A stretch of DNA of 64,000 nucleotides. Origin: Candidatus Blochmannia vicinus. GTDB taxonomy: Bacteria > Pseudomonadota > Gammaproteobacteria > Enterobacterales > Enterobacteriaceae. Below are positions 1-64,000 of the stretch, in pieces; position 1 is the first letter of the stretch, and each line of letters opens with the position of its first letter. The notes beneath the pieces were generated by a model that saw nothing but the letters and a program-made list of their open reading frames with translations, had not been told where the DNA came from and did not search any database. The stretch is taken from assembly GCF_023586525.1 (NCBI RefSeq), contig NZ_CP097763.1, positions 714,502-778,501 of the forward strand, given 5' to 3'. The translations under genes were made by a program, and so were the position numbers.

Positions 1-466
1 ACATAACTTAGGCACGTTAGTATATCAACCATTAGAAATTAATAAATCTTTATCTAAAAATATATTGGAGCCTCATTCAAACATAAATTTTCCATTAAAT
101 ACTTCTAATACTCTTGAAAACTCTAAAAAAATATTAACACATTGTTTTGTTCAAGCTCCAAAATCTGATGAAGAAATATCAATTATTTTTGGACATATAG
201 ACGGATTATTACATATTATAGGTAGAAATCATGGTCGGTGTTTAAAAAAAATTTGGCAAGAATTAAAAATACCTCCATGGTTAAGAAGTCGCATTCCTTT
301 ATTGTTTTATAATAAAACCTTAATCACTGCCATAGGGGTATTCATTACTAAAAACGGAAATATTGCAAACAAAAATAATACTGTATTATGGAAAATATCT
401 TGGTTACAAGAAGACATTGTTTCTTATAAAATTTTTAGGAATAGTATCAGTTACTATCTTAAATAA
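1..466 (+). CDS. tilS: tRNA(Ile)-lysidine synthetase, C-terminal part
   Basis: The reading frame is open from the first complete codon at base 2, so the start lies outside the window; about 154 residues are visible. TilS modifies C34 of the CAU tRNA-Ile to lysidine so that it reads AUA. The visible part matches the C-terminal substrate-binding domain of gamma-proteobacterial TilS, with the typical IPPWLRSRIPLLFY stretch followed by an IGVFIT strand. The catalytic P-loop domain is not in view. It converges with proS across about 190 bp that shows no clear terminator. Identification rests on recognition of the C-terminal motif. Confidence 0.88.
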   Translation, partial: HNLGTLVYQPLEINKSLSKNILEPHSNINFPLNTSNTLENSKKILTHCFVQAPKSDEEISIIFGHIDGLLHIIGRNHGRCLKKIWQELKIPPWLRSRIPLLFYNKTLITAIGVFITKNGNIANKNNTVLWKISWLQEDIVSYKIFRNSISYYLK

Positions 467-659
467 GATGAATTATTACTATTATAATGAAAATAATAAA
501 TCCTAAACACAGAATACTAAAACTTATTTATTTATTAAAAATATAAATTACCGGATATAACCTAAATTACCAGTATCATGTATACATGTTTCTTTAATAT
601 TGATTAAAAATTTAATTTCAACACAAATACTACTTTCTTATTAAGACTTCATAAAAAAT

Positions 660-2396
660 TCATGAGCAAACAATTTTTTTAACCATATATTGTATTAATG
701 TTTCAAGTTTAATTTTTTTAATCTCATTTTTTTTACGGTATTTATATTCTACTTCTTGATTAACTAAACAACGATCACTAATAATGATAACATGTGGTAT
801 TCCAATCAAATCTATATCAGCAAACATTGTTCCTGGATATTCTTTTCGATCATCCACTAATATATCCGCCCCTATAGCAAATAAAAGTTGCTTATAAATT
901 TTTTCTGTAATATTTCTTACATTAACAGAACGGTGCATATCAATCGGTATAATCGCTAACCTAAATGGAGCTATAGCATCTGGCCATAAAATTCCGTTTT
1001 TATCATGATTTTGTTCAATAATCACAGCAATAATACGAGTAATCCCTATCCCATAACAACCCATTTCTACTATTAAATTATGTTTATTATTTTTTTTTAT
1101 ATAATTGAGACCTAATTTTGAGTATTTTTGTCCTAATTGAAAAATATGGCCTATCTCAATACAGTTATGAATCAATAACATATTATCATCATTAACATAT
1201 AAATTATTAGGAGATACTACATGTAAATCTGCTACTTTTGGAAGAGGTATATCACGATTCCAATTAACTCCAAAAAAATATTTACCGCTCACGTCGGATC
1301 CAGCGACAAAATCACTCATTATAGCTACATTGTAATCTACAATATATGGTATAGATAAATTAATCGGTCCCAATAAATTGGGATGCGCCCCAGTAAGTAC
1401 ATGAATATCTTTTGGATCTATATAAGATAAAGGAATTGATATTTCTGGAATCATCGCAACTTTTTTAGAACTAATCTGATGATCAGCTCGAATTACTAAT
1501 CCTAACAAAGAACAAGAATTATTTACATATTTATTTTTAACACGTACAATTATCGTTTTTACAACTTGATGTATAGACAAATCAAATTGATTGATTAATT
1601 CTTCTACAGATCTGACATGAGGAGCTTCTATTAACCGCATAGTTTCTATAGCTATTTTTGCTTGTATTTTAATAGGAGAAGCATTACCCTTTAGCTTAAA
1701 ATCACCTGAATTGTTCAGTATTATAGGTACTGCTATATTATCTTCACCATTTTCAGAATATGCCTGAAACTCATGAGATAATCTTCCTCCGATCCTGCCA
1801 GATTCAGCTTGAACAACACAAAAACTTAATCCAATTCGATTAAAAATAGTATGATATATTTGGTACATGTTATTATATGTACTTTGAAGGGATTCTTGAC
1901 TTACATGAAAAGAATATCCATCTTTCATAATAAATTCTCTAGCACGTATTATTCCAGCTCTAGGACGCGCTTCATCTCGATACTTAGTATGAATTTGATA
2001 TACATTTAATGGAAACTGTTTATAAAACATTATTTCTTTACAAATAATTTCAGAAATCATTTCCTCATGAGTTGGACTTAATACAAATTCTCGGTGATTA
2101 CGATTTTTAAAACGTAATAATTCTGTGCCGTACTCTATCCAACGACCGCTTTTTTTCCATAATTTTGCGGGTTGAACTATTGGCATAGATATTTCAATGG
2201 CACCAATTTTACTCATTTCTTCTCGAATAATATTTTCTATTCTTCGTAATACACGTAGTCCAGTTGGCAACCAAGTATAAAGACCAGATGACACTTGACG
2301 AATTAATCCAGCTCGTAACATTAATTGGTGACTAATTGCTTTACAACTTTTAGGTGCTTCTTTAAGAGTAGCTAATAAATATTGACTGGTACGCAT
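660..2396 (-). CDS. proS: Prolyl-tRNA synthetase
   Basis: Class II aminoacyl-tRNA synthetase that charges tRNA-Pro in the cytoplasm; 578 residues from the chosen start (E. coli 572). It opens with MRTSQYLLATLKEAP like the E. coli protein. Motif 2 is visible as the RPRAGIIRAREFIMKDGYSFH region, and motif 3 as GCYGIGITRIIAVI near the C-terminal third; the segment between them is the bacterial editing (INS) domain. An in-frame ATG six bases upstream (2402) exists, but an AGG lies 8 nt before the 2396 ATG and only 2 nt before the upstream one, so 2396 is preferred. It stands alone between tilS and gmhB; the genes that separate them in E. coli are gone. Confidence 0.97.
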   Translation of the reverse strand: MRTSQYLLATLKEAPKSCKAISHQLMLRAGLIRQVSSGLYTWLPTGLRVLRRIENIIREEMSKIGAIEISMPIVQPAKLWKKSGRWIEYGTELLRFKNRNHREFVLSPTHEEMISEIICKEIMFYKQFPLNVYQIHTKYRDEARPRAGIIRAREFIMKDGYSFHVSQESLQSTYNNMYQIYHTIFNRIGLSFCVVQAESGRIGGRLSHEFQAYSENGEDNIAVPIILNNSGDFKLKGNASPIKIQAKIAIETMRLIEAPHVRSVEELINQFDLSIHQVVKTIIVRVKNKYVNNSCSLLGLVIRADHQISSKKVAMIPEISIPLSYIDPKDIHVLTGAHPNLLGPINLSIPYIVDYNVAIMSDFVAGSDVSGKYFFGVNWNRDIPLPKVADLHVVSPNNLYVNDDNMLLIHNCIEIGHIFQLGQKYSKLGLNYIKKNNKHNLIVEMGCYGIGITRIIAVIIEQNHDKNGILWPDAIAPFRLAIIPIDMHRSVNVRNITEKIYKQLLFAIGADILVDDRKEYPGTMFADIDLIGIPHVIIISDRCLVNQEVEYKYRKKNEIKKIKLETLIQYMVKKIVCS

Positions 2397-2683
2397 TATC
2401 ATTGCCTAATATGAAAGATTTTATTATCATTATTAATAACAACAAATAATAAAAAATTTAATATATTTATATATATACCATAACGTTTGGTTATAAAATT
2501 TTACTATTTTATAAGATAAATATAACAATATACTTGTAATAAAAGTAAAATATTTGTATACCATATCATGTTGCCCATCAATCTAAAGTAGAATACATGA
2601 TTATACGTTAGAATTAGAATAATATAAATTTTTTAACAATATTTATTAGATACACATTTGTAACTACACAATATATATACAAC

Positions 2684-3262
2684 ATGAATATGAATAATGC
2701 TATATTTATGGACCGAGACGGTACAATTAATGTAGATAAAAGTTATGTGCATAATATTAATAATTTTTTTTTCATTGAAAATGTTATAGATGCAATGATA
2801 ATTTTAAAAAAAATGAATTTTTTTTTAATTATAGTCACTAACCAATCTGGAATAGCACGGGGTTTATTTACTAAAAACGACTTCTTATTGTTGACAAAAT
2901 GGATGATTTTTTATCTGAAATTATGTCATGTACATATAGACGCTATTTATTTTTGCCCGCATCATTCAAAAGGAATAGTAAAAAAGTTTAAACAGACCTG
3001 TTTATGCCGCAAGCCTAACCCAGGCATGTTATTAGATGCAAAACAACGTTTTAATATCAATATGACTAATTCTTATATGGTAGGAGACACTGAAAACGAT
3101 ATGTTAGCAGGACAATCAGCAGGTATTGGGACCAACGTATTGGTATGCAGCGGAAAAGAAACAAAGAAAAGACCCGAAAAAAGTATTGCAACCTGGATCA
3201 TAGAGAGCTTAGCATTCCTACCTAACATAATAAGAATACATAAAAATATAAAAATAATATAA
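2684..3262 (+). CDS. gmhB: D-glycero-beta-D-manno-heptose 1,7-bisphosphate 7-phosphatase
   Basis: HAD-family phosphatase of the ADP-heptose pathway, which supplies the LPS inner core; 192 residues (E. coli 191). Motif I is DRDGT, with Asp10 and Asp12 as nucleophile and acid/base. Motif II is TNQSG at 52-56. The structural zinc ligands Cys91, His93, Cys106 and Cys108 are all present, followed by the motif III lysine in CRKPNPGM and motif IV GDTEND. Divergent from proS across about 280 bp. Its presence implies the cell still makes a heptose-containing LPS core. Confidence 0.95.
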   Translation: MNMNNAIFMDRDGTINVDKSYVHNINNFFFIENVIDAMIILKKMNFFLIIVTNQSGIARGLFTKNDFLLLTKWMIFYLKLCHVHIDAIYFCPHHSKGIVKKFKQTCLCRKPNPGMLLDAKQRFNINMTNSYMVGDTENDMLAGQSAGIGTNVLVCSGKETKKRPEKSIATWIIESLAFLPNIIRIHKNIKII

Positions 3263-3419
3263 CCCAGTTTATAATCCCTTTCTTAGTATTTTATTTGATT
3301 TATTTAATTATATTATCCTCTACACTCAAAGACTCAATGGATAACACACATCCTTCTTTATTTACAATTAAAACCAATATTTACTTACATAGACTATATC
3401 TTACTGATCTCATATCTAT

Positions 3420-4775
3420 CTATATATTTAATTTATTTTCTAAATAATGAACGTTTATATTATTACCTTTTTGAAATACTTCGTCAGTCACAATTCTCAA
3501 TTGTAATTCAATATTAGTATTAATACCATCAATAATTAATTCTGATAATGCATTTTTCATACGAGCAACGGCTATATCGCGCGTTTCTCCAAAGCAAATT
3601 AATTTTCCTATCATTGAATCATAATAAGACGGCACTGAGTATCCAGAATAAATATGAGATTCCCAGCGTACACCTAATCCTCCAGGCGCATGAAACCTAG
3701 TAATTCGTCCCGAACTAGGTACAAAACTATGAGAATCTTCAGCATTTATACGACATTCTATAGCATGTCCTACGGATTTAACAGTATGTTGTTTAATATC
3801 TAACGAATACCCAGAAGCAATTTTTAATTGCTCTTTAATGAGATCTATTCCAGTAACCATTTCTGTAATCGGATGTTCAACTTGAATACGAGTATTCATT
3901 TCTATGAAAAAGAATTCATCATTTTCATATAAAAACTCAAATGTACCTACTCCCCGATATCCAATATTATAACAAACCTGCACGCAACTTTCTCCTATAT
4001 ATTGTCGCATTTCAGAGTTAATACCTAATGCAGGAGTTTCCTCTACTATTTTTTGACATCTCCTTTGTATAGAACAATCACGTTCTGTCAAATAAATTAT
4101 ATTTCCTTTGCCATCAGATAAAATCTGTATCTCTATATGTCTTGGATTTTCCAAATATTTCTCTAAATAAATAGTATCATTATTAAATATATTTTTTGAT
4201 TCTGATCGCATCATACGTATAGCATTCTGTAAATCTGATTCCTTTCTAACTACACACATTCCGCGGCCTCCTCCTCCATAAGCAGATTTTATAATAATTG
4301 GATAATTAATATGTAAATTCTGATATGAAAAATTAGAAACGTTATCATTTATATTCTTATTAAGTTCATAACTCCAACCTGGAACAGTCATTATTCCTGA
4401 TTTTTTCATAATATCTATAGCAGATATTTTATTTCCCATTAAACGAATAGTTTCTGCACATGGCCCGATAAAAACAAAACCGGAACGCTCTACTTGTTCT
4501 GCAAAATTAGCATCTTCTGACAAAAATCCATAACCAGGATGAATTCCCGATGATCCAGTAATTTCTGCAGCTGAAATAATAGCTGGAATATTTAAATAAC
4601 TATACATTGCAGGCGGAGGGCCTATACAAATAGTTTCATCTGCTAAAAGCACATGTTTTAAATCACGATCTATAGTTGAATATACAGCCACCGTCTTTAT
4701 TCCTAATTCCTTACACGCACGTAAGATGCGCAGTGCTATTTCTCCTCGATTTGCAATGACAATTTTCTCTAACAT
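3420..4775 (-). CDS. accC: Biotin carboxylase subunit of acetyl-CoA carboxylase
   Basis: ATP-grasp enzyme that carboxylates biotin on AccB, the first step of fatty-acid synthesis; 451 residues (E. coli 449). The frame is open further upstream, but the family start [16 protein letters not shown] is at 4775, leaving a 10-bp gap to accB as in E. coli. Visible landmarks are the glycine-rich ATP loop YGGGGRGM and the catalytic segment [16 protein letters not shown] few extra residues sit just before the ATP lid, around residues 135-150, relative to E. coli. Last gene of a likely aroQ-accB-accC operon. Confidence 0.97.
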
Positions 4776-4785
4776 TTTATTCTCG

Positions 4786-5241
4786 TTATTCGATGATAAG
4801 TAACGGTTCATTAAATTCAACTGGTTGACCATTGTCAAGTAAAATTGCTTTTACTATACCTGATTTATCTGATTGAATTTGATTCATAACTTTCATGGCT
4901 TCAACAATACATAAAGTATCTCCAACTTCAACTGTCTGTCCTATTGATATAAATGGATTAGAATCTGAACTAGGAGTAATATAAAAAATACCTACCATTG
5001 GAGAACGTATAACATGTCCGTTGTCTATTAATTTAATATCTTTGTTGTAGTTAGCTTCTATATCTGAAGTACATACTGATTTTTCTGAATTCTTTGCAAT
5101 AGGTAAACACGTTGAAGAAGATGATATGGTAGATGCAAAACGAGTAATACGCACTATTTTGTTTCCTTCACAAATCTCTAATTTGGAAACATTAGATGAT
5201 TCAACCAACGCAATTAATTTTTTAATTTTACGAATATCCAT
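4786..5241 (-). CDS. accB: Biotin carboxyl carrier protein of acetyl-CoA carboxylase
   Basis: BCCP, 151 residues (E. coli 156). The C-terminal biotinyl domain carries the canonical EAMKVMNQ motif with the biotinylated lysine at residue 117. The N-terminal helix ([18 protein letters not shown]) is also typical, followed by a Ser/Thr-rich linker in place of the usual Pro/Ala-rich one. Sits 10 bp upstream of accC and about 20 bp downstream of aroQ on the same strand. Needs biotin ligase encoded elsewhere. Confidence 0.97.
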
Positions 5242-5261
5242 AGAAAACCTATGTTGATACG

Positions 5262-5720
5262 TTATTTATTAATCTTTTTAGATAAATATTTATACGCCAT
5301 ATGTAAAGCAAAATGATATCCATCTGCTCCAAATCCACAAATGACCCCAAGAGCAATATCAGATAAATATGAATGATATCGGAATTTTTCTCTTGTATAT
5401 ATGTTAGAAAGATGAATTTCTATAAAAGCGATATTTACAGACAAAAATGCATCTCGTAACGCTACGCTGGTATGAGTAAAAGCTGCAGGATTTATTATTA
5501 TAAAATCTACATTATTAAAACCTTTATGTACATAATTAATCAATTCATGTTCTGCATTGGATTGAAAATGATCCATATGCATACCTAAAGAGTTAGATGT
5601 TTTATACAAACTTGCTATAATATCAGATAAAGTTTCATCTCCATATATACGTGGTTCACGTATTCCTAATAAATTTAGATTGGGTCCATTTATTAACAAA
5701 ATACGAAATTTACTCACCAT
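5262..5720 (-). CDS. aroQ: 3-dehydroquinate dehydratase, type II
   Basis: Converts 3-dehydroquinate to 3-dehydroshikimate in the shikimate pathway; 152 residues. It is the small type II enzyme, not the AroD type of E. coli K-12: NGPNLNLLG near the N-terminus, catalytic Tyr in [16 protein letters not shown], and the [13 protein letters not shown] segment. The start is uncertain. ATG 5720 aligns with family N-termini, while a GTG at 5729 also lies in frame; GAGGA sits 12 nt before the ATG and only 3 nt before the GTG. Placement directly upstream of accBC is common in gamma-proteobacteria. Confidence 0.94.
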
Positions 5721-6357
5721 TACACTCACATATCCTCACTAAATATAGACATAAAATACATTATCACAACTAATGCAACCAATTATATTATACGCAACTT
5801 TGAATTAACGTTCATTCATATAATATGAAATTATTTTTCAATTATTCATAAATGGTACTATAGAAAGAATTGTTATTATATAATCAAATAATTTTTAATC
5901 TGCTGTATTACAACTACAATACTAACAACGCTAACAAACATATTAACGGATCATCAATTCTTAACTGTTTATCAAATTACAATGACATTTATCATATAAT
6001 TATATGACATGAATAAAACTTATTCTTTAAAATCCCGTTGATTATAATCTTAAGCTATACTATTTTCAATATATACTAGTCGTTGTCTTATCCTAATTGC
6101 AGCTAATATATATTAAAATTAATATTAATACACTATTGTAAATATTATGCAGCATAATTTACAATACATATATATGTAATTATATTTATTATGTAGTACG
6201 TGTTCATTACATATAACATGGCACATTTCAATATAACTGATATTTATCCATAATACTTAAACAAATAAAAAATTGAATAATATGTAATACCCCTATATAC
6301 GAAATCATAAAATATATTTATCAGTATTGTATGGCTATTTTGTTTTCATCATCCTTC

Positions 6358-6373
<16 letters not shown>
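5721..6373. other. Divergent spacer between aroQ and mreB
   Basis: About 650 bp with no supportable gene. It must carry promoters for the leftward aroQ-accBC operon and rightward mreBCD. A TATAAT hexamer at 6043-6048 on the plus strand is a candidate -10 element, but I see no good -35 at 17 bp. The only recognisable element is the strong Shine-Dalgarno AGGAGA at 6358-6363, just before a short upstream ORF of mreB. Confidence 0.4.
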
Positions 6374-7460
<1,087 letters not shown>

Positions 7461-7577
7461 TTTAGCGCTATGAAAGAATTATATATTTTACGGTTGATAA
7501 AATCATATGAATGAAAAATTATATTTCTTTTGTAAATATATTTAATACATGTCGTTAGAGCTAAGGTATGAAATCTT

Positions 7578-8396
7578 ATGTATAGAGCTATAAGTAATAA
7601 ATTTCCTTATTTAGAGTTACGTTTATTTTTAGCAATCATCATGTCTATTATCATAATTATTGCTGATGGAAAATTAAATATGTTCCCTCGATTTAAAAAC
7701 TACATAGAAAATTTTATTTATTTATTTTATTTCTTATGCGATAAACCACGCTATATATTTGATTATGCTTCAAAAATATTAGAAGAATCTAATAAATTAA
7801 TATTAGAAAATCATACATTACGTCAAGAATTATTTTTAAAGAACAGTGAGTTATTATTAATAGATCAATACAAACAAGAAAACAAAAAATTACGTGAGTT
7901 ACTTCACTCTCCGTTATGTTATAATAAACGAAAAGTAATTACCAAAATTCTTTTTGTTAACACAGATCCATATGACAATCAAATTCTTATAAGTCAAGGA
8001 ACGAATGATGATGTATATATAGGACAACCAGTTATCACTGATACGGGAATAATAGGACAAGTAGTTTCTACTAATACATTTAGTAGCCGCGTTATGTTAA
8101 TTTGTAATCCTGCACATGCTTTACCTGTACAAATAAAACGAAACAATATACGCTTTATTTTAATGGGTTGCGGATATAATACAGATTTACGTGCAGAATA
8201 CCCAGGAAATCTCGACGTATGCATCGGAGATACATTGGTAACATCTGGATTAGATGGTCGATTCCCAGAAGGATATCCAGTAGCAATAGTATCCAATATA
8301 ACGGTAAAGCCAGAGAAAGATTTTACTATCATTCGAGCGTACCCAACAGTTAAATTACAATGCTTACGTTATGCAATATTAATTTGGAAACAGTAA
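7578..8396 (+). CDS. mreC: Rod shape-determining protein MreC
   Basis: 272 residues against 367 in E. coli; the Pro/Ala-rich C-terminal tail of the E. coli protein is absent. An N-terminal transmembrane helix (about residues 16-34, FLAIIMSIIIIIAD) is followed by a coiled coil (about 70-112, including LLLIDQYKQENKKLRELL) and the periplasmic beta domain with GRFPEGYPVAIVS near the end. It bridges MreB and PBP2/RodA. It lies 117 bp after mreB. A five-codon frame starting at 7568 overlaps its ATG and is probably incidental. Confidence 0.95.
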   Translation: MYRAISNKFPYLELRLFLAIIMSIIIIIADGKLNMFPRFKNYIENFIYLFYFLCDKPRYIFDYASKILEESNKLILENHTLRQELFLKNSELLLIDQYKQENKKLRELLHSPLCYNKRKVITKILFVNTDPYDNQILISQGTNDDVYIGQPVITDTGIIGQVVSTNTFSSRVMLICNPAHALPVQIKRNNIRFILMGCGYNTDLRAEYPGNLDVCIGDTLVTSGLDGRFPEGYPVAIVSNITVKPEKDFTIIRAYPTVKLQCLRYAILIWKQ

Positions 8397-8432
8397 TAAA
8401 ACATTAGATCTAAAAATATTAAAATAAAAGTA

Positions 8433-8909
8433 ATGCATAAATTTTATAGTTATAAACTATGGATGGTGTATAGTTCCTTTATAGTTGCAATTACGTTACA
8501 AATTATTCCTTTTTTCCCACAAATATGGTGGATACAACCGTCTTGGATAATGATATTATTAATTTATTGGATCACAATACTTCCAAATCAAATAAACATA
8601 GGTACTGGATTTATTTTGGGATTAATAACAGATATCGTCTTGGGATCTACTTTAGGGATACATTCTTTGTCTTTAAGCATACTTACATATTTAGCAACAC
8701 GAAACATTTATTTCTTTAAATATATATCTATTTGGCAACAATCTTTTATTGTTACATTTCTTTCATTTATTAATCAAGGTATTATATTTCTGGTAAAATT
8801 TTTAATGATTAAAGTATTTAGTGCACCAGAAATATTTTGGAATTGCTTATTAGACGGTGGATCATGGCCATTTTTAGTTTTTTTGATGCGCAAAATTCAT
8901 CGGAATTAA
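8433..8909 (+). CDS. mreD: Rod shape-determining membrane protein MreD
   Basis: 158 residues (E. coli 162), almost entirely hydrophobic, with about five predicted membrane helices. Landmarks are GFILGLITDIVLGSTLGIHSLS in the middle and the C-terminal FLMRKIHR. Inner-membrane partner of MreC in the elongasome. 36 bp downstream of mreC and clearly the last gene of the cluster. No convincing ribosome-binding site is seen before the ATG. Confidence 0.92.
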   Translation: MHKFYSYKLWMVYSSFIVAITLQIIPFFPQIWWIQPSWIMILLIYWITILPNQINIGTGFILGLITDIVLGSTLGIHSLSLSILTYLATRNIYFFKYISIWQQSFIVTFLSFINQGIIFLVKFLMIKVFSAPEIFWNCLLDGGSWPFLVFLMRKIHRN

Positions 8910-9499
8910 TGTATCACTAATAATTTATAAAAATTAACAAAATTATCGAATTAATTATATACTTTTAAATAAAAATAGACTTTAATTACCTAAATTTTGA
9001 TAAATTAACTGTTAATAAACAATAATACTAATTGAAATACTATCTTAATTATCATTAAGAGTAACTAAATACCAAATCCTTGTTATAAATAAACAGTCCT
9101 TGAAATTAATCAATATAAATTTTAAATTAACATATCAAGTTATAAATATTAATGATTTAAAACATTAATTTAAATTGATTAAATATATGCATGTATATAT
9201 TTAATCATAACAAATAATATTTTTTAAAAATATTATTTAATCCAGAAAAAATACTGTATAATGAGAGCCGTGTTTCTATTTCAATAAAAAATGAGATATA
9301 TCCCAATTGATATAAAACTAAAATATTTGAACATTTTAGTTGAATTCATAAAATAAATAGAAAATTTAAAATTAAAAATTCATATTTAATAAAAATTTAT
9401 TCTAAAAATTGGTATAAAATTACAATAATTTAAACTTTTAATGTATAAATCAATTGTGCTTATATAAGATATTAATCCAAAAATATCAATAGGAATTAT
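8910..9499. other. Non-coding spacer mreD-tldD
   Basis: 590 bp of very AT-rich sequence with no supportable gene. It holds two adjacent inverted repeats (9176-9207 and 9212-9238, listed separately) and a TATAAT at 9257-9262 followed by a short GC-richer patch (GAGAGCCGTG, 9263-9272). This could mark a promoter for tldD with a leader of about 230 nt; the -35 region is not convincing. Confidence 0.35.
9176..9238. repeat. Two adjacent palindromes in the mreD-tldD spacer
   Basis: The first, 9176-9207, is a 32-bp palindrome with no central spacer, broken by one G.T position three bases from the centre. The second, 9212-9238, has perfect 13-bp arms around one central base. They lie four bases apart and 19 bases before a TATAAT. 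They may be a terminator pair for mreBCD, a protein-binding site, or by-products of the same process that made the longer palindromes elsewhere in this window. Confidence 0.55.
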
Positions 9500-10978
9500 A
9501 TGAATTTAGACCTTGTTAGCGAACAATTACTTATACCCAATAAACTGCAACATAATGATCTGTCATATCTATTAAATATGACAGAAAAATTTCAAGTAGA
9601 CTATGCGGATCTTTATTTTCAATCGCGTCTTCACGAAACATGGACTCTTGAAGATAGTATTATAAAATCTGGATCTTATGCCATAGATCAAGGCGCCGGC
9701 ATACGAGTGATTACAGGTGAGAAAACAGGATTTGCTTACACCGATCAATTAAATTTAGATGCATTGATCTGCAGCATGAAAGCTGCTACCAGCATTACCA
9801 ATGAACGTCATCGTAATAACACCGTTATTGTTGCTCCTACCAAAAATAAACATATTCGTTCTACTCATCAATATTATCACCCGCTCATGTATTCTTATAT
9901 AAACCCGTTATCTAACGTATCTAAAGAAGAAAAAATTGAACTATTAATGAGAATAGATAAAATAGCTCGAACTGCCGATTCTAGAGTAAAACAAGTTAGT
10001 GCCAATTTATCAGGTGTTTATGAACAAATTTTAGTGACAGCTACAGATGGTACTTTAGCCGCTGACATTCGGCCATTAGTGCGTTTATCTATATTAGTAC
10101 AAGTAGAACAAAATGGAAAACGAGAACAAGGAATAAGTGGTGGTGGCGGAAGATTTGGATACGATTTTTTTAACTCTATTATAGAGGGAGAAACGAAAGC
10201 TGATCATTGGGCAAAAGATGCTGTCCGAATGGGGCTAATTAATCTTGAATCTATAGCAGCTCCAGCAGGAGTTATGACAGTAGTTTTAGGTTCAGGTTGG
10301 CCCGGTATTTTATTACATGAAGCAGTAGGACATGGTCTAGAAGGAGATTTTAATAGACGAGGCAGCTCTGTATTTACTAACAAAATTGGAAATATAGTAG
10401 CCTCTGAATTATGTACAATAGTAGATGATGCAACACTAAAAGAATTACGAGGGTCCTTAACTATTGATGATGAAGGAGTTCCTGGCCAATATAATATTTT
10501 AATTAAAAATGGTATTTTGATAGGATATATGCAAGATAAATTAAATGCTAAATTAATGGGATGCAACCCAACAGGAAACGGTAGACGTCAATCTTATGCT
10601 ACTTTGCCTATGCCACGAATGACTAATACCTATATGTTAGCAGGTCAATCAACGCCTGAAGAAATTATTAACAGTGTGGATTATGGAGTATATGCTTCGA
10701 ATTTCGATGGGGGACAAGTAGATATTACATCAGGTAAATTTGTATTTTCTGCATCTGAAGCTTTTTTAATTGAAAAAGGTCATATCACAAAATCTATAAA
10801 AGGGGCCACATTAATAGGATCAGGAATAGAAATAATGAAAAATATTTCTATGGTTGGAAATGATTTATCCTTAGATAAAGGAGTGGGGACATGTATAAAA
10901 AATGGACAAAGTATACCAGTTGGCGTAGGTCAACCGACAATAAAATTAAATAAAATTACTGTCGGAGGGACCAATTAG
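9500..10978 (+). CDS. tldD: Metalloprotease TldD
   Basis: 492 residues (E. coli 481), colinear with E. coli TldD. The zinc-binding HExxxH motif is intact: His273, Glu274 and His278 in [13 protein letters not shown]. Further landmarks are the [11 protein letters not shown] segment and the terminal [10 protein letters not shown]. TldD is the catalytic half of the TldD/TldE heterodimer, which in E. coli degrades unfolded peptides such as CcdA and matures microcin B17. The partner gene pmbA follows 282 bp downstream on the same strand. Confidence 0.97.
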
Positions 10979-11260
10979 TTAATATATATTATTTAATTAT
11001 TAGTGGTAACTAACGAAATATATATATACATAAAGTTTGATGTAAAATATACATTTTATTTATAATTCTATAATACCAAATCTCGTTTAATAAATTTTAC
11101 ATTAATCGTAAAAAAATATTGTTTTTGACGTTATTAAGGTTGCTTATGTGTTTGATTTAAAAAATAATGATATAAAATTATACCAACACTTAATATTTGT
11201 TACATAGTCTATCTTCCGTAGATCTATTGTGATGAAGAATTATTTCTACAGGGGAAAGGT

Positions 11261-12601
11261 ATGGATATGATGAATGATATAATAAAACAACGTAGCTTTC
11301 TAGAAAACGTAGTAAATCAAGCCTTAAATATAGCGCATGCATATTCAAAAGAAGTAGAAGTATCAGTCATTAAAACCACAGGAATTACAGTTAGCACTCG
11401 TTACGAAAAACTTGAGAATGTAGAATTTAATAGTCATAACATCTTAGATATAACTATGTTTCGTCAAAAACGAAAAGGAACTGCTCTTTCCAATGATTTA
11501 CATGAAAAATCAATAATCCGTACTATTGAATCTGCAGCGAATATAGCATGCTATACCTCTCCAGATCCGTATTCTGGTATTGCCGATAAAGAATTATTAG
11601 CATTCAATCCCATGAATCTTGATCTGTTTCATCCCATTAATTTAGATACTAAATTAGGCGCAGATTTAGCGTCTACAGCAGAACAAACGGCATTAAACTA
11701 TGATAAACGCATTATTTCTACTGAAGGAAGTAGATTTAACAGCCATTTTACTACTAAAGTATTTGGGAATAGTCATGGTATGTTACAAAGTTATACCAGT
11801 AGCCAGCATTCTTTATGTTGTAGTGTAGTTGCGTCAAGTAATGGTATTATGGAACAAAATTACGCATATACATTAAGCCGTTCATTCAATGATTTACGGT
11901 CAGCAGAATGGGTTGGACAAGAATGTGCTCAACGAGCATTAGATCATTTAAATGCAAAAAAAATTAAAACAACAGAATCTCCAGTATTGTTTTCCGCTGA
12001 AATAGCAACGAGTCTATTTAATCATTTAGCAGAGGCTATTTGCGGAAATAATGTATATCAAAAATCCACTTTCTTATTAAATTGTTTGAAAAAAAAAATT
12101 TTCCCTTCTTGGATATCGATCAAAGAACATCCACATATCCTAAAAGGATTAGGTTCCGCTCCGTTTGACAGCGAAGGAGTACAAACGCTAGATCGCACTA
12201 TCGTAGAAAATGGGGTGTTAAATAGTTGGATTTTAAATAGTTATTCTGCTCGTAGAATAGGCCTGAAAACCACTGGGCATGCTGATGGTATTTATAATTG
12301 GTATGTTAGTTATAAAAATTTAAGTTTTATAGAGTTAATAAAAAATATGCATCGTGGGCTGATTGTCACTAGTATAATGGGGCAAGGAATTAATGTTATT
12401 ACCGGAAATTATTCACGAGGAGTATCTGGATTTTGGGTAGAAAACGGAAATATTCAATATCCAGTAAATGAAATTACTATCGCTGGAAATTTAAAAGAAA
12501 TGTTTTATAATATTGTTGCTATTGGATGTGATACTGAAAAAAGGGGACATATTCATTGTGGGTCTGTTTTAATATCTTCCATGAAGATAGCAGGGTCTTA
12601 A
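11261..12601 (+). CDS. pmbA: TldE/PmbA protease subunit
   Basis: 446 residues (E. coli 450). Strong match along its length: KTTGITVSTRYEKLENVEFNS near the N-terminus, KVFGNSHGMLQSY in the middle, GQGINVITGNYSRG and the terminal VLISSMKIAGS. Like its family it lacks HExxxH and is the non-catalytic partner of TldD. A good purine-rich ribosome-binding site (AGGGGAAAGG) precedes the ATG. Retention of both subunits suggests a housekeeping peptide-degrading role; no microcin genes are in view. Confidence 0.96.
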   Translation: MDMMNDIIKQRSFLENVVNQALNIAHAYSKEVEVSVIKTTGITVSTRYEKLENVEFNSHNILDITMFRQKRKGTALSNDLHEKSIIRTIESAANIACYTSPDPYSGIADKELLAFNPMNLDLFHPINLDTKLGADLASTAEQTALNYDKRIISTEGSRFNSHFTTKVFGNSHGMLQSYTSSQHSLCCSVVASSNGIMEQNYAYTLSRSFNDLRSAEWVGQECAQRALDHLNAKKIKTTESPVLFSAEIATSLFNHLAEAICGNNVYQKSTFLLNCLKKKIFPSWISIKEHPHILKGLGSAPFDSEGVQTLDRTIVENGVLNSWILNSYSARRIGLKTTGHADGIYNWYVSYKNLSFIELIKNMHRGLIVTSIMGQGINVITGNYSRGVSGFWVENGNIQYPVNEITIAGNLKEMFYNIVAIGCDTEKRGHIHCGSVLISSMKIAGS

Positions 12602-13703
12602 AAAATAAATTATTGCACGTACGTTTTTATTATTGCACAGATCATATCATTAAACTACACACGTCAACTTTTGTACATAGGGCATCTGGAGTCCGTATGC
12701 AAATATAATATATTGTGCTTTTTATATAAAAAATATAAATAAAATCAATCTTGATTATACTATTTAATTTAAGGTGTAAATATAAATAAAATAATATTAC
12801 ATCAATTTAATAAATGATTACTACATCTTCTTCAAGACAAAATATCCAAGCAATTTTTCAAATTAAACATAATAGCTCTTCTGGTACTATATAAAGATAA
12901 AAAACACTATCAGTATTTATATACTCACAATTATCTATATTATAAACATGAAATATTCACATATCTTTTATTAATAAAAGATTACCAAAAATTAAGTAAC
13001 ACAATGACTAACATATTAAAAAATTACTTACCTCTTATAGTTATTAATTCTGTATAACTATACATCTAAGATCATTATAAATAAATATTCCTGAATAACT
13101 ATTATTAGTTTCTAATTTATCTATATAAATTGAAATCATTTTTATAACAAAAATATTTTTCTTAAAATAAACATCAACCACTTTCAAAATAAAATCATCA
13201 TTTTTTCTAATATATATTTCGGTTAAATTAAATTTGAAAATATATTATTAACATTATTAATTTTTAATAAATAATATTCAAATTAAAATAAACAATATTT
13301 ATTATTTTACTTATTTACTCTAAAATCAAAATATAATTAATATATTTTTAGATCATTTAATTAATTCGATATTCATCTAAAATGAATATATGATAATTAC
13401 CTACTATACTTTCAATAAAATAAATAATTATTTTTAATATTAAAAATAATTATTTATTTTATTGAAACATTAAAAACACTAAATATTTTTAAACAAACAA
13501 AAATTATTTAAAACCAAAAATTTAATTAAAAACAAAATTTTAAAATCACTGAAATTTTAATAAATATTAAATTATACACCAACCTTCTAATAAATAATTA
13601 TTTATTCTTCTTTTCATAATGTTCAATATTGAAATATAATTAATTCGTCCCCATATCCTTTGAATATCTAGTTAATAAAGATGATACAACTAAATATTTA
13701 AAG
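12602..13703. other. Long non-coding spacer pmbA-lon
   Basis: About 1.1 kb, mostly extreme AT. Seen in it: a GC-richer patch around 12670-12705; a stretch of 79 codons without stop at 12818-13054 that has no plausible start and no recognisable homology; a quasi-palindrome around 13222-13284; the perfect 58-bp palindrome 13410-13467; and a smaller 18-bp palindrome near 13590. In E. coli clpX precedes lon; nothing resembling clpX is readable here. Probably eroded genes. Confidence 0.4.
13410..13467. repeat. Perfect 58-bp palindrome
   Basis: Arms of 29 bp (13410-13438 and 13439-13467) pair without a single mismatch and with no central spacer, centred on TTTAATATTAAA. The next bases outward (C and C) do not pair. 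All but two base pairs are A:T. It lies about 280 bp upstream of lon. As a cruciform or hairpin it is far longer than a usual terminator and has no U-tract. Confidence 0.9.
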
Positions 13704-13712
13704 TGTTATAAT
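13704..13712 (+). promoter_or_regulatory. Extended -10 promoter candidate for lon
   Basis: TG at 13704-13705, one base, then TATAAT at 13707-13712 gives a complete extended -10 element 32 bp before the lon start codon. No good -35 is seen at 16-18 bp (ATACAA at 13684-13689 at best). I do not see an obvious heat-shock (sigma-32) promoter like the one that drives lon in E. coli. Confidence 0.5.
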
Positions 13713-13743
13713 GTAGAAAGCTTTAACCAAGAGAGATGGCTCT

Positions 13744-16107
13744 ATGAATAGTGAGCAACCTGAAAGCATTGAAATACCTGTATTACCTCTGCGCGATGTA
13801 GTGGTGTATCCACATATGGTAATTCCGTTGTTTGTTGGCCGGGACAAATCAATTCGATGTCTCGAATCTGCTATGAATGATGATAAAAAAGTTATGTTAG
13901 TAGCTCAAAAAGAAGCATCAACTGATGAACCAAACATTAATGATCTTTTTTCAGTTGGAACAATATCCATGATATTGCAGATGCTAAAACTACCAGATGG
14001 AACAGTTAAGGTATTAGTTGAAGGATTGACACGGGCTCGTATCATCGAATTAACTGATACCGGAAACCATTTTAAAGCGGATGTAAGCTCTTTACAACCT
14101 AAAACATTAAACGAACGTGAACAAGAAATACTAATGCGTGCTGTTATTAATCAATTTGAAGGATACCTTAAACTTAACAAAAAAATACCACCCGAAGTTT
14201 TAGTGTCATTAAACAACATTAATAATGCAGATCGTCTTGCTGACACTATTGCTGCTCATATGCCACTAAAATTAAATAATAAACAATCAATATTAGAAAT
14301 GTCAGATGTTACAGAACGATTAGAATATTTAATAGCAATGATGGAATCAGAAATTGAATTACTGCAAATTGAAAAACGTATTCGAAATCGTGTAAAAAAA
14401 CAAATGGAAAAAAGTCAACGCGAGTATTACTTAAATGAACAAATGAAAGCTATCCAAAAAGAATTAGGAGAATTAGACGATATAATTGATGAAAATGAAA
14501 CTCTTAAACGTAAAATAGAAACGGCTAAAATGCCTAAAGAAGCACGAGATAAAGTAGAATCAGAGTGGCAAAAATTAAAATTAATGTCTCCTATGTCGGC
14601 TGAAGCTACTGTGGTGCGCGGATATATTGATTGGATATTATCAGTACCATGGCATGCAAGAAGTAAAATGAAAAAAAATATACTTAAAGCTCAAGAAAGT
14701 CTGGATAAAGATCATTATGGATTAGAGCGTGTTAAGGATCGCATTTTAGAATATTTAGCGGTACAAAATAGAATAAATAAAATAAAAGGACCTATTTTAT
14801 GTTTAGTAGGGCCACCTGGAGTAGGGAAAACTTCACTTGGGCAATCTATTGCTAAAGCCACTGGACGTAAATATATACGTATGGCTTTAGGCGGCATGCG
14901 TGACGAAGCTGAAATTAGAGGCCATCGTCGTACTTATATTGGATCTATGCCTGGTAAACTTATACAAAAGATGTCTAAAGTTGGCGTAAGAAATCCTTTA
15001 TTTCTTTTAGATGAAATAGATAAAATGTCTTTAGATATGCGCGGGGATCCAGCTGCTGCCTTACTAGAAGTGTTAGATCCCGAACAAAATACTGCTTTCA
15101 ATGATCATTACTTAGAAATAGATTACGATTTATCTGACGTTATGTTTGTCGCTACTTCTAATTCAATGAATATCCCAAGTCCTTTATTAGATCGAATGGA
15201 AGTAATACGCTTATCTGGTTATACTGAAGATGAGAAATTAAATATAGCACGACAACACTTATTGACTAAACAAATACAACGTAATGCTTTAAAACCAGAA
15301 GAATTAACCATTAAAGATGACGCTTTAATAGGAATTATTCGACACTATACACGTGAAGCTGGAGTACGTAATTTAGAACGTGAAATTTCTAAATTATGTA
15401 GAAAAACAGTTAAAATGCTATTAATGAATAAAAAAATTAAATATATAACCATTGATAAAAAAAATTTAAAAAATTTCCTTGGTGTACAACGTTATGATTG
15501 CACCCAAGCAGACCTAAAAAACCGTGTTGGACAAGTAACTGGGCTGGCTTGGACTGAAGTAGGAGGAGATCTGTTAACGATTGAAACTGCTTGTGTTCCT
15601 GGAAAAGGAAAGTTAACTTACACCGGTTCATTAGGTGAAGTTATGCAAGAATCTATTCAAGCTGCATTAACTGTAGTACGAGCACGTGCAGATAAACTAG
15701 GAATTAACACTGATTTTTACGATAAAAAAGATATTCATGTACATGTTCCTGAAGGAGCGACACCAAAAGATGGACCGAGCGCAGGAATTGCTATGTGTAC
15801 CGCTTTAGTTTCTTGTTTAACAGGAAATTCTGTTAAATCTAGCGTAGCTATGACGGGAGAAATAACTTTAAGAGGACAAGTGTTGCCTATCGGAGGTTTA
15901 AAAGAAAAACTACTAGCAGCACATCGAGGAGGTATTAAAACAGTATTAATACCGTATGAAAATAAAAGAGACCTAGAAGATATGCCTGCCATTGTAGTAA
16001 ATAACTTAAATATTCATCCAGTAAAGCAAATAGATGAAGTTTTAATATTAGCGCTCCAAAATGCCCCATTTAATCATGAAACCACACCTAACACATCATT
16101 AACATAA
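13744..16107 (+). CDS. lon: ATP-dependent protease Lon
   Basis: 787 residues (E. coli 784), full length. N-terminal substrate-binding domain (about 1-205), coiled coil and AAA+ module with Walker A GPPGVGKT at 356-363 and Walker B FLLDEID, sensor region, then the protease domain with the catalytic dyad Ser679 (PKDGPSAGI) and the lysine of [10 protein letters not shown]. It degrades misfolded and regulatory proteins. A GAGAG Shine-Dalgarno lies 8 nt before the ATG. It stands alone: clpX upstream and hupB downstream, its E. coli neighbours, are missing. Confidence 0.98.
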
Positions 16108-16773
16108 AATATCTTCACAAAATATAAAAAATGAAACGTATACTTCTTATTATGTAACCGATATATATCGATAAATTTACAAAAAATTACAGATACGAAT
16201 TTGAATTATTAAAATAAGATATGTTTTAAATATTAGTAAATTACCATAATTCTAATGAGAACTTTTGATTTTAATTGCTGAATTTTTAAAAGATAAAAAC
16301 ACTCTATTTTAATAAAACCAACGTTTTTTCATATTAAGAAGCCACAATATAACTACTTAATCATGTCTCCACCTATTCAAATTTAATCACAAACTATTTA
16401 AATATAATATTTTATTAAAATTGTATATTAAACAAGTTGTATTTTTTTAAATAAACAACAATCTTGACAGTTATCAAGATGATATACATAAAAAAATTAT
16501 AAAATAACTACACTATTAACTATCGATTATAAAATATGATTAATAATTTTTATAAAACTAGTCAAATATTTTTTAACAAAAAAATTTTAAATCTTTAAAC
16601 CATGATAAATGAATACACAAATCATACTATCTAAAATAACTAAAAATTAAATTTATCTCATAAAATATCTATGAACTAATTTTTAATATTCAAAATTTAC
16701 TACATTACAGCATTTACGAACAAAAAATATCTTATATTTAAATTATATTTAAACTTAAATATATAATTATTTC
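16108..16773. other. Non-coding spacer lon-ffs
   Basis: About 670 bp of AT-rich sequence with no supportable gene. A TTGACA at 16464-16469 sits in a short hairpin but has no matching -10 at 16-18 bp. In E. coli this interval holds many genes (hupB through ybaY); no remnant is recognisable. Confidence 0.35.
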
Positions 16774-16802
16774 TTGAAAAATTTAAGATTATCGCAGATA
16801 AT
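16774..16802 (+). promoter_or_regulatory. Sigma-70 promoter of ffs
   Basis: TTGAAA (16774-16779), exactly 17 bp, then GATAAT (16797-16802). The first G of the 4.5S RNA follows 8 bases later at 16811. This is one of the best promoters in the window by spacing and match. Confidence 0.75.
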
Positions 16803-16810
16803 CTTTAAAA

Positions 16811-16910
16811 GGGATGCTATTAAATTATGCATAATAGCTTTCGTAAAACCGGTCAGGTCTGGAAGGAAGCAGCCGTAGCGAAAATTAAAATGCTTCTTTA
16901 TTAGTATCCC
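16811..16910 (+). ncRNA. ffs: 4.5S RNA of the signal recognition particle
   Basis: About 100 nt. The conserved apical domain GGTCAGGTCTGGAAGGAAGC followed by AGCC is unmistakable; it contains the GGAA tetraloop and the internal loops bound by Ffh. The ends GGGAT and ATCCC pair to close the long hairpin, and the stem continues inward with AT-rich pairs and wobbles. It acts with Ffh/FtsY in co-translational targeting of membrane proteins. A consensus promoter precedes it. It is isolated in a 1.5-kb region without protein genes. Confidence 0.96.
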
Positions 16911-16928
16911 GATAAAATAAACGATTGT

Positions 16929-16956
16929 TATTATCATTGATAATATGATTTTTTAT
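16929..16956 (+). terminator. Possible ffs terminator
   Basis: An 8-bp AT-rich hairpin with one central base (16929-16945) is followed by a T-rich run (TGATTTTTTATT). It lies about 20 bp past the 4.5S RNA end. Weak stem, so only a candidate. Confidence 0.35.
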
Positions 16957-17588
16957 TCTCACTATAATACCTATTAATAAAAAATTATTTCTTATTTTAA
17001 ACAAATAGATAATAAAAAATAAATAATTAAAATCTAATTTTATTAAACGATGATATATTTTTACTTCTTCAAAAAATTATATTACTATAGTTATACTTAA
17101 CCAAAATATTAAGTATACAATTTTTTAATTATAAATTTAATAAAATATAATTATTAAATTTATAAGAACTAATAATTTTAAACCCTTAAAATATATATTT
17201 TTATAATATAAATTATAACTTACAAAAAATATTTAAATAATTAAATAATAACCAAAATTATTTAAATAGTACATTTATTTATACAAAATCATTAATTATA
17301 TTGTTTATCAAAAGTATTCAAAAAATTTGATTTTATAATTAATTAAATTTAAATATACTGATGTAAATTTATTTAACTAACAAAATAATACAACTGTTTA
17401 TGATATCCAATCATCTGAACATGTAATAAATATATATTTTATTATGTAATAAATTTTAATTTTTTAAATAATAAAATAACTTATATAAAATATAGAATTA
17501 ATACTTATAATCACAATATTATAAAGTTTATAATACACACAATCTTTATATAGATATATAATTTACAATTTAAATTATTTTTTATATT
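16957..17588. other. Non-coding spacer ffs-apt
   Basis: About 630 bp of nearly pure A/T with no gene. It contains an inverted repeat with 15-bp arms and a 7-base centre (17129-17143 / 17151-17165) and a 12-bp pair further on; with this base composition such pairs may be chance. Confidence 0.35.
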
Positions 17589-17600
17589 TTGGAATCAAAT

Positions 17601-18155
17601 ATGATGCATGTTATGGATCAACAATTAGAATTAATCAAGAAAAATATTAAATTTGTACCTAATTACCCAAAACAAGGCATTCTATTTCGCGATATAACTG
17701 AATTATTAAAAAATCCACAAGCATATTCAACAAGCATTACTCTTCTAGCCCAGCATTATAAAAACTATAAATTAACTAAAGTAGTGGGCATAGAAGCAAG
17801 AGGATTTCTATTTAGCGCTCCATTGGCATTAATATTGAAGCTAGGTTTTGTTCCTGCTCGAAAATCAGGAAGATTACCGCGCGAAACTATTAGTGAGCCA
17901 TATATTTTAGAATATGATAGTGGATGCCTAGAAATACACGCTGATTCTATTAAACCAGGCGATAAAGTTCTAATTATAGATGATTTATTAGCAACGGGCG
18001 GAACAATTGCAGCAGTAGTAAAACTAATCAGACGATTAGGAGGAGAAGTAAACCATGCCGGATTTATAATAAATTTAGAAAATTTAGGTGGTAAATCATT
18101 ATTAAAAAAAATAGGAATAAATTCTTATAGTTTAGTAATGTTTTCTGATTATTAA
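17601..18155 (+). CDS. apt: Adenine phosphoribosyltransferase
   Basis: Salvages adenine to AMP using PRPP; 184 residues (E. coli 183). PRPP-binding motif [13 protein letters not shown] is intact, as are [15 protein letters not shown] and [14 protein letters not shown]. The first ATG after a GGA (17591-17593) is at 17601; ATGs at 17604 and 17613 are also possible, the last one aligning best with E. coli. Followed by dnaX after about 65 bp, as in E. coli. Confidence 0.95.
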
Positions 18156-18222
18156 AACATATTCGCTAAACCAATTAGATTTAATTCTTCCATTTATAGT
18201 ATTATTATATGAGTTGTACATT

Positions 18223-20289
18223 ATGAACTATCAAGTACTTGCCCGTAAGTGGCGTCCAAAAAAATTTGCTGACATTGTAGGACAAAACCATGTTATTAAA
18301 GCAATTACACATAGTTTTGCATTAAATAAAATTCACCAAGCTTATATATTGACCGGTACAAGAGGAGTAGGAAAAACAACTATTGCCCGATTGTTTGCAA
18401 AAGGATTAAACTGCGAACAAGGATTAACCTATAATATGTGCGGGCAATGCAGTAATTGCCAAGATATCGAATTAGGCTGTTTTATTGATCTTATTGAAAT
18501 AGATGCTGCATCACGTACTAAAGTAGAAGATACCAGAGAATTCCTAAACAACGTACAATACACACCATCACGAGGTCGCTTTAAAGTATACCTCATAGAT
18601 GAAGTGCACATGTTATCACGTCACAGTTTTAATGCTTTATTAAAAACATTAGAAGAACCGCCTACACATGTTAAATTTATTTTAATTACTACCGAATATC
18701 AAAAATTACCAGCAACCATATTATCTCGATGTCTACAATTTTGTTTAAAACCACTAAGTATCTCTCACATTATAACTCAACTAACACATATCCTTAATAA
18801 AGAAAACATAAAAATAGAGTCCTCTGCTTTAGAAATATTAGCTCACGCATCAAGAGGAAGCATGCGTGACGCACTTAGTTTAGTTGAACAAGCTATTGTA
18901 TTAGGAAATAACGAAATAACCAATAATACCATTGATAATATGTTTGGTATATTAAATATTGAATATCCGTTATCTTTAATTGAAAACTTAATAAACGGAA
19001 GTATGCATGATGTAATGCTCCAAATTGAAAACTATGAAGTTTTAGGAATTGACTGGGATAATCTTTTAAGTGAAATGCTTACCATCTTACAAAAAATAGC
19101 TATAGATCAATTTCTATTAAATTCTATAAAAAAAGAAAATAATAATACTATAACACAATATATAAACCAACGCATACATAAACTAAGTAATCATATTACT
19201 CCAGAAAATATACAATTATATTATCAAATATTTCTATTAGGTCGCCGAGAATTACCTTATGCTCCTAACCATCGTATGGGAATAGAAATGACCATGCTGC
19301 GTGCATTTGCTTTTCGTCCAGATGAAAATATAACAAACAAAAAATATAATAATAATAATATATCTTCTAATTTTATTCATTCAAATAACAATCCTATACC
19401 CAATACAAACAATAAACAACCTACTACTACTGATGGTACTCAAACAAAAAATGATAATCAAGATAAAAATCTATTACATACAGAAGATCAAAATGAAGTA
19501 AAAGATATCTTATGTTTAAATTTAAAAAAATCTAATGATAATAATACTAAAAACACTGAATCAAAACTACCACAACCTACATCTAACATTAATAATATAG
19601 ATACTACTTCCAAAATATTGGAAGCTCGTTCAAAACTATTACAATATAAAGAAAATAATAAATCAAACATAACAGAAAAAACATCAAATTTAACCTTACA
19701 ATCTCAAAAAACAATAAAAGGAATATTAGAACGATTTTCCAATATTAATATGAACATTATAAAAAATAATTCTAATAGCATTAATAAAATTAATAAAGAT
19801 TTATCAGATTCTTTAGAATCCAACAAGAGTGACAGTCATAACAAAGACTGTAGTAAAAATCATCCAAATATGTCTAATTTCATAAAAGAAATACTTCAAC
19901 AAGCAATGAGAAACGACTCATGGACATCACAGATATATCAACTGGAATTACCAAAAACAGCAAAAAAATTAGTTATGAATTCTTGGCAAGAAAAAATTTC
20001 TTCGAATGAAATTTGTCTACACGTTCGTTCTAATTATCAACATTTAAATTCTATAAAATTACATAATACAATACAAGAATCCCTCAGCAATAATATCGGT
20101 ATTCCGATTACATTGCATATAAAAAAAGATGATAATTGCGAGATAAAAACACCAATGGAACATATTTATATTTTATACAAAGAAAAAATATCAAAAATAA
20201 AACAAGAATTTTCAAACGATCCATATATTAAAATGATCAAAACTTTTTTTGACGCTAAAATCGACGAAAATGAGATTAAAATAATTTAA
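18223..20289 (+). CDS. dnaX: DNA polymerase III tau (and possibly gamma) subunit
   Basis: Clamp-loader ATPase; 688 residues from MNYQVLARKWRP (E. coli 643). Walker A GTRGVGKT is at 45-52, zinc ligands are Cys64, Cys73, Cys76 and Cys79, and the DEVHML Walker B follows. Residues about 365-560 form an Asn/Lys-rich low-complexity linker, then a tau-specific C-terminal domain that binds the polymerase core. An in-phase A AAA AAA heptamer at 19524-19530 (codons 435-436, KKS as in E. coli) would, after a -1 shift, end at TAA 19533-19535 and give a gamma-like product of 437 residues. ybaB and recR, which follow in E. coli, are absent. Confidence 0.96.
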   Translation: MNYQVLARKWRPKKFADIVGQNHVIKAITHSFALNKIHQAYILTGTRGVGKTTIARLFAKGLNCEQGLTYNMCGQCSNCQDIELGCFIDLIEIDAASRTKVEDTREFLNNVQYTPSRGRFKVYLIDEVHMLSRHSFNALLKTLEEPPTHVKFILITTEYQKLPATILSRCLQFCLKPLSISHIITQLTHILNKENIKIESSALEILAHASRGSMRDALSLVEQAIVLGNNEITNNTIDNMFGILNIEYPLSLIENLINGSMHDVMLQIENYEVLGIDWDNLLSEMLTILQKIAIDQFLLNSIKKENNNTITQYINQRIHKLSNHITPENIQLYYQIFLLGRRELPYAPNHRMGIEMTMLRAFAFRPDENITNKKYNNNNISSNFIHSNNNPIPNTNNKQPTTTDGTQTKNDNQDKNLLHTEDQNEVKDILCLNLKKSNDNNTKNTESKLPQPTSNINNIDTTSKILEARSKLLQYKENNKSNITEKTSNLTLQSQKTIKGILERFSNINMNIIKNNSNSINKINKDLSDSLESNKSDSHNKDCSKNHPNMSNFIKEILQQAMRNDSWTSQIYQLELPKTAKKLVMNSWQEKISSNEICLHVRSNYQHLNSIKLHNTIQESLSNNIGIPITLHIKKDDNCEIKTPMEHIYILYKEKISKIKQEFSNDPYIKMIKTFFDAKIDENEIKII
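19524..19535 (+). promoter_or_regulatory. Candidate -1 ribosomal frameshift site in dnaX
   Basis: The heptamer A AAA AAA is in the correct register (TTA AAA AAA TCT). Slipping by -1 reads one isoleucine codon and then TAA. In E. coli the A AAA AAG site sits at codons 429-430 and shifts into one Glu codon and a stop. I do not see the upstream SD-like stimulator or a strong downstream stem-loop that assist the E. coli site, and A-runs are common in this genome, so function is inferred. Confidence 0.45.
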
Positions 20290-20879
20290 TGCCAAGATAA
20301 TACTTACTAATTAAAACGTACTATTTATCTACTTATACATACAAATTAAATCAACATTTGATTGTTTGCGTATATATAATTCGTAATTACAATTGTTTAT
20401 TATCACTACAATAACGAAACCATAATCATATAATTGTTTATGTTGTGTATTTAATTATTAAAAATCAAATTTAAACCCACCACAAATATAATTTATCTTG
20501 TTAAGAACTATCTATTAAATAATTACAGTAAACAAAAATGAATTCGAAATTGTATACAAATACTTCCGAGGCATTTAAATATATTCTTTTATTTTTTAAT
20601 TAATCATTAATCACTGTTTACAATAACAATAATATGTACGATTAATGTGTTTTATCACATATAAAAATGTAATAAAATACACTCTTATAGTCTATAATAA
20701 TCAATTAATAAAATATAATAATCGATATTTAAATTTATGATATAATACTAACTTTAAGAATTAGTATAAAATTAACATCCTTTATATGTACATATTTAAA
20801 TAATACTCTCTTTATATCTGAAAATAAATGCGGTACATTATGAATATTATTTAATAATTTTAATCGAGAATTAACCTTT
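20290..20879. other. Non-coding spacer dnaX-adk
   Basis: 590 bp, AT-rich, no supportable gene. In E. coli ybaB, recR and htpG lie here. Several TATAAT-like hexamers occur between 20690 and 20770 and could serve adk, but none has a clear -35. Confidence 0.35.
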
Positions 20880-21542
20880 ATGCGTATTATATTTCTTGGG
20901 CCTCCTGGATCAGGAAAAGGGACGCAAGCTCATCTTATTTCAAATCAATATAACATCCCAAATATTTCTACAGGCACGATGTTACGTCAATCGTTTCCCA
21001 AAAATCCGTATCAACCTCATAACATTCAGAAAAATGTAATAAATGCGATGCATACCGGGAATTTAGTAAATGATGATTTTATAGTTCAATTAATTAATAG
21101 ACGTATTAATAAAAATGATTGCTGTAACGGATTTTTATTAGATGGATTTCCTAGAACGATTCTACAAGCAGAATTTATGAACAAATATAAAATTTTTGTA
21201 AATTACATTATAGAATTCGTGGTATCAGACTCTATAGTCATTAATCGTATTACAGGTAGACGAATACATGTAGATTCTGGTAGAACATATCATACTCAAT
21301 TTAATCCGCCTAAAATTTATGGATTAGATGACATTACCGGCGAATCTTTGACTACCCGAAAAGATGACTGTGAACAAGCTATACGTAAACGATTAAACAA
21401 CTATTATCAATATACTGAACCAGTATTAGATTATTATCGAAACGAATCTAAATCTAAAAAAATAAAATATTTCTCTATTGATGGGAATCGAAAAATTACT
21501 GAAATCTATGAAGAATTAATTAGTTTATTAACTAATAAATAA
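20880..21542 (+). CDS. adk: Adenylate kinase
   Basis: Interconverts ATP+AMP and 2 ADP; 220 residues (E. coli 214). P-loop GPPGSGKGT at 8-16, AMP-binding STGTMLR, LLDGFPRT, and the LID domain beginning GRRIHVDSGRTYH followed by the DDITGESLTTRKDD segment. It lacks the four-cysteine zinc LID, as in other gamma-proteobacteria. The stretch near residues 40-50 is longer and more divergent than in E. coli. Confidence 0.97.
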   Translation: MRIIFLGPPGSGKGTQAHLISNQYNIPNISTGTMLRQSFPKNPYQPHNIQKNVINAMHTGNLVNDDFIVQLINRRINKNDCCNGFLLDGFPRTILQAEFMNKYKIFVNYIIEFVVSDSIVINRITGRRIHVDSGRTYHTQFNPPKIYGLDDITGESLTTRKDDCEQAIRKRLNNYYQYTEPVLDYYRNESKSKKIKYFSIDGNRKITEIYEELISLLTNK

Positions 21543-22358
21543 CTAGTTATAATTGGCCACAATTTAATTAAAATAAACATAAATAACAACAATGTTAGAC
21601 TTATTATATATACGATTCTTACTAATTTATTCCCATAATTTTAAAATTAAGCACAATCCTAACTGTCATAATAAAATTTATGATTATATTTTACTTCAGC
21701 ATAAAACATTAACTTAACTAAATAAAAAACCATCTATCATATCACTCAAAAATGCACACTACAATTTAAATAATAATTTATAAAAACCACCAATAAGCAT
21801 TAATTTCAATAAAATATAAAATATCATGCATAACTTCTACAATTATATAGAGCCATTGATAGAAAGTTTATAATAAACTATTATAAAATTTTATCTAAAA
21901 ATTCAGCACAAAATGTAATAGAAATTTTCTATTTAAACATTAACAATGTATAATATCGCAAAATTCATCTAAAAACTTTTAAATCCCCACTCAAAATATT
22001 AATCCTCTAAACAAAACCTCTTGTATAGTGTACAAACACAACGATGCGTAATTCTTCAAATATTAAATAGTAATAATATTTATGTATTATTTTCTTCACA
22101 ACATAGATTTAAAATTTTTTAACCAAACACTCATTCTATAGAAAAAATTAAATCTAATGATAATAACAACCCATATTTGAGTCAAATTACTACTTATCAG
22201 AAATTTTAAAAATTAAAAAATAAAACCCACTCAAAAATATTTAAAATAATCACAATAAATAATAATACCTAAACTAAAAATCCTCATATTACATTTCTTA
22301 TTTACGTTAGAAATATAATAAATTCATACGCCTTTCTTTAAAAAAATAAAAATATAAT
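21543..22358. other. Non-coding spacer adk-lpxH
   Basis: About 815 bp of AT-rich sequence between the ends of adk (plus) and lpxH (minus). No gene, RNA or clear terminator is recognisable. Confidence 0.35.
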
Positions 22359-23111
22359 TTAACGTCTAACTGTTTTGTATATCGGAAATTCCATAAATAC
22401 GATATTATCGTTCTCTTCATTTATTTCTATCATTGATCCATATTTATTCCAACATCCTAACACCATTATATTTAATATATCTTTTTTAGATCTAAAAATT
22501 TTATAAATCATTGGTTGATGAGTATGTCCATGAATCATAATCTCTGCATGATTCTTAATTAAGATATCTGTAGCCATTCTTAAATTAATATCCAATTTTT
22601 TTTTTGATTTACATTGTTTATGTCGTACACAACATGAACGTATGATACTAAAAATACGTAAACGTACAGATAACGGTAATAATAAAAATAACTTCTGTAC
22701 TACAATATGGCGAAAACATTTTCTGAACAGTCGATATGAATTATCATATGAACATAAAGTATCTCCATGTAAAATAACTATCTTTCTCCCTGATTCTAAT
22801 GTTAAAACTTGTTTTGAAGATAATAACGTCATTCCGCAAGCCTTAGCATACTCTTTCCCCAATAAAAAATCACGATTACCATGAATAAAATAACATGAAA
22901 TTTTTTTTTGATTTAATCTTTTTAACGCTTTAGCAATATTAATATGTAATGATTTACAATCATCGTCTCCTAACCAAACTTCAAATAAATCTCCTAAAAT
23001 GTAAAGGGCTCGAGCACGTATTGCACAATAATTTAAAAAATACAAAAACCCATCAGTGACATCTGGAGAATCTGAACACAAATGAATATCTGAGATAAAT
23101 AAAATTGACAT
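22359..23111 (-). CDS. lpxH: UDP-2,3-diacylglucosamine diphosphatase
   Basis: Peripheral membrane metallophosphoesterase that makes lipid X in lipid A synthesis; 250 residues (E. coli 240). All calcineurin-type metal motifs are visible in order: SDIHL near the N-terminus, GDLFEVWLGDDD, HGNRDFLLG, LHGDTLCS and HGHTHQP near the C-terminus. Together with gmhB and lptE in this window it indicates a retained LPS. Divergent from cysS. Confidence 0.96.
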   Translation of the reverse strand: MSILFISDIHLCSDSPDVTDGFLYFLNYCAIRARALYILGDLFEVWLGDDDCKSLHINIAKALKRLNQKKISCYFIHGNRDFLLGKEYAKACGMTLLSSKQVLTLESGRKIVILHGDTLCSYDNSYRLFRKCFRHIVVQKLFLLLPLSVRLRIFSIIRSCCVRHKQCKSKKKLDINLRMATDILIKNHAEIMIHGHTHQPMIYKIFRSKKDILNIMVLGCWNKYGSMIEINEENDNIVFMEFPIYKTVRR

Positions 23112-23459
23112 ATTTACTAAATAGAATAATAACCCTTGTAAATTTTAATATGGAATATTAAAATTTACACAATTAAAAATATAACAAACTAAAGAAGATT
23201 TATTATATCAAATATATATAATCAATCATATAACACAATATAATCATCAGTCACAATCCTTTTAATTACACGATAAACATTAATCATATATTTTTCTAAA
23301 ATAATATATATTAAATTTTTATAATAAAAGTTATGACTATCAATATTATGCTAACATAAATAATTTTATGATAATTTTTACTTAAAAAGTATATACCTTT
23401 TCCATAAGTATTTGCATACTATGAATACTAAATATACTAACATTATAGAATAAATTAAA
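23112..23459. other. Divergent spacer lpxH-cysS with inverted repeat
   Basis: 348 bp that must carry both promoters. A perfect inverted repeat with 15-bp arms around GGA (23137-23151 / 23155-23169) begins 26 bp upstream of the lpxH start codon and could be an operator or a leader hairpin for lpxH. Otherwise AT-rich with no recognisable element. Confidence 0.5.
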
Positions 23460-24881
23460 ATGCTAAAAATTTTTAATACTTTAACAAGAAAAAAAGAAAA
23501 ACTTATACCTCTTGTTAATGGAAAAATTAAAATATATGTTTGTGGTGTTACAGTATACGACTTATGCCATCTTGGTCATGCTAGAACATTCCTAGCATTT
23601 GATACTATTATCCGTTATTTGCATCACTGTGGATATCAAGTCAATTACGTTCGTAATATTACAGATATAGATGACAAAATTATAAAAAGAGCCCACGAAA
23701 ATAACGAAACCACTAAAAAATTAACCAATCGTATGATTAAAGAAATGCATTTAGATTTTGATGCATTAAATATATTACGTCCAAATTACGAACCAAAAGT
23801 AACTGATCATATTGATATAATTATTAAATTTATTCACCTACTAATCCAAAAAAAACACGCATATATAGCTCCTAATGGGGATGTAATGTTTTCTGTAAAA
23901 ACCATGCGTAATTACGGTATCCTATCTAAGAAAAAAATACCCGACATCCACAATGTATCAAAAAACCCAAATATAAAAAATCCCTCTATAGATTTCGTGC
24001 TTTGGAAAATATCTAAGCCAGGTGAACCCTATTGGCTATCTCCATGGGGAGCAGGGCGTCCAGGATGGCATATTGAATGTTCTGCTATGAACCATTCTAT
24101 TTTCGGTAATCAATTAGACATTCATGGTGGAGGATCTGATTTAATTTTCCCACATCATGACAATGAAATTGCCCAATCTGTTTGTGCTTACAATATGCCT
24201 TGCGCAAAAGTATGGATACATTCTGGTATGCTATTATTAAACCATGAAAAAATGTCGAAATCATCAAATAATTTTTTAACTATACGTGACATTTTAAGAC
24301 GTTATGATCCTGAAACAATAAGATATTTTTTAATGTCTGCTCATTATCGTAACCAATTAAAATATAATGATAATAGTCTCAACAATGCGCGAGCATCTTT
24401 AAAACGACTTTATATTGCTTTAAGAGATACTAAAACTAATACCGAGATTAAACTTAGTAGTGAAGACTACTTCATATCAAAATTCATCTCTAAAATGAAT
24501 GATGATTTCAATACGCCAGAAGCATACTCAGTACTATTTGATATAGCACATAAATTAAATGATTTAAAAATTAAACGTCATTCCCTCACTCCAAAAATAG
24601 CAGCTACTTTAAAATATTTAGCAAATACTATTGGATTATTGTATCAAAATCCAGAAATTTTTTTAAAAAAAATAGCATTAAAAAATAATAAAAAATTTAA
24701 TTTTAAAAAAATTGAAAGATTAATTAAACGTCGTGAAGATGCTCGAAACAACAACCAATGGGAGTTATCTGATAGAATACGAAATAAACTAACTATCATG
24801 GGAATAACGTTAGAAGATAGCTCTACAGGCACAACAAGATGGCATTTTAATAATACGATACATGTAACCAAAAATAATTAA
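23460..24881 (+). CDS. cysS: Cysteinyl-tRNA synthetase
   Basis: Class I synthetase, 473 residues (E. coli 461). HIGH motif as HLGH (37-40) preceded by the zinc ligand Cys28; other zinc-site residues appear in HIECSAMNHS and HHDNEIAQS; KMSKS in NHEKMSKSSNNF. The tRNA-binding C-terminal domain is complete. Convergent with folD, 40 bp between their ends and no clear terminator. Confidence 0.97.
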   Translation: MLKIFNTLTRKKEKLIPLVNGKIKIYVCGVTVYDLCHLGHARTFLAFDTIIRYLHHCGYQVNYVRNITDIDDKIIKRAHENNETTKKLTNRMIKEMHLDFDALNILRPNYEPKVTDHIDIIIKFIHLLIQKKHAYIAPNGDVMFSVKTMRNYGILSKKKIPDIHNVSKNPNIKNPSIDFVLWKISKPGEPYWLSPWGAGRPGWHIECSAMNHSIFGNQLDIHGGGSDLIFPHHDNEIAQSVCAYNMPCAKVWIHSGMLLLNHEKMSKSSNNFLTIRDILRRYDPETIRYFLMSAHYRNQLKYNDNSLNNARASLKRLYIALRDTKTNTEIKLSSEDYFISKFISKMNDDFNTPEAYSVLFDIAHKLNDLKIKRHSLTPKIAATLKYLANTIGLLYQNPEIFLKKIALKNNKKFNFKKIERLIKRREDARNNNQWELSDRIRNKLTIMGITLEDSSTGTTRWHFNNTIHVTKNN

Positions 24882-24921
24882 AAATAGACAATAAACTACA
24901 AACATCTATTCCTCTCTTCTA

Positions 24922-25773
24922 TCAAAGATGATTATAGTAGGCTTGTAAAGTATTTTGAATAAGCGTAGCCACCGTCATAGGACCTACTCCGCCTGGAACA
25001 GGCGTAATATATGCAGCTCGTTCATAAGCGCTTGAAAAATGCACATCACCAACTATATCTCCATTGCTTAAACGATTGATACCAACATCTACTACTATAG
25101 CTCCTCGTTTTATCCAACTACCAGGAATAAAATTCGCCATTCCTACTGCTACAATTAATAAATCAGCATGTTCAATATACACTTTTAAATTCTGGGTAAA
25201 ACGGTGAGTAATCGATACAGTACATCCCGCCAACAGTAATTCCATCGTCATAGGACGCCCAACAATATTTGATGCTCCCACTACAACTGCATGCAATACA
25301 AACATATCTATATTATACCATTCTAACAAAGTAATAATACCTCGAGAGGTACACGGGCGTAGCGTAGGAGATCGTTGACATAAACAACCAATATTATATG
25401 GATGAAACCCATCTACATCTTTATCAGGAGCAATATGTTCTAAAATACTTAATTTTTTTAATTCATTTGGTAACGGCAACTGAATTAAAATACCATCTAC
25501 ACGATTGTCATTATTTAGAGTTTCAATTAATTGAAAAATTTCACTTTCGGTTGTTGCAACAGGTAAAATATAAAGAAACGAAATAAAACCAACTTGTTCA
25601 CATGCTTTTTTTTTGTTAGCCACATATATCTCAGAAACTGGATCATTCCCTATTAAAATCATAGCTAACCCTGGTGCACGCTTTCCAGAATTCACATTCC
25701 GGAATACTTGCTTAGCTATCTTTTGTTTTATTACTTCAGACACATATTTACCATCAATTACCTTAGCAATCAT
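24922..25773 (-). CDS. folD: Methylenetetrahydrofolate dehydrogenase/cyclohydrolase
   Basis: Bifunctional one-carbon enzyme, 283 residues (E. coli 288). Catalytic lysine is Lys54 in [13 protein letters not shown]. The QLPLP motif and the NADP-binding [10 protein letters not shown] segment are present, and the C-terminal [14 protein letters not shown] signature is intact. It supplies 10-formyl-THF for purines and for fMet. As in E. coli, the UCU tRNA-Arg gene lies just beyond its 5' end. Confidence 0.97.
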
Positions 25774-25962
25774 TTCAATAATATATCCAATATTTTTATA
25801 TAATACAATGATGTTATTTTTTTTAAAATATATTACTATTAACTTTAAAAGTTATATATCTTCTTTTAAAGATCTCTTTCTCAAAAAGAAAATGTTTAAC
25901 TCAATTAAGTAAATACTAAAACACTATTGTCTTTAAAAAATACATATAAAATACATATTAAC

Positions 25963-26036
25963 ACGCCCTTAACTCAATTGGACAGAGTAACAGCCTTCTA
26001 AGCTGTAAGTTATAGGTTCGAGTCCTATAGGGCGTA
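25963..26036 (+). tRNA. argU: tRNA-Arg (anticodon UCU)
   Basis: 74 nt cloverleaf: 7-bp acceptor stem ACGCCCT/AGGGCGT, D-loop CTCAATTGGACAGAG, anticodon loop CTTCTAA with TCT, and T arm ATAGG-TTCGAGT-CCTAT. Discriminator A; the 3' CCA is not encoded (TTA follows) and must be added by the CCA-adding enzyme. It decodes AGA, the most used Arg codon class in AT-rich genomes. Position next to folD matches E. coli argU. A TATAAA at 25945-25950 may be its -10. Confidence 0.96.
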
Positions 26037-26224
26037 TTATCATATTATATACTTATAGTATATTAATCTAAATTAATATGAATAAATAAGTCTTAATCAA
26101 ATAATCATATAACACTATTTAATCAAAATGTGTATACTCAACGATATATACTTCTAATTTAATAAAATAAGATTTTCACTAAATAATAGTATCCAGTATG
26201 TTTAATTAGTATAACAAAGGTATT

Positions 26225-27166
26225 ATGATACTAGGAATTGCTTTTGCTGTAATCTCAGGATTGTTGTGGGGATTAATCTTTATTGGTCCCTTATTAATAC
26301 CAGAATATCCCAGTATATTACAAGCATCTGGTCGTTATATTGCGTTTGGATTAATTTCAATACCACTATCATGGTACGATAGAGCACGGTTACGTAAATT
26401 ATTATTGCAGGATTGGTTAGAAGCAATAAAACTAGTTTTAGCGGGACACTTAGTGTACTATACATGTTTAACAAGTGCTATTCAACGCGTTGGAGCTCCG
26501 ATCTCAACAGCTATTATCGGAACCCTACCTTTAATGTTAACTATAACAACACATATTATTTCTAATAATAAACAAAAATTACCATATCATACTTTACTAA
26601 CATCATTATTTCTAATGGGAATAGGGTTATTATGCGTAAACGTTTCTGAATTAAAATCTGAATTCTTCATATTTAATATATGGCAATACATAAGTGGTAT
26701 AATTTTAGCAATTATTTCTGTTTTGTGCTGGGCGTGGTACGCATTAAGGAATGCGCATTGGTTAAAAACACATCCATACAATAAACCTATGACTTGGGCC
26801 AACGCACAAGGAGTAGTTACATTACCGCTATCATGTCTCGTTTACTGTTTTGTATGTATCTGTTGTTCAGATTTTATTCAAGATGAATTTGTATTACCTT
26901 TTGGACCCAGACCAGTTTTTTTTGTTTTACTAATGATCTTAATTGGATTTTGTTGCTCTTGGTTAGGTACATTCTTCTGGAATGAAGCTAGTCAAAGATT
27001 ACCAACAACACTAATAGGTCCACTAATTGTAGTAGAAACTATAGCAGGTTTAGTATATTCATTTATACACCGCCAATTATGGCCATCTCCATTAATTTTA
27101 ATTGGAATATTTTTATTAATTTCTGGAGTGACATGTATCGTACAAATTAAAAAGACCATGCACTAA
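26225..27166 (+). CDS. EamA/DMT-family inner-membrane permease
   Basis: 313 residues with about ten hydrophobic helices in two repeats, as in drug/metabolite transporters of the EamA type. Typical pieces are GLLWGLIFIGPLL at the N-terminus, AIQRVGAPISTAIIGTLPL in helix 4, and the second-half ASQRLPTTLIGPLIVVETIAG. Substrate cannot be told from sequence; family members export amino acids, metabolites or drugs. No partner genes. Retention of a lone permease in a reduced genome suggests a role in exchange with the host, which is inference. Confidence 0.85.
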   Translation: MILGIAFAVISGLLWGLIFIGPLLIPEYPSILQASGRYIAFGLISIPLSWYDRARLRKLLLQDWLEAIKLVLAGHLVYYTCLTSAIQRVGAPISTAIIGTLPLMLTITTHIISNNKQKLPYHTLLTSLFLMGIGLLCVNVSELKSEFFIFNIWQYISGIILAIISVLCWAWYALRNAHWLKTHPYNKPMTWANAQGVVTLPLSCLVYCFVCICCSDFIQDEFVLPFGPRPVFFVLLMILIGFCCSWLGTFFWNEASQRLPTTLIGPLIVVETIAGLVYSFIHRQLWPSPLILIGIFLLISGVTCIVQIKKTMH

Positions 27167-27663
27167 AACAGTTTTTATGAATTAAAATAATTAATTCTTA
27201 AATGAAAAATTAATAAAATCTATTTTTCAAACGTGCACTATTTTCATTGTATAAAACTAACTAATTTCATTAAGTAAACTACAATTAACTACACCAACTA
27301 AATAATATTTTCTAACATAAAATAAGTTCATTTATTATCTACCGCTATGTGACAATTTTTGTTTCCTGTATCAAAATCATATATTTTTTAACTTATAGAA
27401 TTAATTTGTTTAAAAACATATTATTACATCATATATAAGTAATATTGCATACCAAAATATATATTTATATTATTTTAACATCCCTAAGATATAATTATTA
27501 TATATAATATAAAGTTTGCATTAATAATATTGAAACCAGCTAGGCATTTTATATATAACAAAATACTTGTCATATATTTTAGCTTTAAAATTTTTTACCT
27601 AATATCATTAGATGTAATAACAAATATTAATTATTAATTCCATTACATTATAAATTAAACTTA
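27167..27663. other. Non-coding spacer after the EamA permease
   Basis: About 500 bp between the ends of the permease gene (plus) and mrdB (minus). AT-rich; no gene, RNA or convincing terminator seen. Confidence 0.35.
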
Positions 27664-28776
27664 TTATAAAATTTTAGAAATCATTTTTCTATGTCCATTT
27701 ATTGACATAACTATACCAAATCCAGCCATTAACACTAACAAAGACGAACCCCCATAACTTATTAATGGTAAAGGAATACCTACTACCGGCAACAAACCAC
27801 TAACCATACCGATATTTACAAAAATATACATAAATAATACTAACATAAAACCACCAATAATTAGCCTCCCAAACATATGTTTTATTTTAACCGCAATAAT
27901 AAATCCACGAAATATAATTCCTAAATACAATAACAATAATACTAATATTCCTAAAAATCCTAATTCTTCCCCTATTACCGCAAAAATAAAATCAGTATGA
28001 CGTTCTGGTAAAAATTCCAATTGTGATTGTGTCCCATGTAACCATCCTTTCCCAGTTAAACCACCCGAACCAATAGCAATTTTTGATTGAATAATATGAT
28101 ATCCAGCGCCTAACGGGTCAATTTCTGGATGCAACAATACCGTTATTCTAGATCTCTGGTATTCGTGCATACAAAAAAACCAAAATATAGGCGTAAAAAA
28201 AACCATTAGCAATAACGTAAATATAATTAATTTCCAACTCATTCCAGATAAAAATAATACAAATAAACCAGAACTAATCGTTAAAATTGCCGTGCCCAAA
28301 TCTGGTTGTGCTAACATAAGTGTAGTAGGAATCATAATTAACAATAGCGCTATGCCAACATTTTTCAAGGATGGTGGATGTCGTCCTTTATCAACATAAT
28401 ATGCCACCATAAGCAAAACAGAAATTTTCACTATTTCCGATGGTTGAAACCTTATTATACCAAAATCCAACCAACGTTGTGCTCCTTTGCTAATTTGTCC
28501 AATCATATTTACTGATATTAATAATATAAGACATAAAAAATATATATAAGGCGTCCAAGATTCATAAACTCTAGGTGAAATCTGCGCTAAAAACCCCATA
28601 AGCAGTAATCCTCCTATAATTTGTAATACTTTTAATCGCATTATTTCAAAATTTTGACCACACGCACTCCACATTATAAAAACTCCATATAGCAATAAAA
28701 AAATAATAAGTAGAAATAGTGTTAAGTCAATATGATATTTGTCCCATAATGAATTCTTTCGAATAATTTGATTCAT
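27664..28776 (-). CDS. mrdB: Peptidoglycan glycosyltransferase RodA
   Basis: SEDS-family membrane polymerase of the elongasome, 370 residues, the E. coli length. About ten helices; landmarks are GAQRWLDFGIIRFQPSEIVK, the LAQPDLGTAILT loop, LPERHTDFIFAVIGEELGFLG and the C-terminal PLISYGGSSLLVLMAGFGI. Works with PBP2 encoded immediately upstream (67 bp) and with MreBCD. Also called rodA. Confidence 0.97.
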   Translation of the reverse strand: MNQIIRKNSLWDKYHIDLTLFLLIIFLLLYGVFIMWSACGQNFEIMRLKVLQIIGGLLLMGFLAQISPRVYESWTPYIYFLCLILLISVNMIGQISKGAQRWLDFGIIRFQPSEIVKISVLLMVAYYVDKGRHPPSLKNVGIALLLIMIPTTLMLAQPDLGTAILTISSGLFVLFLSGMSWKLIIFTLLLMVFFTPIFWFFCMHEYQRSRITVLLHPEIDPLGAGYHIIQSKIAIGSGGLTGKGWLHGTQSQLEFLPERHTDFIFAVIGEELGFLGILVLLLLYLGIIFRGFIIAVKIKHMFGRLIIGGFMLVLFMYIFVNIGMVSGLLPVVGIPLPLISYGGSSLLVLMAGFGIVMSINGHRKMISKIL

Positions 28777-28843
28777 GAATACATTTTAATCACTAGTCAG
28801 ATTAATAAAAAATAAATAAAAATAAACCCAATCAAATATTGAT

Positions 28844-30694
28844 TCATTGCAATAAAGCATAATCAAATATTTTTCTTGTAATTGTCCCTATTGATATTCC
28901 AGCCTTAGCGTTTTCTAAAATTACTACTACTGCTATCGTAGGATTTTCATATGGCGCAAATGCGGTCATCAATTTATGATCTCTAAGACATTCAGATATT
29001 CTATTTGGATCATAGTTTTGATTACTTTTTAAACTAAATAACTGCGCTGTACCAGACTTGGCTGCTGCTTTATATGAAGCATCGGAAAAACTTCCACTCA
29101 CTGTCCCATTTGGACGATTAGCTGCTCCAAACATCCCATCTTTAGCTATTTTCCATACATCTGATTTTGGATCACCTACTTGGTCACATTCCGTTTGATG
29201 GTATGGAATATAATCTTTTTCTAATAAAATACTATCAAGCAAATGGGGAATAAGCACGTTACCATCATTGATTAAAGTAATTAAAGCCTTAGACATTTGT
29301 ACAGGAGTAGCAGTCCAATATCCCTGTCCTATACCTACCGGTATAGTATCTCCTTGATACCAAGGTTTATTAAACCGTTGTATTTTCCATGCTTTGGTCG
29401 GCATAACTCCAGTTAATTCTTCAAATAAATCGATACCAGTATATCTACCATATCCAAATTTATTCATCCATTCAGATAAACTATCTATTCCCATCTTATA
29501 AGCTATTTGATAAAAAAAAGTATCAGAAGATTCTTCAAGAGCTTTTGTAATATTTAGTTCTCCATGTCCCCATCGTTTCCAGTCTCGAAAACGTTTTTCT
29601 GAACCAGGTAACTGCCACCAACCAGGATCAGAAAATAAAAAATTTTGATTAATCACTCCTAAAATCAAAGCAGATACAGAAATATAAGGTTTTACTGTAG
29701 ATGCAGGAGGATACATCCCCTGAGTAGCACGATTCAGCAAAGGACAATTATTATCTTTCAATAAAATGCTATATTTTGTATTAGATATACCATCAACAAA
29801 TAAATTTGGATCATAACTAGGATTCGAAATCAAAGCCTTAATTCCACCATTTCTTGGATCAATGACTATTACAGAAGATCGACTACCCAATAGCAATTTT
29901 ATAATATACTGTTGTAAATTCAGATCTAATGTTAAAACAATACTTCTTCCTGGAATTGGATATCTTTTATATAATTTTCTAATAATTTTTCCACGATTGT
30001 TTATTTCTACAGCTCCATAACCTGGAGTACCATGTAAAATATTTTCATAATAACGTTCAATTCCTAATTTCCCTATATTAGGAGCGGAAATATACTTACC
30101 TAAAATACCTTGTTTATTTAATCTTTTTATTTCCTCTTCATTAATCTTAGAAACATATCCAATAACATGACTCAAATCAGATCCATAAGGATAATAACGA
30201 CGTTGATAGCTTTTTATTGCTACCCCTGAAAATTTAAACCTATTAACAGCAAATCGAGCTTGTTGCTCTTCTGTTAAACCAATCTTAATAGGTAATGACA
30301 CAAATTTGGAAGAATGTTTTCGAGCTTTTTCAAAACGCACTATATCATAATCACTTAAATTCAATAATAACTGCAATTCACGAATCGTTTGATTTAAATT
30401 AGTTGTATTTTCTGGTGTTATTTCTAACTGGTAAATAGTTCGATTTAATGCCAAAGCTATGCCATTACGGTCATAAATAATCCCTCTTTTAGGTGGAATG
30501 GGGATAATCTTAATACGATTTTCGTTGGAACGAGTAGTATACATATTAAAATGAACTATTTGTATCCGATATAAATGAATAAATAAAATACTAGTAGTTA
30601 ATAAAATTAAAATACATGCAATAGTTACTCGACGTACAAACAACAATAACTCAGCCGAATAATTATAAAAAATTTGAGAATTATTTAACTTCAT
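28844..30694 (-). CDS. mrdA: Penicillin-binding protein 2
   Basis: Class B transpeptidase for side-wall synthesis, 616 residues (E. coli 633). Single N-terminal membrane helix (about 24-44), pedestal domain with RGIIYDRNG, then the transpeptidase domain: catalytic STVK with Ser332, the SSD motif in EESSDTFFYQ, and KSGTAQLF near the C-terminus. All catalytic motifs are intact, so it should be active. Upstream of mrdB; rlmH, which separates it from rsfS in E. coli, is missing. Confidence 0.97.
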   Translation of the reverse strand: MKLNNSQIFYNYSAELLLFVRRVTIACILILLTTSILFIHLYRIQIVHFNMYTTRSNENRIKIIPIPPKRGIIYDRNGIALALNRTIYQLEITPENTTNLNQTIRELQLLLNLSDYDIVRFEKARKHSSKFVSLPIKIGLTEEQQARFAVNRFKFSGVAIKSYQRRYYPYGSDLSHVIGYVSKINEEEIKRLNKQGILGKYISAPNIGKLGIERYYENILHGTPGYGAVEINNRGKIIRKLYKRYPIPGRSIVLTLDLNLQQYIIKLLLGSRSSVIVIDPRNGGIKALISNPSYDPNLFVDGISNTKYSILLKDNNCPLLNRATQGMYPPASTVKPYISVSALILGVINQNFLFSDPGWWQLPGSEKRFRDWKRWGHGELNITKALEESSDTFFYQIAYKMGIDSLSEWMNKFGYGRYTGIDLFEELTGVMPTKAWKIQRFNKPWYQGDTIPVGIGQGYWTATPVQMSKALITLINDGNVLIPHLLDSILLEKDYIPYHQTECDQVGDPKSDVWKIAKDGMFGAANRPNGTVSGSFSDASYKAAAKSGTAQLFSLKSNQNYDPNRISECLRDHKLMTAFAPYENPTIAVVVILENAKAGISIGTITRKIFDYALLQ

Positions 30695-30820
30695 ACAATT
30701 AAGGTTTACTTATATCTAACACTAATAATTGACATAAGTAATTTTATACTTATTTAATAAGTAAAACATGCGTATTTACATATAGCATGTCTCTATATAC
30801 ACATAAACTCTTTATTTATA

Positions 30821-31138
30821 CTAACACCAAAGCTTTTCTAATGCATACAGGATACGAATTTCTTTTTGCATTACATGTACAACCACGTCACCCAAATCTA
30901 CTAAGACCCATTCACCAAAACTCATACCTTCTATACCATAAGGTTTCACACCTATACTACGGGATTTTTTCAATATCTCTTGAGATATTGAAATTACGTG
31001 ACGACTAGACATACCAGTACAGATAATCATAACATCTGTAATGTTAGTTTTTCCATACATGTCAAAACATATAATATCTTGTCCCTGTATATTATTAATA
31101 ATATTAACTACAAATTCTTTTAAAATATCAGATTGCAC
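30821..31138 (-). CDS. rsfS: Ribosomal silencing factor RsfS
   Basis: 105 residues, exactly the E. coli length, with GQDIICFDM, TDVMIICTGMSSRHV and VDLGDVVVHVMQ. It binds L14 on the 50S subunit and blocks subunit joining under starvation. Also called ybeB. It sits between mrdA and holA; nadD and cobC, its E. coli upstream neighbours, are absent. Confidence 0.95.
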   Translation of the reverse strand: MQSDILKEFVVNIINNIQGQDIICFDMYGKTNITDVMIICTGMSSRHVISISQEILKKSRSIGVKPYGIEGMSFGEWVLVDLGDVVVHVMQKEIRILYALEKLWC

Positions 31139-31727
31139 AGTTTAATGCCTAAATATATATTTATCATTTTATAAACATACATCAACATATAATATCTATT
31201 ATGTAACGCAATAATTATTTTACAAACTTATAATGTTTAAACAAATGTAAACAATTTTATACGGTAATATTAAATAAATCAGTCTATATACTCAATAAAT
31301 AGGACTTTATTTATTTTAAAATATTTCATTCTACAAATCACATAATTATTTAAAAAATAAATTTTGTCAATTCTATTAAAAAAAATAATTATTTATATAT
31401 ATATAATATATATATCTACTGTGTTGCTATATAACGATAAATTTTTCAATATTTTGGATCGTTATCAAAATCATTATATAAAATCATACACACATATTTT
31501 TACCTATTAACGGTAAAAATCAAAATCACCTTCTATTGAAATTAATATAATCTGATCAAGATCGGAAAAATTTTTAGTTTTAATCTATTTTTTGTAATTA
31601 CAATATTCATTTGTATTACATAGATAATCCACATGTTGTGGCATACCAACTATAGCACATAGTTATCACATAAAACTTTAAAAAAGCTCTTATAAGTAAT
31701 ACTAATATGATATTTCTTGTAGAAAAA
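31139..31727. other. Non-coding spacer rsfS-holA
   Basis: About 590 bp where E. coli has nadD and cobC. No readable remnant of either is seen. It contains a 9-bp hairpin with a 7-base loop at 31496-31520 with some GC, without a U-tract on either side, and several AT-only inverted repeats near 31385-31420. Confidence 0.4.
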
Positions 31728-32759
31728 TTATATATTAAGTATCATTTTTTCATCGCAACATAATATAGCCGATAATACCTCAAAGCTAGACCATGAAAGA
31801 GAAATATAATCCTTTTTATATCTTAATTCTATTTGTACTAATAATCCAACCGATTGATATAATTTAAATAAACTTAACCGTTTCACTGCCCTAGACAACA
31901 ACATACGATGATACTCTTTATATACTTTATATTGTTTTAATAAATTAAATAATGATTTTCTCTGTTCCATCCCATATTTTATATTAATTATCATTAGTAC
32001 TTCAGATTTAATTTTGCACAATAAAGTTTCTAAATCAACTTCCATAGATTCCAACTGTCGTAAAATGCGGTCAGCACGTTGTTTTTTACCTATCAAAATT
32101 GCTTCTATCCAATGATTAATATTAAAACATGCGGAATCAGTAACTACTGTTTTGACACGCATAAAATTTAAATTTCCATCAGGATAAATTAAAGATAAAT
32201 TTTGTAATATTTGATGTAACAAAACTAAACTGCCTTCATAATAATAACATAATAATTGACAAGCTAAATTTTCTATAACGAGTTTCATATGCTGCGCTTG
32301 ATTTTCTATCCATGCTGTCATCCGCCCATATGTGAGCGTGCTACAATCAACAAATATTCCTTTTTTATTAAAATATTGTAACCCAATATTACTTTTGCTA
32401 ATTTGATTCGATCCTTGAATATATATAATTAATACTAAATCGTCATGAATAAATGAAAGTAATAAAGGGATATTTTTCTTAAAATAAGAAACAGGATAAT
32501 TTTGAGTGAATTTCAACGAAAATATTTTACGTTTTTCAAATAAACTTGACGTTTTAAATAAATTAAACACATCCTTCCAATCAGAATATACATCTAATTC
32601 CAGATTAACAGACGTATTAAAATTAAGTATCTTAGCTGCCTTTATAATACTAAGATAACTCTCTTGCAAAAGATAAGAATCGTTTCCCAACAATAAATAA
32701 ACAGACTTAAGTTCTTTTTTTAATTCTAAAAATAATTGTTCTGGGTATATCCAAATCAT
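31728..32759 (-). CDS. holA: DNA polymerase III delta subunit
   Basis: Clamp-loader wrench subunit that opens the beta ring, 343 residues from MIWIYPEQLFLEL, identical in length to E. coli HolA. The frame opens four codons earlier, but the family start is at 32759. Conserved pieces include VYLLLGNDSYLLQES near the N-terminus and the GKKQRADRILRQLE helix. Partner of DnaX in this window. Divergence is high, as usual for HolA. Confidence 0.93.
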   Translation of the reverse strand: MIWIYPEQLFLELKKELKSVYLLLGNDSYLLQESYLSIIKAAKILNFNTSVNLELDVYSDWKDVFNLFKTSSLFEKRKIFSLKFTQNYPVSYFKKNIPLLLSFIHDDLVLIIYIQGSNQISKSNIGLQYFNKKGIFVDCSTLTYGRMTAWIENQAQHMKLVIENLACQLLCYYYEGSLVLLHQILQNLSLIYPDGNLNFMRVKTVVTDSACFNINHWIEAILIGKKQRADRILRQLESMEVDLETLLCKIKSEVLMIINIKYGMEQRKSLFNLLKQYKVYKEYHRMLLSRAVKRLSLFKLYQSVGLLVQIELRYKKDYISLSWSSFEVLSAILCCDEKMILNI

Positions 32760-32827
32760 GATATACTTCAACGATAAAATAAAACATTAATATTAGATAC
32801 AAAAATTATTTTTGTCATATATCTCAA

Positions 32828-33385
32828 TTAAAAATCTTCAAATCGTAACAGTAATTGATGTATAAGTTGTTGAGCTGCATCTCGATACATATCTTTACGT
32901 ATATCATTTTCTTGTGTATCGTTGAATAGAGTGCGGCCAGGATTTCGTATAAAAGAACGATACACACGAATATTAATAGGGTAACAATTTTTGTTTGGTA
33001 TGAATAAATTAGTTTGTATATGCAATATTAATTGATATCCAGCCTCTTTTCCATTCTGAAAAACAAAAGTAGTTACATACTTTTCTGAAGCGCCGATAAT
33101 GTGTAAACAAGGAATTTGCGCTTCCCGTGCACATAAATTATTATTTAAATCATCAACCACATCAATTTGGTTAATATGCATCTCAGTCATTATAGCACGA
33201 GTTATTGGTCCAAACGGATCATAACTACATAATGATATAGAACTTATGTTATTAATTATTTCTAACTTCTTTCCCCCTATATCTGTACACAATCTATAAC
33301 TACAACTTTCAACTATAATCATAATAATAATACTTACAATTATTAAAAGATAGTTCTTTATATATAAGGCATGATCAATGTTCAC
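32828..33385 (-). CDS. lptE: LPS-assembly lipoprotein LptE
   Basis: Outer-membrane lipoprotein plug of LptD, 185 residues (E. coli 193). N-terminal hydrophobic signal (about 12-25) ends in an unusual lipobox VESC with Cys28. The body matches LptE: DPFGPITRAIMTEMHINQIDV, FQNGKEAGYQLILHI, NCYPINIRVYRSF and DMYRDAAQQLIHQL. It starts with GTG overlapping the leuS TGA by 3 bases (GTGA), indicating translational coupling. The long C-terminal tail of E. coli LptE is missing. Confidence 0.9.
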   Translation of the reverse strand: MNIDHALYIKNYLLIIVSIIIMIIVESCSYRLCTDIGGKKLEIINNISSISLCSYDPFGPITRAIMTEMHINQIDVVDDLNNNLCAREAQIPCLHIIGASEKYVTTFVFQNGKEAGYQLILHIQTNLFIPNKNCYPINIRVYRSFIRNPGRTLFNDTQENDIRKDMYRDAAQQLIHQLLLRFEDF

Positions 33386-36000
33386 TGTATAATAATATTG
33401 ATCACTCTATTTGGAACATAAATTATATTATTTATTTTTTTTCCAATAAAATATTTATTCAAAACATTCTCTGCTTCTAATAATTTATACACTACATTCT
33501 TATCGCTATTCAATGGTACATATATTTTATGTCTCATTTTTCCGTTAATTTGTACTATAATAAGCGTTCTGTCATTTATGATTGCTTGCGCATCTACAGT
33601 TGGCCATGTTGCATAATCAATGTCTTCCAAACCTCCTAAAGCTTTCCATAAAATAAAACTAATATGTGGGGTAAACGGGTATAGTAACCGTACTATTACT
33701 AGCAAAGCTTCTTGCAACACTACTCTATCTTGCATACTCTTTTTTGGAGCGCCATATAACTCATTCACTAATTTCATAATTGCAGCTAAAGCAGTATTAA
33801 ATGATTGTCTACGATCAATATCATCAGTAACTTTTTCTATGGTTTTATGTATATTATACCGAATAAATTGTTGTTCATAATTAAGCATTAAACCATGCAA
33901 TGTATGCACAGGTCCATTTTGGATATGTTGATATACTAAACTCCAAACACGCCTAAGAAAACGCTGACTGCCCTCCAATCCAGATTCTTTCCATTCTAAT
34001 GCTGCTTCAACTGGAGCAGCAAACATTATAAAAAAACGCACTGCATCCGCACCATATTTTTCAATAATTATATTTGGATCAATACCATTATTTTTTGACT
34101 TAGACATTTTACACATTCCAGCATAAATTAAATCACGTCCATTTCTATCTACAGCTTTTATAATATGCCCCATTTTATCACGTTTTATTTTAACATGAGT
34201 TGGATCTACCCACATACGTTGATTATTAGCAGATAAATAATAAAATGAATCTGATAATACCATACCCTGACATAACAAGCGTATTGCAGGTTCATCAGAA
34301 CAAACTAATCCTTCATCACGCATTAATTTATGATAAAAACGAAAATATAATAAATGCATGATGGCATGTTCAATCCCGCCTATATATTGATCAATCGGTA
34401 ACCAATAATTAGCAGAATGTGTATCCAACATAGCTTTACTATAATGAGGACATGTATAACGAGCATAATACCAAGAAGATTCCATAAAAGTATCAAAAGT
34501 ATCAGTATCACGAATAGCTGCTTGTCCTTTATAAGTAGTTAGAGTCCAATCCGAATACATCTTTAAAGAACTATCTATATGTTTAGAACTCCTATTGTTT
34601 TGAATAGATGCAATTTTTTTTGGCAGAATTACCGGTAATTGATCAAAAAGCACTGGCTTAACAACACCATTTTCTAGCGTTATCATAGGAATAGGAACTC
34701 CCCAATAACGCTGACGTGAGATACACCAATCTTTTAAACGATAATGTATCTTACGTTGAGCTATACCACGTGTAATTAACGCTGTAGCAATTATATTAGA
34801 TGCCATACAAGAACTTAATCCATTAAACTCACCAGAATTAAATAATATTCCATCTCCAGTCATTGCTTTAACTATAACATTTGGTTCAGTTCCATCCAGA
34901 TTCTTTATGACAGGTTTAATTGGTAAATTATATTTATAAGCAAACTCCCAATCTTGTTGATTATGAGCTGGAACTAATATAGATGCTCCTATTCCATCAG
35001 ATTCAACAGGTATTACAAAATTAACAACCCAAATTGGCAATCTACTATTAGTAATTGGATGTATCGCATAAATATTATTAATAGGCATTCCCTTTTTTTC
35101 AAAAAAATGAATATTTTCTTTGCTTGATTTAATATCAAAATGATCACATTTTTGAATAAAATGAGCTAAATTTGGATCAATTTCTGCTATTTTCAATACT
35201 ATTGGGTGATCTATAGATACTAATAAACAAGTAATTCCCATAAAAATATCTAATTGGGTTATATATATCGTTAACGTATCATCACAATTCACAGTATTGA
35301 AAGTAACATTGATACCTTCCGAACGTCCTATCCAATTTTTTTGCATAATTTTTACTTGTTTAGGCCAATTTTTTAATTGATCTAACCCATATAACAATTG
35401 ATCTGCGTAATTAGTAATTTTTATAAACCATTGCGGGATTTTTTTATATTTAACACGAACATGACAACGCCAACAACAATTATTAACAACTTGCTCATTC
35501 GCTAAAACCGTTTTATGGTATGGACACCAGTTTACTGATGAAGTTTTTTTATATACCAAACCTTTCTTATATAAAATCGTAAAAAACCATTGCTCCCATC
35601 GATAATATTGAGGTTGACAAGTTATAATCTCCCTACTCCAGTCGTAAGCAAAACCCAACGATTGTAACTGACTTTTCATATAATAAATATTAGATTTTGT
35701 CCAAATTTCTGGATCTGTATTATTTATAATTGCAGCATGTTCTGCAGGCAACCCAAACGCATCCCAACCTATAGGTTGTAATACATTTTTTCCAAGCATA
35801 CGTTGATATCGAGAAATTACATCTCCGATTGTATAATTGCGCACATGGCCCATATGTAAGTTTCCAGATGGATATGGAATCATAGATAAACAATAATACT
35901 TTTCTTTACTACTATCTTCTGTTGCTGAAAAGGTCTTATTTTTGTGCCAATATTTCTGAATAATACCTTCAATTTCACTTGGAGAATATAATTTGCGCAT
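33382..36000 (-). CDS. leuS: Leucyl-tRNA synthetase
   Basis: Class I synthetase, 872 residues (E. coli 860). HIGH motif as HMGH (49-52), KMSKS in CKMSKSKNNG, and the CP1 editing domain between them with the GDGILFNSGEFNGL segment. Zinc-ribbon cysteines appear in WCPYHKT and NCCWRCH. First gene of a coupled leuS-lptE-holA unit, about 270 bp from lnt. Confidence 0.97.
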   Translation of the reverse strand: MRKLYSPSEIEGIIQKYWHKNKTFSATEDSSKEKYYCLSMIPYPSGNLHMGHVRNYTIGDVISRYQRMLGKNVLQPIGWDAFGLPAEHAAIINNTDPEIWTKSNIYYMKSQLQSLGFAYDWSREIITCQPQYYRWEQWFFTILYKKGLVYKKTSSVNWCPYHKTVLANEQVVNNCCWRCHVRVKYKKIPQWFIKITNYADQLLYGLDQLKNWPKQVKIMQKNWIGRSEGINVTFNTVNCDDTLTIYITQLDIFMGITCLLVSIDHPIVLKIAEIDPNLAHFIQKCDHFDIKSSKENIHFFEKKGMPINNIYAIHPITNSRLPIWVVNFVIPVESDGIGASILVPAHNQQDWEFAYKYNLPIKPVIKNLDGTEPNVIVKAMTGDGILFNSGEFNGLSSCMASNIIATALITRGIAQRKIHYRLKDWCISRQRYWGVPIPMITLENGVVKPVLFDQLPVILPKKIASIQNNRSSKHIDSSLKMYSDWTLTTYKGQAAIRDTDTFDTFMESSWYYARYTCPHYSKAMLDTHSANYWLPIDQYIGGIEHAIMHLLYFRFYHKLMRDEGLVCSDEPAIRLLCQGMVLSDSFYYLSANNQRMWVDPTHVKIKRDKMGHIIKAVDRNGRDLIYAGMCKMSKSKNNGIDPNIIIEKYGADAVRFFIMFAAPVEAALEWKESGLEGSQRFLRRVWSLVYQHIQNGPVHTLHGLMLNYEQQFIRYNIHKTIEKVTDDIDRRQSFNTALAAIMKLVNELYGAPKKSMQDRVVLQEALLVIVRLLYPFTPHISFILWKALGGLEDIDYATWPTVDAQAIINDRTLIIVQINGKMRHKIYVPLNSDKNVVYKLLEAENVLNKYFIGKKINNIIYVPNRVINIIIQ

Positions 36001-36261
36001 AACGACTTCACTATAAATAAAAAATTATTAATCGGTAATTAAAACTTAAATTAATTAAACACATCAATATTTTCTAAATTAAAACCATTTTTTATTAAAA
36101 TTACGAACTAAAAAATTAAACAGCAGTACATACACGTCATAAATAACAATTAATCAATTTTTGTTATATGTTTATAAAAATACTTAAGTTATTAGTAAAT
36201 AAAACAAACCCTATATATAAATAAATTTTCGAAGTTTCTATACAATTATATACGACGCACT

Positions 36262-36298
36262 TTATAGATTTAATAAAAATTTTTTATTAAATCTATAA
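36262..36298. repeat. 37-bp palindrome over the lnt stop codon
   Basis: Perfect 18-bp arms (36262-36279 / 36281-36298) around one base. It covers the last nine codons and the stop of lnt (minus strand). No T-run follows on the minus strand, so it is not a classical intrinsic terminator, although the transcript would end in a strong hairpin. Confidence 0.85.
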
Positions 36299-37832
36299 TA
36301 TAATTTCTGCATTTAAAGATTAAAATAATATATATAGTAATAATACCTAAAAAAAACCAGGAGGTTCCAAACCTTGCATACGGCGTCAAACCTGTAGTTG
36401 GAACAACTGTATCACTAAGCACTGTTGAAGTAAACTGAGGAAGTTTCGCTTGAATAGAACCATCCGCATTTACAATAGCAGTAACTCCATTGTTAGTACT
36501 ACATAATAAAGGCCTTCCCAATTCTAAAGCACGCATGCGAGCCATTTGAAAATGTTGCCATGGGCCAATAGAATTTCCAAACCATGCGTTGTTTGCAACA
36601 GTTAATAAAAAATCAGTATCAGGTTTAAAATTATCGCGGATTTGCTTATTAAGAATTATTTCATAACAAATAACAGCAGTCATTTTAATAAATGATACAG
36701 TCAATTGTGGCTGAAAATAATAACCTTTTTGCATAAAAGGAACAGGAATATTAAATAAACGTAACAATGGACTAAAAAATCTTTGAAATGGAACCCTTTC
36801 AGAACATAATACTAGATGATGTTTGTCATACCGATTATGACTCGGATATTTGTAAGGTTTAGAATTTCCAATTACTATAATACTATTATAGTAATTGGAA
36901 ATATTTTTATCATAACGTATTCCAATAATCCCAGTAATCAGATTTGTTTGATCCTGTCTTAATTGATGATCTAATAATGTTAACACTTGGTCATGATCAA
37001 TTTCATTTCCTGGGATAGCTGATTCCGGCCAAATAATTATTTTTGTTTTCCCGAGCAAGGGCAAAGTATGATTCAAATATATTTGCATTATTTTTTCTAA
37101 ATAATTAGCGTCCCACTTTACATGTTGGTCAATATTACCTTGTACTAACGAAACATTGACAGCACGTTGGGGCTGTGTATGATACCATTGTATCCATGTT
37201 AAAGGCCACATAAACAACAATATCCCTAAAGATATAACTGTTAACGATAACTGCGCTCTTTTAATGGATACTGCTATTAATACACTTATTAAAACAAGAA
37301 TAAACGTGATACCTTCTACCCCAAAAATAGGGGCAATGCCTTTGAAAGGCCCATCAATTTGACTATACCCAAACTGTAACCACGGAAATCCAGTAAAAGC
37401 ATGTCCTCTAATATATTCAATACTTAACCATAATACTGGAGCAGCACCTACTGCATGCCATATAGTTGTATTTAAATGTATTGCCGTAAGTAATACAGAA
37501 AACAATATAGGAAACAATGTTAGATATAAAACGAAACAAACAATTAATACAGTATTAACACAACTACACATATTACCAAATTGATCTATACTTATATAAA
37601 TCCATTGTAGCCCGCTACCAAAAAAACCAATACCCCAAAAAAACGCATACCATATACCTTTTTTCCATGTAGAATCTAAAACTATTTTTAATAAAACAGT
37701 TAATGAAATAATACTAGCTGGCCAAAAGTTATATGGAGAAAATCCTAAAATACCAAAAGCTCCAAATAATAATACTATGAACAACCATAAAAATTGTCTG
37801 TATTTATAATATGCAGTCACAACAAATATCAT
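36270..37832 (-). CDS. lnt: Apolipoprotein N-acyltransferase
   Basis: Adds the third acyl chain to outer-membrane lipoproteins; 520 residues (E. coli 512). N-terminal membrane helices, then a nitrilase domain. The catalytic residues line up: Glu270 (IIWPESAIP), Lys337 (RYDKHHL), Glu345 and Cys389 (AVICYEI). The usual PFGE before VP is changed to LCSER, but the glutamate is kept. Its ATG overlaps the corC stop by four bases. A 39-bp palindrome lies inside the gene at 36864-36902. Confidence 0.96.
   Translation of the reverse strand: MIFVVTAYYKYRQFLWLFIVLLFGAFGILGFSPYNFWPASIISLTVLLKIVLDSTWKKGIWYAFFWGIGFFGSGLQWIYISIDQFGNMCSCVNTVLIVCFVLYLTLFPILFSVLLTAIHLNTTIWHAVGAAPVLWLSIEYIRGHAFTGFPWLQFGYSQIDGPFKGIAPIFGVEGITFILVLISVLIAVSIKRAQLSLTVISLGILLFMWPLTWIQWYHTQPQRAVNVSLVQGNIDQHVKWDANYLEKIMQIYLNHTLPLLGKTKIIIWPESAIPGNEIDHDQVLTLLDHQLRQDQTNLITGIIGIRYDKNISNYYNSIIVIGNSKPYKYPSHNRYDKHHLVLCSERVPFQRFFSPLLRLFNIPVPFMQKGYYFQPQLTVSFIKMTAVICYEIILNKQIRDNFKPDTDFLLTVANNAWFGNSIGPWQHFQMARMRALELGRPLLCSTNNGVTAIVNADGSIQAKLPQFTSTVLSDTVVPTTGLTPYARFGTSWFFLGIITIYIILIFKCRNYIIDLIKNFY
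36864..36902. repeat. 39-bp palindrome inside lnt
   Basis: Perfect 19-bp arms (36864-36882 / 36884-36902) around a single C. It encodes, on the minus strand, the conserved stretch NYYNSIIVIGN (residues about 313-323). Confidence 0.88.
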
Positions 37833-38719
37833 GTGTGCAAGTTATTTTTTTTAGATACATGTAATGAATTTTTAGGAATTTGTACAAGTAATTGCATAAT
37901 ACGATGACTATCTGTAAGCGTAACTTTAAATTTATAACCTGAAATGTTTATAGATTCCCCATTTGTAGGTAAATGTCCAAAAGATTGCATCACAAAACCT
38001 CCAACAGTATCTATTTCTTCATTATAAAAACAGGTATTAAACATCTTATTGAAATCTATAACAGGAGTTAATGCATTAACAATAAAAGTATATTGGCTTA
38101 TCTGACGAATATCGCAATTATCTTTATTATCATATTCATCTTCAATTTCACCAACAATCAATTCTAATATGTCCTCAATAGTAATAAGTCCAGACATACC
38201 TCCAAATTCATCTATTACAATAGCCATATGACAATGCTGTATACGAAATTCCTGTAACATCCTATCTACACCTTTATGCTCTGGTACTACCAAAGCTGGG
38301 CGTAAAATTTTATCAAAATTACATGATTGAGATTTTTTTAATATGAATGGTAATAAATCTTTAGCAATTAAAACTCCTTTAATTCTATCCTGATTACCAT
38401 GTAATACTGGAAATCTAGAATGTGCAGACTCTATAATAATAGAAAGCTGTTCATCCCAAGATTGAGTATTTTTTAAAAAAATAATTTGTGCCCTAGGCAC
38501 CATAATATCTCTAACTTTTTGTTCAACAATATCCATAACTCCTTCTAGCATATCTCGAGTATCTGCATCTATCAAAGAATTTTGTTCAAAATCACGTATT
38601 AAATTTAGCAAATCATCACGATTTTTAGGAGTACTATGAAAGAGATGATGTAATATGAAAGCAAAAAAGCTCTTTTTACGAATAGAACTAACATTCTCCG
38701 TTAAATTATGGTCATTCAT
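37829..38719 (-). CDS. corC: CorC/YbeX CBS-domain protein
   Basis: 296 residues (E. coli 292). Two CBS domains (about 70-195) with DIMVPRAQI and DEFGGMSGLITIEDILE, followed by the CorC_HlyC C-terminal domain with DTVGGFVMQSFGHLP. It lacks the membrane DUF21 domain, as E. coli YbeX does. Linked to Mg/Co efflux and, by context with ybeY/ybeZ, to ribosome maturation. Part of ybeZ-ybeY-corC-lnt. Confidence 0.95.
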   Translation of the reverse strand: MNDHNLTENVSSIRKKSFFAFILHHLFHSTPKNRDDLLNLIRDFEQNSLIDADTRDMLEGVMDIVEQKVRDIMVPRAQIIFLKNTQSWDEQLSIIIESAHSRFPVLHGNQDRIKGVLIAKDLLPFILKKSQSCNFDKILRPALVVPEHKGVDRMLQEFRIQHCHMAIVIDEFGGMSGLITIEDILELIVGEIEDEYDNKDNCDIRQISQYTFIVNALTPVIDFNKMFNTCFYNEEIDTVGGFVMQSFGHLPTNGESINISGYKFKVTLTDSHRIMQLLVQIPKNSLHVSKKNNLHT

Positions 38720-38754
38720 AATTTTACTTTATTATATCTTATAAAAAATTTAAA

Positions 38755-39234
38755 TTACCTATGTATAATAGAACAACACGTTTGATATCCACATTGCTGA
38801 AGTATACTTATTTCTGTTCGTTTCATTAATATAGCCTCTTCATCAAGAAGATGATTATATCCCAATAAATGCAATGAACCATGAATCATCATATGCGCCC
38901 AATGCGCGCTAGTAGATGGCACATTTCTTTTCTTAGATTCATGCTCAATCACTTGGCGACAAAGCACTATATCTCCGAGTAATGGAGATTTAATTCCCAA
39001 CGGGGATACAAAAGGAAATGATAAAACATTAGTAGGACAATTTTTTCCTAAATAATACCAATTTAAATAACGCATTTCTTTTACATCTACTATACGAATA
39101 GTCAATTCTATTTTTTTTTTATATGTAAAAAATATATTGCGCATCCATGATCTAAACAATTTTCTATTAGGTAATCCATGTAAGTTTTTACATGCTAATT
39201 GCAAATCAAGAATTATTTGATTATTTGCCATCAA
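38755..39234 (-). CDS. ybeY: Endoribonuclease YbeY
   Basis: 159 residues (E. coli 155). The metal site HGSLHLLGYNH is intact, with His118, His122 and His128. It is needed for 16S rRNA 3'-end processing and 70S quality control. Between corC (35 bp) and ybeZ (53 bp) on the same strand. Confidence 0.96.
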   Translation of the reverse strand: MMANNQIILDLQLACKNLHGLPNRKLFRSWMRNIFFTYKKKIELTIRIVDVKEMRYLNWYYLGKNCPTNVLSFPFVSPLGIKSPLLGDIVLCRQVIEHESKKRNVPSTSAHWAHMMIHGSLHLLGYNHLLDEEAILMKRTEISILQQCGYQTCCSIIHR

Positions 39235-39287
39235 TCAATCCTCTTATTACAATGATTATTGTCATCACTATTTATTTCTTTATCATT

Positions 39288-40319
39288 TTATTTACAACTA
39301 TTTTCATATTTATTACAACTCATACTTAAAATATTTTTATTGCTATCCCATGCTTCATACGCGTCTATTATCCGAGTTACTATAGAGTGACGTACTGAAT
39401 CTTCTTTATTAAAAAAATTAAAACTAATATCTTTAATAATAGGCAATACTTTAATAGCATGCTCCAATCCGGATGATTGATTAGATGGTAAATCAATTTG
39501 CGTAATATCCCCGGTAATAATTACCGTAGATCGAAATCCAATGCGCGTTAAAAACATTTTCATTTGAGTAATAGTTGTATTTTGACTCTCATCAAGAATA
39601 ATAACAGAATCGTTCAATGTACGTCCGCGCATGTAAGCCAACGGAGCTACTTCTATTATTTTTTTTTGTATTAATTTCTCTACTCTTTCATATCCAATTA
39701 TATTGAATAAAGCATCATATAATGGCCGAACATAAGGGTCAGATTTTTGATGAAGATCTCCTGGTAAAAATCCTAATTTCTCTCCTGCTTCAATAGCAGG
39801 ACGAGTTAAAATAATATGTTTATTTTTTTGACGCTCCAACAAATCTACTGCAGCAGCTATTGCTAGGTACGTTTTTCCAGTTCCTGCAGGCCCTATACCA
39901 AAAGTAATATCATGATTGAAAATATTAGAAATATATTGTGCTTGATTTTCTGTACGAGGTTTTATTATTCCATGTTTTGTCTCAATTCTTACTGAAGTAT
40001 TACTAACTTCTTTTATACATTTTGATTTTTTTTTCAATATTTGGATTTTCTTAACAGTCAAATACATCTGTTCTGGGTTAATATCATTAATCGTTCCGTA
40101 TTCAGACTCTGTCTCCGAATATAAAGATACTAAAACATCAGTAGCTATTTCAACTGATATTGATGGACCTATTAATCTAAAAAAATTATTGTACCTATTG
40201 ATAGTAATTCTCAATTGATATTCTAATTGTTTCAAGTTATCATCTAGGGGGCCGCACAGACTTATTAAACGTTTATTGTTGGCTGGTTGCAACCTAATTT
40301 CTTTAGTTACTAAATTCAA
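39288..40319 (-). CDS. ybeZ: PhoH-like ATPase YbeZ
   Basis: 343 residues (E. coli 346). Walker A GPAGTGKT and Walker B VIILDESQN are present, with LTRPAIEAGEKLGFLPGD and TGDITQIDLP typical of PhoH proteins. Likely helps YbeY in RNA handling. First gene of the block; miaB, which precedes it in E. coli, is absent. Confidence 0.96.
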   Translation of the reverse strand: MNLVTKEIRLQPANNKRLISLCGPLDDNLKQLEYQLRITINRYNNFFRLIGPSISVEIATDVLVSLYSETESEYGTINDINPEQMYLTVKKIQILKKKSKCIKEVSNTSVRIETKHGIIKPRTENQAQYISNIFNHDITFGIGPAGTGKTYLAIAAAVDLLERQKNKHIILTRPAIEAGEKLGFLPGDLHQKSDPYVRPLYDALFNIIGYERVEKLIQKKIIEVAPLAYMRGRTLNDSVIILDESQNTTITQMKMFLTRIGFRSTVIITGDITQIDLPSNQSSGLEHAIKVLPIIKDISFNFFNKEDSVRHSIVTRIIDAYEAWDSNKNILSMSCNKYENSCK

Positions 40320-40729
40320 ATATCACTCCTAAATTATCAGAACTAAAATAGTTAACAATACCACCGCATTTAACACCTTTTAAAAATAAATAAAATATTA
40401 ATAGAAACATGTTATTAAATTATGAAATATAATAAACAACATTATATACTAACATATATAGAATATACAATTATTCATAAAAACTAACCAAATATATTGA
40501 TATACTTATACAAAGTATAACATATTTAAGGTTAAAATGTTGTCAATCATATATTACAAATATTAACTTATGATTAAACCCATAAAATTTTTAATATTTA
40601 TTTAAATATATACATTTTTTATGTTATGTATTTTATTCATTAATAATTATTTAGTTATATATAATCCTAACAACATCATTAAATATACATTGCGTATAAA
40701 TTACTCCTTACATTAAATCATAAAATACT
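40320..40729. other. Divergent spacer ybeZ-ubiF
   Basis: 410 bp that must contain promoters for ybeZ (leftward) and ubiF (rightward). AT-rich; only a 7-bp hairpin near 40502-40520 is seen. miaB, expected here from the E. coli order, leaves no readable trace. Confidence 0.35.
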
Positions 40730-41905
40730 ATGAAAAAATTACTTTGTGATGTGTTAATATTTGGCGGCGGTATTATAGGCGCATCCTTAGCATTACGTCT
40801 CTCTCAATCTGGAATTAAAGTAATCATAGTAGACCATAAACATCCTGCTCCAATTAAAAAAAAAACAACACCATATATTCGAGTTGCTGCTATTAATTGC
40901 GCTTCAGTAGAATTCTTAAAAAAAATCAAGATATGGGAAAAAATTCCTTCTAATTTATGTATTCCATATCATCATTTAGAAGCATGGGAATGGCCATCGG
41001 CAAAAATAACCTTTCATTCTTTATCTGTAGGCATTCCTAAAATGGGGTTAATTATTGAAAATAATCGTTTGCAATTGGCATTATGGGAAAATTTTATAAA
41101 CTTCAAAACAATAACACTATGTTGTCCGGCTGTACTAGTTTCTATGCATTATGACAGTTCTTCTTGGAGATGTCTTCTCGATGACGGCACCATAATCATC
41201 AGTCGTCTATTAATAGGAGCTGATGGCATTTATTCCCAAATTCGAAAAAAATTAGGAATCGGAGTAATTGGTTGGAAATATCATCAATGTTGCATGTTAC
41301 TTACTATCAAAACGGAAAAATACCAATATGGAACAATTTGGCAAATATTCACTCCTTATGGTCCTATAGGGTTTTTACCTCTATATAATCATTGGGGGTC
41401 ATTAATGTGGTATAACACTCCTGAATATATTCAAAAATTACAACAGTTACCTACAGAAATATTAGAAAAAGAAATTGGAAATAATTTCAAAAACCAATTA
41501 GGTAACGTTAAACTATACAATATAACTGTAGCTCCCCTCATTCGTCAACGCGCATACAGTTATATAACTCCAGGAGGAGCATTAGTTGGTGATGCCGCTC
41601 ATTCTTTGCATCCTTTAGCGGGACAAGGAATAAATTTAGGACTACGAGATGTTGCAAGTTTATCACATTTATTAATTAATTCACGTGTTTTTGATGAATA
41701 CTCAAGTGTATCAGAAATTTTAATATCCTATCAAAATAACCGTAAATATGATTCCGCCCTAATGCAAACTAGTATAGACTGGCTGTATTTTGTTTTTCAT
41801 AACAACTTTTGGCCACTTAAAATAGCGAGAAATATTGCATTTATGGCAATTGAACGCTCTACTTACCTAAAGAAAAAGATATTATTATATGCTTTAGGCA
41901 TATAA
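40730..41905 (+). CDS. ubiF: Ubiquinone C6 hydroxylase UbiF
   Basis: FAD monooxygenase of ubiquinone synthesis, 391 residues (E. coli 391). N-terminal dinucleotide fold GGGIIGASLALRLSQSG, central LLIGADGIYSQIR, and the family GDAAHSLHPLAGQGINLGLRD. The C-terminal KKKILLYALGI aligns with E. coli. It matches UbiF better than its paralogues UbiH/UbiI by the HLEAWEWPSA segment and by position next to the Gln-Leu-Met tRNA cluster. Supports an aerobic respiratory chain together with sdhCDAB. Confidence 0.93.
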   Translation: MKKLLCDVLIFGGGIIGASLALRLSQSGIKVIIVDHKHPAPIKKKTTPYIRVAAINCASVEFLKKIKIWEKIPSNLCIPYHHLEAWEWPSAKITFHSLSVGIPKMGLIIENNRLQLALWENFINFKTITLCCPAVLVSMHYDSSSWRCLLDDGTIIISRLLIGADGIYSQIRKKLGIGVIGWKYHQCCMLLTIKTEKYQYGTIWQIFTPYGPIGFLPLYNHWGSLMWYNTPEYIQKLQQLPTEILEKEIGNNFKNQLGNVKLYNITVAPLIRQRAYSYITPGGALVGDAAHSLHPLAGQGINLGLRDVASLSHLLINSRVFDEYSSVSEILISYQNNRKYDSALMQTSIDWLYFVFHNNFWPLKIARNIAFMAIERSTYLKKKILLYALGI

Positions 41906-41919
41906 TAATATCTTTTTCT
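41871..41919 (+). terminator. 22-bp perfect hairpin across the ubiF 3' end
   Basis: Arms 41871-41892 and 41898-41919 pair perfectly around TTTAG. The left arm codes for the last UbiF residues; the right arm contains the TAA stop and ends in TCTTTTTCT. It may stop transcription of ubiF before the oppositely oriented tRNA-Gln gene, but the T-run is inside the stem, so its terminator role is uncertain. Confidence 0.6.
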
Positions 41920-42163
41920 AATATAACTCCTCCTATCATTATATACATAATGCATAAATCTAATCTATCGTTAATAACAAACCAAGTATAAATATACAAA
42001 TACATAAAAATATCAAGTATATATACAATTACATCAAATTGCCTTATATCCTATGTAGTAACATTTACATTTAGCAGTCATTAATAATAAATTAAATTTA
42101 AAATTAAACATATAAACATTATATATTTTCGTGCAGTTGGTATTATAACTATAATTATAACTA

Positions 42164-42235
42164 CTGGGGCACCAGGATTCGAACCTGGGAATGACGGGAT
42201 CAAAACCCGCTGCCTTACCGTTTGGCTATGCCCCA
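42164..42235 (-). tRNA. glnU: tRNA-Gln (anticodon UUG)
   Basis: 72 nt. Acceptor TGGGGCA/TGCCCCA, D-loop GCCAAACGGTAAGGC, anticodon loop TTTTGAT, T arm with GGTTCGAATCC, discriminator G. No encoded CCA. It reads CAA and, by wobble, CAG. Last of a Met-Leu-Gln cluster on the minus strand; E. coli has metT-leuW-glnUW-metU-glnVX here, so copies were lost. Confidence 0.96.
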
Positions 42236-42318
42236 TTATCATTAAGACATATTCACACGCACGCATATACTTTATATTTTTACATTTCTTCTTTCATTAT
42301 TCCAACCAATAAATAACA

Positions 42319-42402
42319 TACGGGAGACGAGATTTGAACTCGTACACTTTATCAGTATCAGATCCTAATTCTGACGCGTCTACCTATTTTCGCCACTCCC
42401 GC
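42319..42402 (-). tRNA. leuW: tRNA-Leu (anticodon UAG)
   Basis: 84 nt class II tRNA with a long variable arm. Acceptor GCGGGAG/CTCCCGT gives a G1.U72 wobble; anticodon loop ATTAGGA; T arm GAGTTCAAATCTC; discriminator A. CCA is not encoded. It matches E. coli leuW and reads CUN codons. Confidence 0.95.
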
Positions 42403-42427
42403 GTGCTGTCTGCTGCTTATATCAATA

Positions 42428-42501
<74 letters not shown>

Positions 42502-42722
42502 AAAATTTCGATTGACTTAACCGCAACATTCTTTTATATTCATCTTATTATTTAGATAAATATAATTACTATATAAAATAATACTAATATCATTTTATAT
42601 ATAAAAATTTAGTTTTATTAAAATACAGTAAACTACTCACTAATCTACAGTAACAGAAAATTAAGATTTACCTAAATTACATTTAACAATATTAATACTG
42701 CAAATACATAAAGCCATAAAAA

Positions 42723-43874
42723 TTACATATTAACTATTTTACCATTAACAATAGTTTTTTGTATTTTATAGTCCTGATTAAAAACAGTTAAGTTAGCAAT
42801 TTTATTTATTTCTAAACTACCTAAATAATGGTCCACTCTTATAGCTTTTGCTGGATATAAAGTAGCCATACGCAAAGCTTCGTCCAACGGTATTCCAATA
42901 TATTCAACGCTATTTTTTATTGCTCGTATCATTGTTAAAGTTGATCCACTCAACACCCCTCTACTGTCCACACACATATTATTATGATGATATATAGTTT
43001 TGTTAGAAAAAATAAAATTAGACTTTACTTTACTAGTTCCTGCAGGACTAGTTGCATCAGTTACTAAAATTAAACGATCTCCTTTAATCTTCTTCGCATA
43101 TCTAATACTAGCCCAGTGAACATGCAACCCATCTGCTATAACACTACAATATATTTCTGGTGTATCAAAAATAGCACCAATAACACCAGGTTCACGAGCA
43201 ATTAACGGAGGCATAGCATTAAATAAATGAGTTCCAAAACTAACACCACATAAAAAACTAAATCGTGTTTGCTGATAAGTAGCGTTAGAATGTCCAATTG
43301 CAATACAAATCCCAGATTTATGTAACTTCTTCACAAACGTCATCTTTAATTGTTCAGGAGCAAGAGTTATCTTTTTAATAACATCACTATTATCACACAA
43401 ATAATTTACCATTTCTTCTGTTGGCAAACGAATTAATACGGGGTTATGTATACCTCGCCTTCTAACATTTATAAACGGACCTTCTAAATGCAACCCTAAA
43501 GCTTGATTTTTATTATGAGACAAAAACCCACGCATAACCTTAACAGCTCTTCTAATCAAAACATCACTACTAGTAATTAATGTTGGAAGAAAGCTAGTAC
43601 AACCTGAAAACTCATTGGTTATTTGCATTGTTTTCAGCGTGCATATTGATATTGCATTTATATAATCATTAAATTGTATTCCTCCACATCCATTAACTTG
43701 TAAATCTATAAATCCAGGTGTCAATATAGACCCTGATAGATCATGTATATCTATATTTTTTGGTAATTCACTAATAGAACAAATAGTTCTAATAATTCCT
43801 TTCGAAACTACAAGCGCATGGTCATTAAGAATTTCTTTACCAGTATAAATTTTACTATTAATTAAAGCATACAT
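42723..43874 (-). CDS. nagA: N-acetylglucosamine-6-phosphate deacetylase
   Basis: 383 residues (E. coli 382). Metal and substrate motifs HLEGPFIN, IGHSNATYQQ, GTHLFNAMPPL, and the catalytic aspartate in LVTDATSPAGT. It deacetylates GlcNAc-6-P for NagB or for cell-wall precursors. 10 bp downstream of nagB in a nagBA operon; nagC and nagE are absent. Confidence 0.96.
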   Translation of the reverse strand: MYALINSKIYTGKEILNDHALVVSKGIIRTICSISELPKNIDIHDLSGSILTPGFIDLQVNGCGGIQFNDYINAISICTLKTMQITNEFSGCTSFLPTLITSSDVLIRRAVKVMRGFLSHNKNQALGLHLEGPFINVRRRGIHNPVLIRLPTEEMVNYLCDNSDVIKKITLAPEQLKMTFVKKLHKSGICIAIGHSNATYQQTRFSFLCGVSFGTHLFNAMPPLIAREPGVIGAIFDTPEIYCSVIADGLHVHWASIRYAKKIKGDRLILVTDATSPAGTSKVKSNFIFSNKTIYHHNNMCVDSRGVLSGSTLTMIRAIKNSVEYIGIPLDEALRMATLYPAKAIRVDHYLGSLEINKIANLTVFNQDYKIQKTIVNGKIVNM

Positions 43875-43884
43875 ATTTTAGAAA

Positions 43885-44688
43885 CTATATTGTAATTGTT
43901 TTATTATTAATTTCTAATTCTTGAAAATACTTAACCGTTTTTATTTTTAATTCCATAGTTGACAACTCATCACACACCAATATTGATTTTTGATGTAACT
44001 GTAAACAACTAATGGGCCACATATGATTAACACTGCCCTCAATTGCCGCTTTTACTGCTTCCGCCTTATTTAGTCCAGTTGCTATTATTATTATTTCTCG
44101 TGATTCCAATAATGTAGAAATCCCAATAGTTAATGCAAATTTAGGCACAGAATTAATATTATTATTAAAAAAATTAGCGTTCGACACACGAGTTGCTGTG
44201 CTTAAGTTTTTAATTCTAGTACGTGATGTTAAAGAAGAACCCGGTTCATTAAAAGCAAGATGCCCATCATTTCCAACTCCTCCTATAAACAAATGAACAC
44301 CTCCATACGATTTTATTTTTTCTTCGTACTGTTGACATTCATCTTTAATATTGTCAGAATTTCCATGTAAAACATGGAAATTCCCTTCAGGGATATCAAC
44401 ATGGTTAACAAAATTCGTATATATAAAATTGTGATAACTGTTGGGATCTTCACAAGATAAACCAACATACTCATCCATAGTAAATATTACTACATATTTA
44501 AAACTAACTTTACTAGACTGATACAGTGATACAATATTTTTGTAAGTGTTTATGGGTGTTCTACCTGCAGGCAATCCCAATACAAACGGATTTTCAATAG
44601 TAGGACTAAAAGAATTAATACGGTAAACAACATAGTGCGCAACCCATTGAGCCACGTGATCGGCAGTATCAAGAAATATAACCCTCAT
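43885..44688 (-). CDS. nagB: Glucosamine-6-phosphate deaminase
   Basis: 267 residues (E. coli 266). Catalytic residues Asp72 (TMDEYVGL), Asp141, His143 and Glu148 ([15 protein letters not shown]) are all present. It converts GlcN-6-P to Fru-6-P and ammonia, so it can release carbon and nitrogen from amino sugars. A hairpin with 12-bp arms around AAA lies inside the gene at 44357-44383. Divergent from glnS. Confidence 0.96.
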
Positions 44689-45387
44689 GCTGTATCTCTG
44701 TGTTCCATTACATTAATAATTAAATTACTCTATAACAATTTAAAAAATACTTAACAAAAAATAAACACAAAAGTATTTATTTAAACATTATCATTGATAC
44801 TTATAAATTACCAACAAACACATCGTACATCTTGTTAAAAAATTATTTTAATATATTCTTTCAATTAATAATCACAAAAAATATGCATATAAAATATTAT
44901 AAAATTATTTAACAATAACTTACTAAGTTTAGTATACAACTTTATAACCCATTATACACAAACCTGTATACATCATGCACATTTATAATTCCAATATAAT
45001 TTTCATATCTATGCTTATTAGTTCTAGAGACTGTCATTTAAACTCAAAACCAACTAAAATTAGCGAATTATACCAAATACAACGCGATTTACAATAACAA
45101 AATAAAATTCATATATATATTATTATATATCTTCCATAAAAATAAATATCTATAAATTACAATTGTAAAATGTTAAATATAAATGGCGTCTAACATATAT
45201 GCACAAAGATTAATTAATACAATTACGTATTAAATTTATAATAAAAATATGTTTTAACTATAAAAATAAGATTTACGCCGGCATCACTGTTTGCATATTA
45301 ATAATATGCAAAGCATTATTGTTTGCAACATAAAAATAAAATATATATTAATGAGAAAATTACGGGCATATAAAAAGGATAAACAAA
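44689..45387. other. Divergent spacer nagB-glnS
   Basis: About 700 bp. nagE lies here in E. coli; no trace is readable. A GC-richer patch near 45274-45290 is followed by a perfect palindrome with 11-bp arms around one base (45290-45312), about 75 bp before glnS, which could be an operator or overlap the glnS promoter. Confidence 0.4.
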
Positions 45388-47049
45388 ATGAAGATTCTTA
45401 TTAATTACCGACCTAATTTTATTCACCGAATTATTAATAAAGATTTAAAATCAAAAAAATGTACTAATGTACGTACACGCTTTCCTCCGGAACCCAATGG
45501 GTATTTACACATTGGGCATGCTAAAGCCATTTGTCTTAACTTTAATATTGCTCAATATTATCATGGACAATGCAATTTACGATTTGATGATACCAACCCG
45601 GAAAAAGAACACAAAGAATATGTTGAAGCTATTAAATATGACATCCAATGGCTTGGATTTATATGGCATGGAGATATACATTATTCATCAGATTATATTA
45701 AAGAATTATATAATTACGCTATCAAATTAATCAAAAAAGGATTAGCATACGTAGATGAATTATCCACAGACGAAATCAGAAAATATCGCGGTACATTAAC
45801 ACATCCTGGGAAAAACAGTCCATATCGATCTCGTAGTATTGAAGAAAATTTAATTTATTTTTATAAAATGAAAGAAGGGTATTTTCCAGAAGGCGGCGCT
45901 TGTTTACGTGCTAAAATTAATATGTCCTCTCCCTCCATAGTAATGCGAGACCCAGTATTGTATCGTATTAAATATACTCCACATCATCGCATCGGGGGGA
46001 GTTGGTGCATATATCCAACATATGATTTTAGTCATTGTATTTCAGACGCAATAGAAGGCATTACTCATTCTTTATGTACTTTAGAATTCCAAGATAATCG
46101 CATTTTATATAATTGGATATTAAATAATATTGATATTATTACTCGTCCTACTCAATATGAATTTTCTCGCCTTAATTTAGAATATGTGATTACATCTAAA
46201 CGTAAACTTAATATATTAGTTACAAAAAAGATAGTTGACGGATGGGACGATCCTCGTATGCCTACCATTTCTGGATTACGACGCAGGGGATATACAGCTA
46301 GATCAATTCGTGAATTTTGCTATCGTATCGGAATCAGTAAACAAGAAAGTCAAATAAAATTATCACTTTTAGAATCGTGTATCCGATCAGACTTAAATAA
46401 ACATGCTCCACGGCTTATGGCAGTAATCAATCCAATAAAAATTATTATTAATAATTTACCTATAGGATATGAAGAAAAAATTGAAGTACCCAACCATCCT
46501 AATAACCCTAAAATGGGGATCCGTTATGTAATTTTTAGTCAAGAAATTTTTATTGATCGTCTTGATTTTTGTGAAATATTAAATAACAATAAATTTTATA
46601 AATTAACATTAGGTAGAGAAATACGATTAAGATACGCTTATGTCATAAAAGCAGAAAATATCAAAAAAGATAATAATGGGCATATCATTTGCATTTACTG
46701 TAGTTATGATCCATACACTTTACATAAAAATCCAATAGACGGTAGAAAAATAACTGGAGTAATTCATTGGGTATCAGCAACAAAAAATGTACCAGCAGAA
46801 TTTCGTCTGTATGATAAACTATTTACCAACCCTAACCCTTCTATGACGAATCATTTTATAGACAACATTAATCCTAAATCTTTAATAATATCCAAAGGGA
46901 TTGTTGAAGAAAATATAGTTAAATTTGATAATCTTGGCCCCTATCAAATTGAACGTGAAGGATACTTCATTATAGATAATCAACTTTCTAAAAAATCTTA
47001 TCTAGTATTTAATAGAACAGTAACCTTAAAAGAATCTAAACACTACTAA
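45388..47049 (+). CDS. glnS: Glutaminyl-tRNA synthetase
   Basis: Class I synthetase, 553 residues (E. coli 554). HIGH motif HIGH at 41-44 after FPPEPNGYL; the second signature is ITSKRKL where E. coli has VMSKRKL. The C-terminal beta-barrels are complete. Charges the Gln tRNA encoded 3 kb away. Convergent with fldA. Confidence 0.96.
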
Positions 47050-47187
47050 AAATAAACTTAAACTATTATACAATAATAATATTCTATTACTATAAATCAA
47101 ATTGCGTATCTATCACATACGATATTTAAAACCAGATTTATAATAACTTTTTTAATCAGATAAAAATATAGCGATGTGATTACCATT

Positions 47188-47715
47188 TTATTTCAAGTTA
47201 ATCTTCATCTCATTACGAATTTGATTAACCCAATGTCGCACACGTATCTCTGTCATTTCAGGCTGACGATCTTCATCAATAGCTAATCCAACAAATTTAT
47301 CTGTGCTAATTAAACTTTTTGATGTGTTAAAATGATAACCAGACGCAGGCCATGATCCAATCACGATAGCACCATTTTTTAAAATAATATCATATAAGAT
47401 GCTCATTGCATCGCAAAAATATTCCGAATAATCCTCCTGATCTCCACATCCAAAAATTGCTACTTTTTTTCCAGAAAAATCAATATTTCTTAATACAGGT
47501 AAAAAATCATCCCAATCACATTGGGGTTCTCCATAATACCAGGTAGGAATACCAAATAATAATTTGTCGTAATTTTCTATATCTTCTTTAGAACTGACAG
47601 CTATATCAAAAACATCTGCAACATCCTGTCCTAATTGTGCTTGAATCATTTTGGCAAGTTTTTCAGTGTTGCCCGTATCGCTACTAAAAAAAATACCTAC
47701 TGATGCTCCTCTCAT
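47188..47715 (-). CDS. fldA: Flavodoxin 1
   Basis: 175 residues (E. coli 176). FMN phosphate loop SSDTGNTEK at the N-terminus, FMN-stacking regions GIPTWYYGEPQCDWDDF and GCGDQEDYSEYFCDA. Electron donor for IspG/IspH and other enzymes. Downstream of ybfF, from which it is separated by a clear intrinsic terminator. fur, next to it in E. coli, is absent. Confidence 0.96.
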   Translation of the reverse strand: MRGASVGIFFSSDTGNTEKLAKMIQAQLGQDVADVFDIAVSSKEDIENYDKLLFGIPTWYYGEPQCDWDDFLPVLRNIDFSGKKVAIFGCGDQEDYSEYFCDAMSILYDIILKNGAIVIGSWPASGYHFNTSKSLISTDKFVGLAIDEDRQPEMTEIRVRHWVNQIRNEMKINLK

Positions 47716-47798
47716 AATATTCCAACCTTATATTTATTTTGTACACAAACACCGTTTCTCTATTGTTTAAATCCATTACGTATCCAATCCTATACCTT

Positions 47799-47844
47799 AA
47801 AAAGCACTAAAGGTATTATAATTTCTATATAATACCTTTAGTGC
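47799..47844 (-). terminator. Intrinsic terminator after ybfF
   Basis: Perfect 17-bp stem (47804-47820 / 47828-47844) with a 7-base loop; on the minus strand the stem is followed directly by TTTTT (47803-47799). It lies between ybfF and fldA and would end ybfF transcription, giving fldA its own promoter. One of the few classical terminators in the window. Confidence 0.75.
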
Positions 47845-47950
47845 AATATTTAATCAATTCAATAATTACTTATATTACTGTTTATAATTAAATTAAATCT
47901 TTGCGACAAATGATAATATCATATATAAAAATTATGATATCTACCAAAAA

Positions 47951-48715
47951 TCAATGAATAATGAATTCATTAATTGCGCTTAATACATCTAATGGATTAT
48001 CCCAATGTACCCAATGACTTGCATTAGATATCATATGAATACGTGCCTGCGGAAATTGATGGTATATATCATGTAAATAACAATTATCAATATATGAAGA
48101 CAATGACCCCCTAATAAATAACACTGGACCCCACCAAGTTTGGTATGTATTCCAACCGCTAATATGTTTATAATTATCTCTAATAGATGCAATATTAAAC
48201 ATCCAAGATCCTTGACGGAAAGATTTTAATAGAAATAATATTAATGTCTGATCAATACAATACCTCTGCATAAGATATGCAGCTTCGTCTCTATTTTTTA
48301 CTCCGGATATACTAACACACTCAATCGCATCAAAAATATTATCATGCTTGTAAATACTATATTTTACTGGAGCTATATCAATAACCACAACCTTACTTAC
48401 CCGCTCAGCGGCTAACGTACACAGTCTCATCGCAACTTTTCCGCCCATTGAGTAACCAACAACTATACATTTCTTTATTAATAACTGATCAAGTAAGCCC
48501 AAAATATCTCTTGCCATTACAGAATAAGTCATAGATTTTGCATGAGGAGAACGACCATGATTACGTAAATCAACTTGTACAACACAGCAATATTGAGCTA
48601 AGCTTTCAGCAATTATTCCAAGATTGCTAAGATTACCAAAAAGTCCATGGATCATTACTATTGGTATTCTCTGGTATATAGTTTTAAAAATTCGTAATCT
48701 ATAATTAAGCTGCAT
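47951..48715 (-). CDS. ybfF: Alpha/beta-hydrolase esterase YbfF
   Basis: 254 residues from MQLNYRLRIFK, the E. coli YbfF length. Nucleophile elbow GYSMGGK, oxyanion region MIHGLFGNLSNLG, and the C-terminal catalytic His in SNASHWVHWD. Family members hydrolyse acyl-CoA and short esters; the physiological substrate is unsettled. The frame extends nine codons upstream, but the family start is 48715. seqA, between ybfF and pgm in E. coli, is gone. Confidence 0.92.
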   Translation of the reverse strand: MQLNYRLRIFKTIYQRIPIVMIHGLFGNLSNLGIIAESLAQYCCVVQVDLRNHGRSPHAKSMTYSVMARDILGLLDQLLIKKCIVVGYSMGGKVAMRLCTLAAERVSKVVVIDIAPVKYSIYKHDNIFDAIECVSISGVKNRDEAAYLMQRYCIDQTLILFLLKSFRQGSWMFNIASIRDNYKHISGWNTYQTWWGPVLFIRGSLSSYIDNCYLHDIYHQFPQARIHMISNASHWVHWDNPLDVLSAINEFIIH

Positions 48716-48913
48716 AATATGTATCAACAATAATGACAACATTCAGACATTTTATTAAGCACAATCAAAAAATATGCGTTTTAATATATATTAAAAGTAC
48801 TCATTTAATCAATATATGCAATTATTTATTAAATATTAGACCAACGACAGTTTTTATAAGATATCATAATATTTACTTAATCATGTAAAATAATCAATTA
48901 GAGAGATCTCTAT

Positions 48914-50572
48914 ATGAAAACCCACGTTCGCGCTGGAAAACTCGCATCACGTAATGAAACTATTAATACATCTCGATTAATAACACAATATTATACTCTA
49001 TCTCCAGATCCAAGCAATGAGGCTCATAATATTGTATTTGGCACATCGGGTCATCGTGGAAGTTCCCAGAAATACAGCTTTAACGAAGCACATATATTAG
49101 CAATTAGTCAATCAATTGTGAAAATACGTACACAACAAGGTATAACTGGACCATGTTATGTCGGGAAAGATACTCATGCTCTTTCCGAGCCAGCATTTAT
49201 ATCTGTGCTTGAAGTATTAGCAGCTAATTATATTGACGTTATTGTGCAAAAAAAAAACGGTTATACCCCAACTCCTGCTATTTCCCATGCTATTACTCAA
49301 TATAACAAAAATCATCACAACAATCATACAAAAAAAGCTGATGGCATCATTATTACATCTTCCCATAATCCACCTGAAGATGGCGGAATAAAATATAACT
49401 CAATATATGGAGGACCAGCGTCTACTAATATTACTCGTGCAATTGAACGAACTGCTAATAAGTTTTTAATAAATAATTTACAAAATGTATATCGTATAAC
49501 ATTAGATAACGCTTGGAAAAGCGGATATATACATACACAAGATTTTATTCTGAATTATGTAAAAAAACTATCTACAATAATCGATATGAAAGCTATACAA
49601 ACATCTGGTTTAAAATTAGGGGTACATCCTTTAGGTGGATCAAGTATAGATTATTGGCAAAATATTGCTCAATATTATCAATTAAATCTAAATGTAATCA
49701 GTAAAAAAATTGATAAAACTTTTAGCTTTATGCATCTTGATTATGATGGCTGTATCCGAATGGACTGTTCTTCTGAATTTGCAATGACTGGAGTGTTAAA
49801 ATCATCTAAAAATTTTGACCTAATTTTAGTTAATGACCCTGACTGTGATAGACATGGTATTATCACTCCTTCTGGTTTAATTAAATCCAATTATTACCTC
49901 ACTATTGCAGCTGATTATCTTTTTAACAATCGTCCATTATGGTGTAATCGTACATTATCTATAGGAAAAACTTATGTATCTAGTAATATGATAAATCGAG
50001 TAGCATATAATCTTAATCGTCAACTATTAGAAGTACCAGTGGGTTTTAAATGGTTTGCAAAAGGACTGTTTAACAATTGTTTAGGTTTTGTAGGCGAAGA
50101 CAGTGCAGGAGCGTCTTTTTTAGATTTTTATTGTTCTCCATGGTCTACTGATAAAGACGGAATGATTATGTGTCTATTGGCAGCTGAAATAATTGCCGTT
50201 AGCGACAAATCTTTACAGAAGTATTATAATCAGTTAATTAAAAATTTTGATATATCTAGTTACAATCGTATTCAATTACCCATCAATTATACACAAAAAT
50301 CCCTTGTTTCTAACACATTATTTAATCAAATTAATATGCTAGAATTAGCGAATGATCCTATCATTAGGATCTTAAATATAGCGCCATTAAAACACCAAAT
50401 ATCCATGAATGGCGTAAAAATAATAACCCACAATGGTTGGGCAGCATGTAGATTATCTGGCACTGAGCCAATATATAAAATTTATTGCGAAAGTTTTTTA
50501 AATTGCTCTCATAGAGAGAAGATCGAAAACGAAATAATAGATACCGTCCATTCTATAATAAATACATCTTAA
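48914..50572 (+). CDS. pgm: Phosphoglucomutase
   Basis: 552 residues (E. coli 546). Active-site phosphoserine loop reads TSSHNPPEDGG with Ser150 (usual TPSHNP). The metal loop is NDPDCDRHG, sugar-binding GEDSAGAS, and the phosphate-binding C-terminal segment RLSGTEPIYKIY. It interconverts G1P and G6P for UDP-glucose and LPS sugars. Divergent from ybfF. A 9-bp hairpin just past the stop (50580-50603) may mark the 3' end. Confidence 0.96.
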   Translation: MKTHVRAGKLASRNETINTSRLITQYYTLSPDPSNEAHNIVFGTSGHRGSSQKYSFNEAHILAISQSIVKIRTQQGITGPCYVGKDTHALSEPAFISVLEVLAANYIDVIVQKKNGYTPTPAISHAITQYNKNHHNNHTKKADGIIITSSHNPPEDGGIKYNSIYGGPASTNITRAIERTANKFLINNLQNVYRITLDNAWKSGYIHTQDFILNYVKKLSTIIDMKAIQTSGLKLGVHPLGGSSIDYWQNIAQYYQLNLNVISKKIDKTFSFMHLDYDGCIRMDCSSEFAMTGVLKSSKNFDLILVNDPDCDRHGIITPSGLIKSNYYLTIAADYLFNNRPLWCNRTLSIGKTYVSSNMINRVAYNLNRQLLEVPVGFKWFAKGLFNNCLGFVGEDSAGASFLDFYCSPWSTDKDGMIMCLLAAEIIAVSDKSLQKYYNQLIKNFDISSYNRIQLPINYTQKSLVSNTLFNQINMLELANDPIIRILNIAPLKHQISMNGVKIITHNGWAACRLSGTEPIYKIYCESFLNCSHREKIENEIIDTVHSIINTS

Positions 50573-51717
50573 AACAAGGTGCTATAACATAGAAGTTATA
50601 GCAAACAATTACTCAACAATAATCACATATCATTAGTTGTTATATTATATATATATTTACAATCTTAAGTTTATTCTTTACATATATTATTCTTAAATAA
50701 GAATTACAGTGAACATAACAATCATCAATATTGTTTCCATTTATTTTCTATAATCATAATTCAATACATAATTAATATGTACATTCATAAAAATAAAAAA
50801 ATATATTTTTTACTACAATTTAGCATTTTATTACGTCTTTCATTCATCCTATAAAATTCATTATATAAGGTCATAGTAAGTATGAGTATTTAAAATATCC
50901 ATATCTTTTTAAAATAATTTTTATATTTAATACATGAAAATCATGCAAATAACACAAGCCTAATGTTATAATCATTACCATTTCTAATAACATCTATGTA
51001 TTAAAATCACACACTGTATCAATAATATCTTCAATATATAAATAAATGAATTCATTATTATTTTTTATAAATGATCTTATACATGTTTGAAGCTACTACG
51101 CTAAATAATTACAATTTTACATATATCTATTTAAATAATCATAAATACATTTGTTAATAATCAAATTGACTATATGCATAGACAAAAATCAAAATTTTTA
51201 CTAGTTTTGCAATAAATATATAGATAATCCATTATATAAAAATATAACGTTATGCACAATCAAAACCAATATAAAACTTATTTTTAAGAATAAACAAAAA
51301 TTGACCTTAATATATTAAAAATAACACAAATACTAATACTGAATAAAAATTAAAAATATTTTTAGACAAGCCTACTTATAACATACTTTTACATGCATTA
51401 AAATAATTACAAATTTTGTGGTTATTTATATGAGAAATATTTCGTAATTCTAGTTTCAATAATTTCTAAAGAATTTAATGAAAATCCACTAATACTGTTT
51501 ATTTATTGTAAAAATACTATCGATATAATTATCTTTATTCATAAACAATAAATTTTTAAAATCTATAAAATCAATAAGTACAAAATCAGAATTACAAAAT
51601 AAAATATCCATAACCGCTTATTAAATTATTTCTTACTAAATTATACATATCTCTCTCTTCAAGAGAGACTGATGAATACGTCAATTTTTTACAAAATAAA
51701 TATATATAATCCCTCAC

Positions 51718-51781
51718 TATTTAAATACTACGTTTACTTCCAATATTATGTATTATTGGAAGTAAACGTAGTATTTAAATA
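51718..51781. repeat. 28-bp perfect inverted repeat
   Basis: Arms 51718-51745 and 51754-51781 match without mismatch around an 8-base loop. The stem includes GC-containing parts (CTACGTTTACTTCC), so it is not only AT low complexity. No coding region nearby. Confidence 0.92.
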
Positions 51782-51799
51782 TCAGTAATATCAACTTAA

Positions 51800-51908
51800 T
51801 ATATAAGGATAATGTGAAAAATTTTAAAAAACTAAAAATTTTTTCATCTTGAAAATAACATAATTATCAAATTAAATTTTTTGTTATTTTTCACATTATC
51901 CTTATATA
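51800..51908. repeat. 23-bp inverted repeat with 63-bp spacer
   Basis: Arms 51800-51822 and 51886-51908 are perfect reverse complements, separated by 63 AT-rich bases. It starts 18 bases after the 28-bp hairpin. It resembles the ends of a minute element but shows no gene inside and no obvious target duplication. Confidence 0.85.
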
Positions 51909-52041
51909 AACTAATAACTAAAGTTATAATTAATCTTGCCTCATTGTTATAAAATATATTATTTCTTAAACATAACAATAACTGAATCCATTTCAAATTT
52001 TATAATATTATTAAATTGTTAATAATATACAAGATATAGTA

Positions 52042-52070
52042 TTACATATAAGCTTATCATTTGTTATAAT
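52042..52070 (+). promoter_or_regulatory. Candidate promoter for sdhCDAB
   Basis: TTACAT (52042-52047), 17 bp, TATAAT (52065-52070) preceded by TGT (extended -10). It would give a leader of about 190 nt before sdhC. Confidence 0.5.
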
Positions 52071-52158
52071 AAGATAGAGATCAACGCAACCTGAAGATTT
52101 TAGATTTAAAGATGACATGTTATTAATAATAATTGTATTCGCAATATAAATAACAATA

Positions 52159-52190
52159 ATAATCAATGGTTAAATCATTGGTTATCTTTT
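52159..52190 (+). promoter_or_regulatory. Leader hairpin before sdhC, terminator-like
   Basis: An 11-bp stem (52159-52169 / 52175-52185, two G.U pairs) with a 5-base loop is followed by CTTTT. It lies in the sdh leader about 75 bp upstream of sdhC and could attenuate transcription or stabilise the mRNA. Confidence 0.35.
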
Positions 52191-52263
52191 GTTGTACGAT
52201 TTTATATATAAATCTCATCATTGTAATGACATGTTTACCATTAGATAACTTAAGAGTATTTAT

Positions 52264-52671
52264 ATGATCAAAGAAAATAAAAAACCAATACATTTAAATA
52301 TCAGAACCATACGATTCCCTATCACTGCTGTTGCTTCCATTTTACATAGAATCTCGGGAATTTTATTGTTCATCATCATTGGACCAATTCTTTGGCTATT
52401 AAAATTATCTTTATCTTCTAATAACGAATTTTATAAAATTTATAACTTTTTATTATTGAATTGTTATATTTCAAAATTTTTATTTTGGATAATTACAATA
52501 GTGATGATGTATCATGTAATCGCTGGCATTCGTCAAATTTTAATGGATTTTGGATATTTGGAACAAACACTACTAATAGGAAAAATAAGCGTAAAAATTA
52601 TATTTGTCTTAACTATTTTGTTATCTGTTCTAAGTGGGATTTTAATATGGTACCCATTAAGTCGGCCTTGA
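52264..52671 (+). CDS. sdhC: Succinate dehydrogenase cytochrome b556 subunit
   Basis: 135 residues (E. coli 129), three membrane helices. Typical ITAVASILHRISG at 20-32 (quinone site) and the heme ligand His84 in MMYHVIAGIRQ. Forms the membrane anchor of complex II with SdhD. Its last 25 bases overlap the sdhD start. Confidence 0.95.
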   Translation: MIKENKKPIHLNIRTIRFPITAVASILHRISGILLFIIIGPILWLLKLSLSSNNEFYKIYNFLLLNCYISKFLFWIITIVMMYHVIAGIRQILMDFGYLEQTLLIGKISVKIIFVLTILLSVLSGILIWYPLSRP

Positions 52672-52994
52672 AACGTCATGGAGTATATGAATGGTTGTTG
52701 GTCCGGTTTTCTGCCATTCTAATGTTATTATATATTATGTATATATCTACTTTTATTATTTCCACCAACACCTTATCCTATGATGAATGGTATAACTTTT
52801 TTAGTAAAAATACCACTAAAATTTTTAGCATAACGACCCTAATTTCCGCTTTAAGTCATACTTGGATTGGCATACACCACGTATTAGAAGATTATATAAA
52901 ATTAATTATATTAAGACGAATAAGCATATGGATAACCAATTCTGTGTTATTCATGTACCTATTATTCGGAATAATTATTATTTGGAGTGTATAA
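52647..52994 (+). CDS. sdhD: Succinate dehydrogenase hydrophobic membrane anchor
   Basis: 115 residues, the E. coli length, starting MVPIKSALKRHGVYEWLLVR. Heme/quinone residues His71 (HTWIGI) and Asp82-Tyr83 (LEDYIK) are kept. Three membrane helices. The start overlaps sdhC by 25 nt and the stop abuts the sdhA ATG directly. Confidence 0.94.
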   Translation: MVPIKSALKRHGVYEWLLVRFSAILMLLYIMYISTFIISTNTLSYDEWYNFFSKNTTKIFSITTLISALSHTWIGIHHVLEDYIKLIILRRISIWITNSVLFMYLLFGIIIIWSV

Positions 52995-54779
52995 ATGCGC
53001 CATCATATACCAGTTAAAGAATTTTTTTCTGTTGTCATTGGAGCTGGCGGAGCAGGTTTGCGCGTTGCCCTGCAAGTTTCTAAAATGGGATTCTCTTGCG
53101 CCCTAATATCCAAAGTATTCCCTACCCGCTCACATACAGTATCGGCTCAAGGAGGAATTACAGTTGCTCTTGGTAATAATCACGAAGATGATTGGCAATG
53201 GCACATGTATGATACTATTAAAGGATCTGATTATATAGGCGATCAACATGCTATTGAATACATGTGCCAAACAGGACCCAAAGCAGTGTTAGAATTAGAA
53301 CATATGGGACTACCATTTTCTAGGTTAAAAAATGGTCGCATTTATCAACGCCCATTTGGAGGACAGACCTTATATTATGGCAAAAAACAAGCGGCTCGAA
53401 CTGCTGCAGCTGCTGATCGTACTGGACATGCACTATTACATACCTTATATCAACAAAATTTGAAAAATAAAACAACTATATTTTCAGAATGGTACGCATT
53501 AGATTTGGTAAAAAACCAAGACGGGAGAATACTTGGTTGCACTGCTTTTTCCATTGAAACAGGAGAATTAGTATATTTCAAAGCACGTGCTACAGTACTT
53601 GCAACTGGAGGTGGAGGACGTATTTATCAATCCACTACTAATGCTCATATAAACACCGGAGATGGAATTGGAATGATATTGCGCGCAGGTATTCCTGCTC
53701 AAGATATGGAAATGTGGCAATTTCATCCTACTGGTATAGCTGGAGTTGGAATTTTAGTAAGTGAAGGATGCCGTGGTGAAGGAGGATATCTTTTAAATAT
53801 TTTAGGTGAAAGATTTATGGAACGATACGCTCCTAAAGCGAAAGATTTAGCCGGTCGAGATGTAGTAGCTCGAGCAATTATGCTAGAAATTCAAGAAGGC
53901 CGAGGTTATTCAGGCACATGCGGTCCTCATGTTAAATTAAAGATAGACCATTTAGGCAAAGAATTACTAGAATTACGATTACCTGGTATTTTAGAATTAG
54001 TACGTACTTTTTCCTGTATAGATCCCGTAAAAGAATTAATTCCAGTATTTCCGACTTGTCATTACATGATGGGTGGTGTCCCTACGACAGTACACGGAGA
54101 AGTAATTACTATAAATAATTCAGGCATAGACACAACAGTGCCAGGTTTATTTGCAGTTGGAGAAACTGCTTGTGTATCGGTACATGGTGCGAATCGACTC
54201 GGTGGAAATTCTTTGTTAGATTTAATCGTATTTGGACATGCCACCGGAGAATATATACAGTCATATTTATCAGAAGAAGAATGGCCGGTTCGTGGCCCTA
54301 CCAATTCTGACATAGAAATATCATTAGCCCGTTATATTCGTTGGAACAATAATAAAAAACCAGGAGCAAAAGAAAATCCAGTAACAATACGTCAGGATCT
54401 ACAATTGTGTATGCAAAATAATTTTTCTGTTTTTAAAGAAAAAGAAAAAATGTTAAAAGGTTTATCAGAACTAAAAGAAATACGTAATCGATTAGATTAT
54501 GCCACTTTAGACGATAAATCTGACACATTCAATACACAACGGGTTGAATGTTTAGAATTAGATAATTTGTTAGAAACTGCTTATGTAACTGCCATGGCTT
54601 CAATTTTTAGAACTGAAAGTAGAGGAGCTCATAGTCGTTATGATTTTCCTATGCGTGATGATAAAAATTGGCTATGTCATACATTGTATTTACCAAAAAA
54701 TGACATTATGATTCGCCGTAATGTAAATATGCAACCAAAATTTCGTCCTCCTTTTCCTCCAAAAATTCGTGCATATTAA
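52995..54779 (+). CDS. sdhA: Succinate dehydrogenase flavoprotein subunit
   Basis: 594 residues (E. coli 588). FAD-binding [12 protein letters not shown], covalent FAD histidine at His47 ([11 protein letters not shown]), active-site [21 protein letters not shown], and C-terminal catalytic segment [14 protein letters not shown]. Oxidises succinate to fumarate. Confidence 0.98.
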
Positions 54780-54796
54780 AAGTAGAGTCTTAACAT

Positions 54797-55537
54797 ATGA
54801 AAATTAAATTTTCTATTTATCGTTATCATCCTGAACACAATAACAATCCCTATATGAAAAATTATACTCTTAATTTATTACATGCAAAAAATATGACGTT
54901 ATTAGATGCTTTAATTAAATTAAAAGAACAGGACCCAACTTTAACGTTTCGTCGTTCTTGTAGAGAAGGAGTATGCGGGTCTGATGGAATGAATATAAAT
55001 GGCACAAACAATCTAGCATGTATCACTTCCTTAACACAATTATATGATGATGATCATCATAATGTAATTGTAGTACGTCCATTGCCTGGATTTCCAATAA
55101 TTCGTGATTTAGTAGTAGATATGAGTCAATTTTATCTTCAATATGAAAGAGTACAACCGTTTCTAATTAATAATTACCCCAACCAACAATCTAAATTGAC
55201 ACATGAACATTTGCAATCTCCAGAAGAACGCTCTAGATTAGATGGATCTTATGAATGTATATTATGCGCGTGCTGCTCCAGTTCTTGCCCCTCTTTTTGG
55301 TGGAATCCAGATAAATTCATTGGTCCCGCCGGATTATTAACATCATATCGTTTTTTAATGGACAGCCGGGATACTAATCATAAAGAGAGACTGAAGAATT
55401 TTAAAGATTCTTTTAGCGTTTTTCGTTGCCATAATATTATGAATTGCGTTAGTGTATGTCCTAAAAAATTAAATCCAGCTAAAGCTATAGGTCACATTAA
55501 ACGAATATTAGCAAAAAATGCAATAGGCATTAAATAA
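54797..55537 (+). CDS. sdhB: Succinate dehydrogenase iron-sulfur subunit
   Basis: 246 residues (E. coli 238). The 2Fe-2S cysteines are in CREGVCGSDGMNING, the 4Fe-4S and 3Fe-4S cysteines in CILCACCSSSCPSFWW and CHNIMNCVSVCPKKLNP. Transfers electrons from SdhA to ubiquinone. Last gene of sdhCDAB, followed by a palindrome and sucA. Confidence 0.97.
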   Translation: MKIKFSIYRYHPEHNNNPYMKNYTLNLLHAKNMTLLDALIKLKEQDPTLTFRRSCREGVCGSDGMNINGTNNLACITSLTQLYDDDHHNVIVVRPLPGFPIIRDLVVDMSQFYLQYERVQPFLINNYPNQQSKLTHEHLQSPEERSRLDGSYECILCACCSSSCPSFWWNPDKFIGPAGLLTSYRFLMDSRDTNHKERLKNFKDSFSVFRCHNIMNCVSVCPKKLNPAKAIGHIKRILAKNAIGIK

Positions 55538-55661
55538 CATAACATATAAATAATAACAATTATTAAAAAATTTAAAAACAACATATAGATAAAAAATATC
55601 AATATATATCTACGTATGATTATAATAATCAATATAGTTAAAAATTAATCTATTAATAGTA

Positions 55662-55703
55662 TAATACTTAATGTTAAATTAACTAATTTAACATTAAGTA
55701 TTA
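55662..55703. repeat. 42-bp palindrome between sdhB and sucA
   Basis: Perfect 20-bp arms (55662-55681 / 55684-55703) around AC. It ends 36 bp before the sucA start codon, just upstream of the AAGGA ribosome-binding site. No U-tract follows; it could be an mRNA processing or stability hairpin between the sdh and suc parts, or a binding site. Confidence 0.85.
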
Positions 55704-55739
55704 GAAATATAAATTCAACAGAATACAAGGATTTTTATA

Positions 55740-58601
55740 ATGTATAATAACACATTAAAAAATTGGTCAGATTCTTCTTATTTGTCAAAAAATAATCAAT
55801 CTTACATAGAGCAAATTTATAAGGATTTTTTAAAAAATCCTGATTCCGTAGATTCTAGTTGGATAAAAATTTTTAAACAATTATTTATTGAAAAAAAATA
55901 TGAACATAAATTTTTTGATAATTTAACAAATAATACTTATGTTCAACTAGAAAATAACACTACACCTAATGAGTCATATATAGAAAATGATACATACTAC
56001 AGCAATATTACTTATATACAGATAACACAATTAATAAGTTATTTCAGAACATACGGACATCAACATTCTACATTGGATCCTTTAAAATTATGGAATCATA
56101 AATCTAAAAATCATCTTTTAAACCTAAAAAATTATAACTTCTCCTCGAAAAATGTTCACAAAAAATTCGATATGAATCTTTTTGGAATAAATAAAGAATC
56201 AATGACTTTATCAGAAATATATCAATTCCTTAAAAAAACTTATTGCGACTCTATAGGAATAGAATATATGCATATTCTTGATATAAATATAATGCTGTGG
56301 ATTCAAAATAATTTTGAATCCACAGCAGGAATATTTAATTTTAATTCTGATGAAAAAAAACAATTTCTTAAAGAAATAATTGCAGCAGAAGGAATAGAAC
56401 GCTACTTAGGAATAAAATTTCCAGGAGTTAAAAGATTTTCATTAGAAGGCGGTGATGCTTTAATTCCTATGTTAAAAGAAGTTATACGTTATTCCGTTTG
56501 TCATCATAACATTAAAGAAATATTTTTAGGAATGGCTCATCGTGGGCGCCTAAATGTTTTAATTAATATTTTAGGTAAAAACCCTCAAGATTTATTTAAT
56601 GAATTTTCCGATAAACACCAAACTACATTTGGCAGCGGTGATGTCAAATATCATCAAGGATTCTACTCAGATATTACAGTTAATAAACAAACCGTACATT
56701 TATCTCTATTATGCAATCCTTCTCATCTTGAAATTGTTAGTCCAGTAGTCATGGGGTGTGCTAGAGCACGAATTGATCAACTACTAAAAAAATCGACCTA
56801 TGACAATAATAAAAAAGAACATAACACAGTACTTCCGATCTCAATACATGGAGACGCAGCAATTAGTGCTCAAGGAATAGTTCAAGAAACTTTTAACATG
56901 TCTAAAGCTGATGCGTATGACGTAGGGGGAACAATACATATTATTATCAATAATCAAGTAGGATTTACAACATCGAATATCCATGATATCCGTTCCACGC
57001 AATATTGTACAGACATTGCAAAAATGATACAAGCTCCTATCTTCCATGTTAATGCAGATAATGTAGATGCTGTTATTTATGTAACTCGTATTGCGTTAAA
57101 TTTTCGTAATACTTTCAAACGTGATGTAGTGATTGATCTGGTTTGTTATCGTAGACATGGACACAATGAAGCTGACGAACCCAGTGTCACTCAACCTCTT
57201 ATGTATAAAAAAATTCGCAATCATCCAACTTTACTTAATATTTATTCCAATATTTTAAATAAAAATGGAATACTGAATATAAATGATACCTCTAACATAA
57301 TTAATGCGTATCGTGAAAAATTAGACAAAAAATGTTGCATTCTACAAAAATGGCAGCCAATTCATATTCGCAATTCTCTACACACAAATAACTTAAATAA
57401 TAATAATAAAACCACGCTTTATTCTAATAAAATGGATAGCCAATACTTAAAAAAGTTAGCCTACCGCATCAATGATATTCCATCAAGTATCACTATGCAT
57501 TCTAGAGTAGAAAAAATATACCATGAAAGAATAGAAATGGCGTTAGGTAATAGATTATTTGATTGGGGAGCAGCAGAAATTCTGGCATATGCAACTTTAT
57601 TAGATCAAGGAATTTCTATTCGTTTGTCTGGAGAAGATGCTGGGCGAGGAACATTTTTTCATAGACATGCTGTAATATATGATCAAAATAATGGCGCAAA
57701 ATTTATCCCCTTAGCATATTTTAATAAAAAATCAGATGAAAAAGGATCTTTTTACGTCTGGGATTCAGTATTATCTGAAGAATCAACTTTAGCATTTGAA
57801 TACGGCTATGCCAGTTTATCAAATAATATGTTAGTAATTTGGGAAGCACAATTTGGAGATTTTTCCAATGGCGCACAAATTGTTATTGATCAATTTATTA
57901 GCTCTAGTGAACAAAAATGGGGTCAATTGTGTGGATTAGTAATGCTTTTACCTCACGGATATGAAGGGCAAGGACCAGAACATTCTTCTTCTAGAATAGA
58001 ACGATTTTTACAATTATGCGCTGAATATAACATACATATCTGTGTACCTTCTACCCCAGATCAGCTCTACCATATATTATGTCAACAAGCAACATATACC
58101 GTTAAAAAACCACTAATTATTATATCTCCAAAATCCCTATTAAGGCATCCTATGGTAACAACTTCATTAGAAAATTTAGTACATGGATCATTTAAAACAG
58201 TGTTCAATGAAATTGATGATAACATCATTCCACATCAAACCAATCATATAATAATGTGCACTGGGAAGATATATTATGATTTATTAAATCAACGACGTAA
58301 GAACAAACAGTATAACATAGCTATTATTCGCATTGAACAACTATATCCTTTTCCTGCTGAAAATACACGGACTATTCTTGATTCTTATTCGAATGCAAAA
58401 CACTTTACTTGGTGTCAAGAAGAGCCCAAAAATCAAGGAGCTTGGAATTATATACAACATTATCTTCACAGCATAATTCCTTCACACATTACATTAAATT
58501 ATGTAGGAAGACCCGATTCTGCCGCACCTGCAGTAGGATTTTTTTCAGTACATCAACAACAACAAAAAAAAATAATTGACGATGCATTAAATCTAAATTA
58601 A
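55740..58601 (+). CDS. sucA: 2-oxoglutarate dehydrogenase E1 component
   Basis: Thiamine-diphosphate decarboxylase, 953 residues (E. coli 933). ThDP/Mg site HGDAAISAQGIVQETFN and HIIINNQVGFTT; FLGMAHRGRLNVL; RRHGHNEADEPSVTQP; C-terminal GRPDSAAPAVGFFSVH. AAGGA precedes the ATG. A long palindrome lies inside (56293-56327) and a smaller one with 10-bp arms at 55822-55841. Confidence 0.98.
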   Translation: MYNNTLKNWSDSSYLSKNNQSYIEQIYKDFLKNPDSVDSSWIKIFKQLFIEKKYEHKFFDNLTNNTYVQLENNTTPNESYIENDTYYSNITYIQITQLISYFRTYGHQHSTLDPLKLWNHKSKNHLLNLKNYNFSSKNVHKKFDMNLFGINKESMTLSEIYQFLKKTYCDSIGIEYMHILDINIMLWIQNNFESTAGIFNFNSDEKKQFLKEIIAAEGIERYLGIKFPGVKRFSLEGGDALIPMLKEVIRYSVCHHNIKEIFLGMAHRGRLNVLINILGKNPQDLFNEFSDKHQTTFGSGDVKYHQGFYSDITVNKQTVHLSLLCNPSHLEIVSPVVMGCARARIDQLLKKSTYDNNKKEHNTVLPISIHGDAAISAQGIVQETFNMSKADAYDVGGTIHIIINNQVGFTTSNIHDIRSTQYCTDIAKMIQAPIFHVNADNVDAVIYVTRIALNFRNTFKRDVVIDLVCYRRHGHNEADEPSVTQPLMYKKIRNHPTLLNIYSNILNKNGILNINDTSNIINAYREKLDKKCCILQKWQPIHIRNSLHTNNLNNNNKTTLYSNKMDSQYLKKLAYRINDIPSSITMHSRVEKIYHERIEMALGNRLFDWGAAEILAYATLLDQGISIRLSGEDAGRGTFFHRHAVIYDQNNGAKFIPLAYFNKKSDEKGSFYVWDSVLSEESTLAFEYGYASLSNNMLVIWEAQFGDFSNGAQIVIDQFISSSEQKWGQLCGLVMLLPHGYEGQGPEHSSSRIERFLQLCAEYNIHICVPSTPDQLYHILCQQATYTVKKPLIIISPKSLLRHPMVTTSLENLVHGSFKTVFNEIDDNIIPHQTNHIIMCTGKIYYDLLNQRRKNKQYNIAIIRIEQLYPFPAENTRTILDSYSNAKHFTWCQEEPKNQGAWNYIQHYLHSIIPSHITLNYVGRPDSAAPAVGFFSVHQQQQKKIIDDALNLN
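56293..56327. repeat. 35-bp palindrome inside sucA
   Basis: Perfect 17-bp arms (56293-56309 / 56311-56327) around one A, including GC-containing ends (TGCTGTGG/CCACAGCA). It encodes the MLWIQNNFESTAG stretch of SucA. Confidence 0.88.
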
Positions 58602-58619
58602 TTTTTAAAAGGATATAAA

Positions 58620-59876
58620 ATGAGTAGTGTAGACATTTTGGTTCCGAATTTACCTGAATCAGTTGCAGATGCCACTGTCGCTGTTTGGCATAAAAAAGTA
58701 GGAGATACAGTTGAACAAGATGACATCTTGCTTGAAATTGAAACAGATAAAATAATGCTGGAAGTACCAGCTCCAAACACAGGAACATTAGAATCAATTT
58801 TAGAACAAGAAGGATCAATAGTAATATCTGGCCAACTTTTAGCACGTCTACATATTATTGATCAAATCGTTTCTAAAAAAGATATAAAACAAACAATTCA
58901 AAATCAAAAATCATCTGTTACATCAACAGCATCTCAGGAACATATCATCACCCAAGATAATGAGGAGGAGCGCCATAAAATTTTAACTCCGTCTATTCGA
59001 AAATTAGTAGCAGAACACAATTTACAACCAAAAAATATTAAAAGTAGCGGAACAAAAGGACGTCTAACTCGTCAAGATATAGAAACACATATTCGTTCCA
59101 CAAAAAAACAACACTATACTGATCAAAAAAATTATATAGATATAGATCATCATCAAATAAAAAACATAAACAATGATCGCAAAGAAACACGTATCTTAAT
59201 GAGTCGATTACGCAAAAGAATTTCAGAACGTCTACTGGCTGTCACTAACACTACAGCTATGTTGACTACTTTCAATGAAGTAAATATGCAACCCATTACG
59301 ATATTGCGGAAAAAATATGGAGAATTATTTGAAGAACGTTATGGAATTAAATTAGGGCTAATGTCTTTTTATGTAAAAGCAGTTTTAGAAGGTTTAAAAA
59401 ATTTTCCTGCAATTAATGCATCCATTGATGGAGAAGAAATAGTGTATTACAATTATTTTGATGTAAGTATTGCAGTATCCACAATACGTGGGTTGGTTAC
59501 ACCAGTATTGCGAAATATTGATACATTAAGTATACCTGACATCGAGAAAAATATAAAAAATCTAGCTGAAAAAGGAAAAAATGGAAAACTAACAATTGAA
59601 GAATTAAATGGCGGTAATTTTACTATTACTAACGGGGGAATCTTTGGTTCATTGATGTCTACTCCTATTATTAATCCTCCGCAAAGCGCCATTCTCGGTA
59701 TGCATGCAATAAAAGATCGACCTATGGCTTTAGATGGACAAATAATGATTTTACCTATGATGTACTTAGCCTTGTCTTATGATCATAGACTAATAGACGG
59801 AAAAGATTCAGTAAGCTTTTTAGTATATATTAAAGAATTATTAGAAGATCCAATGCGTTTATTTCTAGAAATTTGA
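58620..59876 (+). CDS. sucB: Dihydrolipoamide succinyltransferase (E2)
   Basis: 418 residues (E. coli 405). N-terminal lipoyl domain with Lys44 in ETDKIMLEV, an E3/E1-binding domain around 118-155 ([12 protein letters not shown]), then the catalytic domain ending with the active-site His in [12 protein letters not shown]. Needs Lpd, encoded elsewhere. 18 bp after sucA. Confidence 0.97.
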
Positions 59877-59887
59877 TTACAATTATA

Positions 59888-59924
59888 TCATATACGCATA
59901 TAATCATATAATATGCGTATATGA
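59888..59924. repeat. Hairpin between sucB and sucC
   Basis: Perfect 14-bp arms (59888-59901 / 59911-59924) with a 9-base loop, 11 bp past the sucB stop. No U-run follows on the plus strand. Possibly an mRNA 3'-protecting hairpin separating sucAB from sucCD. Confidence 0.65.
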
Positions 59925-59997
59925 CTAAAAAATGAGTATTGTTAATTTTAACTATTATATGAATCTTAAGAAACCACAGTAAAAATGGTTGCGTATT

Positions 59998-61188
59998 ATG
60001 AATCTATATGAATATCAAGCAAAAAAACTATTAATAAAGTATAATTTGCCTGTTTTAAAAGGTTGCCTGTGTGCTAATTTAATAGATGTAAAGCATTACA
60101 TATCATCATGTAACATAAAAAACGGCCCATGGGTAGTGAAATGTCAAATACAGGCAGGTGGGCGTGCAAAATCTGGAGGGGTGCGCATTGTACACGACAT
60201 AACAGACATACTATCTTTTGCCACTAGATGGCTTGGCAATAATTTAATAACATATCAAACAACTGATACCGGAGAATTAGTAAATTATATTTTAATAGAA
60301 CCGTCTGTTAAAATTATCCAAGAACTTTATTTAAGTATACTTATTGATAGAGATGAATCACAAATAGTATGTATCGCCTCTACACAAGGCGGTACAAACA
60401 TCGAAAACATAGCGCAAAAAACACCTGATCTTATCCATAAAACTACTATAAATCCTTTAGTCGGAATGCATCCTTATCAAGGACGGATTTTAGCCTGTAA
60501 ATTAGGTTTGTCCGGGGTAAAAATCAATCAATTTGCTAAAATTGTTGTTGACGCGACACATATGCTTCTTAAAAAGGATCTTATGCTAATCGAAATAAAC
60601 CCATTAGCTATCACTGATAATGATCAATTTTTTTGTTTAGACGCCAAAATTATTACAGATCATAATGCTACATTTAGACAATCAGAATTATTAAATATAC
60701 GTGCTACAAATAAAACCTATAATACATTGCCCGATAACCAATGGGATTCTATTAACTATGTTCCATTAGATGGAAATATTGGTTGCATGGTTAACGGAGC
60801 TGGATTAGCGATGGCTACTATGGATGTAATTAAATCATTAGGTGGCATGCCTGCTAATTTTTTAGACATCGGAGGAAATGCTAATAAAGAATGTATAATG
60901 TCATCTTTTTATATGATTTTAAAAGACACCAAGGTAAAAGCAATACTCGTAAATATCTTTGGAGGTATCGTATGTTGTGATTTAGTTGCTGATAGTATAA
61001 TAACTGTATTGTCTACATATAATAAAAAACATATTCCTATCGTAGTTCGATTAGAAGGCAACAATTCTGCATTAGGTACTAATCGATTAATTGATAGCAA
61101 ATTAAACGTTGTTGTTACTGATAACTTAATTTATGCAATTAAACAAATTGTAACCGCGGTAAAATTAAACAATGTCAATATTAATTAA
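59998..61188 (+). CDS. sucC: Succinyl-CoA synthetase beta subunit
   Basis: 396 residues from [12 protein letters not shown] (E. coli 388); the frame opens three codons earlier at a TTG. ATP-grasp domain with [23 protein letters not shown], and the C-terminal [13 protein letters not shown] power-helix region. Makes ATP from succinyl-CoA with SucD. Its end overlaps sucD by 17 nt. Confidence 0.97.
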
Positions 61189-62047
61189 CAAAAATACAAA
61201 AGTAATTTGTCAAGGATTTACTGGTAAACACGCTAGTTTTCATTCTCAGCAAGCATTAAAATATGGTACCAAAATTGTAGGTGGAGTCACTCCAGGAAAA
61301 GGAGGGAGCGTTCATCTTGGATTGCCCATATTTAATACTGTTAATGAAGCAATAAATAATACTCATGCAACAACTTCTATTATTTACGTACCTGCTCCCT
61401 TTTGTAAAGATGCTATTTTAGAATCAATCCATGCAGGTATTAAATTAATTGTTTGTATTACCGAAGGAATTCCAATATTAGACATGTTATTAATAAAAAA
61501 ACAATTAAAAAAACATAATACATGTATGATTGGACCAAATTGCCCTGGAATTATTACTCCAGGCCAATGCAAACTTGGGATAATGCCAAGTGATATCCAT
61601 ACACCAGGTTACGTGGGGATTGTGTCTAGATCAGGTACTTTAACATACGAAGTAGTAAAACAAATCACTGACCTTGGATTAGGCCAGTCCACGTGCGTTG
61701 GTATTGGAGGGGATCCGATACTCGGTTCTAGTTTTATCGATGTATTATCATTATTTGAACAAGATTCCCAAACATTGTTAATAGTAATGATTGGTGAAAT
61801 TGGAGGAAGATCCGAAGAACAAACAGCAATTTATATTAAAAAATATATTAAAAAACCAGTAATTGCATATATAGCTGGAGCTACTGCCCCTAAAGGGAAA
61901 CGTATGGGACATGCGGGAGCCATTATTTCTGGAATCGGTAGCACTGCTTACGAAAAATGCACAATTTTATCTAAATCAGGAGTACACGTTATTAATAACT
62001 TTACTGATATCGGCCAACATATCAAATCTATTGATATAAAACAATAA
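61172..62047 (+). CDS. sucD: Succinyl-CoA synthetase alpha subunit
   Basis: 291 residues (E. coli 289). CoA-binding [34 protein letters not shown], and the phosphohistidine His247 in [13 protein letters not shown] context ([10 protein letters not shown]). Translationally overlapped with sucC. Completes the succinate-producing branch. Confidence 0.97.
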
Positions 62048-62351
62048 AAATAATCTTTATTTAAAAGATATATAATACTTCAAGTATAATGATGTTATTT
62101 TATAACATCCCCAACTTTAAGTATTCAATGATTTTGTTTTATTTTTAGATAAACATATAAGTTAGATCTAATCCTATCTGTTTTCAAAAGTGCTATCAAT
62201 ATTTAACAGTTTTTATAAAAACTATATTTTACAATTATTATATATATAATTATACTATAATAATCCCAAATCATCTTTAATATGATTAAAAGTATTTTTG
62301 TAATAATTTACATTATAAACCCTTATGCGACATAAAAATTAATAATCAGAT
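62048..62351. other. Spacer sucD-tolQ with imperfect hairpin
   Basis: 304 bp. A nested quasi-palindrome at about 62075-62125 has an 8-bp core (62091-62098 / 62102-62109) and near-matching outer arms; a T-rich stretch follows at 62130-62150. It may end the suc transcript. cydAB and ybgC, which lie here in E. coli, are missing. Confidence 0.45.
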
Positions 62352-63095
62352 ATGAATATCTTTGATTTACTTTTAGAAGCTGATATTTTAGTACAAATTA
62401 GTATATTCATTCTACTTGGATTTTCTATTTTATCTTGGAGTGTTATCTTCCATCGTGTTTTTACACTTAATATAGCTCATAAAAAATTAAAATTATTTGA
62501 AAATGAATTTTGGTCTGGAATAGACTTGGCTAGTCTATATCAAAAATCTTTATCTCGTCGTAATAAATTAAACGGCGCTGAACAAATTTTTTATGTAGGT
62601 TTTAAAGAATTCTCTAAGCTATATCAAATGAAACGTTGTTCATCTGAAACAATAATATCTAGAACACTAGATACTATGCATACTGCAATAAATATAGAAC
62701 TAAAAACCTTAGAAGATTACATCCCGTTGATTGGTACAATAGGATCCATTAGCCCATATCTTGGTTTATTTGGAACCGTATTAGGAATTATGCATGTTTT
62801 TGTCGAATTAGGTAAAACTACCAATAATACTGCTACTCAGATAATTCATTTACAAATCATTGCACCAGGTATTGCTGAATCATTGATTGCTACAGCAATT
62901 GGCTTATTCGTAGCTATTCCATCAGTTATGGCATTTAATTATTTAACTACACAAATAAATAATTTAGATCAAGATTATAATAATTTTATAGATGAATTTA
63001 TCACAATTCTATATCGTCAAATTTTTCTTAATATTGACTCTGTGCTAAATAAGGAAAATAAACATGAAGAAACAGAGAATAAAACGTGCTATTAA
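62352..63095 (+). CDS. tolQ: Tol-Pal system proton channel subunit TolQ
   Basis: 247 residues (E. coli 230), three membrane helices (about 15-35, 140-160, 175-200). Typical ETIISRTLDTMHTAINIELKTLE, GTIGSISPYLGLFGTVLGIM and AIGLFVAIPSVMAFNY. Forms the force-generating complex with TolR, energising TolA for outer-membrane constriction at division. Its end overlaps tolR by 32 nt. Confidence 0.95.
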   Translation: MNIFDLLLEADILVQISIFILLGFSILSWSVIFHRVFTLNIAHKKLKLFENEFWSGIDLASLYQKSLSRRNKLNGAEQIFYVGFKEFSKLYQMKRCSSETIISRTLDTMHTAINIELKTLEDYIPLIGTIGSISPYLGLFGTVLGIMHVFVELGKTTNNTATQIIHLQIIAPGIAESLIATAIGLFVAIPSVMAFNYLTTQINNLDQDYNNFIDEFITILYRQIFLNIDSVLNKENKHEETENKTCY

Positions 63096-63489
63096 GTCAG
63101 ATATTAACATCATACCGTTTTTAGATATATTATTAGTTCTTTTAATAATTTTTATAATAATACCGTCTAAATTAATACAAAGCTTTGAAGTAAACCTTCC
63201 AAACAGTGAAGTAGCAACAAATATTATCAATAATGAAAAACTTATAATGACCATTGAAATTTTAGGAATGGGACTTTATAATCTGATAATTAATAATAAA
63301 CACATAAAGCAAATATGTCTAAATCAAATTTCATCAGAAATAAGTCATCAAATATATATTACCCCTAATATTACATGCCTAATTGCTGCATCTAAAGCCG
63401 TAGCATATGATGAAATCATTAAAGTGTTAAGCTTACTAAGCAACATTGGTGTACATTCTATTGGAATGATAACGAATCCCACCACTTAG
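63064..63489 (+). CDS. tolR: Tol-Pal system protein TolR
   Basis: 141 residues (E. coli 142). Single membrane helix with the proton-path aspartate Asp21 in IIPFLDILLVLLIIF, followed by a periplasmic domain. AAGGA lies 8 nt before the ATG. Part of tolQRA. Confidence 0.94.
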   Translation: MKKQRIKRAIKSDINIIPFLDILLVLLIIFIIIPSKLIQSFEVNLPNSEVATNIINNEKLIMTIEILGMGLYNLIINNKHIKQICLNQISSEISHQIYITPNITCLIAASKAVAYDEIIKVLSLLSNIGVHSIGMITNPTT

Positions 63490-63515
63490 ATATATAAAAC
63501 GCTCTATATTACTCA

Positions 63516-63758
63516 ATGAAATTAGTGCATTTACTTAATAAATATAATAAAAAATTCATATTTTCTGTTATAATATCAATTATTATACATGCAGTTATGT
63601 GTTTATTATTAAATAAACACATAACTGCAAAACACCAACAGTATGCTAGCAATACCATTGATAACAAAGGCTCAGTCAATACTTTTATACAAATGCCTGA
63701 TACAAAGATAGAAAAAAAGAAAAATCAAGATCAATCAAATCGATTCAAAATAACATAA
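63516..63758 (+). CDS. tolA: TolA N-terminal part, ended by an in-frame TAA
   Basis: 80 residues to the stop. An N-terminal membrane anchor (about 14-32, FIFSVIISIIIHAVMCLLL) after a basic MKLVHLLNKYNKKF fits TolA domain I; position after tolQR agrees. The stop (63756-63758) falls inside the first of several 90-bp repeats; the same frame is open again from 63759 to the window end, and the other copies have GAA at this place. Either a point nonsense mutation (truncated or decaying gene), readthrough, or an assembly/base-call error. Domain III, which binds Pal and TolB, is beyond the window. Confidence 0.8.
   Translation: MKLVHLLNKYNKKFIFSVIISIIIHAVMCLLLNKHITAKHQQYASNTIDNKGSVNTFIQMPDTKIEKKKNQDQSNRFKIT
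63590..63629. repeat. Hairpin inside the tolA membrane-anchor codons
   Basis: 18-bp perfect arms (63590-63607 / 63612-63629) with a 4-base loop (ATTA). It encodes AVMCLLLNKHITA of TolA. Confidence 0.85.
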
Positions 63759-64000
63759 ACACAACGTCCGTTGGAAGGACGCACGATCAATACCATCCCT
63801 GAAAAAAAGAAAAATCAAGATCACTCAAATCGATTCAAAATAACAGAAACACAACGTCAGTTGGAAGGACGCACGATAAATACCATCCCTGAAAAAAAGA
63901 AAAATCAATATCAATCAAATCGATTCAAAATAACAGAAACACAACGTCCGTTGGAAGGACGCACGATCAATACCATCCCTGAAAAAAAGAAAAATCAACA
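63711..64000 (+). repeat. 90-bp tandem repeats in tolA (30 codons per unit)
   Basis: Three complete units (63711-63800, 63801-63890, 63891-63980) and 20 bases of a fourth before the window ends. Each begins GAAAAAAAGAAAAATCAA and differs from the others at only a few bases. In the tolA frame a unit reads EKKKNQ.., then SNRFKITETQR, LEGRTINTIP. Copy 1 has TAA instead of GAA at codon 16. The other two frames contain stops in every unit, so the tolA frame is the coding one. The units replace the Ala/Lys-rich helical domain II of E. coli TolA. Confidence 0.95.

Follow-up and report, generated by a model that had tools for sequence, protein, structure and literature searches.

A stop codon in the repeat linker of tolA in a deposited Candidatus Blochmannia vicinus genome is very probably an assembly artefact

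The 64,000-nucleotide stretch of DNA analyzed here (the window) comprises bases 714,502-778,501 of the single-contig genome of Candidatus Blochmannia vicinus (778,501 bases), and its end is the end of the contig. The tol gene cluster is found at this point in the order tolQ-tolR-tolA-tolB-pal, with tolB and pal located at the start of the same contig. It comprises the following features:

62352..63095, plus strand: tolQ, intact, 247 aa (NCBIfam TIGR02796, 260.5 bits against a cut-off of 221)
63064..63489, plus strand: tolR, intact, 141 aa (Pfam ExbD/TolR, 52.4 bits against a cut-off of 25.4)
63516..64000, plus strand: 5' part of tolA, encoding the N-terminal region and the repeat linker (the 3' part is at the contig start, L005:1-497)
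63711..63998, plus strand: tandem array with a 90-bp unit, 3.2 copies as deposited, a number that the assembly does not fix (TRF, 95% match)
63756..63758, plus strand: in-frame TAA in array copy 1, judged to be an assembly artefact
63970..64000, plus strand: 31 bp that recur exactly as the opening 31 bp of the contig (L005:1-31), an untrimmed k-mer overlap at the linearisation point (end comparison)

The best NCBIfam matches of tolR are TolR models, all of them under their cut-offs. As listed, tolQ and tolR overlap by 32 bp (63064-63095). The C-terminal part of tolA (L005:3-497) is recognized by both PF06519 (103.8 bits, cut-off 25) and TIGR02794 (95.2 bits, cut-off 59.45), and no Pfam or NCBIfam TolA model matched the 80-aa N-terminal open reading frame taken alone. 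The tolA translation has a hydrophobic stretch after its start; an N-terminal membrane helix is reported for other Blochmannia TolA proteins (PMC4389277).

This 80-codon frame runs from the ATG at 63516 to the TAA at 63756-63758, which is the sole stop of the tolA frame within the array. The preliminary description of this locus had noted the TAA in the first repeat against GAA in copies 2 and 3, a frame otherwise open on both sides, and stops in every unit of the other two frames, and all of this is borne out by the deposited letters, the open reading frames and the comparison of copies. The other two forward frames are closed at 63751, 63841, 63877 and 63931, and at 63800, 63890 and 63980, respectively (each full unit or its junction holds one stop or more). 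The tolA frame is open from the TAA to the window end, and then from the first bases of the contig across the C-terminal TolA domain. Because the frame stays open across both contig ends, we reject a simple pseudogene with frameshifts further downstream. If the ends are overlapped, the 485 bases in the window and the 466 bases past the overlap amount, by arithmetic on the two separate halves, to 317 codons including the final stop and one internal TAA. The deposited letters do not give an uninterrupted frame from the anchor to the C-terminal domain, the interruption being the very TAA that we judge to be an artefact. A literature search on Blochmannia tolA and stop codons returned no title on a TAA in this tolA.

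The overlap of the contig ends falls inside the tolA array. As both ends share exactly 31 bp, the deposited contig is probably 31 bp too long. We compared 14 genomes of Blochmannia, which are symbionts of carpenter ants, including the one that contains the window (G000, 778.5 kb; others include G010 with 780.6 kb and G003 with 746.3 kb). In a scan of genome contigs B. floridanus was the sole Blochmannia among the matches listed, together with four weak matches to other bacteria. The same exact 31-bp end overlap is present in 7 of the 14 genomes (G000, G001, G003, G008, G009, G010 and G011), and a comparison of the last and first 300 bases showed no end overlap of at least 8 bp in the other seven. 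The contig of G001 also ends in the tolA array, and that of G007 ends in tolA without an overlap. The array of G012 (L040, minus strand) contains an exact 31-bp duplication with differing bases flanking each copy, and its frame is shifted. This contig starts beside a reading frame that we take, by eye, to be dnaK, and so it seems to have been rotated; the duplication is most simply read as an end overlap left untrimmed.

These overlaps lead us to infer that k = 31 was used for these records. The record of B. vicinus appears to belong to a published set (CP097749-CP097765) of Blochmannia genomes built with MinYS from NovaSeq 6000 reads (PMC9251289). The same source reports five Blochmannia genomes of Tanaemyrmex ants of 775-781 kb and a B. 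ocreatus genome of ∼746 kb, and its main text does not contain the word "tola". It names BioProject PRJNA839641. MindTheGap is described as filling gaps by a search for paths that connect k-mers in a de Bruijn graph (PMC7671366).

The tolA arrays of the 14 genomes fall into several kinds. In G004, G002, G013 and G005 the copies are 99-100% alike, the longest exact repeats reach 436, 277, 417 and 265 bp, respectively, and the array frames are open. We call these the older records because their unit length and copy number match the published tolA table (B. pennsylvanicus, floridanus, vafer and turneri; PMC4389277). In the k=31-type arrays of G000, G010, G012 and G001 the longest exact repeats are 62, 51, 73 and 31 bp, respectively. 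The array of G010 consists of two units with an open frame, and that of G001 (L042) has an in-frame TAA and an in-frame TAG, both in copy 4. The tolA array looks broken in 3 of the 14 records (G000, G001 and G012). A single unit was assembled in G008, G009 and G011 (L041, L044 and L046), which are related to G004 with its six identical units; this single unit may be real or it may be a collapsed array. TRF detected no array of such kind in G006 and G003. The TolA linkers of 12 of the 14 genomes share a recurring short core motif, R[FL]K[IL], often as part of QSNRFKIT (L039-L053; it is absent in G005 and G006), despite differences in unit length and in the remainder of the unit; one of the six matches in G013 is out of frame.

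The three full copies of the B. vicinus array differ at five places (63756, 63824, 63859, 63878 and 63909), and all five differences are transversions. The same holds for 12 of 12 differences among the five copies of G001 and for 3 of 3 between the two copies of G010, which makes 20 out of 20. These counts leave out the array-exit bases: in G000 this is a transversion at 63999, and in G001 a transition at the final base of the contig. The background is very different: the alignment of G000 with G010 over ∼64 kb, with the array left out, contains 4085 transitions and 1391 transversions (75% and 25%). Against this background the chance of five transversions out of five is 0.001 and that of 20 out of 20, taken as independent, is ∼1e-12. 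The spectrum of these differences resembles that of read errors and not that of mutations. In the two-color chemistry of the NovaSeq, T is green, C is red, A is both and G is neither (PMC13218037), so that an error in one channel would always be a transversion, and the changes in these arrays would all be of the one-channel kind. The excess reported in the same source is of T>G/A>C, and alone it would not lead one to expect the G>T change that makes the stop.

The spectrum also bears on the reading that the stop is a true minor variant, carried by some chromosomes or copies, and that the assembler happened to choose its path. Polymorphism within a sample can persist in MinYS graphs (PMC7671366), and multiple paths were merged by coverage in the published set (PMC9251289), which would give such a variant a way into the record. 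However, real variants are expected to be mostly transitions, and 20 out of 20 differences in three genomes are transversions, so that we consider this reading very unlikely.

The differences are also unusually spaced in G001, where they lie 31-39 bp apart. A minimum of at least 31 was obtained in 0 of 200,000 random placements (13 places, with the last contig base, which is the exit, included both in this list and in its chance counts), and none of 5000 random arrays had a longest exact repeat as short as the 31 bp of this genome. The differences in G010 are likewise not closer than 31 bp, for three differences only, and this arose by chance in 67,372 of 200,000 placements. The smallest gap in G000 depends on polarity. 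Measured against the majority copy, the gaps are 68, 35, 19 and 31 bp, the one of 19 bp being shorter than 31; when G010 and G012 are used for polarization, which was decided post hoc, they are 32, 36, 35, 50 and 59, with a chance of 2330 in 200,000. Five random differences would commonly leave a longest exact repeat like that of G000 (in 2308 of 5000 arrays it was as short or shorter). Its length of 62 bp means that the path uses some 31-base words more than once and does not strictly avoid revisits at k = 31.

We simulated a random sequence with eight identical 90-bp copies and read errors, which was traversed by a random walk in a k=31 word graph (this is not the algorithm of MindTheGap itself). 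At 1500-fold coverage the exit was reached in 12 of 3000 walks with two-color errors and in 2 of 3000 with uniform errors, and the smallest spacing was at least 31 in all 14 exit-reaching paths. At 500-fold there was no exit-reaching path under either error model. The all-transversion outcome of the two-color simulation holds by construction.

These observations point, with high confidence on our part, to the in-frame TAA being an assembly artefact, produced when a short-read k-mer graph was stepped through the repeat. In this organism tolA would encode an ordinary full-length TolA, with a linker formed by near-identical 90-bp units in tandem. The deposited sequence would come from a de Bruijn-graph assembler or gap filler working with 31-base words, for which identical repeats become a loop, and a second lap that does not reuse words would be possible only through words bearing a read error. 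The reported copies would then contain single miscalls, separated from one another by roughly one word length or more, one of which spells TAA; the T at 63756 would itself be such a miscall. In G001 a like process would place a TAA and a TAG in one copy. It counts against this explanation that the T-bearing words would have to have passed the abundance filter. The array as such is real and has already been described; its length and the sequence of its copies in this strain are not fixed by the assembly. Of the four options that had been offered in the preliminary description, it is the artefact in a repeat array that gains from the 31-bp overlaps, the transversion-only differences, the spacing and the simulation. 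The premise of its title, that a tolA copy carries a genuine stop, is probably wrong; in other words, the TAA is true of the deposited letters and probably false of the organism.

Loss of TolA function, the first of the other options, is a matter of selection on the two parts of the gene. Using the Nei-Gojobori method, we obtained dN/dS values for two pieces of tolA, an N-terminal one of 65 codons and a C-terminal one of 154 codons. They are 0.28 and 0.13, respectively, against G010, and 0.32 and 0.21 against G012, values that would not reveal a very recent loss. The corresponding values against G010 and G012 are 0.18 and 0.13 for tolQ and 0.23 and 0.09 for tolR, and that of tolB is 0.14 (against G010 only). 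Purifying selection thus acts on both ends of tolA. On the C-terminal piece its strength is similar to that on tolQ, tolR and tolB, and on the N-terminal piece, the least constrained, it is somewhat weaker. Loss of function is unsupported on these grounds, and TolA function is probably kept. The C-terminal TolA domain is present in 14 of the 14 Blochmannia genomes. Moreover, 44 of the 48 open reading frames of G010 (at least 100 aa, in the compared stretch) have full-length matches in the window; the four exceptions are tolA, tolB, which lies past the contig end, and two at the left edge of the window, one outside it and one straddling it. All three results argue against a genuine stop that would make tolA a recent pseudogene in this lineage, even if a very recent loss would escape the first of them. 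This reading can appeal to the TAA as it stands in the deposited sequence and to the variable presence of genes among Blochmannia (PMC9251289), and we regard it as highly improbable.

A genuine stop could also be bypassed by readthrough, by a suppressor tRNA or by a downstream restart, given that the frame is open past the stop and that a TTG lies downstream of it at 63771. There are 39 Rfam tRNA matches in the genome, 38 of which were typed by ARAGORN, none with a stop-codon anticodon; the 39th (L102) has the anticodon CGU, as read by eye from the alignment. Suppression or readthrough, as proposed earlier, thus finds no stop-codon-reading tRNA among these matches, and the terminator of tolA is itself a TAA. 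Translation restart fares no better, because its product, the C-terminal domain, would be left without a membrane anchor. The probability that we assign to any such bypass is next to negligible.

A further possibility is that some chromosomes truly carry the stop and that the array acts as a reversible switch, in which recombination between near-identical copies removes or restores the unit with the stop. The symbiont population would then hold both full-length and truncated TolA. We consider such a switch extremely unlikely.

If the TAA is an assembly artefact, as we favor, it constitutes a warning rather than a discovery. In three of the 14 records the break in tolA seems to be of technical origin, and at this locus such records could mislead gene-loss counts, selection tests and copy-number comparisons. 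The combined signature of all-transversion differences, a spacing of about the word length and a contig-end overlap of that same length could serve to flag other false pseudogenes of this type.

Tandem repeats of 80-100 bp in tolA were reported in five of the six Blochmannia species then sequenced, with units of 81-102 bp in 4.4-6.5 copies (Williams and Wernegreen 2015, PMC4389277), and the array described here has in common with them the gene, the location of tandem repeats in the linker and a lineage-dependent unit. In B. vafer the tolA repeat was a gap in the Illumina assembly (PMC3017870), which means that the same kind of repeat has broken a short-read graph assembly before. In that case PCR gave the size of the gap and Sanger sequencing closed it, whereas no such step was found in the accessible text on the MinYS set (PMC9251289). 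The four genomes that match the table of PMC4389277 have open arrays, in contrast to the present one, the copies of which differ by transversions and include one TAA. The closest likeness within the comparison set is to G001 and G012, where tolA also looks broken inside the array of a k=31-type assembly; they differ from G000 in the bases affected and, for G012, in having a frame shift rather than a stop.
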